Shown: in pieces, positions 1 to 50,528 of the stretch | Layout: each line of letters opens with the position of its first letter | Position numbering within the stretch: position 1 is the first letter of the stretch | Assembly: GCA_902800645.1 (NCBI GenBank) | Contig: CADCFC010000005.1 | Span: forward strand, 1-50,528 | Direction: 5' to 3' | Origin: an uncultured Erysipelotrichaceae bacterium | Lineage (GTDB): Bacteria > Bacillota_I > Bacilli_A > RFN20 > CAG-826 | DNA: 50,528 nt | Notes under the pieces: generated by a model | The model's database searches: none | What the model saw: the letters and a program-made list of their open reading frames with translations, nothing else | What the model was told of the DNA's origin: nothing | Program-made: the position numbers and the translations under genes

Positions 1-309
1 GTTAAAAGAGGCTTAATGAAGTGTCATAACTATATCTTTAACTCAGATTCAGTTGGAGCTTATAACATTATGAGAGTCTATAGACAAATAAGTGGAAATG
101 AATTTGAAACCCCAATTAAAGGTCTCTCAAATCCAACTAGAGAATATATTCCTGTAACAGACCAGTTTTTAAATGAAGATTGCATTAATTGGAATGGTAA
201 AGCTGGGAATGTAGGGATATCGGGTAGGAACTACCCAACAGGATATGAGTTGGTTAATTTAATTAATCAATCTATAACCCAGATGCTTGGCAATTCAATT
301 GCCGAGTAA
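1..309 (+). CDS. TnpB/OrfB (IS200/IS605-type) C-terminal fragment, 5' end outside window
   Basis: The frame is open from the first base, so this is the 3' end of a longer gene. The visible start reads VKRGLMKCHNYIFNSDSVG followed by AYNIMR. This matches the last conserved block of IS605-type OrfB/TnpB proteins (RGL..C.....N-A-D-x-N-G-A-Y-N-I), which carries the final RuvC aspartate; here that is the Asp of NSDSVGAYNIM. The rest, about 75 residues, is a variable tail. TnpB proteins are RNA-guided nucleases encoded by transposons, and their guide RNA overlaps the 3' end of the gene. Only 23 nt separate the stop from the next gene, so any guide RNA would overlap the toxin-like gene downstream. 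An alternative is a TnpB-like remnant without activity. The call rests on one motif. Confidence 0.6.
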   Translation, partial: VKRGLMKCHNYIFNSDSVGAYNIMRVYRQISGNEFETPIKGLSNPTREYIPVTDQFLNEDCINWNGKAGNVGISGRNYPTGYELVNLINQSITQMLGNSIAE

Positions 310-332
310 GTTCACATAACGAAGGAGATAAC

Positions 333-959
333 TTGTTGTTATTTCACGGAGCTAAATATGAGATAAAAGGTGAAATTGATATTAATCACTTAAACGGAAA
401 AAAAGATTTTGGAGCGGGGTTTTATTTAGGCGATAGTTTTGATTCCTCTGCTTCTTGGATTTGTGAATATCCAACAGGTTCTGTATACGGCTTCTATTTA
501 AAAAACTATAAGGAGATGAAGTACATAGAATTTAAAGTAGATCGTAATTGGATGTATGCGATTTTATATTTCCGCGGAATGTTTGATGAATATATTCCAA
601 ATAAGGAAGTATTAGAACTTATTGATAGAATTAATAAAGCTGATTATATCATTGCCCCAATAGCGGATAATCAAATGTATGACACTTTAACTGCATTTGC
701 TTTAAAAGAAATAACAGATGAACAGTGCTTGCACGCTTTAAGTGCGAATAATTTAGGGAAACAATATGTTTTAAAATCTAAAAAAGCGGTAGAGAACCTC
801 GTCTTAATTGAAAGAATGCATATATGTGAAAAAGAAAAAGAGCATTTTATCAATAATAAAAATATCTTATCTAATGAGGGAAGAAACAAAGCTTCTTTAT
901 CAATAGAAGCATATCGAAGAAAAGGGAAATACATCGATGAAATTTTTAAGAAAAGTTGA
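333..959 (+). CDS. DUF3990-like ADP-ribosyltransferase-fold protein, possible toxin
   Basis: The protein is 208 aa. Its N-terminus reads LLFHGAKYEI, then DFGAGFYLGDSFDSSASW. This is the layout of DUF3990 proteins (L-Y-H-G-S ... D-F-G-x-G-F-Y-x-T ... A-x-x-W), which resemble ADP-ribosyltransferases of the H-Y-E group: the His of FHG and the Tyr of GFYLG would contact NAD. DUF3990 proteins often sit in small two-gene modules of toxin-antitoxin type. A strong SD (GAAGGAG at 321-327) precedes two possible TTG starts at 333 and 336; no ATG fits. The 3' end overlaps the next gene by 23 nt, so the two are translated together. The family assignment comes from motif memory; toxicity is inference. Confidence 0.55.
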   Translation: MLLFHGAKYEIKGEIDINHLNGKKDFGAGFYLGDSFDSSASWICEYPTGSVYGFYLKNYKEMKYIEFKVDRNWMYAILYFRGMFDEYIPNKEVLELIDRINKADYIIAPIADNQMYDTLTAFALKEITDEQCLHALSANNLGKQYVLKSKKAVENLVLIERMHICEKEKEHFINNKNILSNEGRNKASLSIEAYRRKGKYIDEIFKKS

Positions 960-1398
960 TGCACTTTCTCATTCTTTAGCGTCATCTCAAGGAAGGATAT
1001 TTGAAAAAAGTATTTCTTTCGGCATACCTTCGAAAAAATTTATTAAATCATATATGCTTTCTAATGAAGCGAGTCTTATTGATGAATTAAAGCTAGATGT
1101 TGCTGGGTTAAGCGAAATCGAAATATTCGATAGTATCGCTAATAGAATAACGAATAAAAATGGAACTTTATATTCGTTTTCTGTTATGCACTATACTGGT
1201 TATTTTTATCGTATTGCGTCGTATTTAACTGGGCACTCTTCTAGATTTATATATCAACATATCAAACCGGATTTGATTAATAGAAATTATCAAACATTAC
1301 ATTCTTTGCCTATTGAAGAGGCTATAAAAGAAGTGTTTGAGATTATTAACTATAAAGAGGAAGACAAATACGAATTATTTAAAAAAATTTATAAATAG
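937..1398 (+). CDS. Unknown partner of the DUF3990-like protein, possible antitoxin
   Basis: This 153-aa protein has no family I can name. It is soluble, has no signal peptide and looks mainly helical. The first third (KFLRKVDALSHSLASSQGRI) is amphipathic, and a Tyr-rich block (YTGYFYRIASYLTGH) lies in the middle. Its start lies inside the end of the ADP-ribosyltransferase-like gene (23-nt overlap), the usual arrangement for toxin-antitoxin pairs, and a purine-rich AAAGGGAAA lies upstream of the ATG. No DNA-binding motif is evident, so if it is an antitoxin it probably acts by protein contact. The role is inferred from gene order only. Confidence 0.6.
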   Translation: MKFLRKVDALSHSLASSQGRIFEKSISFGIPSKKFIKSYMLSNEASLIDELKLDVAGLSEIEIFDSIANRITNKNGTLYSFSVMHYTGYFYRIASYLTGHSSRFIYQHIKPDLINRNYQTLHSLPIEEAIKEVFEIINYKEEDKYELFKKIYK

Positions 1399-1403
1399 TT
1401 TTA

Positions 1404-1440
1404 TGTGACACTTCTGTGGCAGTTAAAGTGATAAGATAAT
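1404..1440 (+). promoter_or_regulatory. Direct-repeat promoter of Nif11-type peptide gene 1
   Basis: TGTGACA (1404-1410), 4 nt, TGTGGCA (1415-1421), 13 nt, then a -10-like GATAAT (1435-1440). The two heptamers start 11 nt apart, so they lie on the same face of the helix. The same arrangement with the same 13-nt gap occurs before the second Nif11 gene at 6069. No normal -35 hexamer is present, so an activator or an alternative sigma factor is likely. Confidence 0.65.
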
Positions 1441-1461
1441 ACTATAAAGAGGAACTTTTAT

Positions 1462-1749
1462 ATGAGACAAGAACTATTAAAAGGATTAACTGAAGAACAA
1501 ATCGCTAAAGTTAAAGCGTGTAAGAGTAGTGAAGAAATACTAGAAGCTGCAAAAAAAGAAGGTATTGAACTCACTGACGAACAATTAGACGCTGTTAATG
1601 GTGGATGTGGCAAAAGCAAAGAATGGTATGAAATTGACAACATGCAATGTCCAGAGTGTTTAAATCGTCACTGTATGGAAAAAGTTTCAGAAGCCTGGTA
1701 TAGATGCAAATGGTGCAACAAAATCACTGTTAATAAAAATCTTGAATAA
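1462..1749 (+). CDS. Nif11-type leader peptide fused to a zinc-ribbon-like tail (peptide 1)
   Basis: The protein is 95 aa. Residues 1-48 form a leader of the Nif11-like type: MRQELLKGLTEEQIAKVKAC, a helical middle, then DEQLDAVNGG with a double-glycine site typical of cleavage by C39-type peptidase/ABC exporters. The tail of about 47 residues begins with Cys and holds two CxxC pairs (CPEC and CKWC) plus further Cys residues, which suggests a metal-binding ribbon or a modified peptide. Nif11-type leaders normally serve RiPP precursors, but no maturase, LanM, YcaO or exporter is in the window. An SD (AAAGAGGA, about 9 nt upstream) precedes the ATG. It is monocistronic, bounded by the direct-repeat promoter and the terminator at 1787. 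Related copies start at 6128 and 6456. Confidence 0.75.
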   Translation: MRQELLKGLTEEQIAKVKACKSSEEILEAAKKEGIELTDEQLDAVNGGCGKSKEWYEIDNMQCPECLNRHCMEKVSEAWYRCKWCNKITVNKNLE

Positions 1750-1786
1750 TATATAGAACATTAATAATTATTTAATGAAGAATTTG

Positions 1787-1808
1787 CCGAGTGAAGAACT
1801 CGGTTTTT
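1787..1808 (+). terminator. Intrinsic terminator after peptide gene 1
   Basis: Stem CCGAGT/ACTCGG with a 5-nt loop followed by five T. Confidence 0.8.
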
Positions 1809-1845
1809 CTTATTTACTATCTTAAAATAATGAAAAAAATAAAAA

Positions 1846-1862
1846 TGTAAGATTAATTTACA
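1846..1862. promoter_or_regulatory. GlnR/TnrA-type box upstream of glnA (distal)
   Basis: TGTAAGATTAATTTACA fits the GlnR/TnrA consensus TGTNA-N7-TNACA exactly. It lies 152 nt before the glnA start. Confidence 0.6.
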
Positions 1863-1910
1863 TAGTGATTTTTAAAAAGTAACATAGTTAAACATTAGTT
1901 TTATGTAAGA

Positions 1911-1928
1911 TGTAAAGTAAAGTTTACA
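1911..1928. promoter_or_regulatory. GlnR-like inverted repeat next to the glnA promoter
   Basis: TGTAAA-N6-TTTACA is an inverted repeat one base longer than the strict GlnR/TnrA spacing. It ends 10 bp before the -35 hexamer of the glnA promoter, the place where GlnR acts in other Bacilli. The non-standard spacing lowers confidence. Confidence 0.45.
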
Positions 1929-1938
1929 TATGTTTTTG

Positions 1939-1966
1939 TTGACAATATATAGTCTATAGTTATAGA
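1939..1966 (+). promoter_or_regulatory. Sigma-A-type promoter of glnA-glmS
   Basis: TTGACA (1939-1944), 16-nt spacer, TATAGA (1961-1966). This is the best housekeeping promoter upstream of glnA and lies directly downstream of the GlnR-like boxes. Confidence 0.6.
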
Positions 1967-1997
1967 TTTTAAACATGTTTTTTAAAAGGTAATTGTT

Positions 1998-3332
1998 ATG
2001 AATGCTGAAGACATTAAAAAAATAATAAAGCAAGATGGCATCTCATATATTAGGATGCAGTTTACCGACATGTTAGGGGATATTAAAGCGGTAGAAATAC
2101 CAGTCAATCGTATTGATGACGCTTTGAACAATAAAATCATGTTTGATGGTTCGTCTATTGAAGGTTTTGTTCGTATCAAAGAAGCTGATATGTATCTTCA
2201 TCCAGATCTAGATACTTTTCTCGTTTTACCATTTGAAGATAGCTCAATAGGAGGAGTAGCGAGATTTATTTGTGACGTCTATATGCCCGATGGCAGTCCA
2301 TTCATGGGAGATCCTCGTTATATTTTGAAAAAAGAAGTCAAAAAGATGAATGAACTAGGGATTGATAACCTCTTTGTTGGGTTTGAACCTGAGTTTTATT
2401 TATTCAAATTAAATAGTGACGGTGGAGTTTCTACTAACTGTAGCGATAGAGCGTCTTATTTTGATTTATCTCCATTTGATGGTGGAGAAGATATTCGAAG
2501 AGAAATTGCTTTAATGCTTGAAAAGATGGGATTTGAAGTCCAGGCAAGTCACCATGAAGTTGGACCTGGTCAAAATGAAATTACTTTTAAATACACTGAT
2601 GTCGTTTCAGCGTGTGACCGCGTACAAACTTTTAAACAGGTCGTGAAAATAATTGCTAGAAAGAATGGATATTTAGCAAGTTTCATGCCAAAACCGCTTA
2701 ATAAGCAAGCTGGAAACGGAATGCACACTAATTGCTCTTTATATTCAAAAGATAAAGGTGATTTGTTTTACGATTCAAATGCATCAATGGAATTATCGAT
2801 TATGTGTAAAAAATGGATTACTGGAGTGCTTAATCACGCTAGAGAATTATCATTATTAACTAATCCAATCGTTAATTCTTATAAAAGATTAGTGAGTGGC
2901 TATGAAGCTCCTATATACGCTTGTTGGAGTGACGCTAATCGTAGTTCTTTAGTAAGAATTCCTGCTGCTAGAGGTTTAGCAACTAGAACTGAATTTAGAA
3001 ATGTTGATCCATGCGCTAATCCATATCTCGCTTTAGCGGGTATACTTGCGTGCGGACTAGAAGGAATTAAAAATATAAAAGAAAAAGATATTATTCCTCC
3101 TGTTAAAGATAATCTATTTGATTTATCTACTGATGAAATTAAAAATAGAAACATTACTTGTTTACCTGAAACTCTTCATGAAGCGATTGAAGAGTTTAAA
3201 AAGAGTGAGATATTAAAAGAAGTATTAGGGGAGCATCTATTCCCTAAATATATCGAAGCCAAAGAAAAAGAATGGAAAGAATATCACACTACAGTTAGTG
3301 AATTTGAATTAAAGAAATATTTGAGTAGATAA
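1998..3332 (+). CDS. glnA: Glutamine synthetase, type I (GSI-alpha)
   Basis: The protein is 444 aa, the normal size for the GSI-alpha subtype of Bacilli. It makes glutamine from glutamate, ammonia and ATP in the cytosol as a dodecamer. Visible signatures are the beta-grasp block with MFDGSSIEGF, the ATP/metal motifs GFEPEFYLF and HHEVGPGQNEI, KPLNKQAGNGMHTN, and NRSSLVRIPAARG followed by TRTEFRNVDP. There is no adenylylation loop Tyr as in the beta subtype, so control should be feedback inhibition plus GlnR. glnR itself is not here; two GlnR-type boxes and a sigma-A-like promoter lie upstream. glmS follows after 4 nt, so the two are one operon. Confidence 0.97.
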   Translation: MNAEDIKKIIKQDGISYIRMQFTDMLGDIKAVEIPVNRIDDALNNKIMFDGSSIEGFVRIKEADMYLHPDLDTFLVLPFEDSSIGGVARFICDVYMPDGSPFMGDPRYILKKEVKKMNELGIDNLFVGFEPEFYLFKLNSDGGVSTNCSDRASYFDLSPFDGGEDIRREIALMLEKMGFEVQASHHEVGPGQNEITFKYTDVVSACDRVQTFKQVVKIIARKNGYLASFMPKPLNKQAGNGMHTNCSLYSKDKGDLFYDSNASMELSIMCKKWITGVLNHARELSLLTNPIVNSYKRLVSGYEAPIYACWSDANRSSLVRIPAARGLATRTEFRNVDPCANPYLALAGILACGLEGIKNIKEKDIIPPVKDNLFDLSTDEIKNRNITCLPETLHEAIEEFKKSEILKEVLGEHLFPKYIEAKEKEWKEYHTTVSEFELKKYLSR

Positions 3333-3336
3333 ATTT

Positions 3337-5115
3337 ATGTGTGGAATTGTTGGTTCAGTTGGATTAAAGGATCCAAAAGAATATGTCACTAAAGGATTAA
3401 AGATGCTTGATTATCGCGGATATGATTCTGCTGGTATCGCATATTTTAATGATGAGATTAAAATCTTTAAGGATGTTGGTAGCGTTGAACATTTAATGTC
3501 AATTGTGCCGTCTAATATTAATACAAATATTATGATTGGCCACACTAGATGGGCCACTCATGGAGCGCCAACAAAACTTAATACTCATCCTCATATTTCA
3601 TATAACAAACACATTTGTTTAGTACATAACGGAGTAATTGATAACTATAAAGAGTTAAAAAAGTTTTTAATAGAACAGAACTATAGTTTTTATGGAGAGA
3701 CCGATTCTGAAGTGGTTGCAAATTTAATTGAATATTATTATTTGCTTAATCGTGACATTAAAGAAACCATTAAAACAGTTAAGTTATTAATTAAAGGAAG
3801 CTATGCGATTACTTTCTTTATTGACTCTGATGTCGACACTCTTTATATATTAAAAAAAGCTTCTCCATTAGTGGTAGGCAAGGGCAAAGGATTTAATCTA
3901 GTTGCTTCTGACGCTTCTCCGATGATTAATTACACAAATGAATTTATTGAATTAGAAGATGGTGAGTTCGGGTATTTAAACAAAAATGAAATTGTTATCT
4001 TTAATAAAGATGGTGAACCTATTAAAAAAGAAACAATTCATAAAGATATCGAATTAATATCTCATGATTTAAAAGGTTATCCTCATTATATGTTAAAAGA
4101 AATAGAGGAGATTCCTCAGACTGTTAATCGATTAATTAATACATATTTTCAAGATGATCAATATCAGTTTGATGAAGAATTAATCAAAGACCTTAAAGAA
4201 TCAGACCATATCCTTTTTATTGGATGTGGTACTTCTTATCACGCGGGACTCGTGGGCGGAAGATATTTTGAAAAATATGATAAATCCACGAGTAGATTTA
4301 TCGCTTCTGAATGGGCATTTCATCCAACTTATCCAGGGAATAAACCGTTCATCATTATGATTTCTCAATCAGGAGAAACCGCTGATCTAATACATTGCTT
4401 AAGAATCATCAAAGAACACAACTTAAAAAATTTAGTTATTACCAATACAGGTGGTTCTACTTTAGATAGAAATTGTGATTATTCTTTACTTCTTCATAGT
4501 GGTGTAGAAGTTTCAGTAGCGTCCACTAAAGCTTACGCTGCTCAAGTTGCTTTACTTGCGATGCTCTCCGCTTCTTTAGCAAATGATAAATCAGTTATTA
4601 ATGATTTAAGACAAGCAATCAATGTCATTAATGACATTCAAGATAGCTATAAGCCAAAGATTATGAAAGTCGCTAATGAATTGATGTCAAAGAAGAATAT
4701 TTTTTATCTCGGTCGTAGCTTTGATTACTTCCTTTCTTTAGAAGCGTCTTTAAAACTTAAAGAGATTAGTTATATTCATTCTGAAGCCATCCCTGGTGGT
4801 GAATTAAAACATGGCCCAATTGCTTTGGTGGAACAAGATTTACCAGTTATTGTTTTTATTACTGATCCAGATACCGCTCCATCAATGAGAGGCAATATTG
4901 AGGAAGTAAAAAGTAGAGGAGCAAAAGTTTATGTTGTTTCCACAAAATCATTAAGCGCTCCTGAAGATACAATAGTGGTGAAAGATTATGCCTATTATTT
5001 ATCTAGCGTCGCTATTTCTTCTATTGCTTTCTATTTAGCGTATTATGTTTCTTTAGCAAAAGGATTAAACGTTGACAAACCAAGAAACCTCGCAAAAAGT
5101 GTGACTGTAGAATAA
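3337..5115 (+). CDS. glmS: Glutamine--fructose-6-phosphate aminotransferase (isomerizing)
   Basis: The protein is 592 aa (usual 600-610). It converts fructose-6-phosphate and glutamine to glucosamine-6-phosphate, the first step toward UDP-GlcNAc and peptidoglycan. The N-terminal Ntn glutaminase starts MCGIVG with Cys as the nucleophile after Met removal, followed by LDYRGYDSAGIA and HTRWATHG. Two SIS domains follow (SQSGETAD; SVASTKAY), then the SEAIPGGELKHGP region and the C-terminal DKPRNLAKSVTVE. It is 4 nt downstream of glnA with no clear SD, so it is probably translated by coupling. glnA supplies its nitrogen donor. No glmS ribozyme is possible in a 4-nt gap, so transcription is expected to follow glnA control. 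Confidence 0.97.
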   Translation: MCGIVGSVGLKDPKEYVTKGLKMLDYRGYDSAGIAYFNDEIKIFKDVGSVEHLMSIVPSNINTNIMIGHTRWATHGAPTKLNTHPHISYNKHICLVHNGVIDNYKELKKFLIEQNYSFYGETDSEVVANLIEYYYLLNRDIKETIKTVKLLIKGSYAITFFIDSDVDTLYILKKASPLVVGKGKGFNLVASDASPMINYTNEFIELEDGEFGYLNKNEIVIFNKDGEPIKKETIHKDIELISHDLKGYPHYMLKEIEEIPQTVNRLINTYFQDDQYQFDEELIKDLKESDHILFIGCGTSYHAGLVGGRYFEKYDKSTSRFIASEWAFHPTYPGNKPFIIMISQSGETADLIHCLRIIKEHNLKNLVITNTGGSTLDRNCDYSLLLHSGVEVSVASTKAYAAQVALLAMLSASLANDKSVINDLRQAINVINDIQDSYKPKIMKVANELMSKKNIFYLGRSFDYFLSLEASLKLKEISYIHSEAIPGGELKHGPIALVEQDLPVIVFITDPDTAPSMRGNIEEVKSRGAKVYVVSTKSLSAPEDTIVVKDYAYYLSSVAISSIAFYLAYYVSLAKGLNVDKPRNLAKSVTVE

Positions 5116-5135
5116 CTTAGTGATACTTATGAGCT

Positions 5136-5171
5136 TATGACACATCTGTAGCAGAAAATGGATGTGCTAAA
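5136..5171 (+). promoter_or_regulatory. Orphan copy of the direct-repeat promoter
   Basis: TATGACA (5136-5142), 4 nt, TGTAGCA (5147-5153), 12 nt, GCTAAA (5166-5171). It matches the promoters at 1404 and 6069 with two substitutions in the repeats, a gap one base shorter and a weaker -10. Only a terminator follows, so it would make a transcript of about 45-50 nt, or it is the remnant of a lost peptide gene. Confidence 0.45.
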
Positions 5172-5193
5172 ACAGTTTATATTTATATAAAAA

Positions 5194-5223
5194 GAGTTGC
5201 TTGATTAATGAGCAACTTTTTTT
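5194..5223. terminator. Bidirectional terminator between glmS and the minus-strand membrane gene
   Basis: Stem GTTGCT/AGCAAC with A-run and T-run on either side. The stop codon of the minus-strand gene lies in the loop. Confidence 0.8.
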
Positions 5224-5996
5224 GTAATTAATTTGTATATAGAAGTTTCAACTAAATAAGTTAGATATGTTACTAAACCAACTAAGATTAAGAAAAGGAT
5301 TAAATAGACAACGTATCCGGCTTTTTGTTGAACAATATTTCCAACAGGGAGATTAGTGATAAACATTGGATTAATAAAGAACATATTGATGAAGTGAGGA
5401 TAAAAGCTCACATTAATTACTATAGCAATGACTGCAGTTATTAAAAATGCGATTAGAGTTCTATATGTTGTTTTAATATTTATGTTCTTTCTATTCCATA
5501 TGAATATATAAACGCCTAATATCACTTGAGTGCCGTGATGAATAAGAGATTGAACATTAATGAATATCATTCGTGTCATTACCATATCGGTATATAAACA
5601 AACTAATATTCCCATAAATAGAGATATTAGACACATATATCCATTCGCGGTGTCCACTAAGAGTGGATGTTTTTCTTTGTTCACAAATAAAATAAGAGGA
5701 ATGAAGTAATAAATCATTGAGCATATTGAAAATGGAAAATCTCTCACACTATATTCCCAATATGATGGAGATCCATAATGGAAGGATTTTAAGATTTGCT
5801 TAAATAGCTCTAATACCAATATTAGAATCCAAAATATAAAAAGAATTCTTTTATATGTTTTTTCTTTCGCGTCTTTAAAGAAACAAGAGATAAATATGGT
5901 CAATCCAATGATTGGAATTAACAATAGAAAATGGAACCAAGAGAACACTCCTGGAACATCCATTTCACCTTGTAACACATGAAGAAAGCATTCCAT
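5205..5996 (-). CDS. Integral membrane protein, YwaF/TIGR02206-like
   Basis: The protein is up to 263 aa with about six or seven hydrophobic segments. The motifs DFPFSICSM and LIHHGTQVILGVYI fit the conserved P-x-x-x-C and His-His positions of YwaF/TMEM164-type membrane proteins. Their function in bacteria is not firmly known. The ATG at 5996 has no SD. A second in-frame ATG at 5963 (MDVPGVFSWFHF) follows AAGGTGAA and begins just before the first membrane segment, so it is the better start and gives 252 aa. The gene is alone on this strand, converges with glmS and shares its terminator. Confidence 0.6.
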   Translation of the reverse strand: MECFLHVLQGEMDVPGVFSWFHFLLLIPIIGLTIFISCFFKDAKEKTYKRILFIFWILILVLELFKQILKSFHYGSPSYWEYSVRDFPFSICSMIYYFIPLILFVNKEKHPLLVDTANGYMCLISLFMGILVCLYTDMVMTRMIFINVQSLIHHGTQVILGVYIFIWNRKNINIKTTYRTLIAFLITAVIAIVINVSFYPHFINMFFINPMFITNLPVGNIVQQKAGYVVYLILFLILVGLVTYLTYLVETSIYKLITKKVAH

Positions 5997-6068
5997 ACAA
6001 GAATAATTATATTGTTATTGCGATAAAAAGATGAATTAAAATAAGGCTATAGCAATTATATTTATCTT

Positions 6069-6105
6069 TGTGACACATTTGTGGCAATCACTATGTTAGG
6101 ATAAA
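6069..6105 (+). promoter_or_regulatory. Direct-repeat promoter of Nif11-type peptide genes 2 and 3
   Basis: TGTGACA (6069-6075), 4 nt, TGTGGCA (6080-6086), 13 nt, GATAAA (6100-6105). Heptamers and both gaps are the same as at 1404-1440, while the flanking bases differ. Confidence 0.65.
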
Positions 6106-6127
6106 GGCAATTAAAGGAGACTACTAT

Positions 6128-6412
6128 ATGAAAAAGGAACTCTTAAAAGGTTTAAATGAAGAACAAATTGCAAGAGTAAAAGCTTGCAAAAGTGCAGATG
6201 AACTCTTAGCGTACGCGAAAGAAGAAGGCGTTGAACTTAATGACGAACAACTCGCTGCAGTCAATGGTGGAATTTGCACCAGTACACCAGATTTCGTTTG
6301 TCCAAAATGTGGTTCAAAAAATATTAAAACCAGATATAACGAAAACTCTATTGCTGAATGGTGGAACAATACTTGCCAAGATTGTGGTCATGTCTGGATT
6401 GTTAATAAATAA
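6128..6412 (+). CDS. Nif11-type leader peptide fused to a canonical zinc ribbon (peptide 2)
   Basis: The protein is 94 aa. The leader (MKKELLKGLNEEQIARVKAC ... DEQLAAVNGG) is nearly the same as in the 1462 and 6456 genes. The tail carries a textbook zinc-ribbon pattern, CPKCGSKN about 25 residues before CQDCGHVW, so it probably folds around one zinc ion rather than being a heavily modified peptide. The SD AAAGGAGA lies 7 nt before ATG. It is probably co-transcribed with the third peptide gene, 43 nt downstream, and ends at the terminator at 6664. No processing enzyme is nearby. Function unknown; secretion through a double-glycine exporter is inference. Confidence 0.75.
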   Translation: MKKELLKGLNEEQIARVKACKSADELLAYAKEEGVELNDEQLAAVNGGICTSTPDFVCPKCGSKNIKTRYNENSIAEWWNNTCQDCGHVWIVNK

Positions 6413-6455
6413 GGACTAATTTATTTTTACTTCAATATAATCGGAGCAAAACACT

Positions 6456-6647
6456 ATGAGAAAAGAATTATTGAGAGGATTAACAGAGGACCAAATCGCT
6501 AAGGTCAAAGCGTGTGACAACACTAGCGATTTACTTCAACTTGCTAAAGATGAAGGAGTTGAACTCAATGATGAACAACTTGCCGCTGTTAGTGGTGGAG
6601 CTTGCTCTTCAGAAAAAAAAGATAATCATAGAAAAATTGAATCTTAA
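6456..6647 (+). CDS. Nif11-type leader peptide with a short tail (peptide 3)
   Basis: The protein is 63 aa. The leader (MRKELLRGLTEDQIAKVKAC ... DEQLAAVSGG) matches the two other peptides. After the double glycine only 15 residues remain (ACSSEKKDNHRKIES), with one Cys and no metal site, so this is either the smallest mature peptide of the set or a copy whose ribbon was lost. GGAG lies 9 nt before the ATG. A TATAAT (6436-6441) lies just upstream but would leave almost no leader RNA, so read-through from peptide gene 2 is more likely. Confidence 0.65.
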   Translation: MRKELLRGLTEDQIAKVKACDNTSDLLQLAKDEGVELNDEQLAAVSGGACSSEKKDNHRKIES

Positions 6648-6663
6648 TTCGCTATTTGATTAG

Positions 6664-6689
6664 ATAAGGGCCAGTAATGGTCCTTTTTT
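6664..6689 (+). terminator. Terminator after the peptide genes; same sequence as at 43136
   Basis: Stem GGGCCA/TGGTCC with loop GTAA and six T. The whole 26-nt block is identical to 43136-43161. Confidence 0.85.
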
Positions 6690-6790
6690 GTTGATCAATA
6701 ACAATGATGATATAAAAAAAGATTTGCTTAAAAATCATTTTATTAAAAAAATAATATTGACTGTTTGACCAAAAAGAGAGCTCAATTCAG

Positions 6791-6809
6791 TTCAAAAAAA
6801 TGATATTTT
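6791..6809 (+). promoter_or_regulatory. Island motif, copy A (upstream of 6883)
   Basis: TTCAAAAAAATGATATTTT matches copy B at 8466 except for the first base. It lies directly before a TATAAA (6811) that could be the -10 element of this gene. Confidence 0.5.
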
Positions 6810-6882
6810 CTATAAAAAAGTAATAATTTGTCCATATGCATGTGAATATATCATTAAATTAGATTTAGTGAGGAGTTACTAT

Positions 6883-8403
6883 ATGAAAAAACTTTCGACT
6901 TTTTTTGGCGTAATCTCTAGTTTTGCAATGCTAATCGGTGGTATAGCAACTATTACGAAACATAGTAATAATCAATTTGTAGAGGTTAACGCCGCTAACG
7001 CTCAATCTGATATAGATGAATTTACTAACGACGGTCAATTTACTTATACGGCCGGAACAGGTACAACACTTAGTGTTTTATCGTTTAGTGAAGCAGCTGC
7101 AGTCGCCGCAGGTAACGACGGGGCGGTTTTGAGAGTTAATGGACAAAACACTAGTGTGACAATTGATTTTTCTGGTAGCGAGATAAAAGCAAAGAGAATT
7201 ATTTCGATTGATTTTAGAGTATATGTTGCTGACTCTTCTTCTTCATTAACTCAAGCAGATTTTCGTATCAGAAAAAATGCGAGCAGCGTTGTTGTTAATG
7301 AAGGCGATGCTGGACACAGCTTTCTTTCGGTTAGAAATCAGTGGGAAGCGTATTCTCTTTCCAGTCAAACCTTTCGCTCTGGATATTCGTTTGATCAGTT
7401 TGCAGATGCAAATGGATATTTAGCATCGTTTGAGTTGTTTTTTAGAACTTCTGCTTGGATTAATGTCTATATCGATTATATCAACGTTACTCTTTGTGAG
7501 GATCCATCAGGAGATTATGGCATAGCTACTCTTTCAGATGTTGATAGTAATTTTGTTTCTCCAAAAGAAATTAATGCTGCTACCAGCACTATCGTTTTAA
7601 ACAAAATGTCTCCGTTTGGAGCACACTCCATAGCTTTGAAATTTTATATAAACATTCCTGCATCTACTGGTGTTCAATTAAACTTTACTGCTTGTTCAGA
7701 TTTTGGTAAGGCACACTATACTATAAGATTTGGTGTACATACAGGTTCTGATAATGCATACGTTTCTCTTTTATATAATAACGCTGCAGTTACGACAACC
7801 GCCAATTTCGCTTTTGCGAGAGGAACAACACAACTTATTGAATTTTATTCGGTTGTTATGAATTCTACTACGCTACATCACGAATTATTCTTAGATGACG
7901 CTCAACGTTTTTCATATGACACAAACTATATTGAAAGTGATATTGGAAGAGTTGTAGTTTTAGAAAGTTATCAAAACACAACTAGCACAACAGTTTTATC
8001 GGATGTTGATGTGGTCGACTCCGCTTTGAAGAGATTTGGTGCTAGAAAATTAGATTCAGAAACTATTCCTTTTGATGATAATAGAGACACTGGTGCATGC
8101 TTAACAAAATATGCACAAGCAAAAGCGTTCTTTAACACTTATTTAACTCAAGGTCAAAAAATGACATTTGCTACAAATGCAACTTATGCGAATCTAAAGG
8201 CAAGAATGGCTGCTTGGGCTAGCGCTAATGGAGAAATAATTCAATTTGATGCGAATGGCAATATGTCAGTTTCTTCATTACATTCTCCATTTATTGCGAT
8301 GCAAAGTAGCCAATCAGTGGTTATTCTAGTTTTGATTATTTCATCACTTATTGTTGTTAGCATTATTGCTCTTAAAATTAGTAAAAATAAAAAGAGAGAA
8401 TAA
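6883..8403 (+). CDS. Membrane-anchored surface protein with lectin-like modules
   Basis: The protein is 506 aa. The GTG 15 nt upstream is part of the SD (GTGAGGAG), so the ATG at 6883 is the start. An N-terminal signal peptide (KKLSTFFGVISSFAMLIGG) ends near an A-x-A site (VNAANA). Two beta-rich modules follow, about residues 45-205 and 210-380, which look like jelly-roll or concanavalin-like binding domains. The last 30 residues are one transmembrane helix (VVILVLIISSLIVVSIIAL) and a KISKNKKRE tail. There is no LPXTG and, unlike its neighbours, no Gly-Cys motif. No catalytic motif is seen. It stands first in the island, as a single gene between two terminators, with the island motif upstream. 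Glycan binding is inference. Confidence 0.7.
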   Translation: MKKLSTFFGVISSFAMLIGGIATITKHSNNQFVEVNAANAQSDIDEFTNDGQFTYTAGTGTTLSVLSFSEAAAVAAGNDGAVLRVNGQNTSVTIDFSGSEIKAKRIISIDFRVYVADSSSSLTQADFRIRKNASSVVVNEGDAGHSFLSVRNQWEAYSLSSQTFRSGYSFDQFADANGYLASFELFFRTSAWINVYIDYINVTLCEDPSGDYGIATLSDVDSNFVSPKEINAATSTIVLNKMSPFGAHSIALKFYINIPASTGVQLNFTACSDFGKAHYTIRFGVHTGSDNAYVSLLYNNAAVTTTANFAFARGTTQLIEFYSVVMNSTTLHHELFLDDAQRFSYDTNYIESDIGRVVVLESYQNTTSTTVLSDVDVVDSALKRFGARKLDSETIPFDDNRDTGACLTKYAQAKAFFNTYLTQGQKMTFATNATYANLKARMAAWASANGEIIQFDANGNMSVSSLHSPFIAMQSSQSVVILVLIISSLIVVSIIALKISKNKKRE

Positions 8404-8420
8404 TAGCAAACGAATTAGAT

Positions 8421-8447
8421 AAGCGAGTGGCGTGCTGCTCGCTTTTT
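8421..8447 (+). terminator. Terminator after the first surface protein gene
   Basis: Stem AAGCGAG/CTCGCTT with a T-run. Confidence 0.75.
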
Positions 8448-8465
8448 AAATTGAGCTTTTGGTAA

Positions 8466-8484
8466 GTCAAAAAAATGATATTTT
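8466..8484 (+). promoter_or_regulatory. Island motif, copy B (upstream of the 8571-18944 operon)
   Basis: GTCAAAAAAATGATATTTT. Its exact reverse complement is found at 28357-28375, before the ABC ATPase gene. Confidence 0.6.
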
Positions 8485-8570
8485 GTAATAAAATAATCAT
8501 TATTTTTAATAAATAATAGGCATAAACTTAAAATATACAAACAACAAATTATATAAGCTGAGGTCATTAT

Positions 8571-11300
8571 ATGGCTAAAAAAAGATTTTTTGGACTAGTT
8601 TTGTCTTTATTTGCCACATTAGGAATGATGGCTTTTCGACATACATCAAAAAACAATGATTCAGTTATAAGCACTCATGCTGAGTCATTGGTGGATGTCG
8701 AAAAAGTTGATTGGGATAATCAAGATTGGTCAGATGGAATTGGAAAAGACTGGGTTAAAAACAAAAATAAATCCTTAGTTCCATTAGATGGATATTGTCT
8801 ATTGCCAAAATACAAATCTAATATTTCAAATAGTCGATATGTTGATCAAAATCTAATTACTTCAAATATTCCTGGATGTAATGTCGGTGATAAAATTTTA
8901 GTTAATGGTGTTCCAAGCAAAAACGTTGATGGAGTAACTATTTATTGCTATCCAGAAAATGGATTTTTCATTTATGTTCCTTATTCAAGTATTGTTTTTT
9001 CAGATAATTATGATTTCTTAACTATTGATGTTTTGGAAGGAATGTCTATTGATGGTAATTATCATACTGTTGCAACCACGTTTGAATTTAGGGGTGTCCT
9101 AGGAGAAACTGGAACAATAGATGATAAAAAATGGAAAATTAATCCAACTCCAATCGTTAAGGTCCAAGGCGAATATGATAGTATCGTTTGGAATAACACT
9201 GACTACTCTTTCTTAACTACCGATGACTGGTGGTCTGGTGAAAGAGAAGCTAATGGTGCTCCTAGTAATGGTTATTGTGTCCTATTAGGTTTTAAAGAAC
9301 CAGGGAAATCATTAACTGATCAAGACAACATTATCGGACCAGATAACATGATTGGAAGAGGTGTTATTGGGATTGGCTATAATGCTGATTATAAGATTAA
9401 GATTAATGGAGTAAACATTATCGATGTGGAAGACTCCAAATGTTATATATACCAGGGACATTATGTTTTTATTTATGTAACGGATGCTTCACTTTCTAAT
9501 AGAGATATTTATGAAATTCCTACAATTTCAATTAGTGAGGGATTACGTTTTTCTGAAGTCGTTCTTCCGAAATGTGAATTTGAATTTAGAGGTATTCTTG
9601 GTGAACCAAATTGTTGGATGCATATAAGAGATAAATCTTCATTAACTAGATACGCCTTTAATAGTATTGCTGGTGGTTGGAATAACAAATCTGCAGACAC
9701 AAGTCATAATGAATCTGTTTTTCAATTTGGAAATGTAACAGATTCTTTGAGAGTTGGTGGAGTTGCTGATTCTTCAAACTTAGTTAACAGATATTCTGAT
9801 CCTGGAAAGAAAATTACAATTAATGGAATGCCATTATGGCAATTTGATGATGCGGCGGTAACTTATACACATGGAAGATGCTATTTCCATATCAGTTTGC
9901 CTATTTCATGTTTATTTCCAAGCAATGGCTATAAAGTTGTAACTTTGCATATTGAAAATGACACCGAATTCTATGATTCGCTATTAGGAGAAGTTACTTT
10001 ATATTTGCAAGACGGAGAATGGGTTGAGACTAAACCTGCATCAACAAGTGATGATGAATATGATAACGCTTTCGGATTTTCTGAAGTGTTTAATACACAA
10101 AGCGTAACCTTAACTAAAGAAAATAGTAGCATTTCAGGCAACAAAGAAGGGACTTTAGATACATTTGGTCTCTATATGAACTTTAGAATTGAAAAAGAAG
10201 AAAGCGTGTTTTCTATTTCGCTTTTAAGCGATATTAAAGTTACATTTAATGGAAATCATCTAAGTGTTAGTCAAAATAATTCATTGATCGAGTCAGAAGA
10301 TGTTGAAAATTTCGTGTTTGATGATTGGTACACGCTCTTTATTTATACAAGAACAGTTAATGGTAAAGCTGTTTTCACTATTGCGCTTGATGACATTATC
10401 TATGTTTCTATAAACGACTTATCAATTAATTATGAAAATAGTTTCATTATCAATCTATCAAACGGGGTTGTTTCATTCAGAAACGCACTATTTAACGTTG
10501 ATATTAAAAAGCCAATTTTATCTTATTCTGGAAAGGCTATTTATGGTGTTTTAGTTAATAGTGAAGCAATTGATTTTAAAAATAAATGTTCGTCAATTGA
10601 CGCTGTCGATGGAGATCTTACAAAATTAATAACTGTTTTTTGGCCTGAAGGAGCGGTTACTGATGGCAGAATGAATAAAGGTATATGGACGGTCACAATG
10701 AAATCAATAGATCGTTCTGGCAATACCGCGGTCAAAGAAGCGATAGTAATTGCTACTGATAAATTAGATGTAACAGTGACATTTGATAACAAAAATCCTG
10801 TTACCTATCGAGTTGGAGATTTAATTACTCCAGATGTTGATCCTATTAAAGAAGGGTATCGATTCTTAGGATGGTATTTTAATGACCGTCTTTGGGATTT
10901 TGAGAAGGATTATATCACCTGTGATATGAATCTTGAGAGTAGATTCCAAGAAGTCGTAAGTGAACATATGGTTACTTTTGTAGTCCAAGGATTAGATAAC
11001 GTTAGTTCTTATTCTTTATTCTTTGTTCATGGAGCAAAAGTTAATGTAGAACTATTCAATAAAGATGGATATTCTCTCAAGGCTTATGTTGGCGATGAAG
11101 AAGTTCAGTCATTTATAGTTTCATCTGATATGATTGTGAGACTAGTTTACACATCACTCAATCCTGCTCCTGCGCCTTTTAATAAGGGAGGTTGCGCTGG
11201 AGATATAACAACATCAGCAGCGATATTGTCAATTCTTTCTGGAGCAACTTTTGTCTTGCTTGTTTTTCTTAAAAAGAAAGGAGGACGTAAGCATGAATAA
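8571..11300 (+). CDS. Large surface protein: three beta-repeats, Ig-like and InlB-like modules, Gly-Cys tail
   Basis: The protein is 909 aa. After a signal peptide come three related modules of about 140 residues, each closing with a motif like EFRGVLGE, EFRGILGE or LLGEVTLYL. A lectin-like region follows (about 500-650), then a DUF5011/HYR-type Ig module (DAVDGDLTKLITVFWPEGAV), and a paired InlB-type repeat (GYRFLGWYFNDRLWDFEKD). The C-terminus reads NKGGCAGD, a hydrophobic helix and KKKGGRKHE. This looks like a C-terminal anchoring signal built on Gly-Cys rather than LPXTG. No enzyme motif is seen, so it is probably an adhesin or glycan binder. It is a paralogue of the 12941 protein and overlaps the next gene by 8 nt. 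Confidence 0.75.
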   Translation: MAKKRFFGLVLSLFATLGMMAFRHTSKNNDSVISTHAESLVDVEKVDWDNQDWSDGIGKDWVKNKNKSLVPLDGYCLLPKYKSNISNSRYVDQNLITSNIPGCNVGDKILVNGVPSKNVDGVTIYCYPENGFFIYVPYSSIVFSDNYDFLTIDVLEGMSIDGNYHTVATTFEFRGVLGETGTIDDKKWKINPTPIVKVQGEYDSIVWNNTDYSFLTTDDWWSGEREANGAPSNGYCVLLGFKEPGKSLTDQDNIIGPDNMIGRGVIGIGYNADYKIKINGVNIIDVEDSKCYIYQGHYVFIYVTDASLSNRDIYEIPTISISEGLRFSEVVLPKCEFEFRGILGEPNCWMHIRDKSSLTRYAFNSIAGGWNNKSADTSHNESVFQFGNVTDSLRVGGVADSSNLVNRYSDPGKKITINGMPLWQFDDAAVTYTHGRCYFHISLPISCLFPSNGYKVVTLHIENDTEFYDSLLGEVTLYLQDGEWVETKPASTSDDEYDNAFGFSEVFNTQSVTLTKENSSISGNKEGTLDTFGLYMNFRIEKEESVFSISLLSDIKVTFNGNHLSVSQNNSLIESEDVENFVFDDWYTLFIYTRTVNGKAVFTIALDDIIYVSINDLSINYENSFIINLSNGVVSFRNALFNVDIKKPILSYSGKAIYGVLVNSEAIDFKNKCSSIDAVDGDLTKLITVFWPEGAVTDGRMNKGIWTVTMKSIDRSGNTAVKEAIVIATDKLDVTVTFDNKNPVTYRVGDLITPDVDPIKEGYRFLGWYFNDRLWDFEKDYITCDMNLESRFQEVVSEHMVTFVVQGLDNVSSYSLFFVHGAKVNVELFNKDGYSLKAYVGDEEVQSFIVSSDMIVRLVYTSLNPAPAPFNKGGCAGDITTSAAILSILSGATFVLLVFLKKKGGRKHE

Positions 11301-12930
11301 TAAATTATTTGTTTCTGTTCTCTTAGGAGGAATGTTATTTACAAGCTTTGGTTTCAACAAATCATACAACACTTCTTATGCGGACGATGTAATCAATCTC
11401 GATGTCGATAGAATTGTTCCTCTATCTCATTTTAACGGCGAGAAAGTAAGTTTTATCAATGATGATATGGTCCAATATTGGAATAGTGACGCGACTGATT
11501 TTGATCGTCTTAAAGAATTATATGAAATGAATAACGAAATTAGTTCATATGCATCTAACTCAAGAAAATATGATTATTGTCGAGAGTTGTTCTCTAAATG
11601 GGATGAGTTTAAACCAGTTAATAATGTATTAAATTGGAAATCAAATATTCACGCTTCGTCATATGATGTAGTTGTCGCTCTTGATGCTGAATTAACAGAG
11701 GCAGTTTATGAGGCTAATGGCTTAAATGAACCATGTTACAAAATGGAAAATCCATTTACTAATACACATTACTATTGGCAAGTTACTGCAAATACAAAAA
11801 GTGGCCCAATAAAATCACAAATATTTGATTTTTATAGTGTTGAGCATAAACGAACAATTGAAATTCCAACCATTTCGAATACCAGAGATGTAGGAGGATT
11901 TGAAGGATTGTTTGGAAAAATGAAAGAAGGCCTTATTTATAGAAGCGCTAGTTTGGATTATTCTACAAGCGAATGTTTAAAGGCTGTACGTCAACTTGAT
12001 CTTCAAACTGACTTAGATTTGAGGAATCCTAATGAAGGATTAGAAAATCCTATAGGATTATCAAATTATTATTTAAGAACATTACAAATGTACACTAATG
12101 ATTTAGCTCCACAAAACCGTGCCGCTACAATTGAGGCGGTTAGAGTGTTTGCTAATCCAAGTAATTACCCTGTAATTTTCCACTGTGCGATTGGAAGAGA
12201 TAGAACTGGCACTTTAGCAATTCTTCTTCAAGCACTATGTGGTGCATCAAAAGAATATATTATCCATGATTATTATTCTTCTATGTGGTCAGTTGTTGCC
12301 TCTTATCAAAAGTCGATGAGTGATTTGAACTTCAATATTGTTGATCAGACATTACAAACTCTAGAAGACTATAGCGGTGCTGAAAAGAGCATTAATATAG
12401 GTGCAGAAAACTTTTTAAAACAAAGTACAGGTCAACCAATTGGGTTAACTGATGTAGAGATTCAAACCATTAGGGATATTTGGTCTGGAAGAGTTGAAGT
12501 TGATCATGGGCAAAAGACATTTAAACCAATCAATAATTATGAAGGAAAAGCGTATGTGAACATTAAAGCAATTGGCCATAAGGACATTGCGATGATGGTT
12601 GATAAAGGAAGCAAGATTTCTGCTCCATACATTTTGAATAGTGAATTTGCCTGGTTCTCTAACAAGGAAGTATTTGATTTTGACACTGTTATTAATAAGA
12701 CAACCTATATTTATGCAGATTTCACGACTCAATATGTTATTACTATTCATTTCGTAGGCACCAGTAGAGAAGATGAAATATTAAGAAAATTTACTGGTGA
12801 AATAATCTCTATAAGTAGATACGAGTTGGATGGATATGATTTGATTGCCATTTCTGATGAAGGAAAGGAAATCACGAGATTAGAAGTTTACCGTGATGCG
12901 TATATTAACATTATCTATTTCAAGAAATAG
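11293..12930 (+). CDS. Secreted Cys-type (tyrosine/lipid-type) phosphatase with FN3 and InlB-like modules
   Basis: The protein is 545 aa. The start at 11293 follows AAAGGAGG and gives a signal peptide (NNKLFVSVLLGGMLF). An FN3-like module (about 100-190, ending YYWQVTANTKSGPIKS) precedes the phosphatase domain, which opens with NTRDVGGF. The P-loop is HCAIGRDRTG with catalytic Cys298 and Arg304, the CX5R signature of the Y_phosphatase3/LipA-PtpB group. The C-terminus has a weak InlB-like pair that ends in VYRDAYINIIYFKK, without an anchor. It should hydrolyse phosphate esters outside the cell; the substrate may be protein, lipid or glycan phosphate. It is a paralogue of the N-terminal half of the 16089 protein and is co-transcribed with the surface protein before it. 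Confidence 0.8.
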   Translation: MNNKLFVSVLLGGMLFTSFGFNKSYNTSYADDVINLDVDRIVPLSHFNGEKVSFINDDMVQYWNSDATDFDRLKELYEMNNEISSYASNSRKYDYCRELFSKWDEFKPVNNVLNWKSNIHASSYDVVVALDAELTEAVYEANGLNEPCYKMENPFTNTHYYWQVTANTKSGPIKSQIFDFYSVEHKRTIEIPTISNTRDVGGFEGLFGKMKEGLIYRSASLDYSTSECLKAVRQLDLQTDLDLRNPNEGLENPIGLSNYYLRTLQMYTNDLAPQNRAATIEAVRVFANPSNYPVIFHCAIGRDRTGTLAILLQALCGASKEYIIHDYYSSMWSVVASYQKSMSDLNFNIVDQTLQTLEDYSGAEKSINIGAENFLKQSTGQPIGLTDVEIQTIRDIWSGRVEVDHGQKTFKPINNYEGKAYVNIKAIGHKDIAMMVDKGSKISAPYILNSEFAWFSNKEVFDFDTVINKTTYIYADFTTQYVITIHFVGTSREDEILRKFTGEIISISRYELDGYDLIAISDEGKEITRLEVYRDAYINIIYFKK

Positions 12931-12940
12931 GGGTGATAAG

Positions 12941-15900
12941 ATGAAAAAAATTACTAAATTTATTGCTGCGTCATTATTTCTTACTGCTTTATCAGTTACA
13001 GTAGGCTCTTTTAAAGATAAAGAACCAGCTATCACAAAAGCAGATGGAGAATGGCAAGTTACAAATACAAAAGCCTTAGCAACTCAGTGCTATGTTTATA
13101 AAGATGGAACTGATGCTTATTTATTTTTCTCATTAACCAATAACGATTACAACGGACTAGCTAGTGACCACATGGTCGTTTATAATACCACAAATTATAA
13201 TGTTAATGATTATAATTTTCTAACCCATATCAAGATTTCTTTTGATAATGAAACATATGTATCTTTTAGCGAAATCTATAATAGTTCAGATAATAGAAAT
13301 TACTTTTTCAAAGATGGCACATTTAGATTTAGCTTAAAGCATAGCAATACCGCAACTGAAGAAGAGAACCTTAAAGTTGGAGAATATATCTATATTAAGG
13401 TTTTAGAAGGCTGCGAATTCCCTTCTTATGATTACTGTGCTAATGGTGGGACGAAAAAGAAGTTCGTTCAAACATCCACCACAATTTCTAAAGGTGTATT
13501 AGACTTACATTCTTCTTACTTAATAACAAATTATTCCGAATATTTTGAAAAGCCTTTAGTTGATTTTAAACAAATCAATGTTTGGGGTTGGAATAATAAA
13601 GAATATGGCCCAGACACAAATTATCGCCAATTGCTTTTAGATTTTGATACAGATTATCTCGCAAATAATCATTTGGCGGATGTGACAAATCGTGCCACAA
13701 ATGGCTATGATATTGGCAAATATTTAACAATTAACGAAATTCCTATCTACAAGATACGAGAATATTACGATAAAACTAAAGTTGGATATGACCACGGTGA
13801 GAATTACTTATATATTTTGTATCCAATTGATATTCTCCTGATGAATAAAAATGATATGGTGCCAACTCTCCATATAAATAATAAAACTGAATTTATGGAT
13901 GTAAATTTAGGTGAAGTAACGCTTAAATTTGTTGGAGATCGATGGATTGCTAACGATTCAAGCGATTTTAAGGTTGATGATCCAATTGACTTAGGTGATT
14001 ATTTATTTAAAGATGTAACAGATGTAACATTAGATGTAACATTGCCGCACAAAATTGGCACAACCGGACATCCAATTTTTAATCCAATGCCTGCTAGCGG
14101 GGCTAAAATTGCTTTTACACTTAATACTGGTAATATCGACCTAACTTCTGGTTCTAACGCATTTAATTTAGACAGCATATATAACTGTAAAATTGAGATT
14201 CAACCAAACATTGGATCAATAAAATTGATTGATAAAGACAAAGAGAACGCTCTTGTTCAAGAGTTTAAAGGATTTGCTTTCTGTGCTAATAGTGATTTCA
14301 CATTTGAGTTTGAAATAGTATGTTTAGATTCATCAACAACATTTAAAGCTGCGATTAACCATTTGTTGGTTTTGAATTACACGTTTGATATTAAAAAAGC
14401 CCCAACATATATATATGCTATTGATTCCTCTGATGAATTTGTTATTGATGTTTATAAAGAATTAAAACAGTATAACTCTTCAATAAATAACGGAGGTTCT
14501 TCTATCTATGATTTCATAGAAGGTGATCCTGTTTATAATTTTGAGGGAGTGATAGATGCATTCAATATTTATGACGAGAATGTCGGCTTTGCAGATCTAC
14601 AGTTTATCTATGAAAATGGAGCAGTAACTGATAATAAATATAATGCTGGAAATTGGATTCTTACTATTAGATTAGATGTCGATGGCTATGAAGTAATCGA
14701 TAAGACTATTTCTATTAATGTACATGGTAGTGATTCCTTAGTAAAAGTATATTATGACGATGAACCAATTGATGCTTATGTTGGTTCTAAACTAACGCCT
14801 CCTTCAACGCCTTCAACATATACACAGGATGATATGGATTATATTTTTGATGGTTGGTATTTAGGAAATTATAAATGGGATTTTGAAAACGACGTTGTTG
14901 AATCTTCGATGCATTTAACTTCAAAATTTATTGCGACCCCACATCGATATGTAGTGACTGTTAACTACGAAGGCATTGACCGTAATAGTGAAACTTATCG
15001 CTTAACAAAAAATAGTTCACTTCCATTTGTCTTATTTGAATTAGATGGAGCGGAATACGAAGTCTATTTAGGCGAAGACAAGATTACTTCTTTACTAGTT
15101 ACTGAAGATGTAACGATAACTGTTAAATATACTGTTATTTATTCTCATATGGAGGCAAAAGAAGCGACATGTACTGAAGATGGAAACGTTGAATATTGGT
15201 ATTCACCAATTTATCCAGGATATTATTTTGCTGATTCAGAAGGACAAGAACTAATTGAAGATGCAATTATTCATCATACAGGACATCAAATAATTCATTT
15301 AGAGGCAAAAGACTCAACATGTACTGAAGTTGGCAATGTCGATTGCTATTATTGTGAAAAATGTGAAAAACATTTTAAGGATCCAGAAGGATTAGAGGAA
15401 TTAGAAGATTGGTCAATTCCTAAAAAGCAACACGTTCTTACTCACTACGAAAGAGTGGAACCAACTTGTGAACAAGATGGAAATGTCGAATATTGGACAT
15501 GTGCTAATGAACCTGGCGTTTATTATGGAGACGAAGAAGCAACAATCGTGTTAGATTCTGTCGTTATTCCTGCAACTGGTCACGATTATCAAAATCCAAC
15601 TTATACTTGGAGACCAAATGGTGATAATTACGAATGCACAGCAACTTTAACTTGTTCACATTGCGGCCATCATTATAGCGAAACAAAAACAGCCACTAAG
15701 ACAATGATTAAAGAATCAACTTGTACTGAAGAAGGAAAAATTTCGTATTCAGTAGAGTTTGATGATGAGAGGTTTTCTAAACAAACAAAGATTGTGAATA
15801 CTCCAAAAGAGGAGCACACTTATGTCTTTGTTGAAAGGGTTGAACCAACTCCTGAAAAAGATGGAGTTAAAGAACACTATGAATGTTCTGAATGTCACAA

Positions 15901-16087
15901 GTATTTCATTAAACAAGGAAATGAATATATTGAAGTACAATACGGAGAACTAATTATTAAATACGTTGCTCCTGTTACTCCAAGAAAGGGATGTGGTGGC
16001 GATGTTACTACAACTTCAATACTATTGTCTATTCTTTCTGGTGCTTTAATTACGACACTAATCCTTAGAAAAAAGGAGGAGAAATAG
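12941..16087 (+). CDS. Large surface protein, paralogue of 8571, with Cys-rich repeats and Gly-Cys tail
   Basis: The protein is 1048 aa. ATG 12941 follows AGGGGTGAT; the longer frame back to 12893 lies inside the previous gene. A signal peptide is followed by two beta modules like those of the 8571 protein (second one closing in VNLGEVTLKFVGDRWI), a lectin-like middle, an Ig-like segment and an InlB pair (FDGWYLGNYKWDFEND). Next come four or five repeats of the type EATCTEDGNVEYWY, with CxxC pairs (YCEKCEKHF, CSHCGHHY, CSECHKYF), common in Firmicute surface proteins. The tail is PRKGCGGD, a helix and LRKKEEK. The role is probably display and binding of a glycan. The next gene begins after 1 nt. 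Confidence 0.75.
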   Translation: MKKITKFIAASLFLTALSVTVGSFKDKEPAITKADGEWQVTNTKALATQCYVYKDGTDAYLFFSLTNNDYNGLASDHMVVYNTTNYNVNDYNFLTHIKISFDNETYVSFSEIYNSSDNRNYFFKDGTFRFSLKHSNTATEEENLKVGEYIYIKVLEGCEFPSYDYCANGGTKKKFVQTSTTISKGVLDLHSSYLITNYSEYFEKPLVDFKQINVWGWNNKEYGPDTNYRQLLLDFDTDYLANNHLADVTNRATNGYDIGKYLTINEIPIYKIREYYDKTKVGYDHGENYLYILYPIDILLMNKNDMVPTLHINNKTEFMDVNLGEVTLKFVGDRWIANDSSDFKVDDPIDLGDYLFKDVTDVTLDVTLPHKIGTTGHPIFNPMPASGAKIAFTLNTGNIDLTSGSNAFNLDSIYNCKIEIQPNIGSIKLIDKDKENALVQEFKGFAFCANSDFTFEFEIVCLDSSTTFKAAINHLLVLNYTFDIKKAPTYIYAIDSSDEFVIDVYKELKQYNSSINNGGSSIYDFIEGDPVYNFEGVIDAFNIYDENVGFADLQFIYENGAVTDNKYNAGNWILTIRLDVDGYEVIDKTISINVHGSDSLVKVYYDDEPIDAYVGSKLTPPSTPSTYTQDDMDYIFDGWYLGNYKWDFENDVVESSMHLTSKFIATPHRYVVTVNYEGIDRNSETYRLTKNSSLPFVLFELDGAEYEVYLGEDKITSLLVTEDVTITVKYTVIYSHMEAKEATCTEDGNVEYWYSPIYPGYYFADSEGQELIEDAIIHHTGHQIIHLEAKDSTCTEVGNVDCYYCEKCEKHFKDPEGLEELEDWSIPKKQHVLTHYERVEPTCEQDGNVEYWTCANEPGVYYGDEEATIVLDSVVIPATGHDYQNPTYTWRPNGDNYECTATLTCSHCGHHYSETKTATKTMIKESTCTEEGKISYSVEFDDERFSKQTKIVNTPKEEHTYVFVERVEPTPEKDGVKEHYECSECHKYFIKQGNEYIEVQYGELIIKYVAPVTPRKGCGGDVTTTSILLSILSGALITTLILRKKEEK

Positions 16088-16088
16088 T

Positions 16089-18944
16089 ATGAAAAAAAAG
16101 ATAATATCGACTATTGCTCTCGTCTCATTATTTGCTTTGGTTGGCAGTGTTATTTCTACCAGCATGATTGTTTTAAAAACAAAAGCTCAAAGCACTCCAC
16201 AAGTTTTGTCGACTGATATCTTAGTGACTAAACCTGGAAAGGGAGAAACTATCTCTGTTCTTCCTAGTGCAGTTAGTGAATTTATGGGAATGGAGGATCT
16301 TCTCTCAACTTACCCTAAGAAACGAAGCGAAATTGGAGAACTGACTCCATATAATAAAGATTTATTCTCATGGACAAGCCACATGAGTCAATCAAGTGCT
16401 GATATTGAATATCGTAGAAATATATTTAATAAATACGAGATGTTAAGACCAACTAATAACGTTTTAGCGTGGAAGTCTAATTTTGAAGCTAAAAATTATA
16501 AAGTAATCATTTCTCAAGACAAAGCGTTTACCACAATTGAGAGAGAATATCTTGTTTCTGGCTCTACTAATCAAGTAACCTTTATTAATCCTTATACAGG
16601 TTCTAATTACTATTGGCAGGTAATCGCAACAAAAAACGATGATTCCTTTGTCTATTCTGATATTTTTAATTTTTCTACCGCTAATTTACCTAGAACCATT
16701 TTTCTTGATGGAGTTAGTAACGTTAGAGATTTGGGTGGTAATGTTGGGACTAATGGAAAGAGGATGAAACAAGGCCTTGTTTATAGAGGAATGGGTTTAG
16801 AAGCAATTACCACTGATGGTAGAGATGAATTCCTTAACAATTTAGGAATTATATCTGAAGTTGACCTTAGAGGAGTTAATGAAGGAATTGAGAATTTCTT
16901 AGGTTTACCAAGTTCTAATTATCATCATCATTCTTCACCTTATGCGATTGCTGATAATAAGGACGGAATTAATTATTTTGGGGCAGATTCTTTAGTAGGA
17001 AACTTCGGACAAGCTGTTAAAGTGTTTGCAAATAAGGATAATTACCCAATTTATTTCCATTGTGCAATCGGAAGAGATAGAACTGGCTGGTTAGGCATTT
17101 GCTTAGATCTTTTATGTGGTGTGAGTTTAGAATCAGCATTAAAAGAATTTTGCTTATCTTTATTCTCTGCTAGTGGCGCTAATATTAAAGGCAATATAGC
17201 CTACTACAATGTATTTAACAATATTGTTAAATACATAGATGATACATATGATGGAGATAATCTTTCTAAAAAAATAGAAGATTATTTAGTCACAAAAGCC
17301 GGTGTTACTCATGAAGATTGTGAAAATATTCGTGGCATTTTATTAGGTGACATTGATACTGGATTTGTTCCTGGAGAGATCAATCCTGCTCCATATACTG
17401 ATTTAGCTAGAGTTACATTTAGAAGACATGGTGAAGCAAATGTTATCAAAATGGTGGAAGTTGGTTCTTTATTAGAAAAACCAGAATCGACAGGTAATGG
17501 GGAATGGAAACGCGGAAATGATACTTGGGATTTTGATCACGACGTTGTAAGTGGCGATATGTATCTTGATTATGTCGCTAACGATAAATGCAAAGTATTA
17601 GTGAGTTTTACTGGCGTTGATCTACCTGATTTGGTGATAGATGTTACTGTTAATACGTATCTTGATTATTCATTATTTGAAAAAGAGGGGTATACATTTA
17701 AGGTGTATGACAGCTCATATAATCGTCTTGAAATTTGTTTAGTAAGCGAAGATATGATTATTAATGTCGTATATTTACCTTCTGGTGGTTTTGTTCCTAA
17801 AAATAATTCGAGAATAATAGTCATTGCTGGACAAAGTAACGCTGCTGGTGTTGGGCATTTCAATTATCTTCACGATTCTTTAGATGAAGAAAAAGTTCGA
17901 GAAATTGAAAGAGGCTATGATAACGTTCGAATGTTTGGTTATTCAACAGAGTATATTCCAGATTTTAGTATCGTCCGCGCTGATAAATATACAAGAATGT
18001 CAGGAACCCCTGGAACATTTGGACTTGAAGTTGGCTTAGCCGATCGTTTATCTAAGGCCTTTCCAAATGAAACAACTTATATTTTGAAATGCGCTCATGG
18101 AGCGACATCACTTAATTATGAATTCATTTCTCCTTCAATGAGAGATGTCATTCCTGAAGTGTGCCCACCAATAATTGAAGACAAGGATAGATATAGAGGA
18201 ATCCTTTATGACCGCATGGTTGATTTAATAGATTCCACAATAGTTAAGATTAGTGAAAAAACTAATACAATTCCATTGATTGATGCATTTATGTGGATGC
18301 AAGGTGAATCAGATTCAGCGTTTGATCCTGCCACTAATCTATATCTAGAAACATTTAATGGATTTATGGATGACTTAACAACCAAATTCAAAAGTAATAT
18401 TAGTGATAAATTTGCAGTATATGATGCGGCTATCAGCGAAACATTTACTTGGCCAAATGCAACTCAAATTAACGAGATAAAAAGATCTCGTGTTGATGAA
18501 AACAACATTTACATTGAAACTAATGAAAGATTGACTACCTTGACTGAGCCAATTGGTCCTGTTACTGACGGAGCCCATTATGACGCTGCATGTTACATTG
18601 ATCTCGGACATATGTTTGCAGATGCATATTTAAATAAAACTATTGATGGCTACACTCATAATAGGCTTGAAATTGAAGCTCCAGAAAAGATTACTCTAAG
18701 GTTAGGCGAAGATTTAGTTATTACCGATCCGATAGTTTATTTTAATGACATTACGGTAAATGCAAAGATGTCATATTTCGCCTTCCAACATATCGTTAAC
18801 AATAAGGTAGTTCCATATTTTGAAGTAAATGATGGAAGAATTTTAACTCCATTAAAAGTTGGTGATAGTAAATTAAGAATTAGTGCTTATTACAATAATG
18901 AAGTTAGAACAGTGCTGGTTCCTGTTGAAGTATTGCCGTTTTAA
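16089..18944 (+). CDS. Secreted fusion: FN3, Cys-type phosphatase, InlB-like pair and SASA/SGNH acetylesterase
   Basis: The protein is 951 aa. An SD (AAGGAGGAG) and signal peptide are clear. Residues about 110-215 are FN3-like. The phosphatase domain begins SNVRDLGGN and has P-loop HCAIGRDRTG (Cys325, Arg331), as in the 11293 protein. An InlB-like pair follows. From about residue 565 the sequence is a SASA-type (sialate O-acetylesterase-like) SGNH hydrolase: IVIAGQSNAAGVGHF with Ser583, MWMQGESDSAFDP, and TDGAHYDAA with Asp827/His830. A short Ig-like C-terminal module has no anchor. It would remove phosphate and acetyl groups from one extracellular substrate, perhaps an acetylated glycan. It is last in its operon. 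Confidence 0.8.
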   Translation: MKKKIISTIALVSLFALVGSVISTSMIVLKTKAQSTPQVLSTDILVTKPGKGETISVLPSAVSEFMGMEDLLSTYPKKRSEIGELTPYNKDLFSWTSHMSQSSADIEYRRNIFNKYEMLRPTNNVLAWKSNFEAKNYKVIISQDKAFTTIEREYLVSGSTNQVTFINPYTGSNYYWQVIATKNDDSFVYSDIFNFSTANLPRTIFLDGVSNVRDLGGNVGTNGKRMKQGLVYRGMGLEAITTDGRDEFLNNLGIISEVDLRGVNEGIENFLGLPSSNYHHHSSPYAIADNKDGINYFGADSLVGNFGQAVKVFANKDNYPIYFHCAIGRDRTGWLGICLDLLCGVSLESALKEFCLSLFSASGANIKGNIAYYNVFNNIVKYIDDTYDGDNLSKKIEDYLVTKAGVTHEDCENIRGILLGDIDTGFVPGEINPAPYTDLARVTFRRHGEANVIKMVEVGSLLEKPESTGNGEWKRGNDTWDFDHDVVSGDMYLDYVANDKCKVLVSFTGVDLPDLVIDVTVNTYLDYSLFEKEGYTFKVYDSSYNRLEICLVSEDMIINVVYLPSGGFVPKNNSRIIVIAGQSNAAGVGHFNYLHDSLDEEKVREIERGYDNVRMFGYSTEYIPDFSIVRADKYTRMSGTPGTFGLEVGLADRLSKAFPNETTYILKCAHGATSLNYEFISPSMRDVIPEVCPPIIEDKDRYRGILYDRMVDLIDSTIVKISEKTNTIPLIDAFMWMQGESDSAFDPATNLYLETFNGFMDDLTTKFKSNISDKFAVYDAAISETFTWPNATQINEIKRSRVDENNIYIETNERLTTLTEPIGPVTDGAHYDAACYIDLGHMFADAYLNKTIDGYTHNRLEIEAPEKITLRLGEDLVITDPIVYFNDITVNAKMSYFAFQHIVNNKVVPYFEVNDGRILTPLKVGDSKLRISAYYNNEVRTVLVPVEVLPF

Positions 18945-18967
18945 AAACTGTATATTTAAATAAAATA

Positions 18968-19004
18968 GAGGGCATATTCATAGTGAAATATGATGTGCCT
19001 TTTA
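18968..19004 (+). terminator. Probable terminator after the 16089 gene
   Basis: AGGGCATATT pairs imperfectly with AATATGATGTGCCT, followed by T-rich sequence. The bulged stem makes this uncertain. Confidence 0.4.
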
Positions 19005-19027
19005 TTAATTATATTTTGTAAAATATA

Positions 19028-19045
19028 TCAAAAAATAATAGTTTT
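19028..19045 (+). promoter_or_regulatory. Possible degenerate island motif, copy C
   Basis: TCAAAAAATAATAGTTTT resembles TCAAAAAAATGATATTTT with one deletion and two changes. In DNA this AT-rich, chance is a real alternative. Confidence 0.25.
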
Positions 19046-19063
19046 TGTCGATTTTTATATATT

Positions 19064-19089
19064 AGTCTTTTAAGACTCAATTTTATAAT
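19064..19089 (+). promoter_or_regulatory. Promoter of the ABC importer operon with a palindrome in the spacer
   Basis: A -10 TATAAT (19084-19089) lies 7 nt before the ATG. The inverted repeat AGTCTT-TT-AAGACT (19064-19077) occupies the -33 to -20 region, a good position for a repressor. Confidence 0.5.
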
Positions 19090-19096
19090 AAAATTA

Positions 19097-20014
19097 ATGA
19101 AAAGCACTGTTACTGGCAAACTAAAGGCTTTTCCTATTAAAGGAAATAGTAAAAGACAAGACCGAACAGCTTTAATTGTGTTTGCGGTTATTTTTGCTAT
19201 CTATTCTTTAATTCTTCTTTTCCCGTTTTATTGGATACTTATCAATTCATTAAAAAACAGATTGCAATTTTCCCAAGATACTTGGAGTTTTCCTACCGAT
19301 TGGGCATTTACCAATTACCGCCTTCTTTTTGAACTTCAAAATACATTGCGTGATTTTGATATTTTGGAAATGTTTAAAAATAGTTTAATTCTTTGTTTGA
19401 TCGTTCCAACAATGTCGACAATATCTACTACGTTGGCGGCCTATGTTATGGCGAAATATAAATTTAAAGGTAGAGGTATTCTTTTCTTTGTTTATCTCAT
19501 TCCGATGATTGTTTCTATTGCAAGTACAACATCGGCAACTCTTAGATTGTTTGAGAAACTTGGTTTTAATAACATGCCTTTTGTTGGCATTGGCTTTATG
19601 GCCGCCAATGGTATGGGATTGGGTTTCCTTTTGATATATGCAGTATTTAAGAGCACTAGTGATACATATATGGAGGCAGCTCGAATTGATGGAGCAGGTC
19701 ATTTGCGTACTTTCTTCCAAGTTATGCTCCCACATGCTATGGGAATTATCGGCACTAATTGGGTGCTTGGTTTTATTGGCACATGGAATGACTACATCAC
19801 TCCAAAAATCTTTTTAGGAAGAGACTATTACACAATAGCTACTGGACTAGAACAAATCCATACTTGGGTTACTGGAACTGGTATAGATCTTTTCATTAAT
19901 AACTACCCTTTATATTTCGCTGCAATCATTCTTTCGATTCTACCAATCATTTTATTGCTAGTGATATTCCAAAAACAAATTATGAAAATTAGCCTTGGTG
20001 GAGGCATTAAATAA
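19097..20014 (+). CDS. Sugar ABC transporter permease, CUT1 family, MalG-type
   Basis: The protein is 305 aa with six membrane helices; the first is IVFAVIFAIYSLILLFPFYW. The EAA loop reads TYMEAARIDGAGHLRTFFQVMLPHA (EAA---G motif intact), where the ATPase docks. It forms the membrane channel with the permease encoded at 21617 and receives oligosaccharide from the lipoprotein encoded at 20035. The ATG at 19097 has no SD, and a perfect -10 TATAAT lies just upstream, so the mRNA may begin at or within a base or two of the start codon. No other in-frame start keeps the first helix. It opens the operon to 28290. Confidence 0.92.
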   Translation: MKSTVTGKLKAFPIKGNSKRQDRTALIVFAVIFAIYSLILLFPFYWILINSLKNRLQFSQDTWSFPTDWAFTNYRLLFELQNTLRDFDILEMFKNSLILCLIVPTMSTISTTLAAYVMAKYKFKGRGILFFVYLIPMIVSIASTTSATLRLFEKLGFNNMPFVGIGFMAANGMGLGFLLIYAVFKSTSDTYMEAARIDGAGHLRTFFQVMLPHAMGIIGTNWVLGFIGTWNDYITPKIFLGRDYYTIATGLEQIHTWVTGTGIDLFINNYPLYFAAIILSILPIILLLVIFQKQIMKISLGGGIK

Positions 20015-20034
20015 ATCATTAGGAGGTAACTTTT

Positions 20035-21597
20035 ATGAAAAAATCAAAATTGTTGTTATTAGCGGGTATTGGACTATGTTTCACTTCGTTAGTTGGTTGT
20101 GGAAAAAGAGGCGGAGGTTCGATAGCTCAGGCTGGCCGTTTATCGATTGTTTATTATCCAGGCGGCTATGGTGAAGAATACCTACAATATTTCTGTCAAC
20201 AATTTTTAGCTAACAAAAGAGGTGTACAACCAAGCGAAATAGTTTATGGTGTTGATTACATTCTAGAGCCTGATCCTGATATTACATATGACTGGGCCAG
20301 AAGAATTGAAACTACTACAAATTGTCCTGATTTAATTATTTCTAATGCGATGTCAGCTCGGGCTGTATCTCGTGGTCTTGTTGCTAATCTTGAAAGTGTC
20401 TATAACACAGAAGTTGCAACCTCTAAAGGAAATAAGAAAATTCGTGAATTTGTTATGTCTGAAGCAAAAGAACAATATACTTATGACTTTAAAGGCGCAG
20501 GAAAATTCAGTTTTGCAATGCCTTGGACAGCAATTCCAATTTCTATTGCCTATAACAATACAATTTTAAAAAAAATTACACATGTCTCTTCGATTCCTGT
20601 TGGAGAGGATGCTTTATCTAATGGTAAATGGGTGCGTCCTCCAAAAACAGTCAATGAATTAAAGGCAATCTTTGAAGATGCTACTAATTATGATCCTGCC
20701 CTTACTAAGTTTGGATTTTCCATTAGTGGTGGCGCTAACTGGTTTGAATCATTAATTATTACTTGGTGGGCGCAAAGACAAGGAATTGATACCGAATATT
20801 TATACGCTGGTGAAGGCAGTTATTACGATTTCTGGGCATATAAAAATGAAGAAATTTTTAAACAAACAGGTATTCAAGATGCTTTAGCAACAATTAAAGA
20901 CTTATTTGTTAAAAATGGACAAATTGTTAATTCTTACGCAAGTGTTGAATCAATTACTCTTAAGGAATCTCAACAAGCGTTTGCAGAAGGAAAAGCCCTT
21001 TTCTGCTTAACTGGTGACTTCTTTGAAAAAGAATACGCCGAGCAAATCGCTTTGTCTCAACAGGATTTCCGTATGATGAGAGTTCCTTCAATTGAAAACG
21101 CTGTTACTAAAGAAGACGGAACAACACCAATCGATTTATCCTATATCAATATTTCAAGTTGTGCTTATGTACCAAACAAAGCCACAAATAAAGAATTGGC
21201 AAAAGAGTTCTTGGCTTATACATCAAGTGAAGAAAACTGTAAAAAGATGTCTGAGATGATTGGCGCAATTAGACCATTTGATTATGATGCTAGAACGGTT
21301 AATGGTTATAGTGGATTATCAGCATTCACAAAGTCTGTATTTAACTTATATTATGACGCAGATGACTACCTAGTGAAATTTCCTAGAAATGTAGAATCTA
21401 GCAAGATCTCTGCAGCGTTCCTTTTTGAAAATGCATCTGAAAATATTTTCTACGCAGTTAAATATGGAGAAGTTATCTCTAGCTTAAAGAATTATTCTCC
21501 TAGACAAATTATGATTGATGGCGAAGATAGTGTTTATCAACAAATGAAAACTAAGTTTGATCAATGGAGAACAGATTACCCAGAGATTAACGGATAA
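20035..21597 (+). CDS. Sugar ABC transporter solute-binding lipoprotein, CUT1 family
   Basis: The protein is 520 aa. The signal peptide ends with lipobox LVGC, so it is lipid-anchored outside the membrane. The body fits extracellular solute-binding protein family 1: an N-lobe beginning LSIVYYPGGYGEEYLQYF, a hinge with FSFAMPWTAIPISIAYNN, and the C-terminal pattern VPNKATNKELAKEFLAYTSS. At 520 aa it is larger than typical maltose-binding proteins (about 400), which suits longer oligosaccharides. The SD AGGAGGT is strong, as expected for the protein made in excess over the permeases. It lies between its two permease genes, an unusual order. Confidence 0.92.
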   Translation: MKKSKLLLLAGIGLCFTSLVGCGKRGGGSIAQAGRLSIVYYPGGYGEEYLQYFCQQFLANKRGVQPSEIVYGVDYILEPDPDITYDWARRIETTTNCPDLIISNAMSARAVSRGLVANLESVYNTEVATSKGNKKIREFVMSEAKEQYTYDFKGAGKFSFAMPWTAIPISIAYNNTILKKITHVSSIPVGEDALSNGKWVRPPKTVNELKAIFEDATNYDPALTKFGFSISGGANWFESLIITWWAQRQGIDTEYLYAGEGSYYDFWAYKNEEIFKQTGIQDALATIKDLFVKNGQIVNSYASVESITLKESQQAFAEGKALFCLTGDFFEKEYAEQIALSQQDFRMMRVPSIENAVTKEDGTTPIDLSYINISSCAYVPNKATNKELAKEFLAYTSSEENCKKMSEMIGAIRPFDYDARTVNGYSGLSAFTKSVFNLYYDADDYLVKFPRNVESSKISAAFLFENASENIFYAVKYGEVISSLKNYSPRQIMIDGEDSVYQQMKTKFDQWRTDYPEING

Positions 21598-21616
21598 TAC
21601 TTATTGAGGATTGGGA

Positions 21617-22576
21617 ATGATTTTAAGGAAACAAGTATTTGCTAAAAGTAAAAGAACAATATTTATTGTTTCATTTTTAGCGTTGTCTTTAATTCATTTC
21701 GCAGTCTTCTGGTGTTATATCAACTTCGACACGATAAGATTAACTTTCTATCGAATTAATCAATACGGTGAAGAAATCTTTGTTGGCGGAGAAAACTATC
21801 TAAGACTATTTAAAGATATTTTTGAAAGACAAAATAAAGGCACGGCTACAGCGTTTTGGAATTCGTTCCATGCGATTGGTATAAATATGATGATTTTGCC
21901 GCTTTCTATCTTTGTTGCCTATGCTTTATACAAGAAAGTTTATGGATATAAATTCTTTAGAATTATATTTTATATTCCGTCAGTGATTTCTATAGTCGTT
22001 TTAGCAGCCGCATTCAGAGAAATGTTTAGACAATATAATGATGGCTATAGAATTGCTTCTGGTCCAGCTGCTCAGATACTCTCTTGGCTAGGCATTAACA
22101 AGAATTGGCTAGCACCTTATGTTGATACGGATGTTAAGTGGCCACTAATATATACGTTTGCAATTTTAAATGGTATGGGTACTAACGTTATTTTGATTGC
22201 TAGCGCTATGAATAGAATTCCAAAAGAAATAACGGAGGCATCAAGATTAGATGGATGCGGATATTTTAACGAATTATTCCATGTTTCATTACCATTAGTC
22301 ATGCCGACAATTACAACGTGGGTAATGATGATATTCTCTTCTGTATATAGCTTCTTTATGCAGCCAATGCTCTTGTTAGATGGAAATCCAGGACGAGGCA
22401 ATATTTATATGACTGCGCCATGGCAAATATTTGATCTTGTAACTACAGCTGACATTAAACAGCAAAACTTGGTTACTGCGGCGTGCTTAGGCTTGATTTT
22501 AACTATGTTTATATTGCCTCTAAATTTAATTATGAGAGCGTTACTCAACAAATTTACAGCTGAGGTATCATATTAA
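21617..22576 (+). CDS. Sugar ABC transporter permease, CUT1 family, MalF/UgpA-type
   Basis: The protein is 319 aa with about six membrane helices and a short cytosolic N-terminus. The EAA loop is present: EITEASRLDGCGYFNELFHV. A TTG 6 nt upstream overlaps the SD (GAGGATTGGG), so ATG 21617 is the start. Between helices 1 and 2 there is an extracytoplasmic stretch (FVGGENYLRLFKDIFERQ) typical of MalF-like permeases. It pairs with the 19097 permease. Its stop overlaps the next start by one base. Confidence 0.92.
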   Translation: MILRKQVFAKSKRTIFIVSFLALSLIHFAVFWCYINFDTIRLTFYRINQYGEEIFVGGENYLRLFKDIFERQNKGTATAFWNSFHAIGINMMILPLSIFVAYALYKKVYGYKFFRIIFYIPSVISIVVLAAAFREMFRQYNDGYRIASGPAAQILSWLGINKNWLAPYVDTDVKWPLIYTFAILNGMGTNVILIASAMNRIPKEITEASRLDGCGYFNELFHVSLPLVMPTITTWVMMIFSSVYSFFMQPMLLLDGNPGRGNIYMTAPWQIFDLVTTADIKQQNLVTAACLGLILTMFILPLNLIMRALLNKFTAEVSY

Positions 22577-25263
22577 TGAAAAATAAAATTCTTTTATTCT
22601 CTTCGGTTTTTGGACTATTTGCTCTTAGCCTTTCTTTAGTGCCTAATAGTGAATATCAAGAAGTCTCTTCGGCTTATGAATCTAAACTTGTTTTTAGCGA
22701 TCATTTTGATTCTGGAGATATCAACGATAATTGGTTTGCTACTTCTGGAGTTGAATTAGAAAAGAAATACCCTTCTTTACGTTTTAATCCAAAAAACTAT
22801 GATTGGGATGCTTGTTTAGTTCGCGATGAGATATTTTTTGATACTTTCAAAGTAAGAATTGAAATGGCCACTCACGATAATGGGGATTGGTTCGCAGTAG
22901 GTTTTGGGTTGCCATCTAATAACGCGCCATTCAGTAGTTCAAAAGCAGCTTTTGCTTTCCATAATGGAGTTACTGAATTTTTGCATTCCTATGGAGATGA
23001 ATTAAAAACTGATGAACATTATTTCAACAACTCTCTTTCAGTTTTTGATAATGAATTAGGTAAAAAAAGAATTGCGGAATTCACTATTCAACAGGTCGAT
23101 TCACTCCATTCAAAAATACAATGTGAGATCTTTGAAAATGGTAGTTCGCTAGGCAACATTCTCCCTACCTTGGTCGAGGTTGACAATTTAAACGGATATA
23201 TTTGCTTTAATGATTCACTTAAAAATACGGAAGTATATAGTTTTGAGGCTATTAAAAATAACACAAGAGTAGTTTACGATGATTTTTCATCTTCTTCTAT
23301 CTTTTATCCATCTGGAGGACCGAGTGATTCGATGTGGATTTCTAAAAAGTTCGAACTTGAAGATGTTAAACTTGGATATATTTCTTCGTTAAGCCTTTCT
23401 GGTATAGACGAAGGAGCGTGCTACTCTAATCCTTTAAACGAAGTTAGTAATGCTGATGTTTCTATTGCTTATTTAATTGAAACAGAAATTCAATATTCGG
23501 TAATGGATTTAAATGTTGAATCTGGTATTGAAATCGGAAAAAGTGATTTAACTAGTGAAGGAAATTTCTTTGGCGTTAGAAGAAACGAAACTGGCGGTTA
23601 TTCTTTGGTTTCATATCGTCCAGGTCAAACTCAAGAAACCGTTTTAAATCATCCAACTGACGCTAAAGACATGACTGTTAAAGCAACTTTAACGATTTAT
23701 CAAAATAAATCTATAAATTTCAAACTTGGAGAGTTAGAACTTGATACAACAGTTGATGAATATAAAGGATACTGTGGTTTATATAATCGCAATCATTTAA
23801 ATATAAATGCTAGTGGCCAAGGGGCGTATTTCAATTTCTTTGAAATATTTAAAGATAATTATTATAAACGTGATAATGAAGACATCTATCAAAACTTTAA
23901 CGGTGTTAAAGAAGAATATAACGAGGATTTAGAAGTCTATACTTATGAATATTTCATCTCTAGAACAGAATGGAATATTGGAACTAAAATTAAACTTAAT
24001 GATCACCGATATTATCCAGATAATGGAAAATTACTATTTACTGGCTCCACCAATTCTTCAACGTTTGGTCCAAAGAAGATGTTTAAGGATTTCGTGGTCA
24101 AATTTGATGTTGAAATAACAACTTCAACTGTCCCTACTGGCGGTATTATTGGACTAGAATTTGGAAATAGCAGAGCGGGTATATATTATGAAAACGCAAA
24201 ATCACTAGGGGTTGGTTTTTATAATAATAAAACAATTCCGGTTGTTAAAAATGTAGATTTTGCTGAAGGAGCAAATACTGAATTTGATTCTGATGATGGT
24301 AATTTCCTCATTGACCCTGGAAAGTTTACTTTGATGTATGTTTGTAGAAATAATGTGGTTTCTTTATATGTTTTGATTCAAGGCAAAGATGAATCTACAT
24401 TATCTAAATTAAGAACTGAAGTTGTATGTAGAGAAAACGATAACACAGATGGATATGTAGCCATTTTTGGTGTAAACAATATCTCTTTTAGCGTAGATAA
24501 TGTTTCCTTTATCAATCTTGATACGGAAACTCCAAGCACAGTATATTCTGGTAATTCAAATTATCAAGAAGTTACTAGATATAATTTCGCTGAAAGTAAC
24601 ACGAGCGATGGTTTAACTATTAATAACGCATCTTATTCTAACAATCGCTATCGTCTCAATGAAAATGGAGAGATTAAAACTAGTAAATTAGTTAATGATT
24701 TTATCTTGAGATTAAAAATGAAAGATATTGAGAACACTCTTCTGATTAATCAAGATTCTCTCAATATTAAATTTGTTAATACAAAGGATAAATATGTCGA
24801 AATAAATGATGGACAATCGGTAATCAAAAAAGAGTTGGCTAAGGATTTTGATTATTTGAATTCCTATTTTGAGATTGAAAAAATAGGTACAACTTTAAAG
24901 CTCCGCTATATTAGTGGGGATGCACCTTTATCTAAATTTGAAAGTAGCGTCGTTTCATTTACGATAGCGAAAGCCAATAGTAGTCTTCTTACAGTTAAGT
25001 CAAGTAATGGTTTTGCTGATATATATTCATATACATTTATTAATTTGAACAAACACGTTACAATCGCAAACCGAGACTATAATCCTGAAACAGATGATTT
25101 TAATCCATGGGTTCCAAGGCCAACAAGAGAAGATGGGGCTTCTCAAAAGAATGGATGTAGTGGAACTGCTGGTGTTTCATCATTAATTATTACTGCTGGT
25201 GCGACCTTAATTTTAATTGTAACTGTCATTATTAAAAGGAGAGTGAGAAAAAATGAAAAATAA
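22576..25263 (+). CDS. Surface protein with repeated concanavalin-like modules and Gly-Cys tail
   Basis: The protein is 895 aa. After a signal peptide come about four beta-sandwich modules of 170-220 residues. The first opens KLVFSDHFDSGDINDNWFAT, a start typical of LamG/GH16-like folds, and later ones have similar entries (VVYDDFSSSS, IYQNFNGVKEEYNEDLEVY). No GH16 E-x-D-x-x-E motif is seen, so binding rather than catalysis is likely. The tail reads QKNGCSGTAG, a helix and KRRVRKNEK, the same anchor type as in the 8571 and 12941 proteins. It lies inside the ABC importer operon, so it probably holds the glycan near the transporter. It overlaps the next gene by 11 nt. Confidence 0.75.
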   Translation: MKNKILLFSSVFGLFALSLSLVPNSEYQEVSSAYESKLVFSDHFDSGDINDNWFATSGVELEKKYPSLRFNPKNYDWDACLVRDEIFFDTFKVRIEMATHDNGDWFAVGFGLPSNNAPFSSSKAAFAFHNGVTEFLHSYGDELKTDEHYFNNSLSVFDNELGKKRIAEFTIQQVDSLHSKIQCEIFENGSSLGNILPTLVEVDNLNGYICFNDSLKNTEVYSFEAIKNNTRVVYDDFSSSSIFYPSGGPSDSMWISKKFELEDVKLGYISSLSLSGIDEGACYSNPLNEVSNADVSIAYLIETEIQYSVMDLNVESGIEIGKSDLTSEGNFFGVRRNETGGYSLVSYRPGQTQETVLNHPTDAKDMTVKATLTIYQNKSINFKLGELELDTTVDEYKGYCGLYNRNHLNINASGQGAYFNFFEIFKDNYYKRDNEDIYQNFNGVKEEYNEDLEVYTYEYFISRTEWNIGTKIKLNDHRYYPDNGKLLFTGSTNSSTFGPKKMFKDFVVKFDVEITTSTVPTGGIIGLEFGNSRAGIYYENAKSLGVGFYNNKTIPVVKNVDFAEGANTEFDSDDGNFLIDPGKFTLMYVCRNNVVSLYVLIQGKDESTLSKLRTEVVCRENDNTDGYVAIFGVNNISFSVDNVSFINLDTETPSTVYSGNSNYQEVTRYNFAESNTSDGLTINNASYSNNRYRLNENGEIKTSKLVNDFILRLKMKDIENTLLINQDSLNIKFVNTKDKYVEINDGQSVIKKELAKDFDYLNSYFEIEKIGTTLKLRYISGDAPLSKFESSVVSFTIAKANSSLLTVKSSNGFADIYSYTFINLNKHVTIANRDYNPETDDFNPWVPRPTREDGASQKNGCSGTAGVSSLIITAGATLILIVTVIIKRRVRKNEK

Positions 25264-26509
25264 AATATTGCTAGCTTTTGTTTCATTGTTATCAACTTCT
25301 CTTTCTTCTTGTGGCAATACACCTGCTCCAACTAATTACGTTTATGATCGCACAAATTTTAATGGCATCTGCGCTTTGACTGGAGATTTTAATAATGGTG
25401 TTGATGTTGGGTTAACTAATGTCTGGACTGCCGAAAAAGTTCAAGCGATTGGCGCTAAATCATTTCGTCTTTGGATCGGATTAGGCGATTTATTTTCGGT
25501 CGGAGAAGAAGACGACTTACATCTTAACCAAAAGTATTATTCAACAATGAAGGATCACATTGATAGACTTAAGGCGGTCGGGGTTAAAAATTTCCTCATC
25601 CTTTATTCTAATTATGTCTATCCAACTGGATATGTTCCTACTACTGGATATGTAGTGCCTAATCCTAGAGAAGAATATGAAGAATATATTCGCTTCCTAA
25701 ACTTACAAAAAGAAGCATCTAAACAAATCAAATTATTATTTCCTGAGATTAGAAATTTTGAGCCGGGTAACGAGCCAGATTTCAAAGTTCCTGGATGCAT
25801 TCATAAAAACGGGTTTGTTTTTAATGGTAGTGAAGTCGAAAATTCTGATTATGCCTATAATGATGACGACAAGACATGTATTATCATGGACTTGTGTTGG
25901 TATGTTCGCCAAGGAATTAAAGAGGTTGATCCAGACGCTAAAGTGGCAATTCCTGGATTGACTTATGGTGCAAATGTACCTACCGCCGATTTCTTAGATC
26001 TTTTATACAAGCAAATCGAATCACGAGCACTTCCTGCTGGGCAAGAATATAGTGACAACAATCCCGATAATTATTTTGACATTATCAATTACCACCCTTA
26101 TGTTACACAAACAACTGCATCTGGTGATATCGACTGGGATAAATGGGTAAAGTATAACAAGGATGTTTATCAGGTGGCGATTAATCACAATGACAATGGC
26201 AAAGAGGTTTATATTTCTGAAATTGGCTGGACCGATGAAGGAAGAAATGATGACAATCTTAAAGCTAAGATTGCCAATAATTATAAAGTTGTTTATAACC
26301 TTGTGAAAGACAAATTACCATGGGTAACTGCGTTTTTTGTGTTTAGATTAACCAATTTAAAAACGCAACCTGAAAGTGCAGTTGAAAAGAATTTTGGTCT
26401 TTTCTATCATCCTGATGATGAAGTACATCATGGAGCACCGAAACCATCAGCGATACAGATTGCAAAGCTTTATAACGGCGAAAATTATGATTTATTGGAG
26501 CATCTATAA
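25253..26509 (+). CDS. Clan GH-A glycoside hydrolase, lipoprotein
   Basis: The protein is 418 aa. A signal peptide with lipobox LSSC places it on the outer face of the membrane. The fold is a single TIM barrel with the two clan GH-A glutamates: acid/base Glu174 in NFEPGNEPD and nucleophile Glu323 in VYISEIGWTDEG, on strands 4 and 7. The active-site HPY (IINYHPYV) is also present. The family cannot be fixed by eye; GH39-, GH5- or GH10-like are options. It is about 40% similar by eye to the next protein, its cytosolic paralogue. It probably cuts the glycan before import. Confidence 0.75.
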   Translation: MKNKILLAFVSLLSTSLSSCGNTPAPTNYVYDRTNFNGICALTGDFNNGVDVGLTNVWTAEKVQAIGAKSFRLWIGLGDLFSVGEEDDLHLNQKYYSTMKDHIDRLKAVGVKNFLILYSNYVYPTGYVPTTGYVVPNPREEYEEYIRFLNLQKEASKQIKLLFPEIRNFEPGNEPDFKVPGCIHKNGFVFNGSEVENSDYAYNDDDKTCIIMDLCWYVRQGIKEVDPDAKVAIPGLTYGANVPTADFLDLLYKQIESRALPAGQEYSDNNPDNYFDIINYHPYVTQTTASGDIDWDKWVKYNKDVYQVAINHNDNGKEVYISEIGWTDEGRNDDNLKAKIANNYKVVYNLVKDKLPWVTAFFVFRLTNLKTQPESAVEKNFGLFYHPDDEVHHGAPKPSAIQIAKLYNGENYDLLEHL

Positions 26510-28290
26510 TGAGTGAAGAGAATAAATATTTTTTTGGATTAGATGAAGTTTCTGGGCAATTAAATTCAGGCACAGATCGCGGTCTTAAAGATGAGTATAT
26601 TGCTCATTTTGCTCAAGCATTTAAATGCCGCACTGTTCGGGTTTGGCTTAATACTAGAGAGATAATCCGTATTGGTGAAAAAGACAAAATTGAATTCATC
26701 GCTGAAGGACTCATTAATTTACATAATTATTTAGATACTTTACGTCGACATGGTGTTGAAAGATTTCTTCTTTTAGAATGGGGATTTGTTTATCCATATG
26801 GATATGTCGCTAGTGACCGTAATGTAGTTCCTGATCCAAAAAATGAACCAGATATGTATAGGCGTTTCCTTCTTTTGCAGCAAAGGGTGAGATTTGAAAT
26901 TGCATCTAATTTTTCATTGGTTGAATTTTTTGAATCAACGAATGAACCAGATGGAGAAAATGGAATGTTCTTTCATAAAAATGGCTTCCATCTAAACGGA
27001 AAAGATAATGAAGATTACATTTTTACTAGAGATGAAGTTGAAGACATTATATTGGATCTTAATTATTACGAAAATTTAGGTGTTAAAATGGCAAATCCAG
27101 ATGCAAAAATGCTTTTGCCTTCCTTTTGTAATTTTGCTTATGGCCCTTCATATTTAGATGATATTTATACAAAGATTGAAAGTGGAAGATATCCAACCAT
27201 CGGGGAAGTTAAGTCAAATCGAGTTGAGAGCTTCTTTGAAATACTTAATTGGCATCCATATAACCTTATAAGCGTTCAAATTAATGATGAATGGATGCAA
27301 ACTCAGGAGAATTTAAGAAAAGTTATTTTAAAACATAATGACGGTAATCGTAAGGTTTGGTATACCGAAAATGGATGGTCAGATTTTAAGCGCGAAGACG
27401 AAATTCATGATATTGCCAAGAGGTATATTGATTTATTTACTGTTATTAGCGAATCGATGCCATGGGTTGAGACGGTATTTCTGTTTAGACTTTTTAATCT
27501 TGCAAATCGCCCAGAAGAGGAAGGCGAAGATAATTTTGGACTAGTATATAACGAGTATGATTGGTTTACACCTTTGCTTCCTAAACCTGCTGCAGTTGCT
27601 ATTTATAAATATTGTAATGGAGAAAACGCATCACTAGACCCTCTATACAAATACGCGATAGTTAAAGAAAAAGAACTATTCCCATTTTATAAAATTAATG
27701 GTGGAGCAAACGCTCTTAAAGTATTGGTTATTGGTAATCACATTGCTTATCAAACTAAAGCTGAATGGAATAATTATTATTCCAGTAAAGGAATGGATGC
27801 ATCTACTATCGATAATGATTATTGTCATCTTTTATATAAAGATCTTAAAGAAAAATACCACGATATTAGTATGACAGTTGTTGACGCAAGAACATGGGAA
27901 CACACGTTTTATTACGAAAAACTTTATGACAATTTAAAGAAATTTAGCGACGAAGAATATGACATTGTCATTATACAATTAGGAGAGAATTTAGGTCCTA
28001 ATTCTCTCAAGGATCACTGTTTTAAAGATCATCTAAAAAAACTTTGTCATCGATTTATGTCTAAAAAAACAAAATTGATTATTACCGGAACATTCGAAGG
28101 CAATGTGAAAGTTAATGAGCAGCAAAGCGCTGCTGCTAAGGAGCTCGGTGCGGTTTTTGTAAGTTTTGATAATATAAGTAGAAATTACTCTTTGATATCT
28201 AAACAAAAGTATTTAAATAATGAACATAAAATATGTCCAAATGATCAAGGCATGAAAGCTATTGCAGACGCAATTATGAAAGAGTGCTAA
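26509..28290 (+). CDS. Cytosolic clan GH-A hydrolase fused to a degenerate SGNH domain
   Basis: The protein is 593 aa with no signal peptide. Residues 1-385 form a TIM barrel like the lipoprotein before it, with acid/base Glu146 (FESTNEPD) and nucleophile Glu287 (VWYTENGWSDF). Residues 400-593 are SGNH-like: block I reads VLVIGNHIAYQ where active relatives have GNS, so His411 replaces the nucleophile Ser. Block III reads IVIIQLGENLG, and the last block reads HKICPNDQGM where D-x-x-H-P-N is usual. Both Ser and His of the esterase site are therefore gone. The barrel should be active on imported oligosaccharides; the second domain is probably structural or sugar-binding. Last in the operon, followed by a terminator. 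Confidence 0.75.
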   Translation: MSEENKYFFGLDEVSGQLNSGTDRGLKDEYIAHFAQAFKCRTVRVWLNTREIIRIGEKDKIEFIAEGLINLHNYLDTLRRHGVERFLLLEWGFVYPYGYVASDRNVVPDPKNEPDMYRRFLLLQQRVRFEIASNFSLVEFFESTNEPDGENGMFFHKNGFHLNGKDNEDYIFTRDEVEDIILDLNYYENLGVKMANPDAKMLLPSFCNFAYGPSYLDDIYTKIESGRYPTIGEVKSNRVESFFEILNWHPYNLISVQINDEWMQTQENLRKVILKHNDGNRKVWYTENGWSDFKREDEIHDIAKRYIDLFTVISESMPWVETVFLFRLFNLANRPEEEGEDNFGLVYNEYDWFTPLLPKPAAVAIYKYCNGENASLDPLYKYAIVKEKELFPFYKINGGANALKVLVIGNHIAYQTKAEWNNYYSSKGMDASTIDNDYCHLLYKDLKEKYHDISMTVVDARTWEHTFYYEKLYDNLKKFSDEEYDIVIIQLGENLGPNSLKDHCFKDHLKKLCHRFMSKKTKLIITGTFEGNVKVNEQQSAAAKELGAVFVSFDNISRNYSLISKQKYLNNEHKICPNDQGMKAIADAIMKEC

Positions 28291-28292
28291 AG

Positions 28293-28319
28293 GCGAGATT
28301 AATTCTCGCTTTGTTTTTT
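28293..28319 (+). terminator. Terminator of the ABC importer operon
   Basis: Stem GCGAGA/TCTCGC followed by a T-rich tract. Confidence 0.8.
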
Positions 28320-28356
28320 ATTAATTAGAATTGTCCTTATTAGCTATATTTAATAA

Positions 28357-28415
28357 AAAATATCATTTTTTTGACATAATTGTACTTTTTTGTGCTGCCG
28401 ATATCATTTTATAAT
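28357..28415 (+). promoter_or_regulatory. Regulatory region of the ATPase operon: island motif copy E and promoter
   Basis: AAAATATCATTTTTTTGAC (28357-28375) is the exact reverse complement of copy B. A shorter GATATCATTTT (28400-28410) runs into a -10 TATAAT (28410-28415). No good -35 is present. The full motif ends about 35 bp before the -10, a position suited to an activator. Confidence 0.5.
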
Positions 28416-28449
28416 AAAATGAATATATTAAATTCATAGAGGTATATTT

Positions 28450-29991
28450 ATGGCTACTCTTAGTTTTAAGAATCTCAACAAAATTTATGACAATGATGTT
28501 CAAGCAGTTTTTGATTTTTCGTTAGATATTAACGACAAAGAATTTATTGTTTTTGTTGGACCATCTGGATGCGGAAAATCCACAACTTTAAGAATGGTTG
28601 CCGGGCTTGAAAGCATTACGAGTGGTGAACTTTATATAGATAATGTTTTAGTCAATAATATCGAACCTAAAGATCGTAATATCGCTATGGTCTTCCAAAA
28701 CTATGCTCTATATCCACATATGACTGTATATGGCAACATGGCGTTTGCATTAAAACTTAGAAAGATTCCTTGCCCAGTTTATCAAGAAAATGAGGAAGCA
28801 AACAGACTTAAAGAAGAGAATATCCAATTAATGAAACAAGCTAAGTCTTTAAGAAAAAAAGCTGAAAAGCATAATGAAGATAAGGAAATGCTTAAAGAAG
28901 TTTCAAAAATGTATGATCAAATTATTGCAACTAATGAAAAGATAAATGCTATTTTAGAAAAAGGTCATGTTAAGGGTATTTGGGCAGAAAAAATTAAAGA
29001 TATTGATGAACAGATTAAAATAGTTACTTATGAGAAGAACAAGTATCAAAAGTATCTTGATAAAGGTGGTTATACTTTAGAAGCAACGAAAGCGTTAGAA
29101 GACGGTGTTTCTCAAAGAGAAAAACAATTAGAAAAATTAAATAGCGATCTTGAATACTATAAATCAACCGAAGTCCCTTTATTTAAGAGTCGTAAATTAT
29201 CACGATATGAAATTGATATTGAAATCAATAGAGCCGCTAAAATATTAGATTTAGAAAAATATTTGTCTAGAAAGCCATCTGCATTGAGCGGTGGGCAACG
29301 ACAAAGAGTGGCATTAGGAAGAGCGATTGTCCGTAATCCGAAAGTATTTTTGATGGATGAGCCTCTTTCTAACTTAGACGCTAAACTAAGAGTGCAAACT
29401 AGAAGCGAGATCATTAATATTCATAAAAGAGTAAATGCAACCACGATTTATGTTACACACGACCAAACAGAAGCTATGACTATGGCGGATCGAATTGTGG
29501 TTATGAAAGATGGATATATTCAACAAATAGATACTCCATATAACATTTACTACAATCCAAATAATACTTTTGTTGCAAGCTTTATTGGAAATCCTCCTAT
29601 GAACTTTTTAAATGGTAAGTTTGATGGAAAATGCTTTTGCTTAGATTCTGATGATGGAAATGTTCAGGTTGCATTTAAATTAAGCGCTGAGCAAATTAAA
29701 ATTCTAAAAGACTATAAGGATAAAGAAATAATTGTTGGTATTAGACCAGAGAACATGTTCCAAAAGGGCAGTCAAGAAATTAGTAAAGCCACTAACTATT
29801 TAGATATTTGTTGTGAATTTAGAGAATTAATGGGATATGACTCAATTGTTCACACTCATATTAGCGGGCAAACTTTATTAGTTAAAGTTAGCAGTGTCAA
29901 AGACATTAAATCAGGTGATGATTTTGAAATAGGTTTTAATAATGACGCCTTATATTTCTTTAATAAAGAAGATGGCAAAAGGATTCGTTAA
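28450..29991 (+). CDS. Sugar ABC transporter ATPase (MsmK/UgpC type) with coiled-coil insertion
   Basis: The protein is 513 aa against about 365-380 for the family. Walker A is GPSGCGKST (37-45), the Q-loop is MVFQNYALYPHMT, the signature is LSGGQ (279-283), Walker B is VFLMDEP (Asp303, Glu304), and the switch His is in VTHDQTEA. The C-terminal regulatory OB/TOBE region includes IVGIRPENM. Between about residues 110 and 250 there is an extra charged, helical stretch (ENEEANRLKEENIQLMKQAK...) that looks like an antiparallel coiled coil; similar enlarged ATPases occur in mycoplasmas. It powers the CUT1 permeases. It heads the operon that also holds a second, shorter ATPase (31068). Confidence 0.92.
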   Translation: MATLSFKNLNKIYDNDVQAVFDFSLDINDKEFIVFVGPSGCGKSTTLRMVAGLESITSGELYIDNVLVNNIEPKDRNIAMVFQNYALYPHMTVYGNMAFALKLRKIPCPVYQENEEANRLKEENIQLMKQAKSLRKKAEKHNEDKEMLKEVSKMYDQIIATNEKINAILEKGHVKGIWAEKIKDIDEQIKIVTYEKNKYQKYLDKGGYTLEATKALEDGVSQREKQLEKLNSDLEYYKSTEVPLFKSRKLSRYEIDIEINRAAKILDLEKYLSRKPSALSGGQRQRVALGRAIVRNPKVFLMDEPLSNLDAKLRVQTRSEIINIHKRVNATTIYVTHDQTEAMTMADRIVVMKDGYIQQIDTPYNIYYNPNNTFVASFIGNPPMNFLNGKFDGKCFCLDSDDGNVQVAFKLSAEQIKILKDYKDKEIIVGIRPENMFQKGSQEISKATNYLDICCEFRELMGYDSIVHTHISGQTLLVKVSSVKDIKSGDDFEIGFNNDALYFFNKEDGKRIR

Positions 29992-29996
29992 CGTTT

Positions 29997-31064
29997 ATGG
30001 ATAATTCAATTCTTAAATATGATCGTGAAATTTATATTGCACCTTTTGATAAAGGAGATACGGTATATTTTGAAACCGCACTCCCAATAGAAGGGGAAGA
30101 GATATCATTTTTATATCCAATTAAAGAAATACTTTTTGTAACTAATTACGGACTTAATGTCATTTATGAGAATGGCAAAGATTATGTTGTTGTTGATGGC
30201 AAAATCATTATCACGAAAAATAGTCGCATTAAGCAATTATCTTTGGATAAATATTATTTAAAAGATGGGTCATCTTTTCCATTAAAGATTTCTAAAGAGC
30301 ATTGTCCATATAAATTTAACGAAGATCGTTATGTTTTATATGGCGAAGGTGACTTTTTCACCAAAAACCAAATTGCTGTAACTTATAAACACGAAAACAC
30401 GCATTCTTTATATTCGCAAGTTCCTCAAAAAGGAAAGCTCCCTAATTTCTTTAGTAAGCTAAATAATAATCACGAAGCCACTGTTTTGTTTTATGGTGAC
30501 TCAATTACTGTTGGCTGTAATAGTAGTGGGACTGAATATGGTAATAATACTTCTCCTCACGCAGAAAGTTTTCCGGTCATGGTAAGTAAGACAATAGAAA
30601 ACAGATGTAACGCCAAAATTAATTACATAAATACCGCTGTTGGTGGAACTACTACTGAATGGGGAAGGGATAATTATAAAGAAAGAGTTAATAAATATCA
30701 TCCTGATCTGCTCGTATTGGCGTTTGGAATGAACGACCCATGGGACAAAGAAAAACATATCGGTCTCATAAAAGAAATCATCAATGGTGTTAGAGAAGAT
30801 AATCCTGAATGCGATGTTATTTTAATTTCAACCTCAGTACCTAATCAAGAATCAGAACAAGTGCATTTGTTATCCAAATATTTTTATGAGGAATATGAAA
30901 AATTGGATATTGAAAGGGTTGCGTTTGTTAATATGACCAAAGCCCACTTAGATATATTAAAATATAAAAAATTTAAAGATATGACTGGTAACAATGTTAA
31001 TCATCCAAATGATTTTTTGGCGAGGTTATATGCTCAGTCTATATTAAAAGTATTAGGATTTTAA
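29997..31064 (+). CDS. Cytosolic SGNH/GDSL esterase with N-terminal beta-domain
   Basis: The protein is 355 aa without signal peptide. Residues 1-155 look like a beta-sandwich, and 160-355 are an SGNH hydrolase: VLFYGDSITVG with nucleophile Ser169, NTAVGGTTT (Gly), LAFGMND (Asn) and NVNHPNDF with His336. The Asp usually three residues before this His is Asn333, which many SGNH enzymes tolerate. The layout recalls CE2/CE3-type acetyl esterases. It probably deacetylates imported oligosaccharides so that the cytosolic glycosidases can act. It lies 5 nt after the ATPase stop and 3 nt before the second ATPase. Confidence 0.8.
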   Translation: MDNSILKYDREIYIAPFDKGDTVYFETALPIEGEEISFLYPIKEILFVTNYGLNVIYENGKDYVVVDGKIIITKNSRIKQLSLDKYYLKDGSSFPLKISKEHCPYKFNEDRYVLYGEGDFFTKNQIAVTYKHENTHSLYSQVPQKGKLPNFFSKLNNNHEATVLFYGDSITVGCNSSGTEYGNNTSPHAESFPVMVSKTIENRCNAKINYINTAVGGTTTEWGRDNYKERVNKYHPDLLVLAFGMNDPWDKEKHIGLIKEIINGVREDNPECDVILISTSVPNQESEQVHLLSKYFYEEYEKLDIERVAFVNMTKAHLDILKYKKFKDMTGNNVNHPNDFLARLYAQSILKVLGF

Positions 31065-31067
31065 CTA

Positions 31068-31790
31068 ATGTCTGCTGTTACACTAAAAGGTTTAAAAATC
31101 GGATATAAAGTTAGAAGAAAACAATTCAACATTGTGTCTGATGATTTGAACGTGACTTTCCCTAGCGGAAAAATTAGTGTGATTATCGGCGAAAGCGGCT
31201 GTGGGAAGACATCAATTTTAAGAACTATCGCAGGAATACTTGCTCCGCTTGATGGACAAATATTTTTTGATGATATCGATGTCACTCGATATGAGCCGGG
31301 CAGTAGAAATATTTCCTATGTCAGCCAAATGATAGGGCTTTATACAAACCTATCTGTCTTTAATAATGTTGCCTTTCCTTTAAGAGCTTCTCACACTCCT
31401 AGTGACGAGATTAGAGAAAGAGTGCTGGAAGCGACTGATATGATGAAAATAAGTCATTGCCTTAGTAGGAAACCAAAAGAATTATCAATCGGACAAGCTC
31501 AAAGAGTGGCGATTGCTAGAGCGATTGTAAAACGTTCCATTGTTTATCTGATGGATGAACCATTTTCAAATATTGATAAAAGTTTATCTAGTGAACTAAC
31601 GATTGAACTTAAACAGATTTTTCAAAGACTAAATGCGACAGTTATTTTTGTTAGCCACGATGTTTCTGAGGCACTTACCATTGCCGATAAGGTATATGTA
31701 ATGAGTGAAGGAAATTTTATTTACCAAGGGACCCCAGAAGGCATCTTAAAATCTAAAGATGAACGTATAATTAGATTATTAGACAAATAA
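31068..31790 (+). CDS. Second sugar ABC ATPase, short form
   Basis: The protein is 240 aa: only the nucleotide-binding domain, without the C-terminal OB/TOBE region of MalK proteins. Walker A is GESGCGKTS, Walker B is VYLMDEP, and the switch His is in VSHDVSEA. The signature is LSIGQ instead of LSGGQ, and the Q-loop is YVSQMIGLY. A changed signature in one of two ATPases is typical of asymmetric heterodimers, so it may pair with the 28450 ATPase. It could instead serve a separate exporter built from the small membrane proteins that follow. It starts 3 nt after the esterase gene. Confidence 0.85.
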   Translation: MSAVTLKGLKIGYKVRRKQFNIVSDDLNVTFPSGKISVIIGESGCGKTSILRTIAGILAPLDGQIFFDDIDVTRYEPGSRNISYVSQMIGLYTNLSVFNNVAFPLRASHTPSDEIRERVLEATDMMKISHCLSRKPKELSIGQAQRVAIARAIVKRSIVYLMDEPFSNIDKSLSSELTIELKQIFQRLNATVIFVSHDVSEALTIADKVYVMSEGNFIYQGTPEGILKSKDERIIRLLDK

Positions 31791-31791
31791 T

Positions 31792-32271
31792 ATGAATATT
31801 TTATATAACGAAGAAGGGCTTAATAAAATTAACAAAGAGAAAAATACTGTCAAATGGATTTTTATTCTTTTTGCTTTTTTATTTGTTGTTGCTCTTACTG
31901 TCTTTATTGCTACTAGTACTTACGAATTTAAATTGGTGATGTCGATTGTCTCAAGTATTGTGTGTTCCATTTTTATTGTCCTCTTTATTTTCTTTTTGTC
32001 GAAATTCATATACCTAAGAAGGCTTTCCTTTGAATATGAAACATTGCTTGGTAGTAAAAACAAAAATATAAAATGTGAAATATTGGAATGCTCTTCTTTT
32101 GTAACTACTCTTCCTGACAAGTCCAAGTGTTATGAAGTTTTAATTAAGAAAGATGATAAAGAGTTAATTTATTATTTAAGTGAAATATTCGACGCTAATG
32201 AAATAACTCCAGGCAAATGTATAATTGCGGTTAGCAATGATTATTTAAAAGGATATCAATATGAAGACTAA
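31792..32271 (+). CDS. Small membrane protein of unknown function, two helices
   Basis: The protein is 159 aa. A short cytosolic N-terminus is followed by two adjacent membrane helices (VKWIFILFAFLFVVALTVFI and IVSSIVCSIFIVLFIFFL), then a soluble domain of about 85 residues that looks like alternating beta-strands with two Cys residues. I recognise no family. It begins 1 nt after the second ATPase and overlaps the next gene by 11 nt, so it is part of the same transcript and may form an accessory complex with it. Confidence 0.7.
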   Translation: MNILYNEEGLNKINKEKNTVKWIFILFAFLFVVALTVFIATSTYEFKLVMSIVSSIVCSIFIVLFIFFLSKFIYLRRLSFEYETLLGSKNKNIKCEILECSSFVTTLPDKSKCYEVLIKKDDKELIYYLSEIFDANEITPGKCIIAVSNDYLKGYQYED

Positions 32272-32833
32272 GTTTTCTTTTAAAAATCATATCTCTAATA
32301 CTTTTTTCATTTATATTGCCGCAGTAGCTATTACTGTTTTAGGTTGCTGTTATGGAATTATGTTGAAAACGAACCCTAAAGATTATGAGAAGTTTTCAAT
32401 ATTTACTGAGGTAAACTTCATAAATGAAGTTGAATTTAGAAATAGAATGAGCGGTTTACTTCCCGAAGATAAAATTATTAATTTATATTTTTCTGATGTT
32501 AACGATCAATCATATAACGTGTATTTTTCTTCATATGGACTCACTAGTGATATATGCCTGCTTTCTAAGACGACACTGGACAAATTTGAAAGCATTCAGT
32601 TTTTGAATTTGAAAAATACAAAATGGGATTTATCTAACAACTACTATTTTGAGACATATAGTATTGGCGTTAAATGTCATTCTAAAGACAATGAAGAACT
32701 AAAAGACTACTTTGCATTTAATAACGACGACTATTATTTACTAGTTTTGAAATCGAGTGTCCATTTAGACGGAATTGCAAGTGGAAAAACAAATCAAGTA
32801 GATCGCGTATTGGAGTATATAACATCTTTATGA
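32261..32833 (+). CDS. Single-pass membrane protein of unknown function
   Basis: The protein is 190 aa: one N-terminal helix (FFIYIAAVAITVLGCCYGIML) followed by an extracytoplasmic or cytosolic domain of about 150 residues with mixed beta structure (IINLYFSDVNDQSYNVYFSS). It might be a lipoprotein-like signal (LGCCYG), but the charge pattern fits an uncleaved anchor better. Family not recognised. Overlaps the next gene by 4 nt (ATGA type) and ends in TGA, which shows that TGA is a stop here. Confidence 0.7.
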   Translation: MKTKFSFKNHISNTFFIYIAAVAITVLGCCYGIMLKTNPKDYEKFSIFTEVNFINEVEFRNRMSGLLPEDKIINLYFSDVNDQSYNVYFSSYGLTSDICLLSKTTLDKFESIQFLNLKNTKWDLSNNYYFETYSIGVKCHSKDNEELKDYFAFNNDDYYLLVLKSSVHLDGIASGKTNQVDRVLEYITSL

Positions 32834-33714
32834 GTGAGAAAAAGAAAACTGTATGCTTTAAGAGAAATAAATATCGGGATAGTGAATTCACAGAAAACGA
32901 TTTGCCTTTAAATCGCCGTGTTCAATTCTTTGATATTTTTAAAAATGATTGGAAAACGCTTCTTTTACTCGGAGTTATTCTTCTTTTTTCTTCTATTCCT
33001 TATTTAACAATTGATGTTATTCACTGGTTTATTGTGATGAGATTGCCGTCGCAACTCGCAAGTAATGGCGGTACTCCAGAGATGATTGTTCAGACATTAA
33101 AACTAACTGAAATATTATATGAAGCTATTTTAGTGCCTGCTACATTAATAATTAGTGTTCCTTTAGCTGGCTCTGCTAGGGTTTTAAAAAGGCTCATTCA
33201 TGGTGAAGGTGTTTTATTTAAAGATGATTTTCTTCAAGGCGTTGCGATGAATGTTTGGCAATATTTATTAATTATGCTTATTTATTGCATATTGCGTTTT
33301 TTAACTCAGTTCATTCATATTTATACAGCAGGTATTCCACTTGTTTCGGATATTTCATATGGAATAACAACTGGCATATTACATATAATTTTCGTCCCAA
33401 TTTTATTATTTATGTTTTCTCAAGCGGCAATTTATAAAATTAAGTTTTGGCTCAATTTACAAAACTCATACAAACTTGCATTTAATTCAATACTTGTAAT
33501 GTTATTGTTTTCACTTGTCATATTTGGGGTTTATTATATGAGATATATAAGTAATCCTGTTTTACGTGTTGGATTAGATTCATTATTAATATTATTGTCT
33601 CCGTTTTATTTGTTATTACTTGATTTATTTACAATATCGAGATTTGACACTTATATTAATAAAGAAAATTATCCTGAAATTTATAGAAAGGGGTTAAGGC
33701 CAGAGAACCAATAG
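32830..33714 (+). CDS. Multi-pass membrane protein, possibly YesL/DUF624-like
   Basis: The protein is 294 aa with about six helices. The cytosolic N-terminus is rich in Lys/Arg (KKKTVCFKRNKYRD), and the first helix follows FFDIFKNDWKTLLLLGVI. Small integral proteins of the YesL/DUF624 group accompany rhamnogalacturonan and other oligosaccharide ABC systems, with similar starts (F...N.W...), so this is a possible relative, but the match is weak. It closes a block of three small membrane genes after the short ATPase; with them it could form a second membrane complex. The AraC gene follows after 4 nt. Confidence 0.6.
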   Translation: MSEKKKTVCFKRNKYRDSEFTENDLPLNRRVQFFDIFKNDWKTLLLLGVILLFSSIPYLTIDVIHWFIVMRLPSQLASNGGTPEMIVQTLKLTEILYEAILVPATLIISVPLAGSARVLKRLIHGEGVLFKDDFLQGVAMNVWQYLLIMLIYCILRFLTQFIHIYTAGIPLVSDISYGITTGILHIIFVPILLFMFSQAAIYKIKFWLNLQNSYKLAFNSILVMLLFSLVIFGVYYMRYISNPVLRVGLDSLLILLSPFYLLLLDLFTISRFDTYINKENYPEIYRKGLRPENQ

Positions 33715-33718
33715 AATT

Positions 33719-34597
33719 ATGGAATTATACACTGCTCAAACAATTCGCAAATGTCCTTATACGTCTCACATTTTAATTCCACCTTCAAATGTTCACCAAT
33801 CGACTTTCTTTGTGATGACCATCGTTGAAAAGGGTGAAGCAACTATTGAAGTGTTTTCTAAAGACGGTGACTCTTCTAAAGTAATTAAAATTAAAGAAAA
33901 TTACTGTTTTTTCATTTACCCATTTTCTCCAATTATTTATCGTTCTTATTCGAAGTCATTTTCAGCCAGAGACGTTTATTTAAATGAGAAGACAATGAAA
34001 CAATGCTGCGATTTTTTGCAAGCAGGTTTATATGACAAACTGTTGGATCTTCCATTTGCTCCAACATTTAAACTTTCTCCTTCTTCTTTAATTTTTGTTG
34101 CAGAATGTACTTCTGCACTGATTGGAGAAAAGATGTCTGAAAAGAAAAATCTTTTATATAAATCATTAATTTCATTACTTATTTCTCAATATGTTACTAG
34201 CAAAACAAATAATAATGTATTGCCTAAATGGCTAAATGGCTTTTTACGTCGTATGGATGAGCCAGAGTATGCTGATAAGAGTATTGAAGATCTTGTAAGA
34301 ACTACTAATTATTCCCACGGATATGTGAATCGTGAGTTTAAAAAATATCTTGGGTGTTCAATTATTAAGTTTATCACTCGCAAAAAATTAGATAAGGCTA
34401 CTGTTTTATTAACAACAACAGATTATTCTGTCGAATCCATTAGTGATATGCTTAATTTTTCTAACGTTTCTAATTTTATTAATATTTTTAAGAAGCGCTA
34501 TGGCTTGACTCCTGCTAAGTATCGTAAATTACACGGCTCTTCAATTCAGATTGATACCTATCAAGAATGGGGAGACACAACTTATACATTGAAATAA
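33719..34597 (+). CDS. AraC-family transcriptional regulator 1 of the island
   Basis: The protein is 292 aa. The N-terminal half is a cupin-like sugar-sensing domain (FFVMTIVEKGEATIEVF ... NYCFFIYPFSPIIY). The C-terminal 100 residues hold two helix-turn-helix motifs: SIEDLVRTTNYSHGYVNREF and SVESISDMLNFSNVSNFINI, ending FKKRYGLTPAKYRKLHG, the AraC signature. It is the last gene of the ATPase operon and lies just upstream of fucO, whose promoter has two direct repeats 21 bp apart, the typical spacing of AraC half-sites. It is the best candidate to read the island motif. Confidence 0.9.
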   Translation: MELYTAQTIRKCPYTSHILIPPSNVHQSTFFVMTIVEKGEATIEVFSKDGDSSKVIKIKENYCFFIYPFSPIIYRSYSKSFSARDVYLNEKTMKQCCDFLQAGLYDKLLDLPFAPTFKLSPSSLIFVAECTSALIGEKMSEKKNLLYKSLISLLISQYVTSKTNNNVLPKWLNGFLRRMDEPEYADKSIEDLVRTTNYSHGYVNREFKKYLGCSIIKFITRKKLDKATVLLTTTDYSVESISDMLNFSNVSNFINIFKKRYGLTPAKYRKLHGSSIQIDTYQEWGDTTYTLK

Positions 34598-34602
34598 GAT
34601 AT

Positions 34603-34641
34603 ATATCATTTCTTTGACGTCTTTTATCAATTTTTTAACGT
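34603..34641 (+). promoter_or_regulatory. AraC-type direct repeats at the fucO promoter, including island motif copy D
   Basis: ATCATTTCTTTGACGT (34605-34620) and ATCAATTTTTTAACGT (34626-34641) match at 13 of 16 positions and start 21 bp apart. The first one, extended to ATATCATTTCTTTGAC, differs by one base from the island motif at 28357. Confidence 0.6.
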
Positions 34642-34707
34642 GTATATATTTCAATATATAAATAAAATAAATAGTTATGTTATTATAACCGTATAGGAGA
34701 TATACAT

Positions 34708-35853
34708 ATGTCAAATAGATTCATGTTGAATGAAACCTCTTATCACGGTCATGGGGCAATTTTAAACATCGTTCCAGAAATCAAAGCAAGAGGATTTAAA
34801 AATGTTTTAGTGTGCACCGATGAGTCGCTTGTTAAATTTGGTGTTTCACAAAAGGTAACCAAGCTTTTAGATGAAGGCAAAATCAACTATAAGATGTTTA
34901 CCGAAATTAAACCAAATCCTACAATTGAAAACGTCTTAGCTGGTGTTAGGGCTGCGAAAGAGTTTAAAGCTGACGCAATTGTCGCTATTGGTGGTGGATC
35001 TTCCATGGACACTGCTAAAGCGATTGGTATTATTATTACAAATCCAGAGTTTGAGGATGTCAGAAGTTTAGAAGGTGTAGCTCCAACTAAGAACCCATGT
35101 TTACCAATTATTGCTGTTGCTACAACTGCTGGAACAGCAGCGGAAGTTACTATTAATTACGTTATTACTGATGTTCAAAAGAAAAGAAAGTTTGTGTGCG
35201 TTGATGTTCACGATATGCCTATAGTTGCTGTCGTTGATCCTGATATGATGTCAAGCATGCCAAAATCATTAAAAGCTTTTACTGGTATGGATGCTTTAAC
35301 TCATGCGATTGAAGGATATACAACTAGAGGGGCTTGGGAAATGAGTGATATGTTCCATATTAAAGCAATTGAACTTATTGCGAAAAACTTAAGAGATTCT
35401 GTAGCCGGAAATGATAAAGGTGGAGAAAACATGGCTCTCGCTCAATATATTGCTGGTATGGGATTCTCTAATGTTGGTTTAGGAATCGATCACGCAATGG
35501 CACATACTCTTTCTGCATATTATGATGTGCCTCATGGAAAAGCCTGTGCAATGTTATTGCCTATTTCTATGGAATTCAATAGAGATTATACTGGAGAAAA
35601 GTATCGTGAAATCGCCAGAGTGTTTGGCGTTAAAGGCGTTGATGAAATGTCTCAAGAAGAATATAGAGACGCAGCGATTGCTGCTGTTAAACGATTATCG
35701 GCGGATGTAGGCATTCCAACAAAATGCGAGGAAATAAAAGAAGCCGATTTAGATGCTTTAGCAAAAGATGCCTTGGCTGATGCCTGCTATCCAGGAAATC
35801 CAAGAGAAGCAACTCATGCTCAAGTATTAGAAATGTTTAGAAAATTAATGTAA
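34708..35853 (+). CDS. fucO: Lactaldehyde reductase (1,2-propanediol oxidoreductase), iron-dependent
   Basis: The protein is 381 aa (E. coli FucO 383). It reduces L-lactaldehyde from rhamnose (or fucose) breakdown to L-1,2-propanediol with NADH, which regenerates NAD in fermentation. Type III alcohol dehydrogenase signs: IVAIGGGSSMDTAKAIG (nucleotide site), ATTAGTAAEVTINYVIT, the metal ligands in GMDALTHAIEGY and GLGIDHAMAHTLSAYYDVPHGKA. The NPREAT..QV end is FucO-like rather than butanol dehydrogenase-like. The SD AGGAGAT lies 9 nt upstream. It is a single gene between the AraC-type repeats and a bidirectional terminator. Confidence 0.92.
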   Translation: MSNRFMLNETSYHGHGAILNIVPEIKARGFKNVLVCTDESLVKFGVSQKVTKLLDEGKINYKMFTEIKPNPTIENVLAGVRAAKEFKADAIVAIGGGSSMDTAKAIGIIITNPEFEDVRSLEGVAPTKNPCLPIIAVATTAGTAAEVTINYVITDVQKKRKFVCVDVHDMPIVAVVDPDMMSSMPKSLKAFTGMDALTHAIEGYTTRGAWEMSDMFHIKAIELIAKNLRDSVAGNDKGGENMALAQYIAGMGFSNVGLGIDHAMAHTLSAYYDVPHGKACAMLLPISMEFNRDYTGEKYREIARVFGVKGVDEMSQEEYRDAAIAAVKRLSADVGIPTKCEEIKEADLDALAKDALADACYPGNPREATHAQVLEMFRKLM

Positions 35854-35860
35854 TTCAAAC

Positions 35861-35905
35861 AAAAACCATAGGCTGTAAATATTTCTTAATTAGTCTATGG
35901 TTTTT
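35861..35905. terminator. Bidirectional terminator between fucO and the AraC gene
   Basis: Perfect 11-bp stem AAAAACCATAG/CTATGGTTTTT with a 23-nt loop. The stop codon of the minus-strand AraC gene lies in the loop, and its last codons form one arm. Confidence 0.85.
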
Positions 35906-36867
35906 AAATTGTTCATTTTGGCGTTTCTATATTCTAATGGCGACATCCCTACATATTTTTTAAAAAGATTATAGAAGAATGTTAAATTGTTATATCCGAC
36001 GTGATATGCAATATCGTTAATGTTTGCGTCAGTTGATTCTAATAGAATTTTGCTCGCTTTAATTCTTTCTTTTTCAATAAGTGTTTGGAAAGAAAAACCG
36101 GTTAGTTTTTTAATGCGTTTGCTTAAATAATTGTAGTCGTCGTTTAAGAGAGAAGATAATTCTTTTAAAGATCCCTCTGTATAGTTATTCTCGATATAGT
36201 TATATGTTTTAAAAAGAATAATTGAATCATAATTTGAGGTTTTACTTTCTTCTGCACGCTCAGTGTGTCTTAATAGCTCATTAATCAAAATCAAGAAATA
36301 TTGTCGAAGTAACTCGTTACTTTTTTCGTCTTTTTCTTCATATGAAAGAAGAATGTTTTCAATGATGTTTTGAATTTGCTTATTGTCACCAACTCTAAAA
36401 ATAACTGAATTGCTTTCTTCTTTATTGCTTAAAAGATTAATCAAGAATTTTTTTAGGTTTCCTTCTATATCGATGAAAGGGAACAAAAAGTCAAAAAATT
36501 CCGGTAAAATTATGAAATTTAATAGTAAATCATTTTCCCCAGCCGGCAAAAATTCATGCTGTGAGTTTTTAGATAAAAACAATAATTCACCTTGCTTTAG
36601 TGTTACCTTATTGCCATCTAATATCTCATTAATCTCACCATTTAAGACATAGTTTATTTCTAAATAATTATGAGAATGTTTTTTAATATAACAAAATCGA
36701 GGATGCTTTCTAATAACGATCATCCCACTTGTTATAAAGTCTTTAGCGTTCATCACTTGAGCGTCATCTTTTGAATTAGAATAATTTCCGGTTTCGTTAA
36801 AATGATGTATTGCTCTTATTTCGTCGTCGTTTTTCTCTTTATATTTTTCGATTATTTTTTCTATCAT
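35890..36867 (-). CDS. AraC-family transcriptional regulator 2 (probable rhamnose regulator)
   Basis: The protein is 325 aa. The N-terminal cupin holds HSHNYLEINYVLNGEIN and GELLFLSKNSQHEF; the C-terminus has two HTH motifs (SLKELSSLLNDDYNYLSKRI; NINDIAYHVGYNNLTFFYNL) and ends FKKYVGMSPLEYRN. A TTG at 36888 extends the frame by seven codons, but those codons contain a perfect -10 TATAAT (36882-36877 on this strand), so ATG 36867 is the likely start, with almost no 5' leader and no SD. It is divergent from rhaD with 119 bp between starts, and an inverted repeat lies in between. This layout suggests control of rhaDBA and of itself. Confidence 0.88.
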   Translation of the reverse strand: MIEKIIEKYKEKNDDEIRAIHHFNETGNYSNSKDDAQVMNAKDFITSGMIVIRKHPRFCYIKKHSHNYLEINYVLNGEINEILDGNKVTLKQGELLFLSKNSQHEFLPAGENDLLLNFIILPEFFDFLFPFIDIEGNLKKFLINLLSNKEESNSVIFRVGDNKQIQNIIENILLSYEEKDEKSNELLRQYFLILINELLRHTERAEESKTSNYDSIILFKTYNYIENNYTEGSLKELSSLLNDDYNYLSKRIKKLTGFSFQTLIEKERIKASKILLESTDANINDIAYHVGYNNLTFFYNLFKKYVGMSPLEYRNAKMNNLKTID

Positions 36868-36901
36868 GATTATTTCATTATACAGCAAAATGCAAAAATG
36901 G

Positions 36902-36918
36902 TTAGTTTTTATGACTAA
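36902..36918. promoter_or_regulatory. Inverted repeat between the AraC gene and rhaD
   Basis: TTAGT-N7-ACTAA in the divergent region. It covers the -35 area of the minus-strand promoter and lies about 70 bp before rhaD. Confidence 0.35.
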
Positions 36919-36986
36919 TTACATTATTCTATCTTTAAATATTAAAGAATAAAATAAAACTATAAACGAAATGGAGAAAATGGATT

Positions 36987-37805
36987 ATGAATGATTTTTT
37001 AAATTCACGTTTTGTTAAAGAAGTTAGTGACATCACAAATAACATGTATCATCAAGGCTGGGATGAACGTAATGGTGGCAACATTTCTTATTTGATTGAT
37101 GAAGGATATATAAAAGATTATTTTCCAAAAGAAGTTTATTTAAGAGACATTGAACTTGGCTTTACCGCTGATGAAATATTGAGAAATAAATATTTTTTAG
37201 TTACTGGTACTGGCAAGTATTTTAAAAATGTTATTAAAGATCCTGAGACAAATTTAGGACTTGTTAAAATTGACATAAATGGAAAAGTAGCTCACTTATT
37301 ATGGGGATATAAAGATGGAGGAAGATTCACTAGTGAATTTCCTGCTCATCTTATGAGTCATGCTGTTAGATTAAAGGTCAATCCGAAAAATAGAGTTATT
37401 ATGCACACTCACCCAACTTATACGATTTGTATGGGGGCGTGTTTACCAACTGATGAAGTTCTTTTTACTAGAAAGCTTTGGAAAAGTAATACCGAGGCAG
37501 TGGTTGTTTTTCCAGAGGGCGTTGGGGTTCTTCCATGCATGATTTGTGGTACAACAGAGATTGGCGAAGCCACCGCTAGCAAAATGAAAGAACATCGTAT
37601 TGTTACATGGACTAACCATGGTATTTATGGTGCAGGAAACGATATTGATGAAGCGTTTGGTTTAATTGAAACCGTTGAAAAAACAGCGCAAATATATATG
37701 TTAACTTTGGGCCATGTTGTTAATGAGATTCCTGATGAAGTTATCATTGGTTTAGCAAAACTTTGGAATCTTAAAATGATGCCTGGAGTTATTGGGGAAA
37801 AATAA
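36987..37805 (+). CDS. rhaD: Rhamnulose-1-phosphate aldolase
   Basis: The protein is 272 aa (E. coli RhaD 274). It splits L-rhamnulose-1-phosphate into DHAP and L-lactaldehyde with a zinc ion. Class II aldolase signs are GWDERNGGNISYL near the N-terminus, the Gly-rich FLVTGTGKYF, the catalytic Glu in FTSEFPAHLMSHA, the zinc ligands in VIMHTHPTYT and the third His in TWTNHGIYGAG. The length and the GKYF segment favour RhaD over FucA (about 215 aa). GGAG lies 10 nt before ATG. It is first in the rhaD-rhaB-rhaA-glycosidase operon and overlaps rhaB by one base. Confidence 0.95.
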   Translation: MNDFLNSRFVKEVSDITNNMYHQGWDERNGGNISYLIDEGYIKDYFPKEVYLRDIELGFTADEILRNKYFLVTGTGKYFKNVIKDPETNLGLVKIDINGKVAHLLWGYKDGGRFTSEFPAHLMSHAVRLKVNPKNRVIMHTHPTYTICMGACLPTDEVLFTRKLWKSNTEAVVVFPEGVGVLPCMICGTTEIGEATASKMKEHRIVTWTNHGIYGAGNDIDEAFGLIETVEKTAQIYMLTLGHVVNEIPDEVIIGLAKLWNLKMMPGVIGEK

Positions 37806-39109
37806 TGAAATATTATCTAGCAATAGACTTGGGCGCCTCTAGTGGAAGACATATAGTTGGACATTTAGAAGATGGCAAAATTGTACTTGATGAAGTATAT
37901 CGTTTTAAAAATGGAATGATTGATTCTAAAGACGGTTTGGTTTGGGATATACGTTCATTATTTAAACAAATAAAAAGAGGAATTAGATTCGCCTTCAAGA
38001 AATATCCTAAAATTGAATCTTTATCTATTGATACTTGGGGAGTTGATTATGTTCTCATGAATGGAAATAAAGAAATACCCCCATTTTATGCTTATAGAAA
38101 TGAACGATGTGAAATAAGCGCTAATAGAGTTCATGAAATTATTGATTTCAAAGAAATCTATTCAAAAACCGGTATCCAATTTGCGGCGTTTAATACTTTA
38201 TATCAACTATATGACGACTTATTAAAAGATAGATTGGATAGTGCGACAGACTATTTGATGTTGCCAAGTTATTTCACTTATAAGTTAACAGGAGTAAAAA
38301 CACACGAATATACAAACGAATCTACAGGCTCTCTTTTAAATGCCAAAACCGGTGAATATGATAGAGAATTAATTGAAAAACTAAACTTGCCAGCTCATTT
38401 ATTTATAAATATTAATAAGCCGGGCGAATTTGTTGGCTATTTAACTAAAGAGATTGAAAAGGAAGTGGGCGGTAACTGCAAAGTGGTATTATGTGCTTCT
38501 CATGATACTGGAAGCGCGTTTGAGGCAGTTGATGTAGATGAAGATACTGTAATCCTTAGTAGTGGAACGTGGTCATTAATAGGAATAAAAACAAAAAAAC
38601 CAATCATCAGCGAAGCTTCTTTAAAAGCAAACTACACTAACGAAGGTGGCGTGTCTTATATTAGATTTCTTAAAAATGTGATGGGCATGTGGATTAGTAA
38701 TCAATTAAAGAACGAGGTTTGTTACACACAGGAGTATATCGATCAAAATATCTATACCTCTACATATAAAATAACTTTTGATGTTAATGATCAATCACTG
38801 ATTGCACCTAAAAATATGAAGTTAGCTTTATTAAATTTGTTTGATAGATGTCCTCCTCAAAATAATATCGAACTATTTGCCTCAATATATCGTTCTATGG
38901 CATATGGTTACAGTAAAGCTATTGACGAACTAGAGGAAATAACAAATCGTAAATTTAATAAGATTCTTATTGTTGGTGGAGGAGCGAAAAATAAGTTTTT
39001 AAACGAGCAAGTTGAGTATTACACAAAGCGACAAGTTATCGCCTTACCAATTGAAGCGACTGCAATGGGCAATTTAAAAATACAAATGAAAGCGAGCAAA
39101 GAATTATGA
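37805..39109 (+). CDS. rhaB: Rhamnulokinase, short at the C-terminus
   Basis: The protein is 434 aa against about 470-490 in E. coli and Bacillus. It phosphorylates L-rhamnulose with ATP. FGGY kinase signs are AIDLGASSGRHIVG (phosphate loop), SIDTWGVDYVL, LCASHDTGSAF with the catalytic Asp, SSGTWSLIG and ILIVGGGAKNKFLNEQ. The end reads IEATAMGNLKIQMKASKEL and stops, where homologues continue for another 30-50 residues of helix. The core active site is complete, so it is probably still active. It ends in TGA and overlaps rhaA by 4 nt. Confidence 0.94.
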   Translation: MKYYLAIDLGASSGRHIVGHLEDGKIVLDEVYRFKNGMIDSKDGLVWDIRSLFKQIKRGIRFAFKKYPKIESLSIDTWGVDYVLMNGNKEIPPFYAYRNERCEISANRVHEIIDFKEIYSKTGIQFAAFNTLYQLYDDLLKDRLDSATDYLMLPSYFTYKLTGVKTHEYTNESTGSLLNAKTGEYDRELIEKLNLPAHLFININKPGEFVGYLTKEIEKEVGGNCKVVLCASHDTGSAFEAVDVDEDTVILSSGTWSLIGIKTKKPIISEASLKANYTNEGGVSYIRFLKNVMGMWISNQLKNEVCYTQEYIDQNIYTSTYKITFDVNDQSLIAPKNMKLALLNLFDRCPPQNNIELFASIYRSMAYGYSKAIDELEEITNRKFNKILIVGGGAKNKFLNEQVEYYTKRQVIALPIEATAMGNLKIQMKASKEL

Positions 39110-40341
39110 GAAAAGAAATTAAAGAACTTTATGCATCCTATGGTGTGGATGTATTTGAGGCATTAAGGAAACTTAAAGAAACAAAAATCTCTTTACATTG
39201 TTGGCAACTTGATGATGTTAAGGGCTTTGAAGGAGATGGAGATCTCACTGGTGGCATTCAAACTACGGGTAATTACCTCGGAAGGGCAAGAAATTTCAAA
39301 GAATTAACTCAAGATCTCGACAAAGCATTAAGTTATATTCCTGGCAGCAAAAAGATTAATCTTCATGCGATATATCAAACAGGAAAAATAGTCGAAAGAT
39401 GTGATGTTGGACCAGAGCAATTTAAAGAATGGGTTAGTTATGCCAAGAGTAGAGGATTGGGATTAGACTATAATCCAACGATTTTTTCTCACCCTATGTT
39501 AGTTGATGGCTTGTCTCTATCCTCCCCTGAAGAAAAGGTAAGAGAATATTGGATTAAGCACTGTGTTAATGGCTTAAAGATTACTGAGATGTTTGGTAAG
39601 GAACTTGGTCAAAAATCCTTGATGAATATTTGGATTCCTGATGGTTTAAAGGACACTCCCGCAGACAGAATTGGTCCACGAATGAGATTAAAAGATTCAT
39701 TAGATAAAATCCTTGCAGGATATAAATATGATAAAAAAGTGATGGATGTATCTGTTGAATCTAAAGTATTCGGTATCGGTGTAGAAAGCTATACAGTTGG
39801 AAGCAATGAATTTTATTTAAACTATGCTTCTAGTAGAAACATCTGCTGTTTATTAGACACAGGTCATTTCCATCCGACAGAAAACGTCGCTGATAAAATA
39901 AGCTCGATGTATACGTTCTATAATAAATTAGCGTTTCACGTTTCTCGTCCTGTTAGATGGGACAGTGATCATGTCTTAAAGTTAAATGACGACTTACAAG
40001 ATGTCGCTGATGAACTTGTTAAATGTGATGGTCTTAAGAGAAGTTATATCGGGTTAGACTATTTCGATGCTTCTATAAACAGAATTGCAGCAATGGTTAT
40101 TGGTGCAAGAAATATGGAAAAGGCATTATTAAGGGCTCTCCTTACACCTTGGAAACTTTTAAAAGAAGCACAAGACAGATATGATCACACTAGAGTGCTT
40201 TCTCTTCAAGAGGAGATTAAAACTCTTCCGTGGGGAGAAGTCTGGAATGAATATCTTAAACGCCAAAACATGGTAAGTGATGCTAAAATGTTTGAAGAAA
40301 TAAAAGAATACGAAAATAAAGTTTTAGTAAACCGTAAATAA
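39106..40341 (+). CDS. rhaA: L-rhamnose isomerase
   Basis: The protein is 411 aa (E. coli 419). It converts L-rhamnose to L-rhamnulose in a TIM barrel with two divalent metals. Family signs are ISLHCWQLDDVKGFE, GGIQTTGNYLGRARN, the metal-site stretches GLDYNPTIFSHP and CCLLDTGHFHPTENVADKIS, and VSRPVRWDSDHVL. It is the first step of the pathway, followed by RhaB and RhaD. It overlaps rhaB by 4 nt; the glycosidase gene starts 1 nt after its stop. Confidence 0.96.
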   Translation: MRKEIKELYASYGVDVFEALRKLKETKISLHCWQLDDVKGFEGDGDLTGGIQTTGNYLGRARNFKELTQDLDKALSYIPGSKKINLHAIYQTGKIVERCDVGPEQFKEWVSYAKSRGLGLDYNPTIFSHPMLVDGLSLSSPEEKVREYWIKHCVNGLKITEMFGKELGQKSLMNIWIPDGLKDTPADRIGPRMRLKDSLDKILAGYKYDKKVMDVSVESKVFGIGVESYTVGSNEFYLNYASSRNICCLLDTGHFHPTENVADKISSMYTFYNKLAFHVSRPVRWDSDHVLKLNDDLQDVADELVKCDGLKRSYIGLDYFDASINRIAAMVIGARNMEKALLRALLTPWKLLKEAQDRYDHTRVLSLQEEIKTLPWGEVWNEYLKRQNMVSDAKMFEEIKEYENKVLVNRK

Positions 40342-40342
40342 T

Positions 40343-43129
40343 ATGGATAACAAATATAAACCAATTCCGTTTTGGAGTTGGAATGATGAATTAGACGAAA
40401 AAGAATTAACCGATCAAATTGAATGGATGCATAGTAATGGCATCGGTGGTTTCTTTATGCACGCTAGAGGCGGATTGACTACTCCATATCTTGGTGAGAA
40501 ATGGTTTAAGTGTGTTGATGCTTGCTTAAAAAAGGCTAAAGAATTAGATATGGAAGCCTACGCATATGATGAAAATGGTTGGCCAAGTGGATTTGCTGGA
40601 GGGAAACTTCTGGAGGACGAAAACAATCGTGATATGTATCTAACTTATAAAATTGGTAAGTTCGATAAAAACGCAATTGCTTCGTTTGATATTTCAAGTG
40701 ATACGATTAAAAAAGTTAATAGTGGTGACAACGTATTAAATGTGTATACGCACATATCAACTAGTACTGCAGATATATTAAATAAAGAAGTTGTTAAAAA
40801 GTTTATTTCTTTAACACACGAAAAATATAAACAAAATGATGCTTATGGTAATTTAAGGGGTTTCTTTACGGATGAACCACAATATTATCGTTGGGGAACA
40901 TCTTTTACAAGAGTCCTTCCGGCTTATTTTTCTGAAAAATATAACGAAAATATTTTTGATCGAATCGGCCTGCTTTTTGTTGAAAAAGACGGATATCAAG
41001 AATATAGATATAAGTATTACAAAGCACTCCATGAATTGATGCTTGATAGTTGGGCTAAACAAATATATTCGTGGTGTGATTCTAATGGATATAAATTAAC
41101 AGGACATTACGTCGAAGAAGCTGGTCTTGGAAAACAAATATTATGTTGCGGTGGAGTAATGCCTTTTTATGAATATGAGCATATTCCTGGAATTGATCAT
41201 TTAGGAAGAGATGTTAAAGATAATATTGTTGGTCGTCAACTTGGAAGCGTTATGTCTCAATTAGGCAAAAAACAGGGCTTGTGCGAAATGTTTGCTTGCG
41301 CTGGTTGGGATGCAACACCAATGGAATTAAAGCGTATCGCTGAATATTATATGGTTAATGGTGTTAATGTCATTTGCCATCATCTTTTGCCATATAGCGA
41401 ACATGGTCAGCGTAAAAGAGATTACCCAGAACATTATTCTAAAATCAATCCATGGGTGAACGTAGCGTTTAAAGATTTCAACGATCACTTCTCATCCATT
41501 AGTGAACTTTTAGCAAATTCAAGTGAAATTACTAAAGTTGGAATACTTATGCCTATTAGAAGTGGGTATATGAATTACAAAAGAGAAATTGAATGGGATT
41601 TAGATTTTGGTTTACTCGATTTAACAAACAATTTATTAAATATATCAAATGAGCTTTCTAATAACGGGGTTATGTTTCATTACTTAGATGAGACTATTAT
41701 GGCTAAACACGGTTCTGTTAATGGCCGTTCATTAATTGTTGGCGAATGCAGATATGATTATGTCATCATTCCAGAAGGAACTTTGACCATGGACAAATCC
41801 ACTAAGAGATTATTTGAAGAATACGCTTCTAACGGTGGCAAGTTCTTAATTGTTAAAGATAAGCCGATTTATCTTGAAGGCGAAAAATATGATTATTCTT
41901 TTATGAGGAATAATTGTTCACTTGAAGAGATAATTAATGATAAGCCTTATTCTATTTCTTATAACAAACAAATTCGATTAACATATCGTGAAACTAATGA
42001 TGGAAAGAAATTAGTCTATGCGATGAACATGGGAGATGAAACCACTTTGCATTTGAGCGCAAAAGGATATAGATCGTTTAAATGCGGCGAAAAGATTCTT
42101 TCTAACGATATAGAGTTCAATAAATACGAATCAAAAATTCTCTTCTTTTCAAATGAAGAGCCGGATGACATCAAACAAAACAGTCCTCTTTATTTAAACA
42201 ACAAATTTGAAGTTATTGGAACGCCTTTAAATTATTTGACACTTGATTACCTTAGATTTTCAAAAGATGGTGTTTCTTATAGTGAATTAACACATTATAT
42301 GGGTGTGTTTAATGTCCTTCTTAAAGACAGATATCAAGGTGATTTATATCTTAAATATGAATTTGAAATAAAAGAAAAAATTGATTCAATCGAAGCATTA
42401 ATTGAAGACACTCATATAAAAGAAGTAACTGTTAATGGACACATAATTAAAAGCGACTCATTTGTCCTTGAAAAGGATTTGTGGTCATATCATTTAGATA
42501 AATATTTACAAATTGGCAAAAATGAAATTGTAATTAAGATGCATTTCTATGAATCTGAACAAGTTTATTACGCCTTATTTGGAGAAAATGTTCAAGAATC
42601 CATTAAAAATTGTCTAGCGTATGATACGACGATTGAAGCTATTTATCTTAGAGGCCCATTTGGAGTATATGGTGATTTTAAAAATGGCAATCAAGATGAT
42701 ATTGTAATTGGAAACAATTTCTATATAGCAAAACAGAAGAAAGAAATTTCATCTCTAATTACTGAAGGCTATCCATTATTTAGTGGAGTAATCTCTCTGA
42801 CTCAATCTGTAGAGATAAATGATGTTCATAAAGACATTGTTATACCAAAGAGGTTTCAACTAATCGATCTTTATGTAAACAATAAGTTTGTGAAGAGAAT
42901 GCTTTTTGAAAACAAAGCTAATGTATCTAAGTATCTTGTGAAAGGCACTAATACAATTAGAATTGACCTGGTTGTTTCAAATAGAAACTTACTTGGTCCT
43001 CATCACGACAATATGGAAGAGCCTCTTTCAGTTGGTCCAAATACTTTTGAAAGATTTAATACTTGGGATGAAAAGGGTCGAAGCCCTCTTTGCTTAGATA
43101 GATATTCTTTTGTAAAGACGATTATTTAA
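40343..43129 (+). CDS. Cytosolic GH106-like glycosidase, probable alpha-L-rhamnosidase
   Basis: The protein is 928 aa without signal peptide. The N-terminal barrel begins PIPFWSWNDELDEKEL, then NGIGGFFMHARGG and YAYDENGWPSGFAGG, a layout I associate with Firmicute GH106-related (alpha-L-rhamnosidase) enzymes. Acidic residues fit a retaining or inverting site: Asp177/Glu178 in GFFTDEPQYY and the Glu pair in GHYVEEAG. The middle has a Rossmann-like domain (YVIIPEGTLTMDKSTK) and the C-terminus has beta-sandwich domains. Its place directly after rhaA, 1 nt apart and without its own SD, supports release of rhamnose from imported oligosaccharides. The family number is a recollection, not a search result. 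Confidence 0.75.
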   Translation: MDNKYKPIPFWSWNDELDEKELTDQIEWMHSNGIGGFFMHARGGLTTPYLGEKWFKCVDACLKKAKELDMEAYAYDENGWPSGFAGGKLLEDENNRDMYLTYKIGKFDKNAIASFDISSDTIKKVNSGDNVLNVYTHISTSTADILNKEVVKKFISLTHEKYKQNDAYGNLRGFFTDEPQYYRWGTSFTRVLPAYFSEKYNENIFDRIGLLFVEKDGYQEYRYKYYKALHELMLDSWAKQIYSWCDSNGYKLTGHYVEEAGLGKQILCCGGVMPFYEYEHIPGIDHLGRDVKDNIVGRQLGSVMSQLGKKQGLCEMFACAGWDATPMELKRIAEYYMVNGVNVICHHLLPYSEHGQRKRDYPEHYSKINPWVNVAFKDFNDHFSSISELLANSSEITKVGILMPIRSGYMNYKREIEWDLDFGLLDLTNNLLNISNELSNNGVMFHYLDETIMAKHGSVNGRSLIVGECRYDYVIIPEGTLTMDKSTKRLFEEYASNGGKFLIVKDKPIYLEGEKYDYSFMRNNCSLEEIINDKPYSISYNKQIRLTYRETNDGKKLVYAMNMGDETTLHLSAKGYRSFKCGEKILSNDIEFNKYESKILFFSNEEPDDIKQNSPLYLNNKFEVIGTPLNYLTLDYLRFSKDGVSYSELTHYMGVFNVLLKDRYQGDLYLKYEFEIKEKIDSIEALIEDTHIKEVTVNGHIIKSDSFVLEKDLWSYHLDKYLQIGKNEIVIKMHFYESEQVYYALFGENVQESIKNCLAYDTTIEAIYLRGPFGVYGDFKNGNQDDIVIGNNFYIAKQKKEISSLITEGYPLFSGVISLTQSVEINDVHKDIVIPKRFQLIDLYVNNKFVKRMLFENKANVSKYLVKGTNTIRIDLVVSNRNLLGPHHDNMEEPLSVGPNTFERFNTWDEKGRSPLCLDRYSFVKTII

Positions 43130-43135
43130 TATTCA

Positions 43136-43161
43136 ATAAGGGCCAGTAATGGTCCTTTTTT
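43136..43161 (+). terminator. Terminator of the rha operon; same sequence as at 6664
   Basis: Stem GGGCCA/TGGTCC, loop GTAA, six T. The 26-nt block is identical to 6664-6689. Confidence 0.85.
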
Positions 43162-43236
43162 CGTGTAATTAAGAAATATTCTTAATTTTTCTTAAAGAAA
43201 GTAATATTCTTTTATTGTTAAAAAAGGAATATGAAT

Positions 43237-44289
43237 ATGAAAAAGAAATTCTTAGTTATGTTACTCCCTCTATTAGTGTCCACAATCGGATGCGCTAATA
43301 AAGAAACTCCTACACCAAGTAAAAATTACTTCACCTTATGGAATGATTGTGATTCGCTTAGAACATTAAAAGCCTATGTTGAAGATGTTACTAATAAAAA
43401 TTCACCAAACTTTATTCCGGTAAACGAACGTATAGCAACGTTTGATATGGATGGAACATTTATTGGTGAACTATATCCAACATATTTTGAATATAACTTA
43501 CTTGAATATCGTGGACTTGATGATCCAAATTACACTAATAAAGACACTAGTGTAGTAGAGGCTGCTCAAGCTATTAGAGATTTTGTTAGAGATGGAGTTG
43601 ATCTTCCTGATCATTTCGATATGATTCACGCTAGAGCGGCCGCTAAAGCTTATAGCGGTATGAGCCTTTCTGAATTTGATAGCTATGTTAAAGAATACGC
43701 AAGAAAACCAGCGAATGGCTTCTCTGGTATGACTTACGGCGAGTCATTCTATAAACCTATGTTAGAAGTATTTAAATACTTAGAAGACTATAACTTCACT
43801 AATTATGTTGTTTCTGGTTCTGATAGATATATCTGTCGTGCTTTAGTGGATTCTATAGGTATTGAACCAAATAGAGTTATCGGAATGGATGTTGTTATTA
43901 AAGCGAGCGAACAAGGTGATAAAGATGGTGTTGATTATACGATGAGTAGCGATGAATATTTAATTAGAACTGATGAACTCATCATTAAGAATTTAAAAAC
44001 TAATAAAGTTAAACAAATCTCTCAAGAGATTGGTAAAATTCCAGTCCTCTCATTTGGCAATAGTAGTGGTGACTGCGCGATGCACAATTATTGTAAGAGT
44101 AATACGAGAAAGACTGAAGTGTTTATGTTAATCGCTGATGATTACGATGATGATCACGCGAATGAAACTGAAACAAACAAAAGAAAAACTCAATGGGGAG
44201 AAGCTAAATATAACATTATTTCCATGCATGATGATTTCAAAACCATCTATGGTCATAGTGTTACTAAAACCGACTTCCACTTTAACTAA
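43237..44289 (+). CDS. HAD-superfamily phosphatase, lipoprotein
   Basis: The protein is 350 aa. Of two ATGs (43231, 43237), the second has the right distance (8 nt) from AGGA. The signal peptide ends with lipobox TIGC. HAD motif I is ATFDMDGTFIGE (Asp70, Asp72), motif II is NYVVSGSDRYIC, and motif IV is VLSFGNSSGDCAMHNY. A long cap separates motifs I and II. It is an extracytoplasmic acid-phosphatase-like enzyme and would add a third secreted phosphatase to the two Cys-type ones in the island, but it stands outside it, between two terminators. Substrate unknown. Confidence 0.82.
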   Translation: MKKKFLVMLLPLLVSTIGCANKETPTPSKNYFTLWNDCDSLRTLKAYVEDVTNKNSPNFIPVNERIATFDMDGTFIGELYPTYFEYNLLEYRGLDDPNYTNKDTSVVEAAQAIRDFVRDGVDLPDHFDMIHARAAAKAYSGMSLSEFDSYVKEYARKPANGFSGMTYGESFYKPMLEVFKYLEDYNFTNYVVSGSDRYICRALVDSIGIEPNRVIGMDVVIKASEQGDKDGVDYTMSSDEYLIRTDELIIKNLKTNKVKQISQEIGKIPVLSFGNSSGDCAMHNYCKSNTRKTEVFMLIADDYDDDHANETETNKRKTQWGEAKYNIISMHDDFKTIYGHSVTKTDFHFN

Positions 44290-44297
44290 TATATTTG

Positions 44298-44341
44298 GGC
44301 GTAGGATATATGTGCAAATGCACAAATACACGCCTTTTTTT
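44298..44341 (+). terminator. Terminator after the HAD lipoprotein gene
   Basis: GGCGT/ACGCC outer stem with an inner TGTGC/GCACA hairpin, followed by T7. Confidence 0.75.
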
Positions 44342-44442
44342 ATTGTGAAATACACAAATTGTATACAAAAAATAGTCATTTATTATTAGTGTGCTATATT
44401 TAAAAAAGAATCATCTTTGAATTCAAAGGAGAATCATTTGAG

Positions 44443-44820
44443 ATGACTGTTGAAATTATCGAACTTCTTGGAGATATCTTAAATGTCTACGGCAGAATTG
44501 GAGATGCAAAAGTCATCGTTAAGATGCCTAATAAATATGATGTTGAAGTTGGTCAAACAATCAAAGTAGCGGTGGAAACTGAATATTCTCGCTTCTTTAA
44601 TGAGACAACCACTAAGACTATTACTCCTCAATATAATTATTATGAGGAAGTTGAAAACACTAAATCTTTAGATAATGACAATGTCACAATTATCGAAACA
44701 AAAAAGAAAGGTTTAGCGGCGCTATTTTAGAGAAAACCTAAAAAAGAAAAAGAAGAAAAAGTCGAAAATCTTGAAGTTCCAAAAGAAGACAAAAAAGAAG
44801 ATTCAACTGAAACAAAATAA
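44443..44820 (+). pseudogene. Orphan TOBE domain of an ABC ATPase, with in-frame amber codon
   Basis: The first 95 codons read MTVEIIELLGDILNVYGRIG, then VIVKMPNKYDVEVGQ and EYSRFFNETT, the pattern of the C-terminal TOBE domain of MalK/UgpC-type ATPases. No ATPase domain precedes it; an SD (AAGGAGA) 10 nt before the ATG suggests that it is translated on its own. The frame stops at TAG (44728-44730) after KKGLAALF, but continues in the same frame for 29 codons of Lys/Glu-rich sequence (RKPKKEKEEK...) to TAA at 44818. The tail looks like the natural end of the protein, so the TAG is a nonsense change, a sequencing error or a read-through site. A terminator follows. Confidence 0.6.
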
Positions 44821-44829
44821 AAGAAATGT

Positions 44830-44855
44830 GCTAGGTGAAAGATCCTAGCTTTTTC
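44830..44855 (+). terminator. Terminator after the TOBE gene
   Basis: Stem GCTAGG/CCTAGC with a T-run. It lies after the second stop (44820), which fits the longer reading frame. Confidence 0.8.
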
Positions 44856-44919
44856 TTTTGAGTTAACTTTTTAAATTTTTCATTTAAAATATATAAGTCA
44901 AAAAGAGAGATAGAATAAT

Positions 44920-45804
44920 ATGAACAAAGCTCAATTAATTGCCCTTACTCAAGAATTATTAAATGAGGAACATTTAGAAAATAGGAGTGAAGATTTAAAA
45001 CTCTTAAAAAGAGAATATAAATACGTCACGAATAGAGACGACGAGAGTTTCTTCGATAAACAAGAAACTGATAAGTTTGTCGCCTTATTTAAAGAACTTG
45101 CAGTTAAAGAACCTTCTTTACTTGTTTCTGCATTAGATGAAAAGAAAAAAGTCATTGAAGAAGCTAAAAAGTTATTAGATAGAACTGATGTTTTAGCAGC
45201 GTCTAAAGCGATGGACAACTTAAACGAAGAATTTAGAAAAGCTGGAAGAACTTCTTCTAAAGAAACAGACGACGCTTTATGGGCGGAATTTAGAGAAGTG
45301 AAAGATCAATTCTATTCCAAAAAAAGAGCGTACTTTGAAGAACTAGATGCTTCTAATTCTTTAAAACGTGAAAAGAAAGAAAATATCATTTCTAGAGCAA
45401 AAGAAGTCTCACAAATGGAAAATATTAAAGAGGCTACTCAAAAGATGGATGAACTTAGAAAAGAATGGAAAGAAGTCGGCTATTCTGGAAAAGGAGACGA
45501 ACATCTTTGGAGAGAATTCGCTAAAGCGATGGATGAATTCCAAGAGAAGAAAAAAGAGCATCGTCAAGAAATGTTAAAAACATTTGAAGAAAGAGTAATG
45601 AAAAAAGAAGAACTCATTAAGACTGCAAAAAAATTGCTTGCTAATTCTGATTTCTCAAAAGAAGAAGTAGAAAAAGTTAAAGGCTTAAGAAACGAATATA
45701 AAGCAATCGGCTTTGCTGGAAAAGAAAAAGAAGATGATTTATACGCTCGTTTCAATGAAGTCATTCAAAAATATTTCGAAGAATATAAATTTTATAAAGA
45801 TTAA
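44920..45804 (+). CDS. DUF349-repeat coiled-coil protein
   Basis: The protein is 294 aa, almost wholly helical and very rich in Lys and Glu. Three repeats of the DUF349 type can be seen: W-x-E/F patterns in ALWAEFREVKDQFYSKKRAY, RKEWKEVGYSGKGDEHLWRE and RNEYKAIGFAGKEKEDDLYA. No signal peptide or membrane helix. DUF349 proteins are cytosolic and of uncertain role. The gene is alone between two terminators. Confidence 0.8.
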   Translation: MNKAQLIALTQELLNEEHLENRSEDLKLLKREYKYVTNRDDESFFDKQETDKFVALFKELAVKEPSLLVSALDEKKKVIEEAKKLLDRTDVLAASKAMDNLNEEFRKAGRTSSKETDDALWAEFREVKDQFYSKKRAYFEELDASNSLKREKKENIISRAKEVSQMENIKEATQKMDELRKEWKEVGYSGKGDEHLWREFAKAMDEFQEKKKEHRQEMLKTFEERVMKKEELIKTAKKLLANSDFSKEEVEKVKGLRNEYKAIGFAGKEKEDDLYARFNEVIQKYFEEYKFYKD

Positions 45805-45826
45805 TTCTTAACAAATTAATTATATG

Positions 45827-45853
45827 AACCACTGGTATTAACTAGTGGTTTTT
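45827..45853 (+). terminator. Terminator after the DUF349 gene
   Basis: Stem AACCACT/AGTGGTT followed by T-run. Confidence 0.8.
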
Positions 45854-45900
45854 AATTAATTAAAATAGTGTGATAAAATAATCGTAATGAGGCTATAAAT

Positions 45901-46842
45901 ATGAAAAGAAGATTATTATATGTTTTACCTATTTTAATGGCGTTAGCTAGTTGCGGTAACGCTCCTAGTAACGCTCCTAGTGATCCAGGAACTGATCCAA
46001 GTAAAGAAGACACTATACTCCATGGAGTAGGAGCGCCAAGCGACACTCTTGGAAATGATTATGACCATTATCTAGATGAAGATAGTAGATATGTTTATGA
46101 GAAAAATGATGGTAAATGGTATAACCGCTTTTCATATGGGTCATTTAGCTTATACGAAGATAGACAAATTAATCCTGTTAAAGTTAAAAGAGCGGCTTCT
46201 CTATCTACTCAAGATTTAAAGAACGCATTAATGAATTCCTTCTATTCCACTAATGCGACTTGTTTAATGTCTCCAAAATTTGCCGATCCTTCTCAAAGTG
46301 GTTGGGATTTTAAAATGAAATGGAATTGTAACACTTCAGAATTATATGCGGATGCATATGATGAAAGTGCTGATAAATATTATTCTAAAGTGGATGACAA
46401 AGGCGACTTATACTTATATTTTAAAGAGAGCAAACAATATGAATATGTTGGGGCAGGCAGCAACTATTACTGTATGGTCCCTCATCCAACTGTAGAAAAC
46501 ATTTTCTACACTAATTACATTATGTATGACGATACTTTAGGTGGATTAACCGCGATTGTTTGTGGACATATTAAAGAAGCGACATATAGCGAAAGTGAAG
46601 ATAAATATGTGATTAAAAATATGCCTATCAGTCATGAAGCAATATCGACACATTATTTTGCTACCCCTTTCGCGGATAATATGGTTTTAGATTTTGAATT
46701 CTCTTTATCTAAAGATAAGATGTACGCTGAAAAATGTTTTGTGAAAATTGTAAGTTCTGAAAAAATGCCAACCTATAATGGTTTTGGTGTTGAAATTACT
46801 TTCTCAGATTTACATACGACATCATTTGTGATGCCTGAATAA
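45901..46842 (+). CDS. Lipoprotein of unknown function
   Basis: The protein is 313 aa. The signal peptide has lipobox LASC, followed by a Ser/Pro-rich linker with a short repeat (NAPSNAPSD). The mature part is beta-rich with many Tyr residues (SRYVYEKNDGKWYNRFSYGS) and shows no motif I recognise. The gene is alone on the plus strand and converges with the HD gene, with 1 nt between their stops. Confidence 0.75.
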   Translation: MKRRLLYVLPILMALASCGNAPSNAPSDPGTDPSKEDTILHGVGAPSDTLGNDYDHYLDEDSRYVYEKNDGKWYNRFSYGSFSLYEDRQINPVKVKRAASLSTQDLKNALMNSFYSTNATCLMSPKFADPSQSGWDFKMKWNCNTSELYADAYDESADKYYSKVDDKGDLYLYFKESKQYEYVGAGSNYYCMVPHPTVENIFYTNYIMYDDTLGGLTAIVCGHIKEATYSESEDKYVIKNMPISHEAISTHYFATPFADNMVLDFEFSLSKDKMYAEKCFVKIVSSEKMPTYNGFGVEITFSDLHTTSFVMPE

Positions 46843-46843
46843 A

Positions 46844-47356
46844 TTATTTGAATAATTTACTAATATAGTTATAGTAATAAGCCTCTTTCTTCTTCTTAAA
46901 TGCTTTAGAAGAGGAGGCTTCTTTTATTGTTATAGTTTTATCCGCTACTCCTAATATTCTTGCTTCTTTACTATCAGGGAAGTCTAAAAAATTAATCGGC
47001 CACATATGTGACTTAATGATTTTTTGAATTGATTTATCGATATTAAAATCTTTAATAGCGTTATCGCTTGCGATATGAGGGTGACGAGAACCATGTTTCT
47101 TTCTTAAAGAACGATCTTTTCTCCAATCGTATAAATAGTAATCGTGAAGAATAGAAGCGATTAAGATCTTTTTAAGATCAACACTTTTATATCTAAGCCC
47201 ATTTCTTATCGCTAGTTTAGCGACTTTAAAAGAATGAAGATAACAATTAGATCCACGGTGCATTGGAATATCTTTCATCCTTTGAATCTTCTCGTTATTT
47301 AAGAAGCTTAGGTATAGTTCTTCTAGTTCTCTTTTTTGTTCTTCATTCAGTTTCAT
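46844..47356 (-). CDS. HD-domain phosphohydrolase
   Basis: The protein is 170 aa. HD motifs are in order: HRGSNCYLHSFKVAKLA (first His), IASILHDYYLYDW (His-Asp pair), RHPHIASDNA and IKSHMWP, which gives a full metal-binding set for a small HD hydrolase (HDIG/YedJ-like). The substrate is unknown; nucleotides or cyclic nucleotides are possible. No SD is evident at ATG 47356. It is a single gene, convergent with the lipoprotein gene and divergent from the HD-GYP pseudogene. Confidence 0.8.
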   Translation of the reverse strand: MKLNEEQKRELEELYLSFLNNEKIQRMKDIPMHRGSNCYLHSFKVAKLAIRNGLRYKSVDLKKILIASILHDYYLYDWRKDRSLRKKHGSRHPHIASDNAIKDFNIDKSIQKIIKSHMWPINFLDFPDSKEARILGVADKTITIKEASSSKAFKKKKEAYYYNYISKLFK

Positions 47357-47500
47357 AATTGACTACTATCATATACGTAAACAAGTAGGAAACCTAATGT
47401 TTTATTCTTTTGTTGTTTTCTTCATCCAAAAGTGTGATTTTAAAAAAATCATGTATATTTTTCTTAAATATAATTTATAATCATGCTAAGGAACTAATTT

Positions 47501-48674
47501 ATGTCGTTTTACGCAGCGGCAACGATAATCTTAGTAATTTTAATGGTTACCATGAGTATCCATGTTTTGAATTACACAGGATTTAATAAAAAACAAAAGC
47601 TTTGGTTCGTCTCAACTTTTGCCGCGATTACTTTCTGTTCTTTAGCGGAATATACGATTCAAGGTGGAGTTTATCCACTTCAATATAAACCAGCCTTAAC
47701 TATGTTAACGGTGTTACAATTTGCAGTCGCACCATGTTTCTCTATGCTTTTTGCGGGTGCTTTAGGACTTAAGCATCAAGTAAAAATTGTAATAGGGTCT
47801 TTTATTGTTTGTTTAACTATTGGAATTATATGCGCTCCATTTGGATGGGTGTTCTATTTTAATGAAACTGGATATCATCGTGGAGATTACTTCTTTATAT
47901 ATTTAATTACTTATGTAGCCTCTTTGGTATATATGGCTGTGGTATTATTCCTAGTCGGCAAAAAATTCAAACGTCGTGATATAGGCACAATCATCATGGT
48001 GGTTGTCGTTCTCGCTGCTGGAATTATTCCAATGACTTTAAGTGAATTACATATTGCTTATGTCGCTGTTGGTATTGCTGCTTGTATTTGTTACGTTTTC
48101 TATAACGATCTTGTGCAACAAGACACAAAAGAAGAACTCGTTAAAAACCAAGAGAAATTACAAGTAGTGCAACGTCAAATCATTACTCGACTCGCTAACT
48201 TGATTGAAAGTAGAGACATGGAAACAGGTGCGCACGTAGCGCGTACAAGTGCCTACGCTAAATTATTAGCGGAAGACGCTTCTAAAGAAGAAAAATATAA
48301 AGATCAAATCGATGACAAATTTATTGAGAAGATTTATTTAGTGTCTCCTCTTCACGATGTTGGAAAGATATTCATATCCGATAAGATATTAAGAAAGCCA
48401 GGAAAATTAACCGCTGAAGAATTTGAAGAGATTAAAAAACATACATCTTTAGGGAGAAGAAATACCGTTATCCGCGCGAATAATGGCGATTTCCGACGTC
48501 TTTGACGCGCTTGTGAGTAAAAGATGTTATAAAGATGCAATACCTCTTGAAGAAGCGTTTAAAGAGATAAAAAAAGAATCTGGAACTCACTTTGATCCAG
48601 AGTTAGTAAGAATATTTTTATCTAATAAAGATGCATATACGCGTATACACGAAGAGTTTATAGAAGAAGAATAA
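47501..48674 (+). pseudogene. Membrane HD-GYP domain protein, broken by an internal deletion and frameshift
   Basis: Codons from ATG 47501 (SD AAGGAAC, TATAAT at 47476) give about seven membrane helices, a coiled linker and the first half of an HD-GYP domain: IESRDMETGAHVARTSAYA, LVSPLHDVGKI and KPGKLTAEEFEEIKKHTSLG. The frame is then lost and stops at 48505. The end of the domain is in another frame: GEEIPLSARIMAISDVFDAL from 48453, then HFDPELVRIFL to 48674. The block that should lie between HTSLG and GEEIPL, about 45-50 residues with HHE and the GYP motif, is missing. Such proteins degrade cyclic di-GMP; this one cannot. The junction is at 48452-48455. Confidence 0.85.
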
Positions 48675-48774
48675 TTTAAATATTTTAACGAAAAGGGACC
48701 GTTTATCAGTCTTTTTTTCAAAACATATAACTACGTTATATAAAAAATATTTTAAAAAATTTTAAAAAAGTGCT

Positions 48775-48804
48775 TGCAATAAAAATATCAAAAGAGTTAT
48801 ACTT
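48775..48804 (+). promoter_or_regulatory. Promoter of the large non-coding RNA
   Basis: TTGCAA (48775-48780), 18-nt spacer, TATACT (48799-48804), after an AT-rich upstream tract that could act as an UP element. Transcription should begin near 48811. Confidence 0.6.
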
Positions 48805-48871
48805 GATGACAATCAAACCTGAAACGGGGTTTGATGGAGACCTAAGTGATGATAATCACTTATGCAACTCA

Positions 48872-49184
48872 AGACTAGGTAAGGCAATCAACGAAATAAA
48901 CGAAGTTGATAGAGCGGTTCTAGAAATAAAACATTCTAGATTAATGATTGCACTAGCAGAGGAGTGAGGGTAACTTCACTTCGGGTACATTCCTCCCTGA
49001 TGAGAAATCATCAATGGCGGTTGAGTTCAAGACTTAACAACGTAAGCCCATCACCAGACACGATCGAAGAGGAAATGCGTAACTTAATAATTACGCCACT
49101 GCCAATCTCCACGCTAAAGCAGCTCAAAACGTGGAAAGAACAGATGGAGCGAAAGCAAAAATCTGTGACTAGGTATTAGAGTCT
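48872..49184 (+). repeat. ncRNA unit 1
   Basis: Hairpins: TCTAG/CTAGA (48919-48940), AGTGA/TCACT (48963-48980), enclosing stem 48990-48995 with 49069-49074, TGATGA-GAAA-TCATCA (48998-49013), GTTGAGT/ACTTAAC (49020-49038), GCGTAA/TTACGC (49077-49096), TCCACG/CGTGGA (49108-49135). Confidence 0.8.
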
Positions 49185-49494
49185 AGACTGGATAAGACGA
49201 CTAACGACAAACCGATGTTGATAGGCCGGTTCTAATCTAAACTGATTAGATTAAATGTCGCTCCAGCATTGAATCATATGAGAGTATGGTTCACGGTAAT
49301 AGCCTCCCTGCTACAGTGGACGTCGAGTTAAAGCTTAACGACTTAAAGCCACCACCGGACATGACGAAGAGGAGAAAGCGATTGGTTAACATCCAAAAGC
49401 GAGTCTAATCCACATTAATTCAACTCAAAGTGTGGAGATAACGGAAGAGATATATATGGTTAGCTTCCGCGAAGAAAAAGACTTACAAAGCTTA
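49185..49494 (+). repeat. ncRNA unit 2
   Basis: Hairpins: AACCG/CGGTT (49210-49231), TCTAATC/GATTAGA (49231-49250), CATA/TATG (49276-49288), enclosing CCTC 49303-49306 with GAGG 49369-49372, CTG/CAG (49308-49316), GTC...GAC with GTTAA/TTAAC (49322-49342), TCCACA/TGTGGA (49409-49436). The first two stems share one base at 49231, so they may alternate or end one pair short. Confidence 0.8.
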
Positions 49495-49800
49495 AGACTA
49501 GATCAGTCATCCATGTCCTTAAATTGAACGAGGACAATCTGAGAGTTAACAATAGCTCAGTTAATGGACGCTCTAGCAAAGACTTATTAAGAACAAATTA
49601 ATAAGTATCGGTACGTTCCTCCCTGATAGCAATATCACTGGTCTCCGCGTTAAAGTTTGACGGAGTAAACCCAGCACCGGACATGACGAAGAGGAAAACA
49701 GCCCAGAAGCTAATAACTATGGGAAGCTGGCCACTAATGCGCAAATCAATCCCAAACGCATTTCAACAAGAAGCACCACCAGCCAAAAGGAACTTAACTT
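49495..49800 (+). repeat. ncRNA unit 3
   Basis: Hairpins: CTTATTA/TAATAAG (49583-49605), enclosing 49616-49621 with 49691-49696, TGATA-GCAA-TATCA (49624-49637), CTCCG/CGGAG (49643-49665), AATGCG/CGCATT (49736-49762). The end of the unit is set by analogy and is not sharp. Confidence 0.75.
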
Positions 49801-49846
49801 GGGTATTGTTGCAGGGTCTTGGACCCTGCTACAGTGCAACGGTTAC

Positions 49847-49876
49847 TGTGATAGCGATAGCTACCACATTTTTTTT
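49847..49876 (+). terminator. Terminator of the large ncRNA
   Basis: TGTG-A-TAGC, loop GATA, GCTA-C-CACA, then eight T. Directly upstream is another strong hairpin (GTTGCA/TGCAAC around GGGTC/GACCC, 49808-49840). Confidence 0.85.
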
Positions 49877-49892
49877 GCAAAAAATTATGAAA

Positions 49893-49919
49893 AAAAAGAA
49901 CTTAATAAGTTCTTTTCTT
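49893..49919 (-). terminator. Terminator of the minus-strand membrane gene
   Basis: AAGAACTT/AAGTTCTT stem with T-run on the minus strand. It overlaps the stop codon of that gene. Confidence 0.65.
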
Positions 49920-50528
49920 TTTTACTTTCTTCACTTCGTATAACGGTTTCAATAGTTGAATTGATCGATATAAATAAGTAATAACCGCGAGATAGATAAA
50001 TAATTCAATCGCTGAGCTTAATACTTGGAATATTTGAAAGACGATTAATAGTGATGGATTAGTGGTTTTGAAAAATGATGGAATGAATGTTAATAAAATA
50101 GAAACGATATATGAGAATATGACTAAATAAGATAGAGATATACCTCTATCTGAAATATCATAATTCTCGGTTCTTTCAAGTACCACTGATAAACCATTAA
50201 CAATAAAGACAATGACGACTACCGAACAAATATCTCCGATCGCATCAAATGATGAATATAAGATAGTAGCGGCAGGCAAAAATGAATTTAATAATAAGGC
50301 CCCTAATTTTAAAACAACAGTTAATAGAGCGACCCAGAATCCATTTTCAAAATAGGTTTCATCTTTTCCAGCGATATTAAGCCCCCATATCATTAGAATA
50401 TATCCAACGATTTGTAAGGAAGAAATAATAATAAATATTATTAAGTACGCTAATAAGGCATTTAAATTGCCTTTTACAGCAGGGATAGAGAAAACAATTA
50501 AAAAGATAATAGAGGCAAGACTACTTAA
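49902..50528 (-). CDS. Multi-pass membrane protein, 5' end outside window
   Basis: The frame is open to the right edge, so the start lies beyond the window; 208 residues are seen. There are about five or six hydrophobic segments (for example SIIFLIVFSIPAVKG, LLAYLIIFIIISSLQIVGY, LSYLVIFSYIVSILLTFIP) and a basic C-terminal tail (KPLYEVKKVKKKRTY). An internal Met at 50393 lies between segments and is unlikely to be the start. I recognise no family. It converges with the large ncRNA. Confidence 0.7.
   Translation of the reverse strand, partial: LSSLASIIFLIVFSIPAVKGNLNALLAYLIIFIIISSLQIVGYILMIWGLNIAGKDETYFENGFWVALLTVVLKLGALLLNSFLPAATILYSSFDAIGDICSVVVIVFIVNGLSVVLERTENYDISDRGISLSYLVIFSYIVSILLTFIPSFFKTTNPSLLIVFQIFQVLSSAIELFIYLAVITYLYRSIQLLKPLYEVKKVKKKRTY

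Follow-up and report, generated by a model that had tools for sequence, protein, structure and literature searches.

Tandem homologous domains containing the cow-rumen-1 motif in a predicted 1.07-kb bacterial RNA

Several bacterial RNAs carry repeated structural units on one molecule, among them the CsrB/RsmZ-type sponge RNAs and the RNAs of type III toxin-antitoxin systems (ToxI). The repeats in those RNAs are short motifs, whereas the locus described here holds units of about 310 nt with several pseudoknots. ROOL and GOLLD resemble it in being large, highly structured and pseudoknotted bacterial RNAs, and ROOL is often encoded near tRNAs. OLE is a further large structured RNA and, as far as we know, is not built from repeated domains. 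ROOL (eight chains, D4 symmetry) and GOLLD (D7 symmetry) form RNA-only homo-oligomers, and OLE forms an RNA-only dimer (PMC12286853). ROOL is carried by phages and prophages, is also known from the rumen, and matched 16S rRNA in abundance in one strain although it is not essential (PMC12286853). In ROOL and GOLLD it is the chains that oligomerise, whereas here paralogous domains repeat within one predicted chain and the loci are chromosomal.

A much smaller element, the Rfam family cow-rumen-1 (RF02946), proved to be part of this RNA. Its model spans 61 nt and consists of one stem/hairpin and a conserved 3' tail; it was reportedly first described in a 2017 study of 224 candidate RNAs. Neither cow-rumen-1 nor RF02946 was mentioned in the literature that we searched, which did not include the 2017 description, so tandem copies may have been noticed earlier.

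Extent of the RNA gene and its relation to cow-rumen-1

The window, by which we mean the whole 50,528-nt stretch analysed (contig CADCFC010000005.1 of an uncultured Erysipelotrichaceae bacterium, assembly GCA_902800645.1), had been examined previously from its letters, and three recurring landmarks had led to the proposal of a structured RNA of about 1.07 kb made of three tandem units. All nine landmarks were found exactly where that original prediction had placed them: AGACTAG, AGACTGG and AGACTAG at 48872, 49185 and 49495; GC-N-CYAGCA at 48950, 49260 and 49570; and CCTCCCTG at 48992, 49303 and 49618, with a period of 310-315 nt. These features, and all others given below, are on the forward (+) strand.

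The window was compared with all 4227 families of Rfam 15 by cmscan. Each unit contained one full-length cow-rumen-1 match, at 49011-49072 in unit A (64.8 bits), 49313-49372 in unit B (73.8 bits) and 49635-49694 in unit C (77.7 bits), all exceeding the gathering score of 53.4 bits; the E values in the whole window, best first, were 7e-17, 9.7e-16 and 4e-13. Because the same model recurs once per unit and the same layout recurs in 39 complete arrays, the periodicity is far beyond chance. In a narrower search at E ≤ 1 no family matched the RNA over its full length, and cow-rumen-1 pieces alone were above cut-off; the scores of OrzO-P and GHRLOS (E up to 1) fell far under theirs, and the ROOL, GOLLD and OLE covariance models gave no match up to an E value of 1. 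The suggestion that the RNA is new thus holds for the molecule as a whole, which is absent from Rfam, but not for one 61-nt piece of each unit, which was already there. That piece is one fifth of a domain of about 310 nt and roughly 1/17 of the RNA, and both homology and covariation cover about 1.07 kb and all three units. Moreover, the unpaired tail and the apical loop of the cow-rumen-1 model are partners here in two pseudoknots (PKc and PKb, respectively), both absent from the Rfam model.

The whole gene was placed at 48809-49876 (about 1.07 kb), with its putative 5' end set by the -10 box and its 3' end by a T-run. The promoter-like element (48774-48803) consists of TTGCAA at 48774-48779, an 18-nt spacer and TATACT at 48798-48803, and is preceded by A/T tracts at 48750-48770. 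An 8-bp leader hairpin at 48843-48862 (arms 48843-48850 and 48855-48862) covaried at pairs 48846-48859 and 48849-48856 (E 0). The gene ends at 49848-49876 in an intrinsic terminator, GTGATAGC-GATA-GCTACCAC followed by one A and eight T residues, with the hairpin at 49848-49867 and the T-run at 49869-49876. A helix closing the 5' and 3' ends, between CTCAAG in the leader and CTTGGG in the tail, seemed plausible on inspection but gained no covariation support.

Nearly all homologous arrays have matching elements. The promoter (mostly TTGCAA/TTGACx-N17-CATACT) lies about 217-240 nt 5' of the first cow-rumen-1 hairpin, and a hairpin followed by a T-run lies about 217-258 nt beyond the start of the last. 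A few of the promoter calls were weak, and one array (G170b) had no recognisable terminator. Unit C of that copy (L217) lacks its 3' part as well as the terminator, and the copy is perhaps decaying. The two elements occurred once per array, also in those five-unit arrays whose 5' end is complete, and from them we infer that the units are transcribed together as single long RNAs. Among homologous loci, no sequence conservation was found outside the limits set by promoter and terminator.

No coding potential was found when ORF lengths in 36 homologues were compared with those in shuffled sequences: the longest ORF averaged 58 aa in the homologues and 61 aa in the shuffles. As predicted, no frame spans the region.

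Unit types, copy number and fold

Units A (48872-49184), B (49185-49494) and C (49495-49806) were classified in a tree of 139 units with SH-aLRT support. All 39 third units and the last unit of three five-unit arrays formed one clade (C, support 99), and all 40 second units, together with units 2 and 4 of the five-unit arrays, formed another (B, support 97); the remainder comprised first units and units 1 and 3 of the five-unit arrays. Mapping the labels A, B and C on the tree took two changes, the minimum. By the placement of their units the five-unit arrays are A-B-A-B-C, the first unit of one of them (G033) being cut by a contig end and reading like A. Five solitary units, two without a recognisable 5' domain, formed a single clade (support 96) that was sister to C (94).

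The gene family therefore appears to fit the formula (AB)nC, a rule drawn from three five-unit loci including the one cut by a contig end, with n = 1 as the usual case, n = 2 in those three loci and n = 0 in the solitary units; the last case is suggested by their sister relation to C. The cow-rumen-1 hairpin within each unit, these distinct unit types and their copy rule had escaped the original prediction, and its count of three, though borne out by 39 complete three-unit arrays, is not universal, as one, three and five units occur. Mean pairwise identity was 0.73 among C units, 0.63 among A units and 0.67 among B units. Since C is the most conserved and carries extra helices (P5, P6a, P8 and P10), it is likely to be the functional core.

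Each unit comprises a three-way junction domain, a cow-rumen-1 domain, the hairpin P9 and, as delimited in unit A, a linker. P1 and P2 close the three-way junction, P1 being CTAG/CTAG, or CTGG/CCAG in unit B of the window. P6 (CCTC/GAGG) closes the cow-rumen-1 domain with P7a and P7b, and the 3' hairpin is P9. Across all units conservation peaks in the GACAYGAYCGAAGAGG segment, where the best-conserved letters include largely unpaired positions.

Three pseudoknots were assigned to the unit. PKa joins the loop of the junction hairpin to the P9 loop, by GTTGA-type/TCAAC pairing in A and B and AATTGA/TCAATT in C. In unit A (48904-48910 with 49118-49124) it was 94.4% paired with double changes at 3 pairs, and in unit C (AATTGA at 49522-49527 with 49746-49751) 96.6% paired, again with double changes at 3 pairs; in unit B (GTTGA at 49217-49221 with TCAAC at 49420-49424) it was 97.8% paired and showed little covariation because it is almost invariant. 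In PKb the apical loop of cow-rumen-1 pairs with the 3' linker of the unit, at 49030-49035 with 49179-49184 in A, where pairs were exchanged (CG:14/UA:12 and AU:17/GC:11), and at 49331-49336 with 49488-49493 in B and 49653-49658 with 49790-49795 in C. PKc pairs CGGY upstream of P6 with RCCG in the cow-rumen-1 tail. It covaried in unit B, where 49295-49298 and 49354-49357 were 95.3% paired and two pairs had double changes, and was weak in unit A; in unit C (CGGT at 49609-49612 with ACCG at 49676-49679) it is invariant, and thus compatible with pairing rather than proven in C alone. By eye, the solitary units offered GGTT/AACC, GGC/GCC and GGT/ACC at this position.

The best PKa partner lay in the same unit for A in 30 of 34 RNAs and for C in 32 of 34. 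For the loop of unit B, a partner from another unit scored better in 21 of 34. PKa could therefore also engage in kissing between units or between molecules, and a cross-unit contact is possible at B.

Covariation was assessed in an alignment of 41 full-length RNAs; an initial set of 35 had a mean pairwise identity of about 65%. Every pair of columns was scored by a G-test with average-product correction and compared with a tree-aware null, which re-evolved each column along the tree while keeping its number of changes; as 8 null replicates were used, the E values are coarse. Twenty pairs scored above every null pair (E < 0.125), all of them at least 85% canonical, and one of the best 33 covarying pairs (E up to 0.6) was non-canonical. 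Stacked covarying pairs gave the same helices in each unit. None of these 33 best pairs joined two units.

Double changes were also counted unit by unit with the named structure in separately made MAFFT alignments. In unit A, 96.5% of pair cells were canonical and double changes occurred at 33 of 50 pairs; the corresponding values were 96.8% and 26 of 46 in unit B, and 97.6% and 44 of 72 in unit C. For each unit, 0 of 500 shuffles reached the observed value on any measure. Sliding the partners by 1-3 columns lowered pairing to 23-47%. This control is biased towards the structure, because part of it came from the very sequences examined; such circularity does not account for the double changes or for the outcome against the tree-aware null. 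In an alignment mixing all unit types (A5) the 3' part aligned poorly, and a full unit is too long for calibration of a covariance model. Taken unit by unit and over full-length RNAs, covariation bore out the proposal of a structured RNA of homologous tandem units in which the same hairpins follow each landmark.

Distribution and genomic setting of homologues

Within the host's family, a covariance-model search for cow-rumen-1 was positive in 44 of 224 genomes, spread over 10 of 35 genera; none of 14 control genomes was positive. At the level of the order, 43 of 279 genomes were over the cut-off, all within the host's family, and in a sample of the class 4 of 395, all in the host's genus; the searched genomes outside the family gave sub-threshold scores only. 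Of the arrays in related genomes, 39 were complete with three units, spaced by about 302 and 325 nt, and three had five units; five matches were solitary, and further arrays were interrupted by contig ends (G002, G004 and G127b). The host genome has one array.

Searching genome contigs with the short pattern CCGGACAYGA-CGAAGAGG was abandoned for this family search as the pattern is too short, and many of its listed matches in unrelated genomes are probably due to chance. Fifteen IMG/VR contigs matched the same pattern; in the 14 checked by cmscan (all but L151) no cow-rumen-1 was found, and a viral origin was rejected. Two of these viral contigs contain type II hammerhead ribozymes (L160:277-341, L160:3330-3392 and L158:103-165), which are unrelated and share only the short pattern. 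By blastn, no phage or plasmid sequences matched the RNA loci.

In some genomes the RNA is present in two or three diverged copies (G008, L171; G015, L177; G170, L216/L217), side by side in the first two of these and near both ends of one 158-kb contig in G170. The tree of full RNAs rejected four host genera (g1, g46, g7 and g8) as clades, with AU p values of 0.013, 1.3e-4, 1.8e-13 and 0.019. The disagreement between RNA tree and host genera, the several diverged copies and the patchy presence indicate that the gene has probably been transferred, or else repeatedly duplicated and lost. Comparison with empty sites showed a rearranged region: genes k0 and k2 adjoin without the RNA in the window's own genome, and no exact insertion boundary was seen.

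The window contains metabolic, transport and regulatory genes and looks chromosomal; no tRNA gene was found in it. Just upstream of the RNA, an HD-domain gene (47501-48674) is broken, as a pseudogene or through an assembly error: the frame 47501-48505 stops within the HD domain, whose last part is read in another frame (48483-48674) and whose middle is missing by Pfam positions. Across the array loci, the first downstream genes fell into 32 clusters, often on the other strand, and the first upstream genes into 37. The commonest of each (7 and 6 loci, respectively) were limited to one genus. A linked protein partner was sought by clustering the flanking ORFs of all array loci, and none was broadly common.

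A DUF3990 gene lies 27-92 nt downstream of the RNA at four loci (L165 and L175 in G001 and G013; L230 and L231 in G192 and G193). These belong to two genera with distantly related RNAs, and a helix-turn-helix domain is present in the gene of one genus and absent in the other. Among the solitary units L174, L232, L178 and L235, two adjoin genes resembling comFA, comFC and secA. In three genomes with solitary units a small gene (74-112 aa) converges on the RNA; the one tested had no Pfam match.

Explanations for the tandem architecture

Three homologous domains that fold separately lie on one chain. The RNA is under selection at the RNA level, with the same internal pairings in a fixed order and without a conserved cis target. 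An RNA domain family of this architecture is, on the comparative data, almost certain. The lack of a common neighbour gene fits action in trans, as we infer for the family. Overall, we read the molecule as a free-standing, trans-acting multidomain RNA, most likely a structural scaffold or covalent pseudo-oligomer, with confidence that is about evenly balanced; that it works in this way, and not as a protein sponge or some further kind of trans-acting RNA, has, in our estimate, slightly less than an even chance.

In each domain P1/P2 close the three-way junction, P6 closes the cow-rumen-1 core and P9 forms the 3' hairpin; the loop-loop contact PKa, the loop-linker contact PKb and the short third pairing PKc lock it. 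A and B form the repeating block and C the terminal unit. In a scaffold, the homologous domains may occupy equivalent positions in a covalent pseudo-oligomer, with C offering a specialised conserved surface that A and B extend structurally, much as in the RNA-only assemblies of ROOL, GOLLD and OLE, except that here a single chain contains the repeats. More specifically, the domains, having arisen by internal duplication and kept the order (AB)nC with odd numbers of units (1, 3 or 5), might form one particle of pseudo-threefold or higher arrangement. We regard this, like the threefold particle raised by the original prediction, as possible and put it forward tentatively; since no inter-unit pair was among the 33 best, contact between units, and hence any particle, is unsupported by base pairing.

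A repeated site for a binding protein would produce the same anatomy. In such a multivalent ribonucleoprotein or protein sponge, the nearly invariant GACAYGAYCGAAGAGG of each unit would titrate or array three (or five, or one) protein copies. The conservation and partly unpaired state of this segment would suit a binding site, unit numbers of 1, 3 and 5 vary as in multivalent sponges, and the promoter and terminator counts give one transcript per array. However, plain repetition of a binding site needs no distinct unit types, and A, B and C have been kept distinct across the family; nor is a protein gene linked to the RNA. CsrA and Hfq were found in none of the 11 host genomes tested, while CsrA controls gave matches, which removes two well-known protein partners of bacterial RNAs. 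We consider a sponge rather unlikely, although binding of a protein other than these two is a serious rival to the scaffold.

An accessory or selfish element (plasmid, phage satellite or toxin-antitoxin-like module) would serve its own maintenance, and could account for an RNA phylogeny that rejects four host genera, for the patchy presence in 44 of 224 genomes, for multiple diverged copies per genome and for the DUF3990 gene directly downstream in two genera. The RNA loci, on the other hand, match no phage or plasmid, share no common neighbour and have no definable clean empty site, and the conserved sequence ends at promoter and terminator. A type III toxin-antitoxin module would be expected to have a toxin gene regularly downstream, which is not the case across the 32 downstream clusters. 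This explanation seems improbable to us.

The large size and nested pseudoknots, together with a terminal unit that is more conserved and has invariant segments of its own, might also suggest a ribozyme with a single catalytic domain, probably C, supported by A and B. As no conserved cleavage position or substrate was found, and the units are paralogous rather than functionally layered, we think this very unlikely. Tandem structured domains ending in an intrinsic terminator recall a tandem riboswitch or cis-acting leader, yet the neighbour clusters include no conserved regulated gene downstream, the genes that do follow are diverse and often on the opposite strand, and the terminators end the RNA ahead of them, which leaves such a role scarcely conceivable. 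Finally, the ROOL/GOLLD variant raised by the original prediction can be set aside with near certainty despite similar length, ornate fold and rumen origin, for neither Rfam 15 model matched at E ≤ 1 where cow-rumen-1 was the sole family above cut-off, and the setting of ROOL is absent, the loci being chromosomal and free of phage matches, with no tRNA in the window.

What was known before is the 61-nt motif; the full RNA, its unit types and its copy rule are absent from Rfam 15 and from the literature searched. We know of no second bacterial noncoding RNA whose ancient paralogous domains are this large and keep a fixed order, and of none that follows an (AB)nC rule. An orphan Rfam hairpin thereby becomes a fragment of an RNA class with an architecture, a promoter, a terminator, a unit grammar and a host range. 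Its wide conservation shows that the fold of the RNA matters to the cell, and the growth of large RNAs by domain duplication can now be put to the test in this family. Should the domains assemble into a single particle, the ROOL and GOLLD cages, whose structures were solved recently, would have a counterpart made of one chain, and if the pseudo-oligomer reading is true, the RNA would be the counterpart of repeat-domain proteins.
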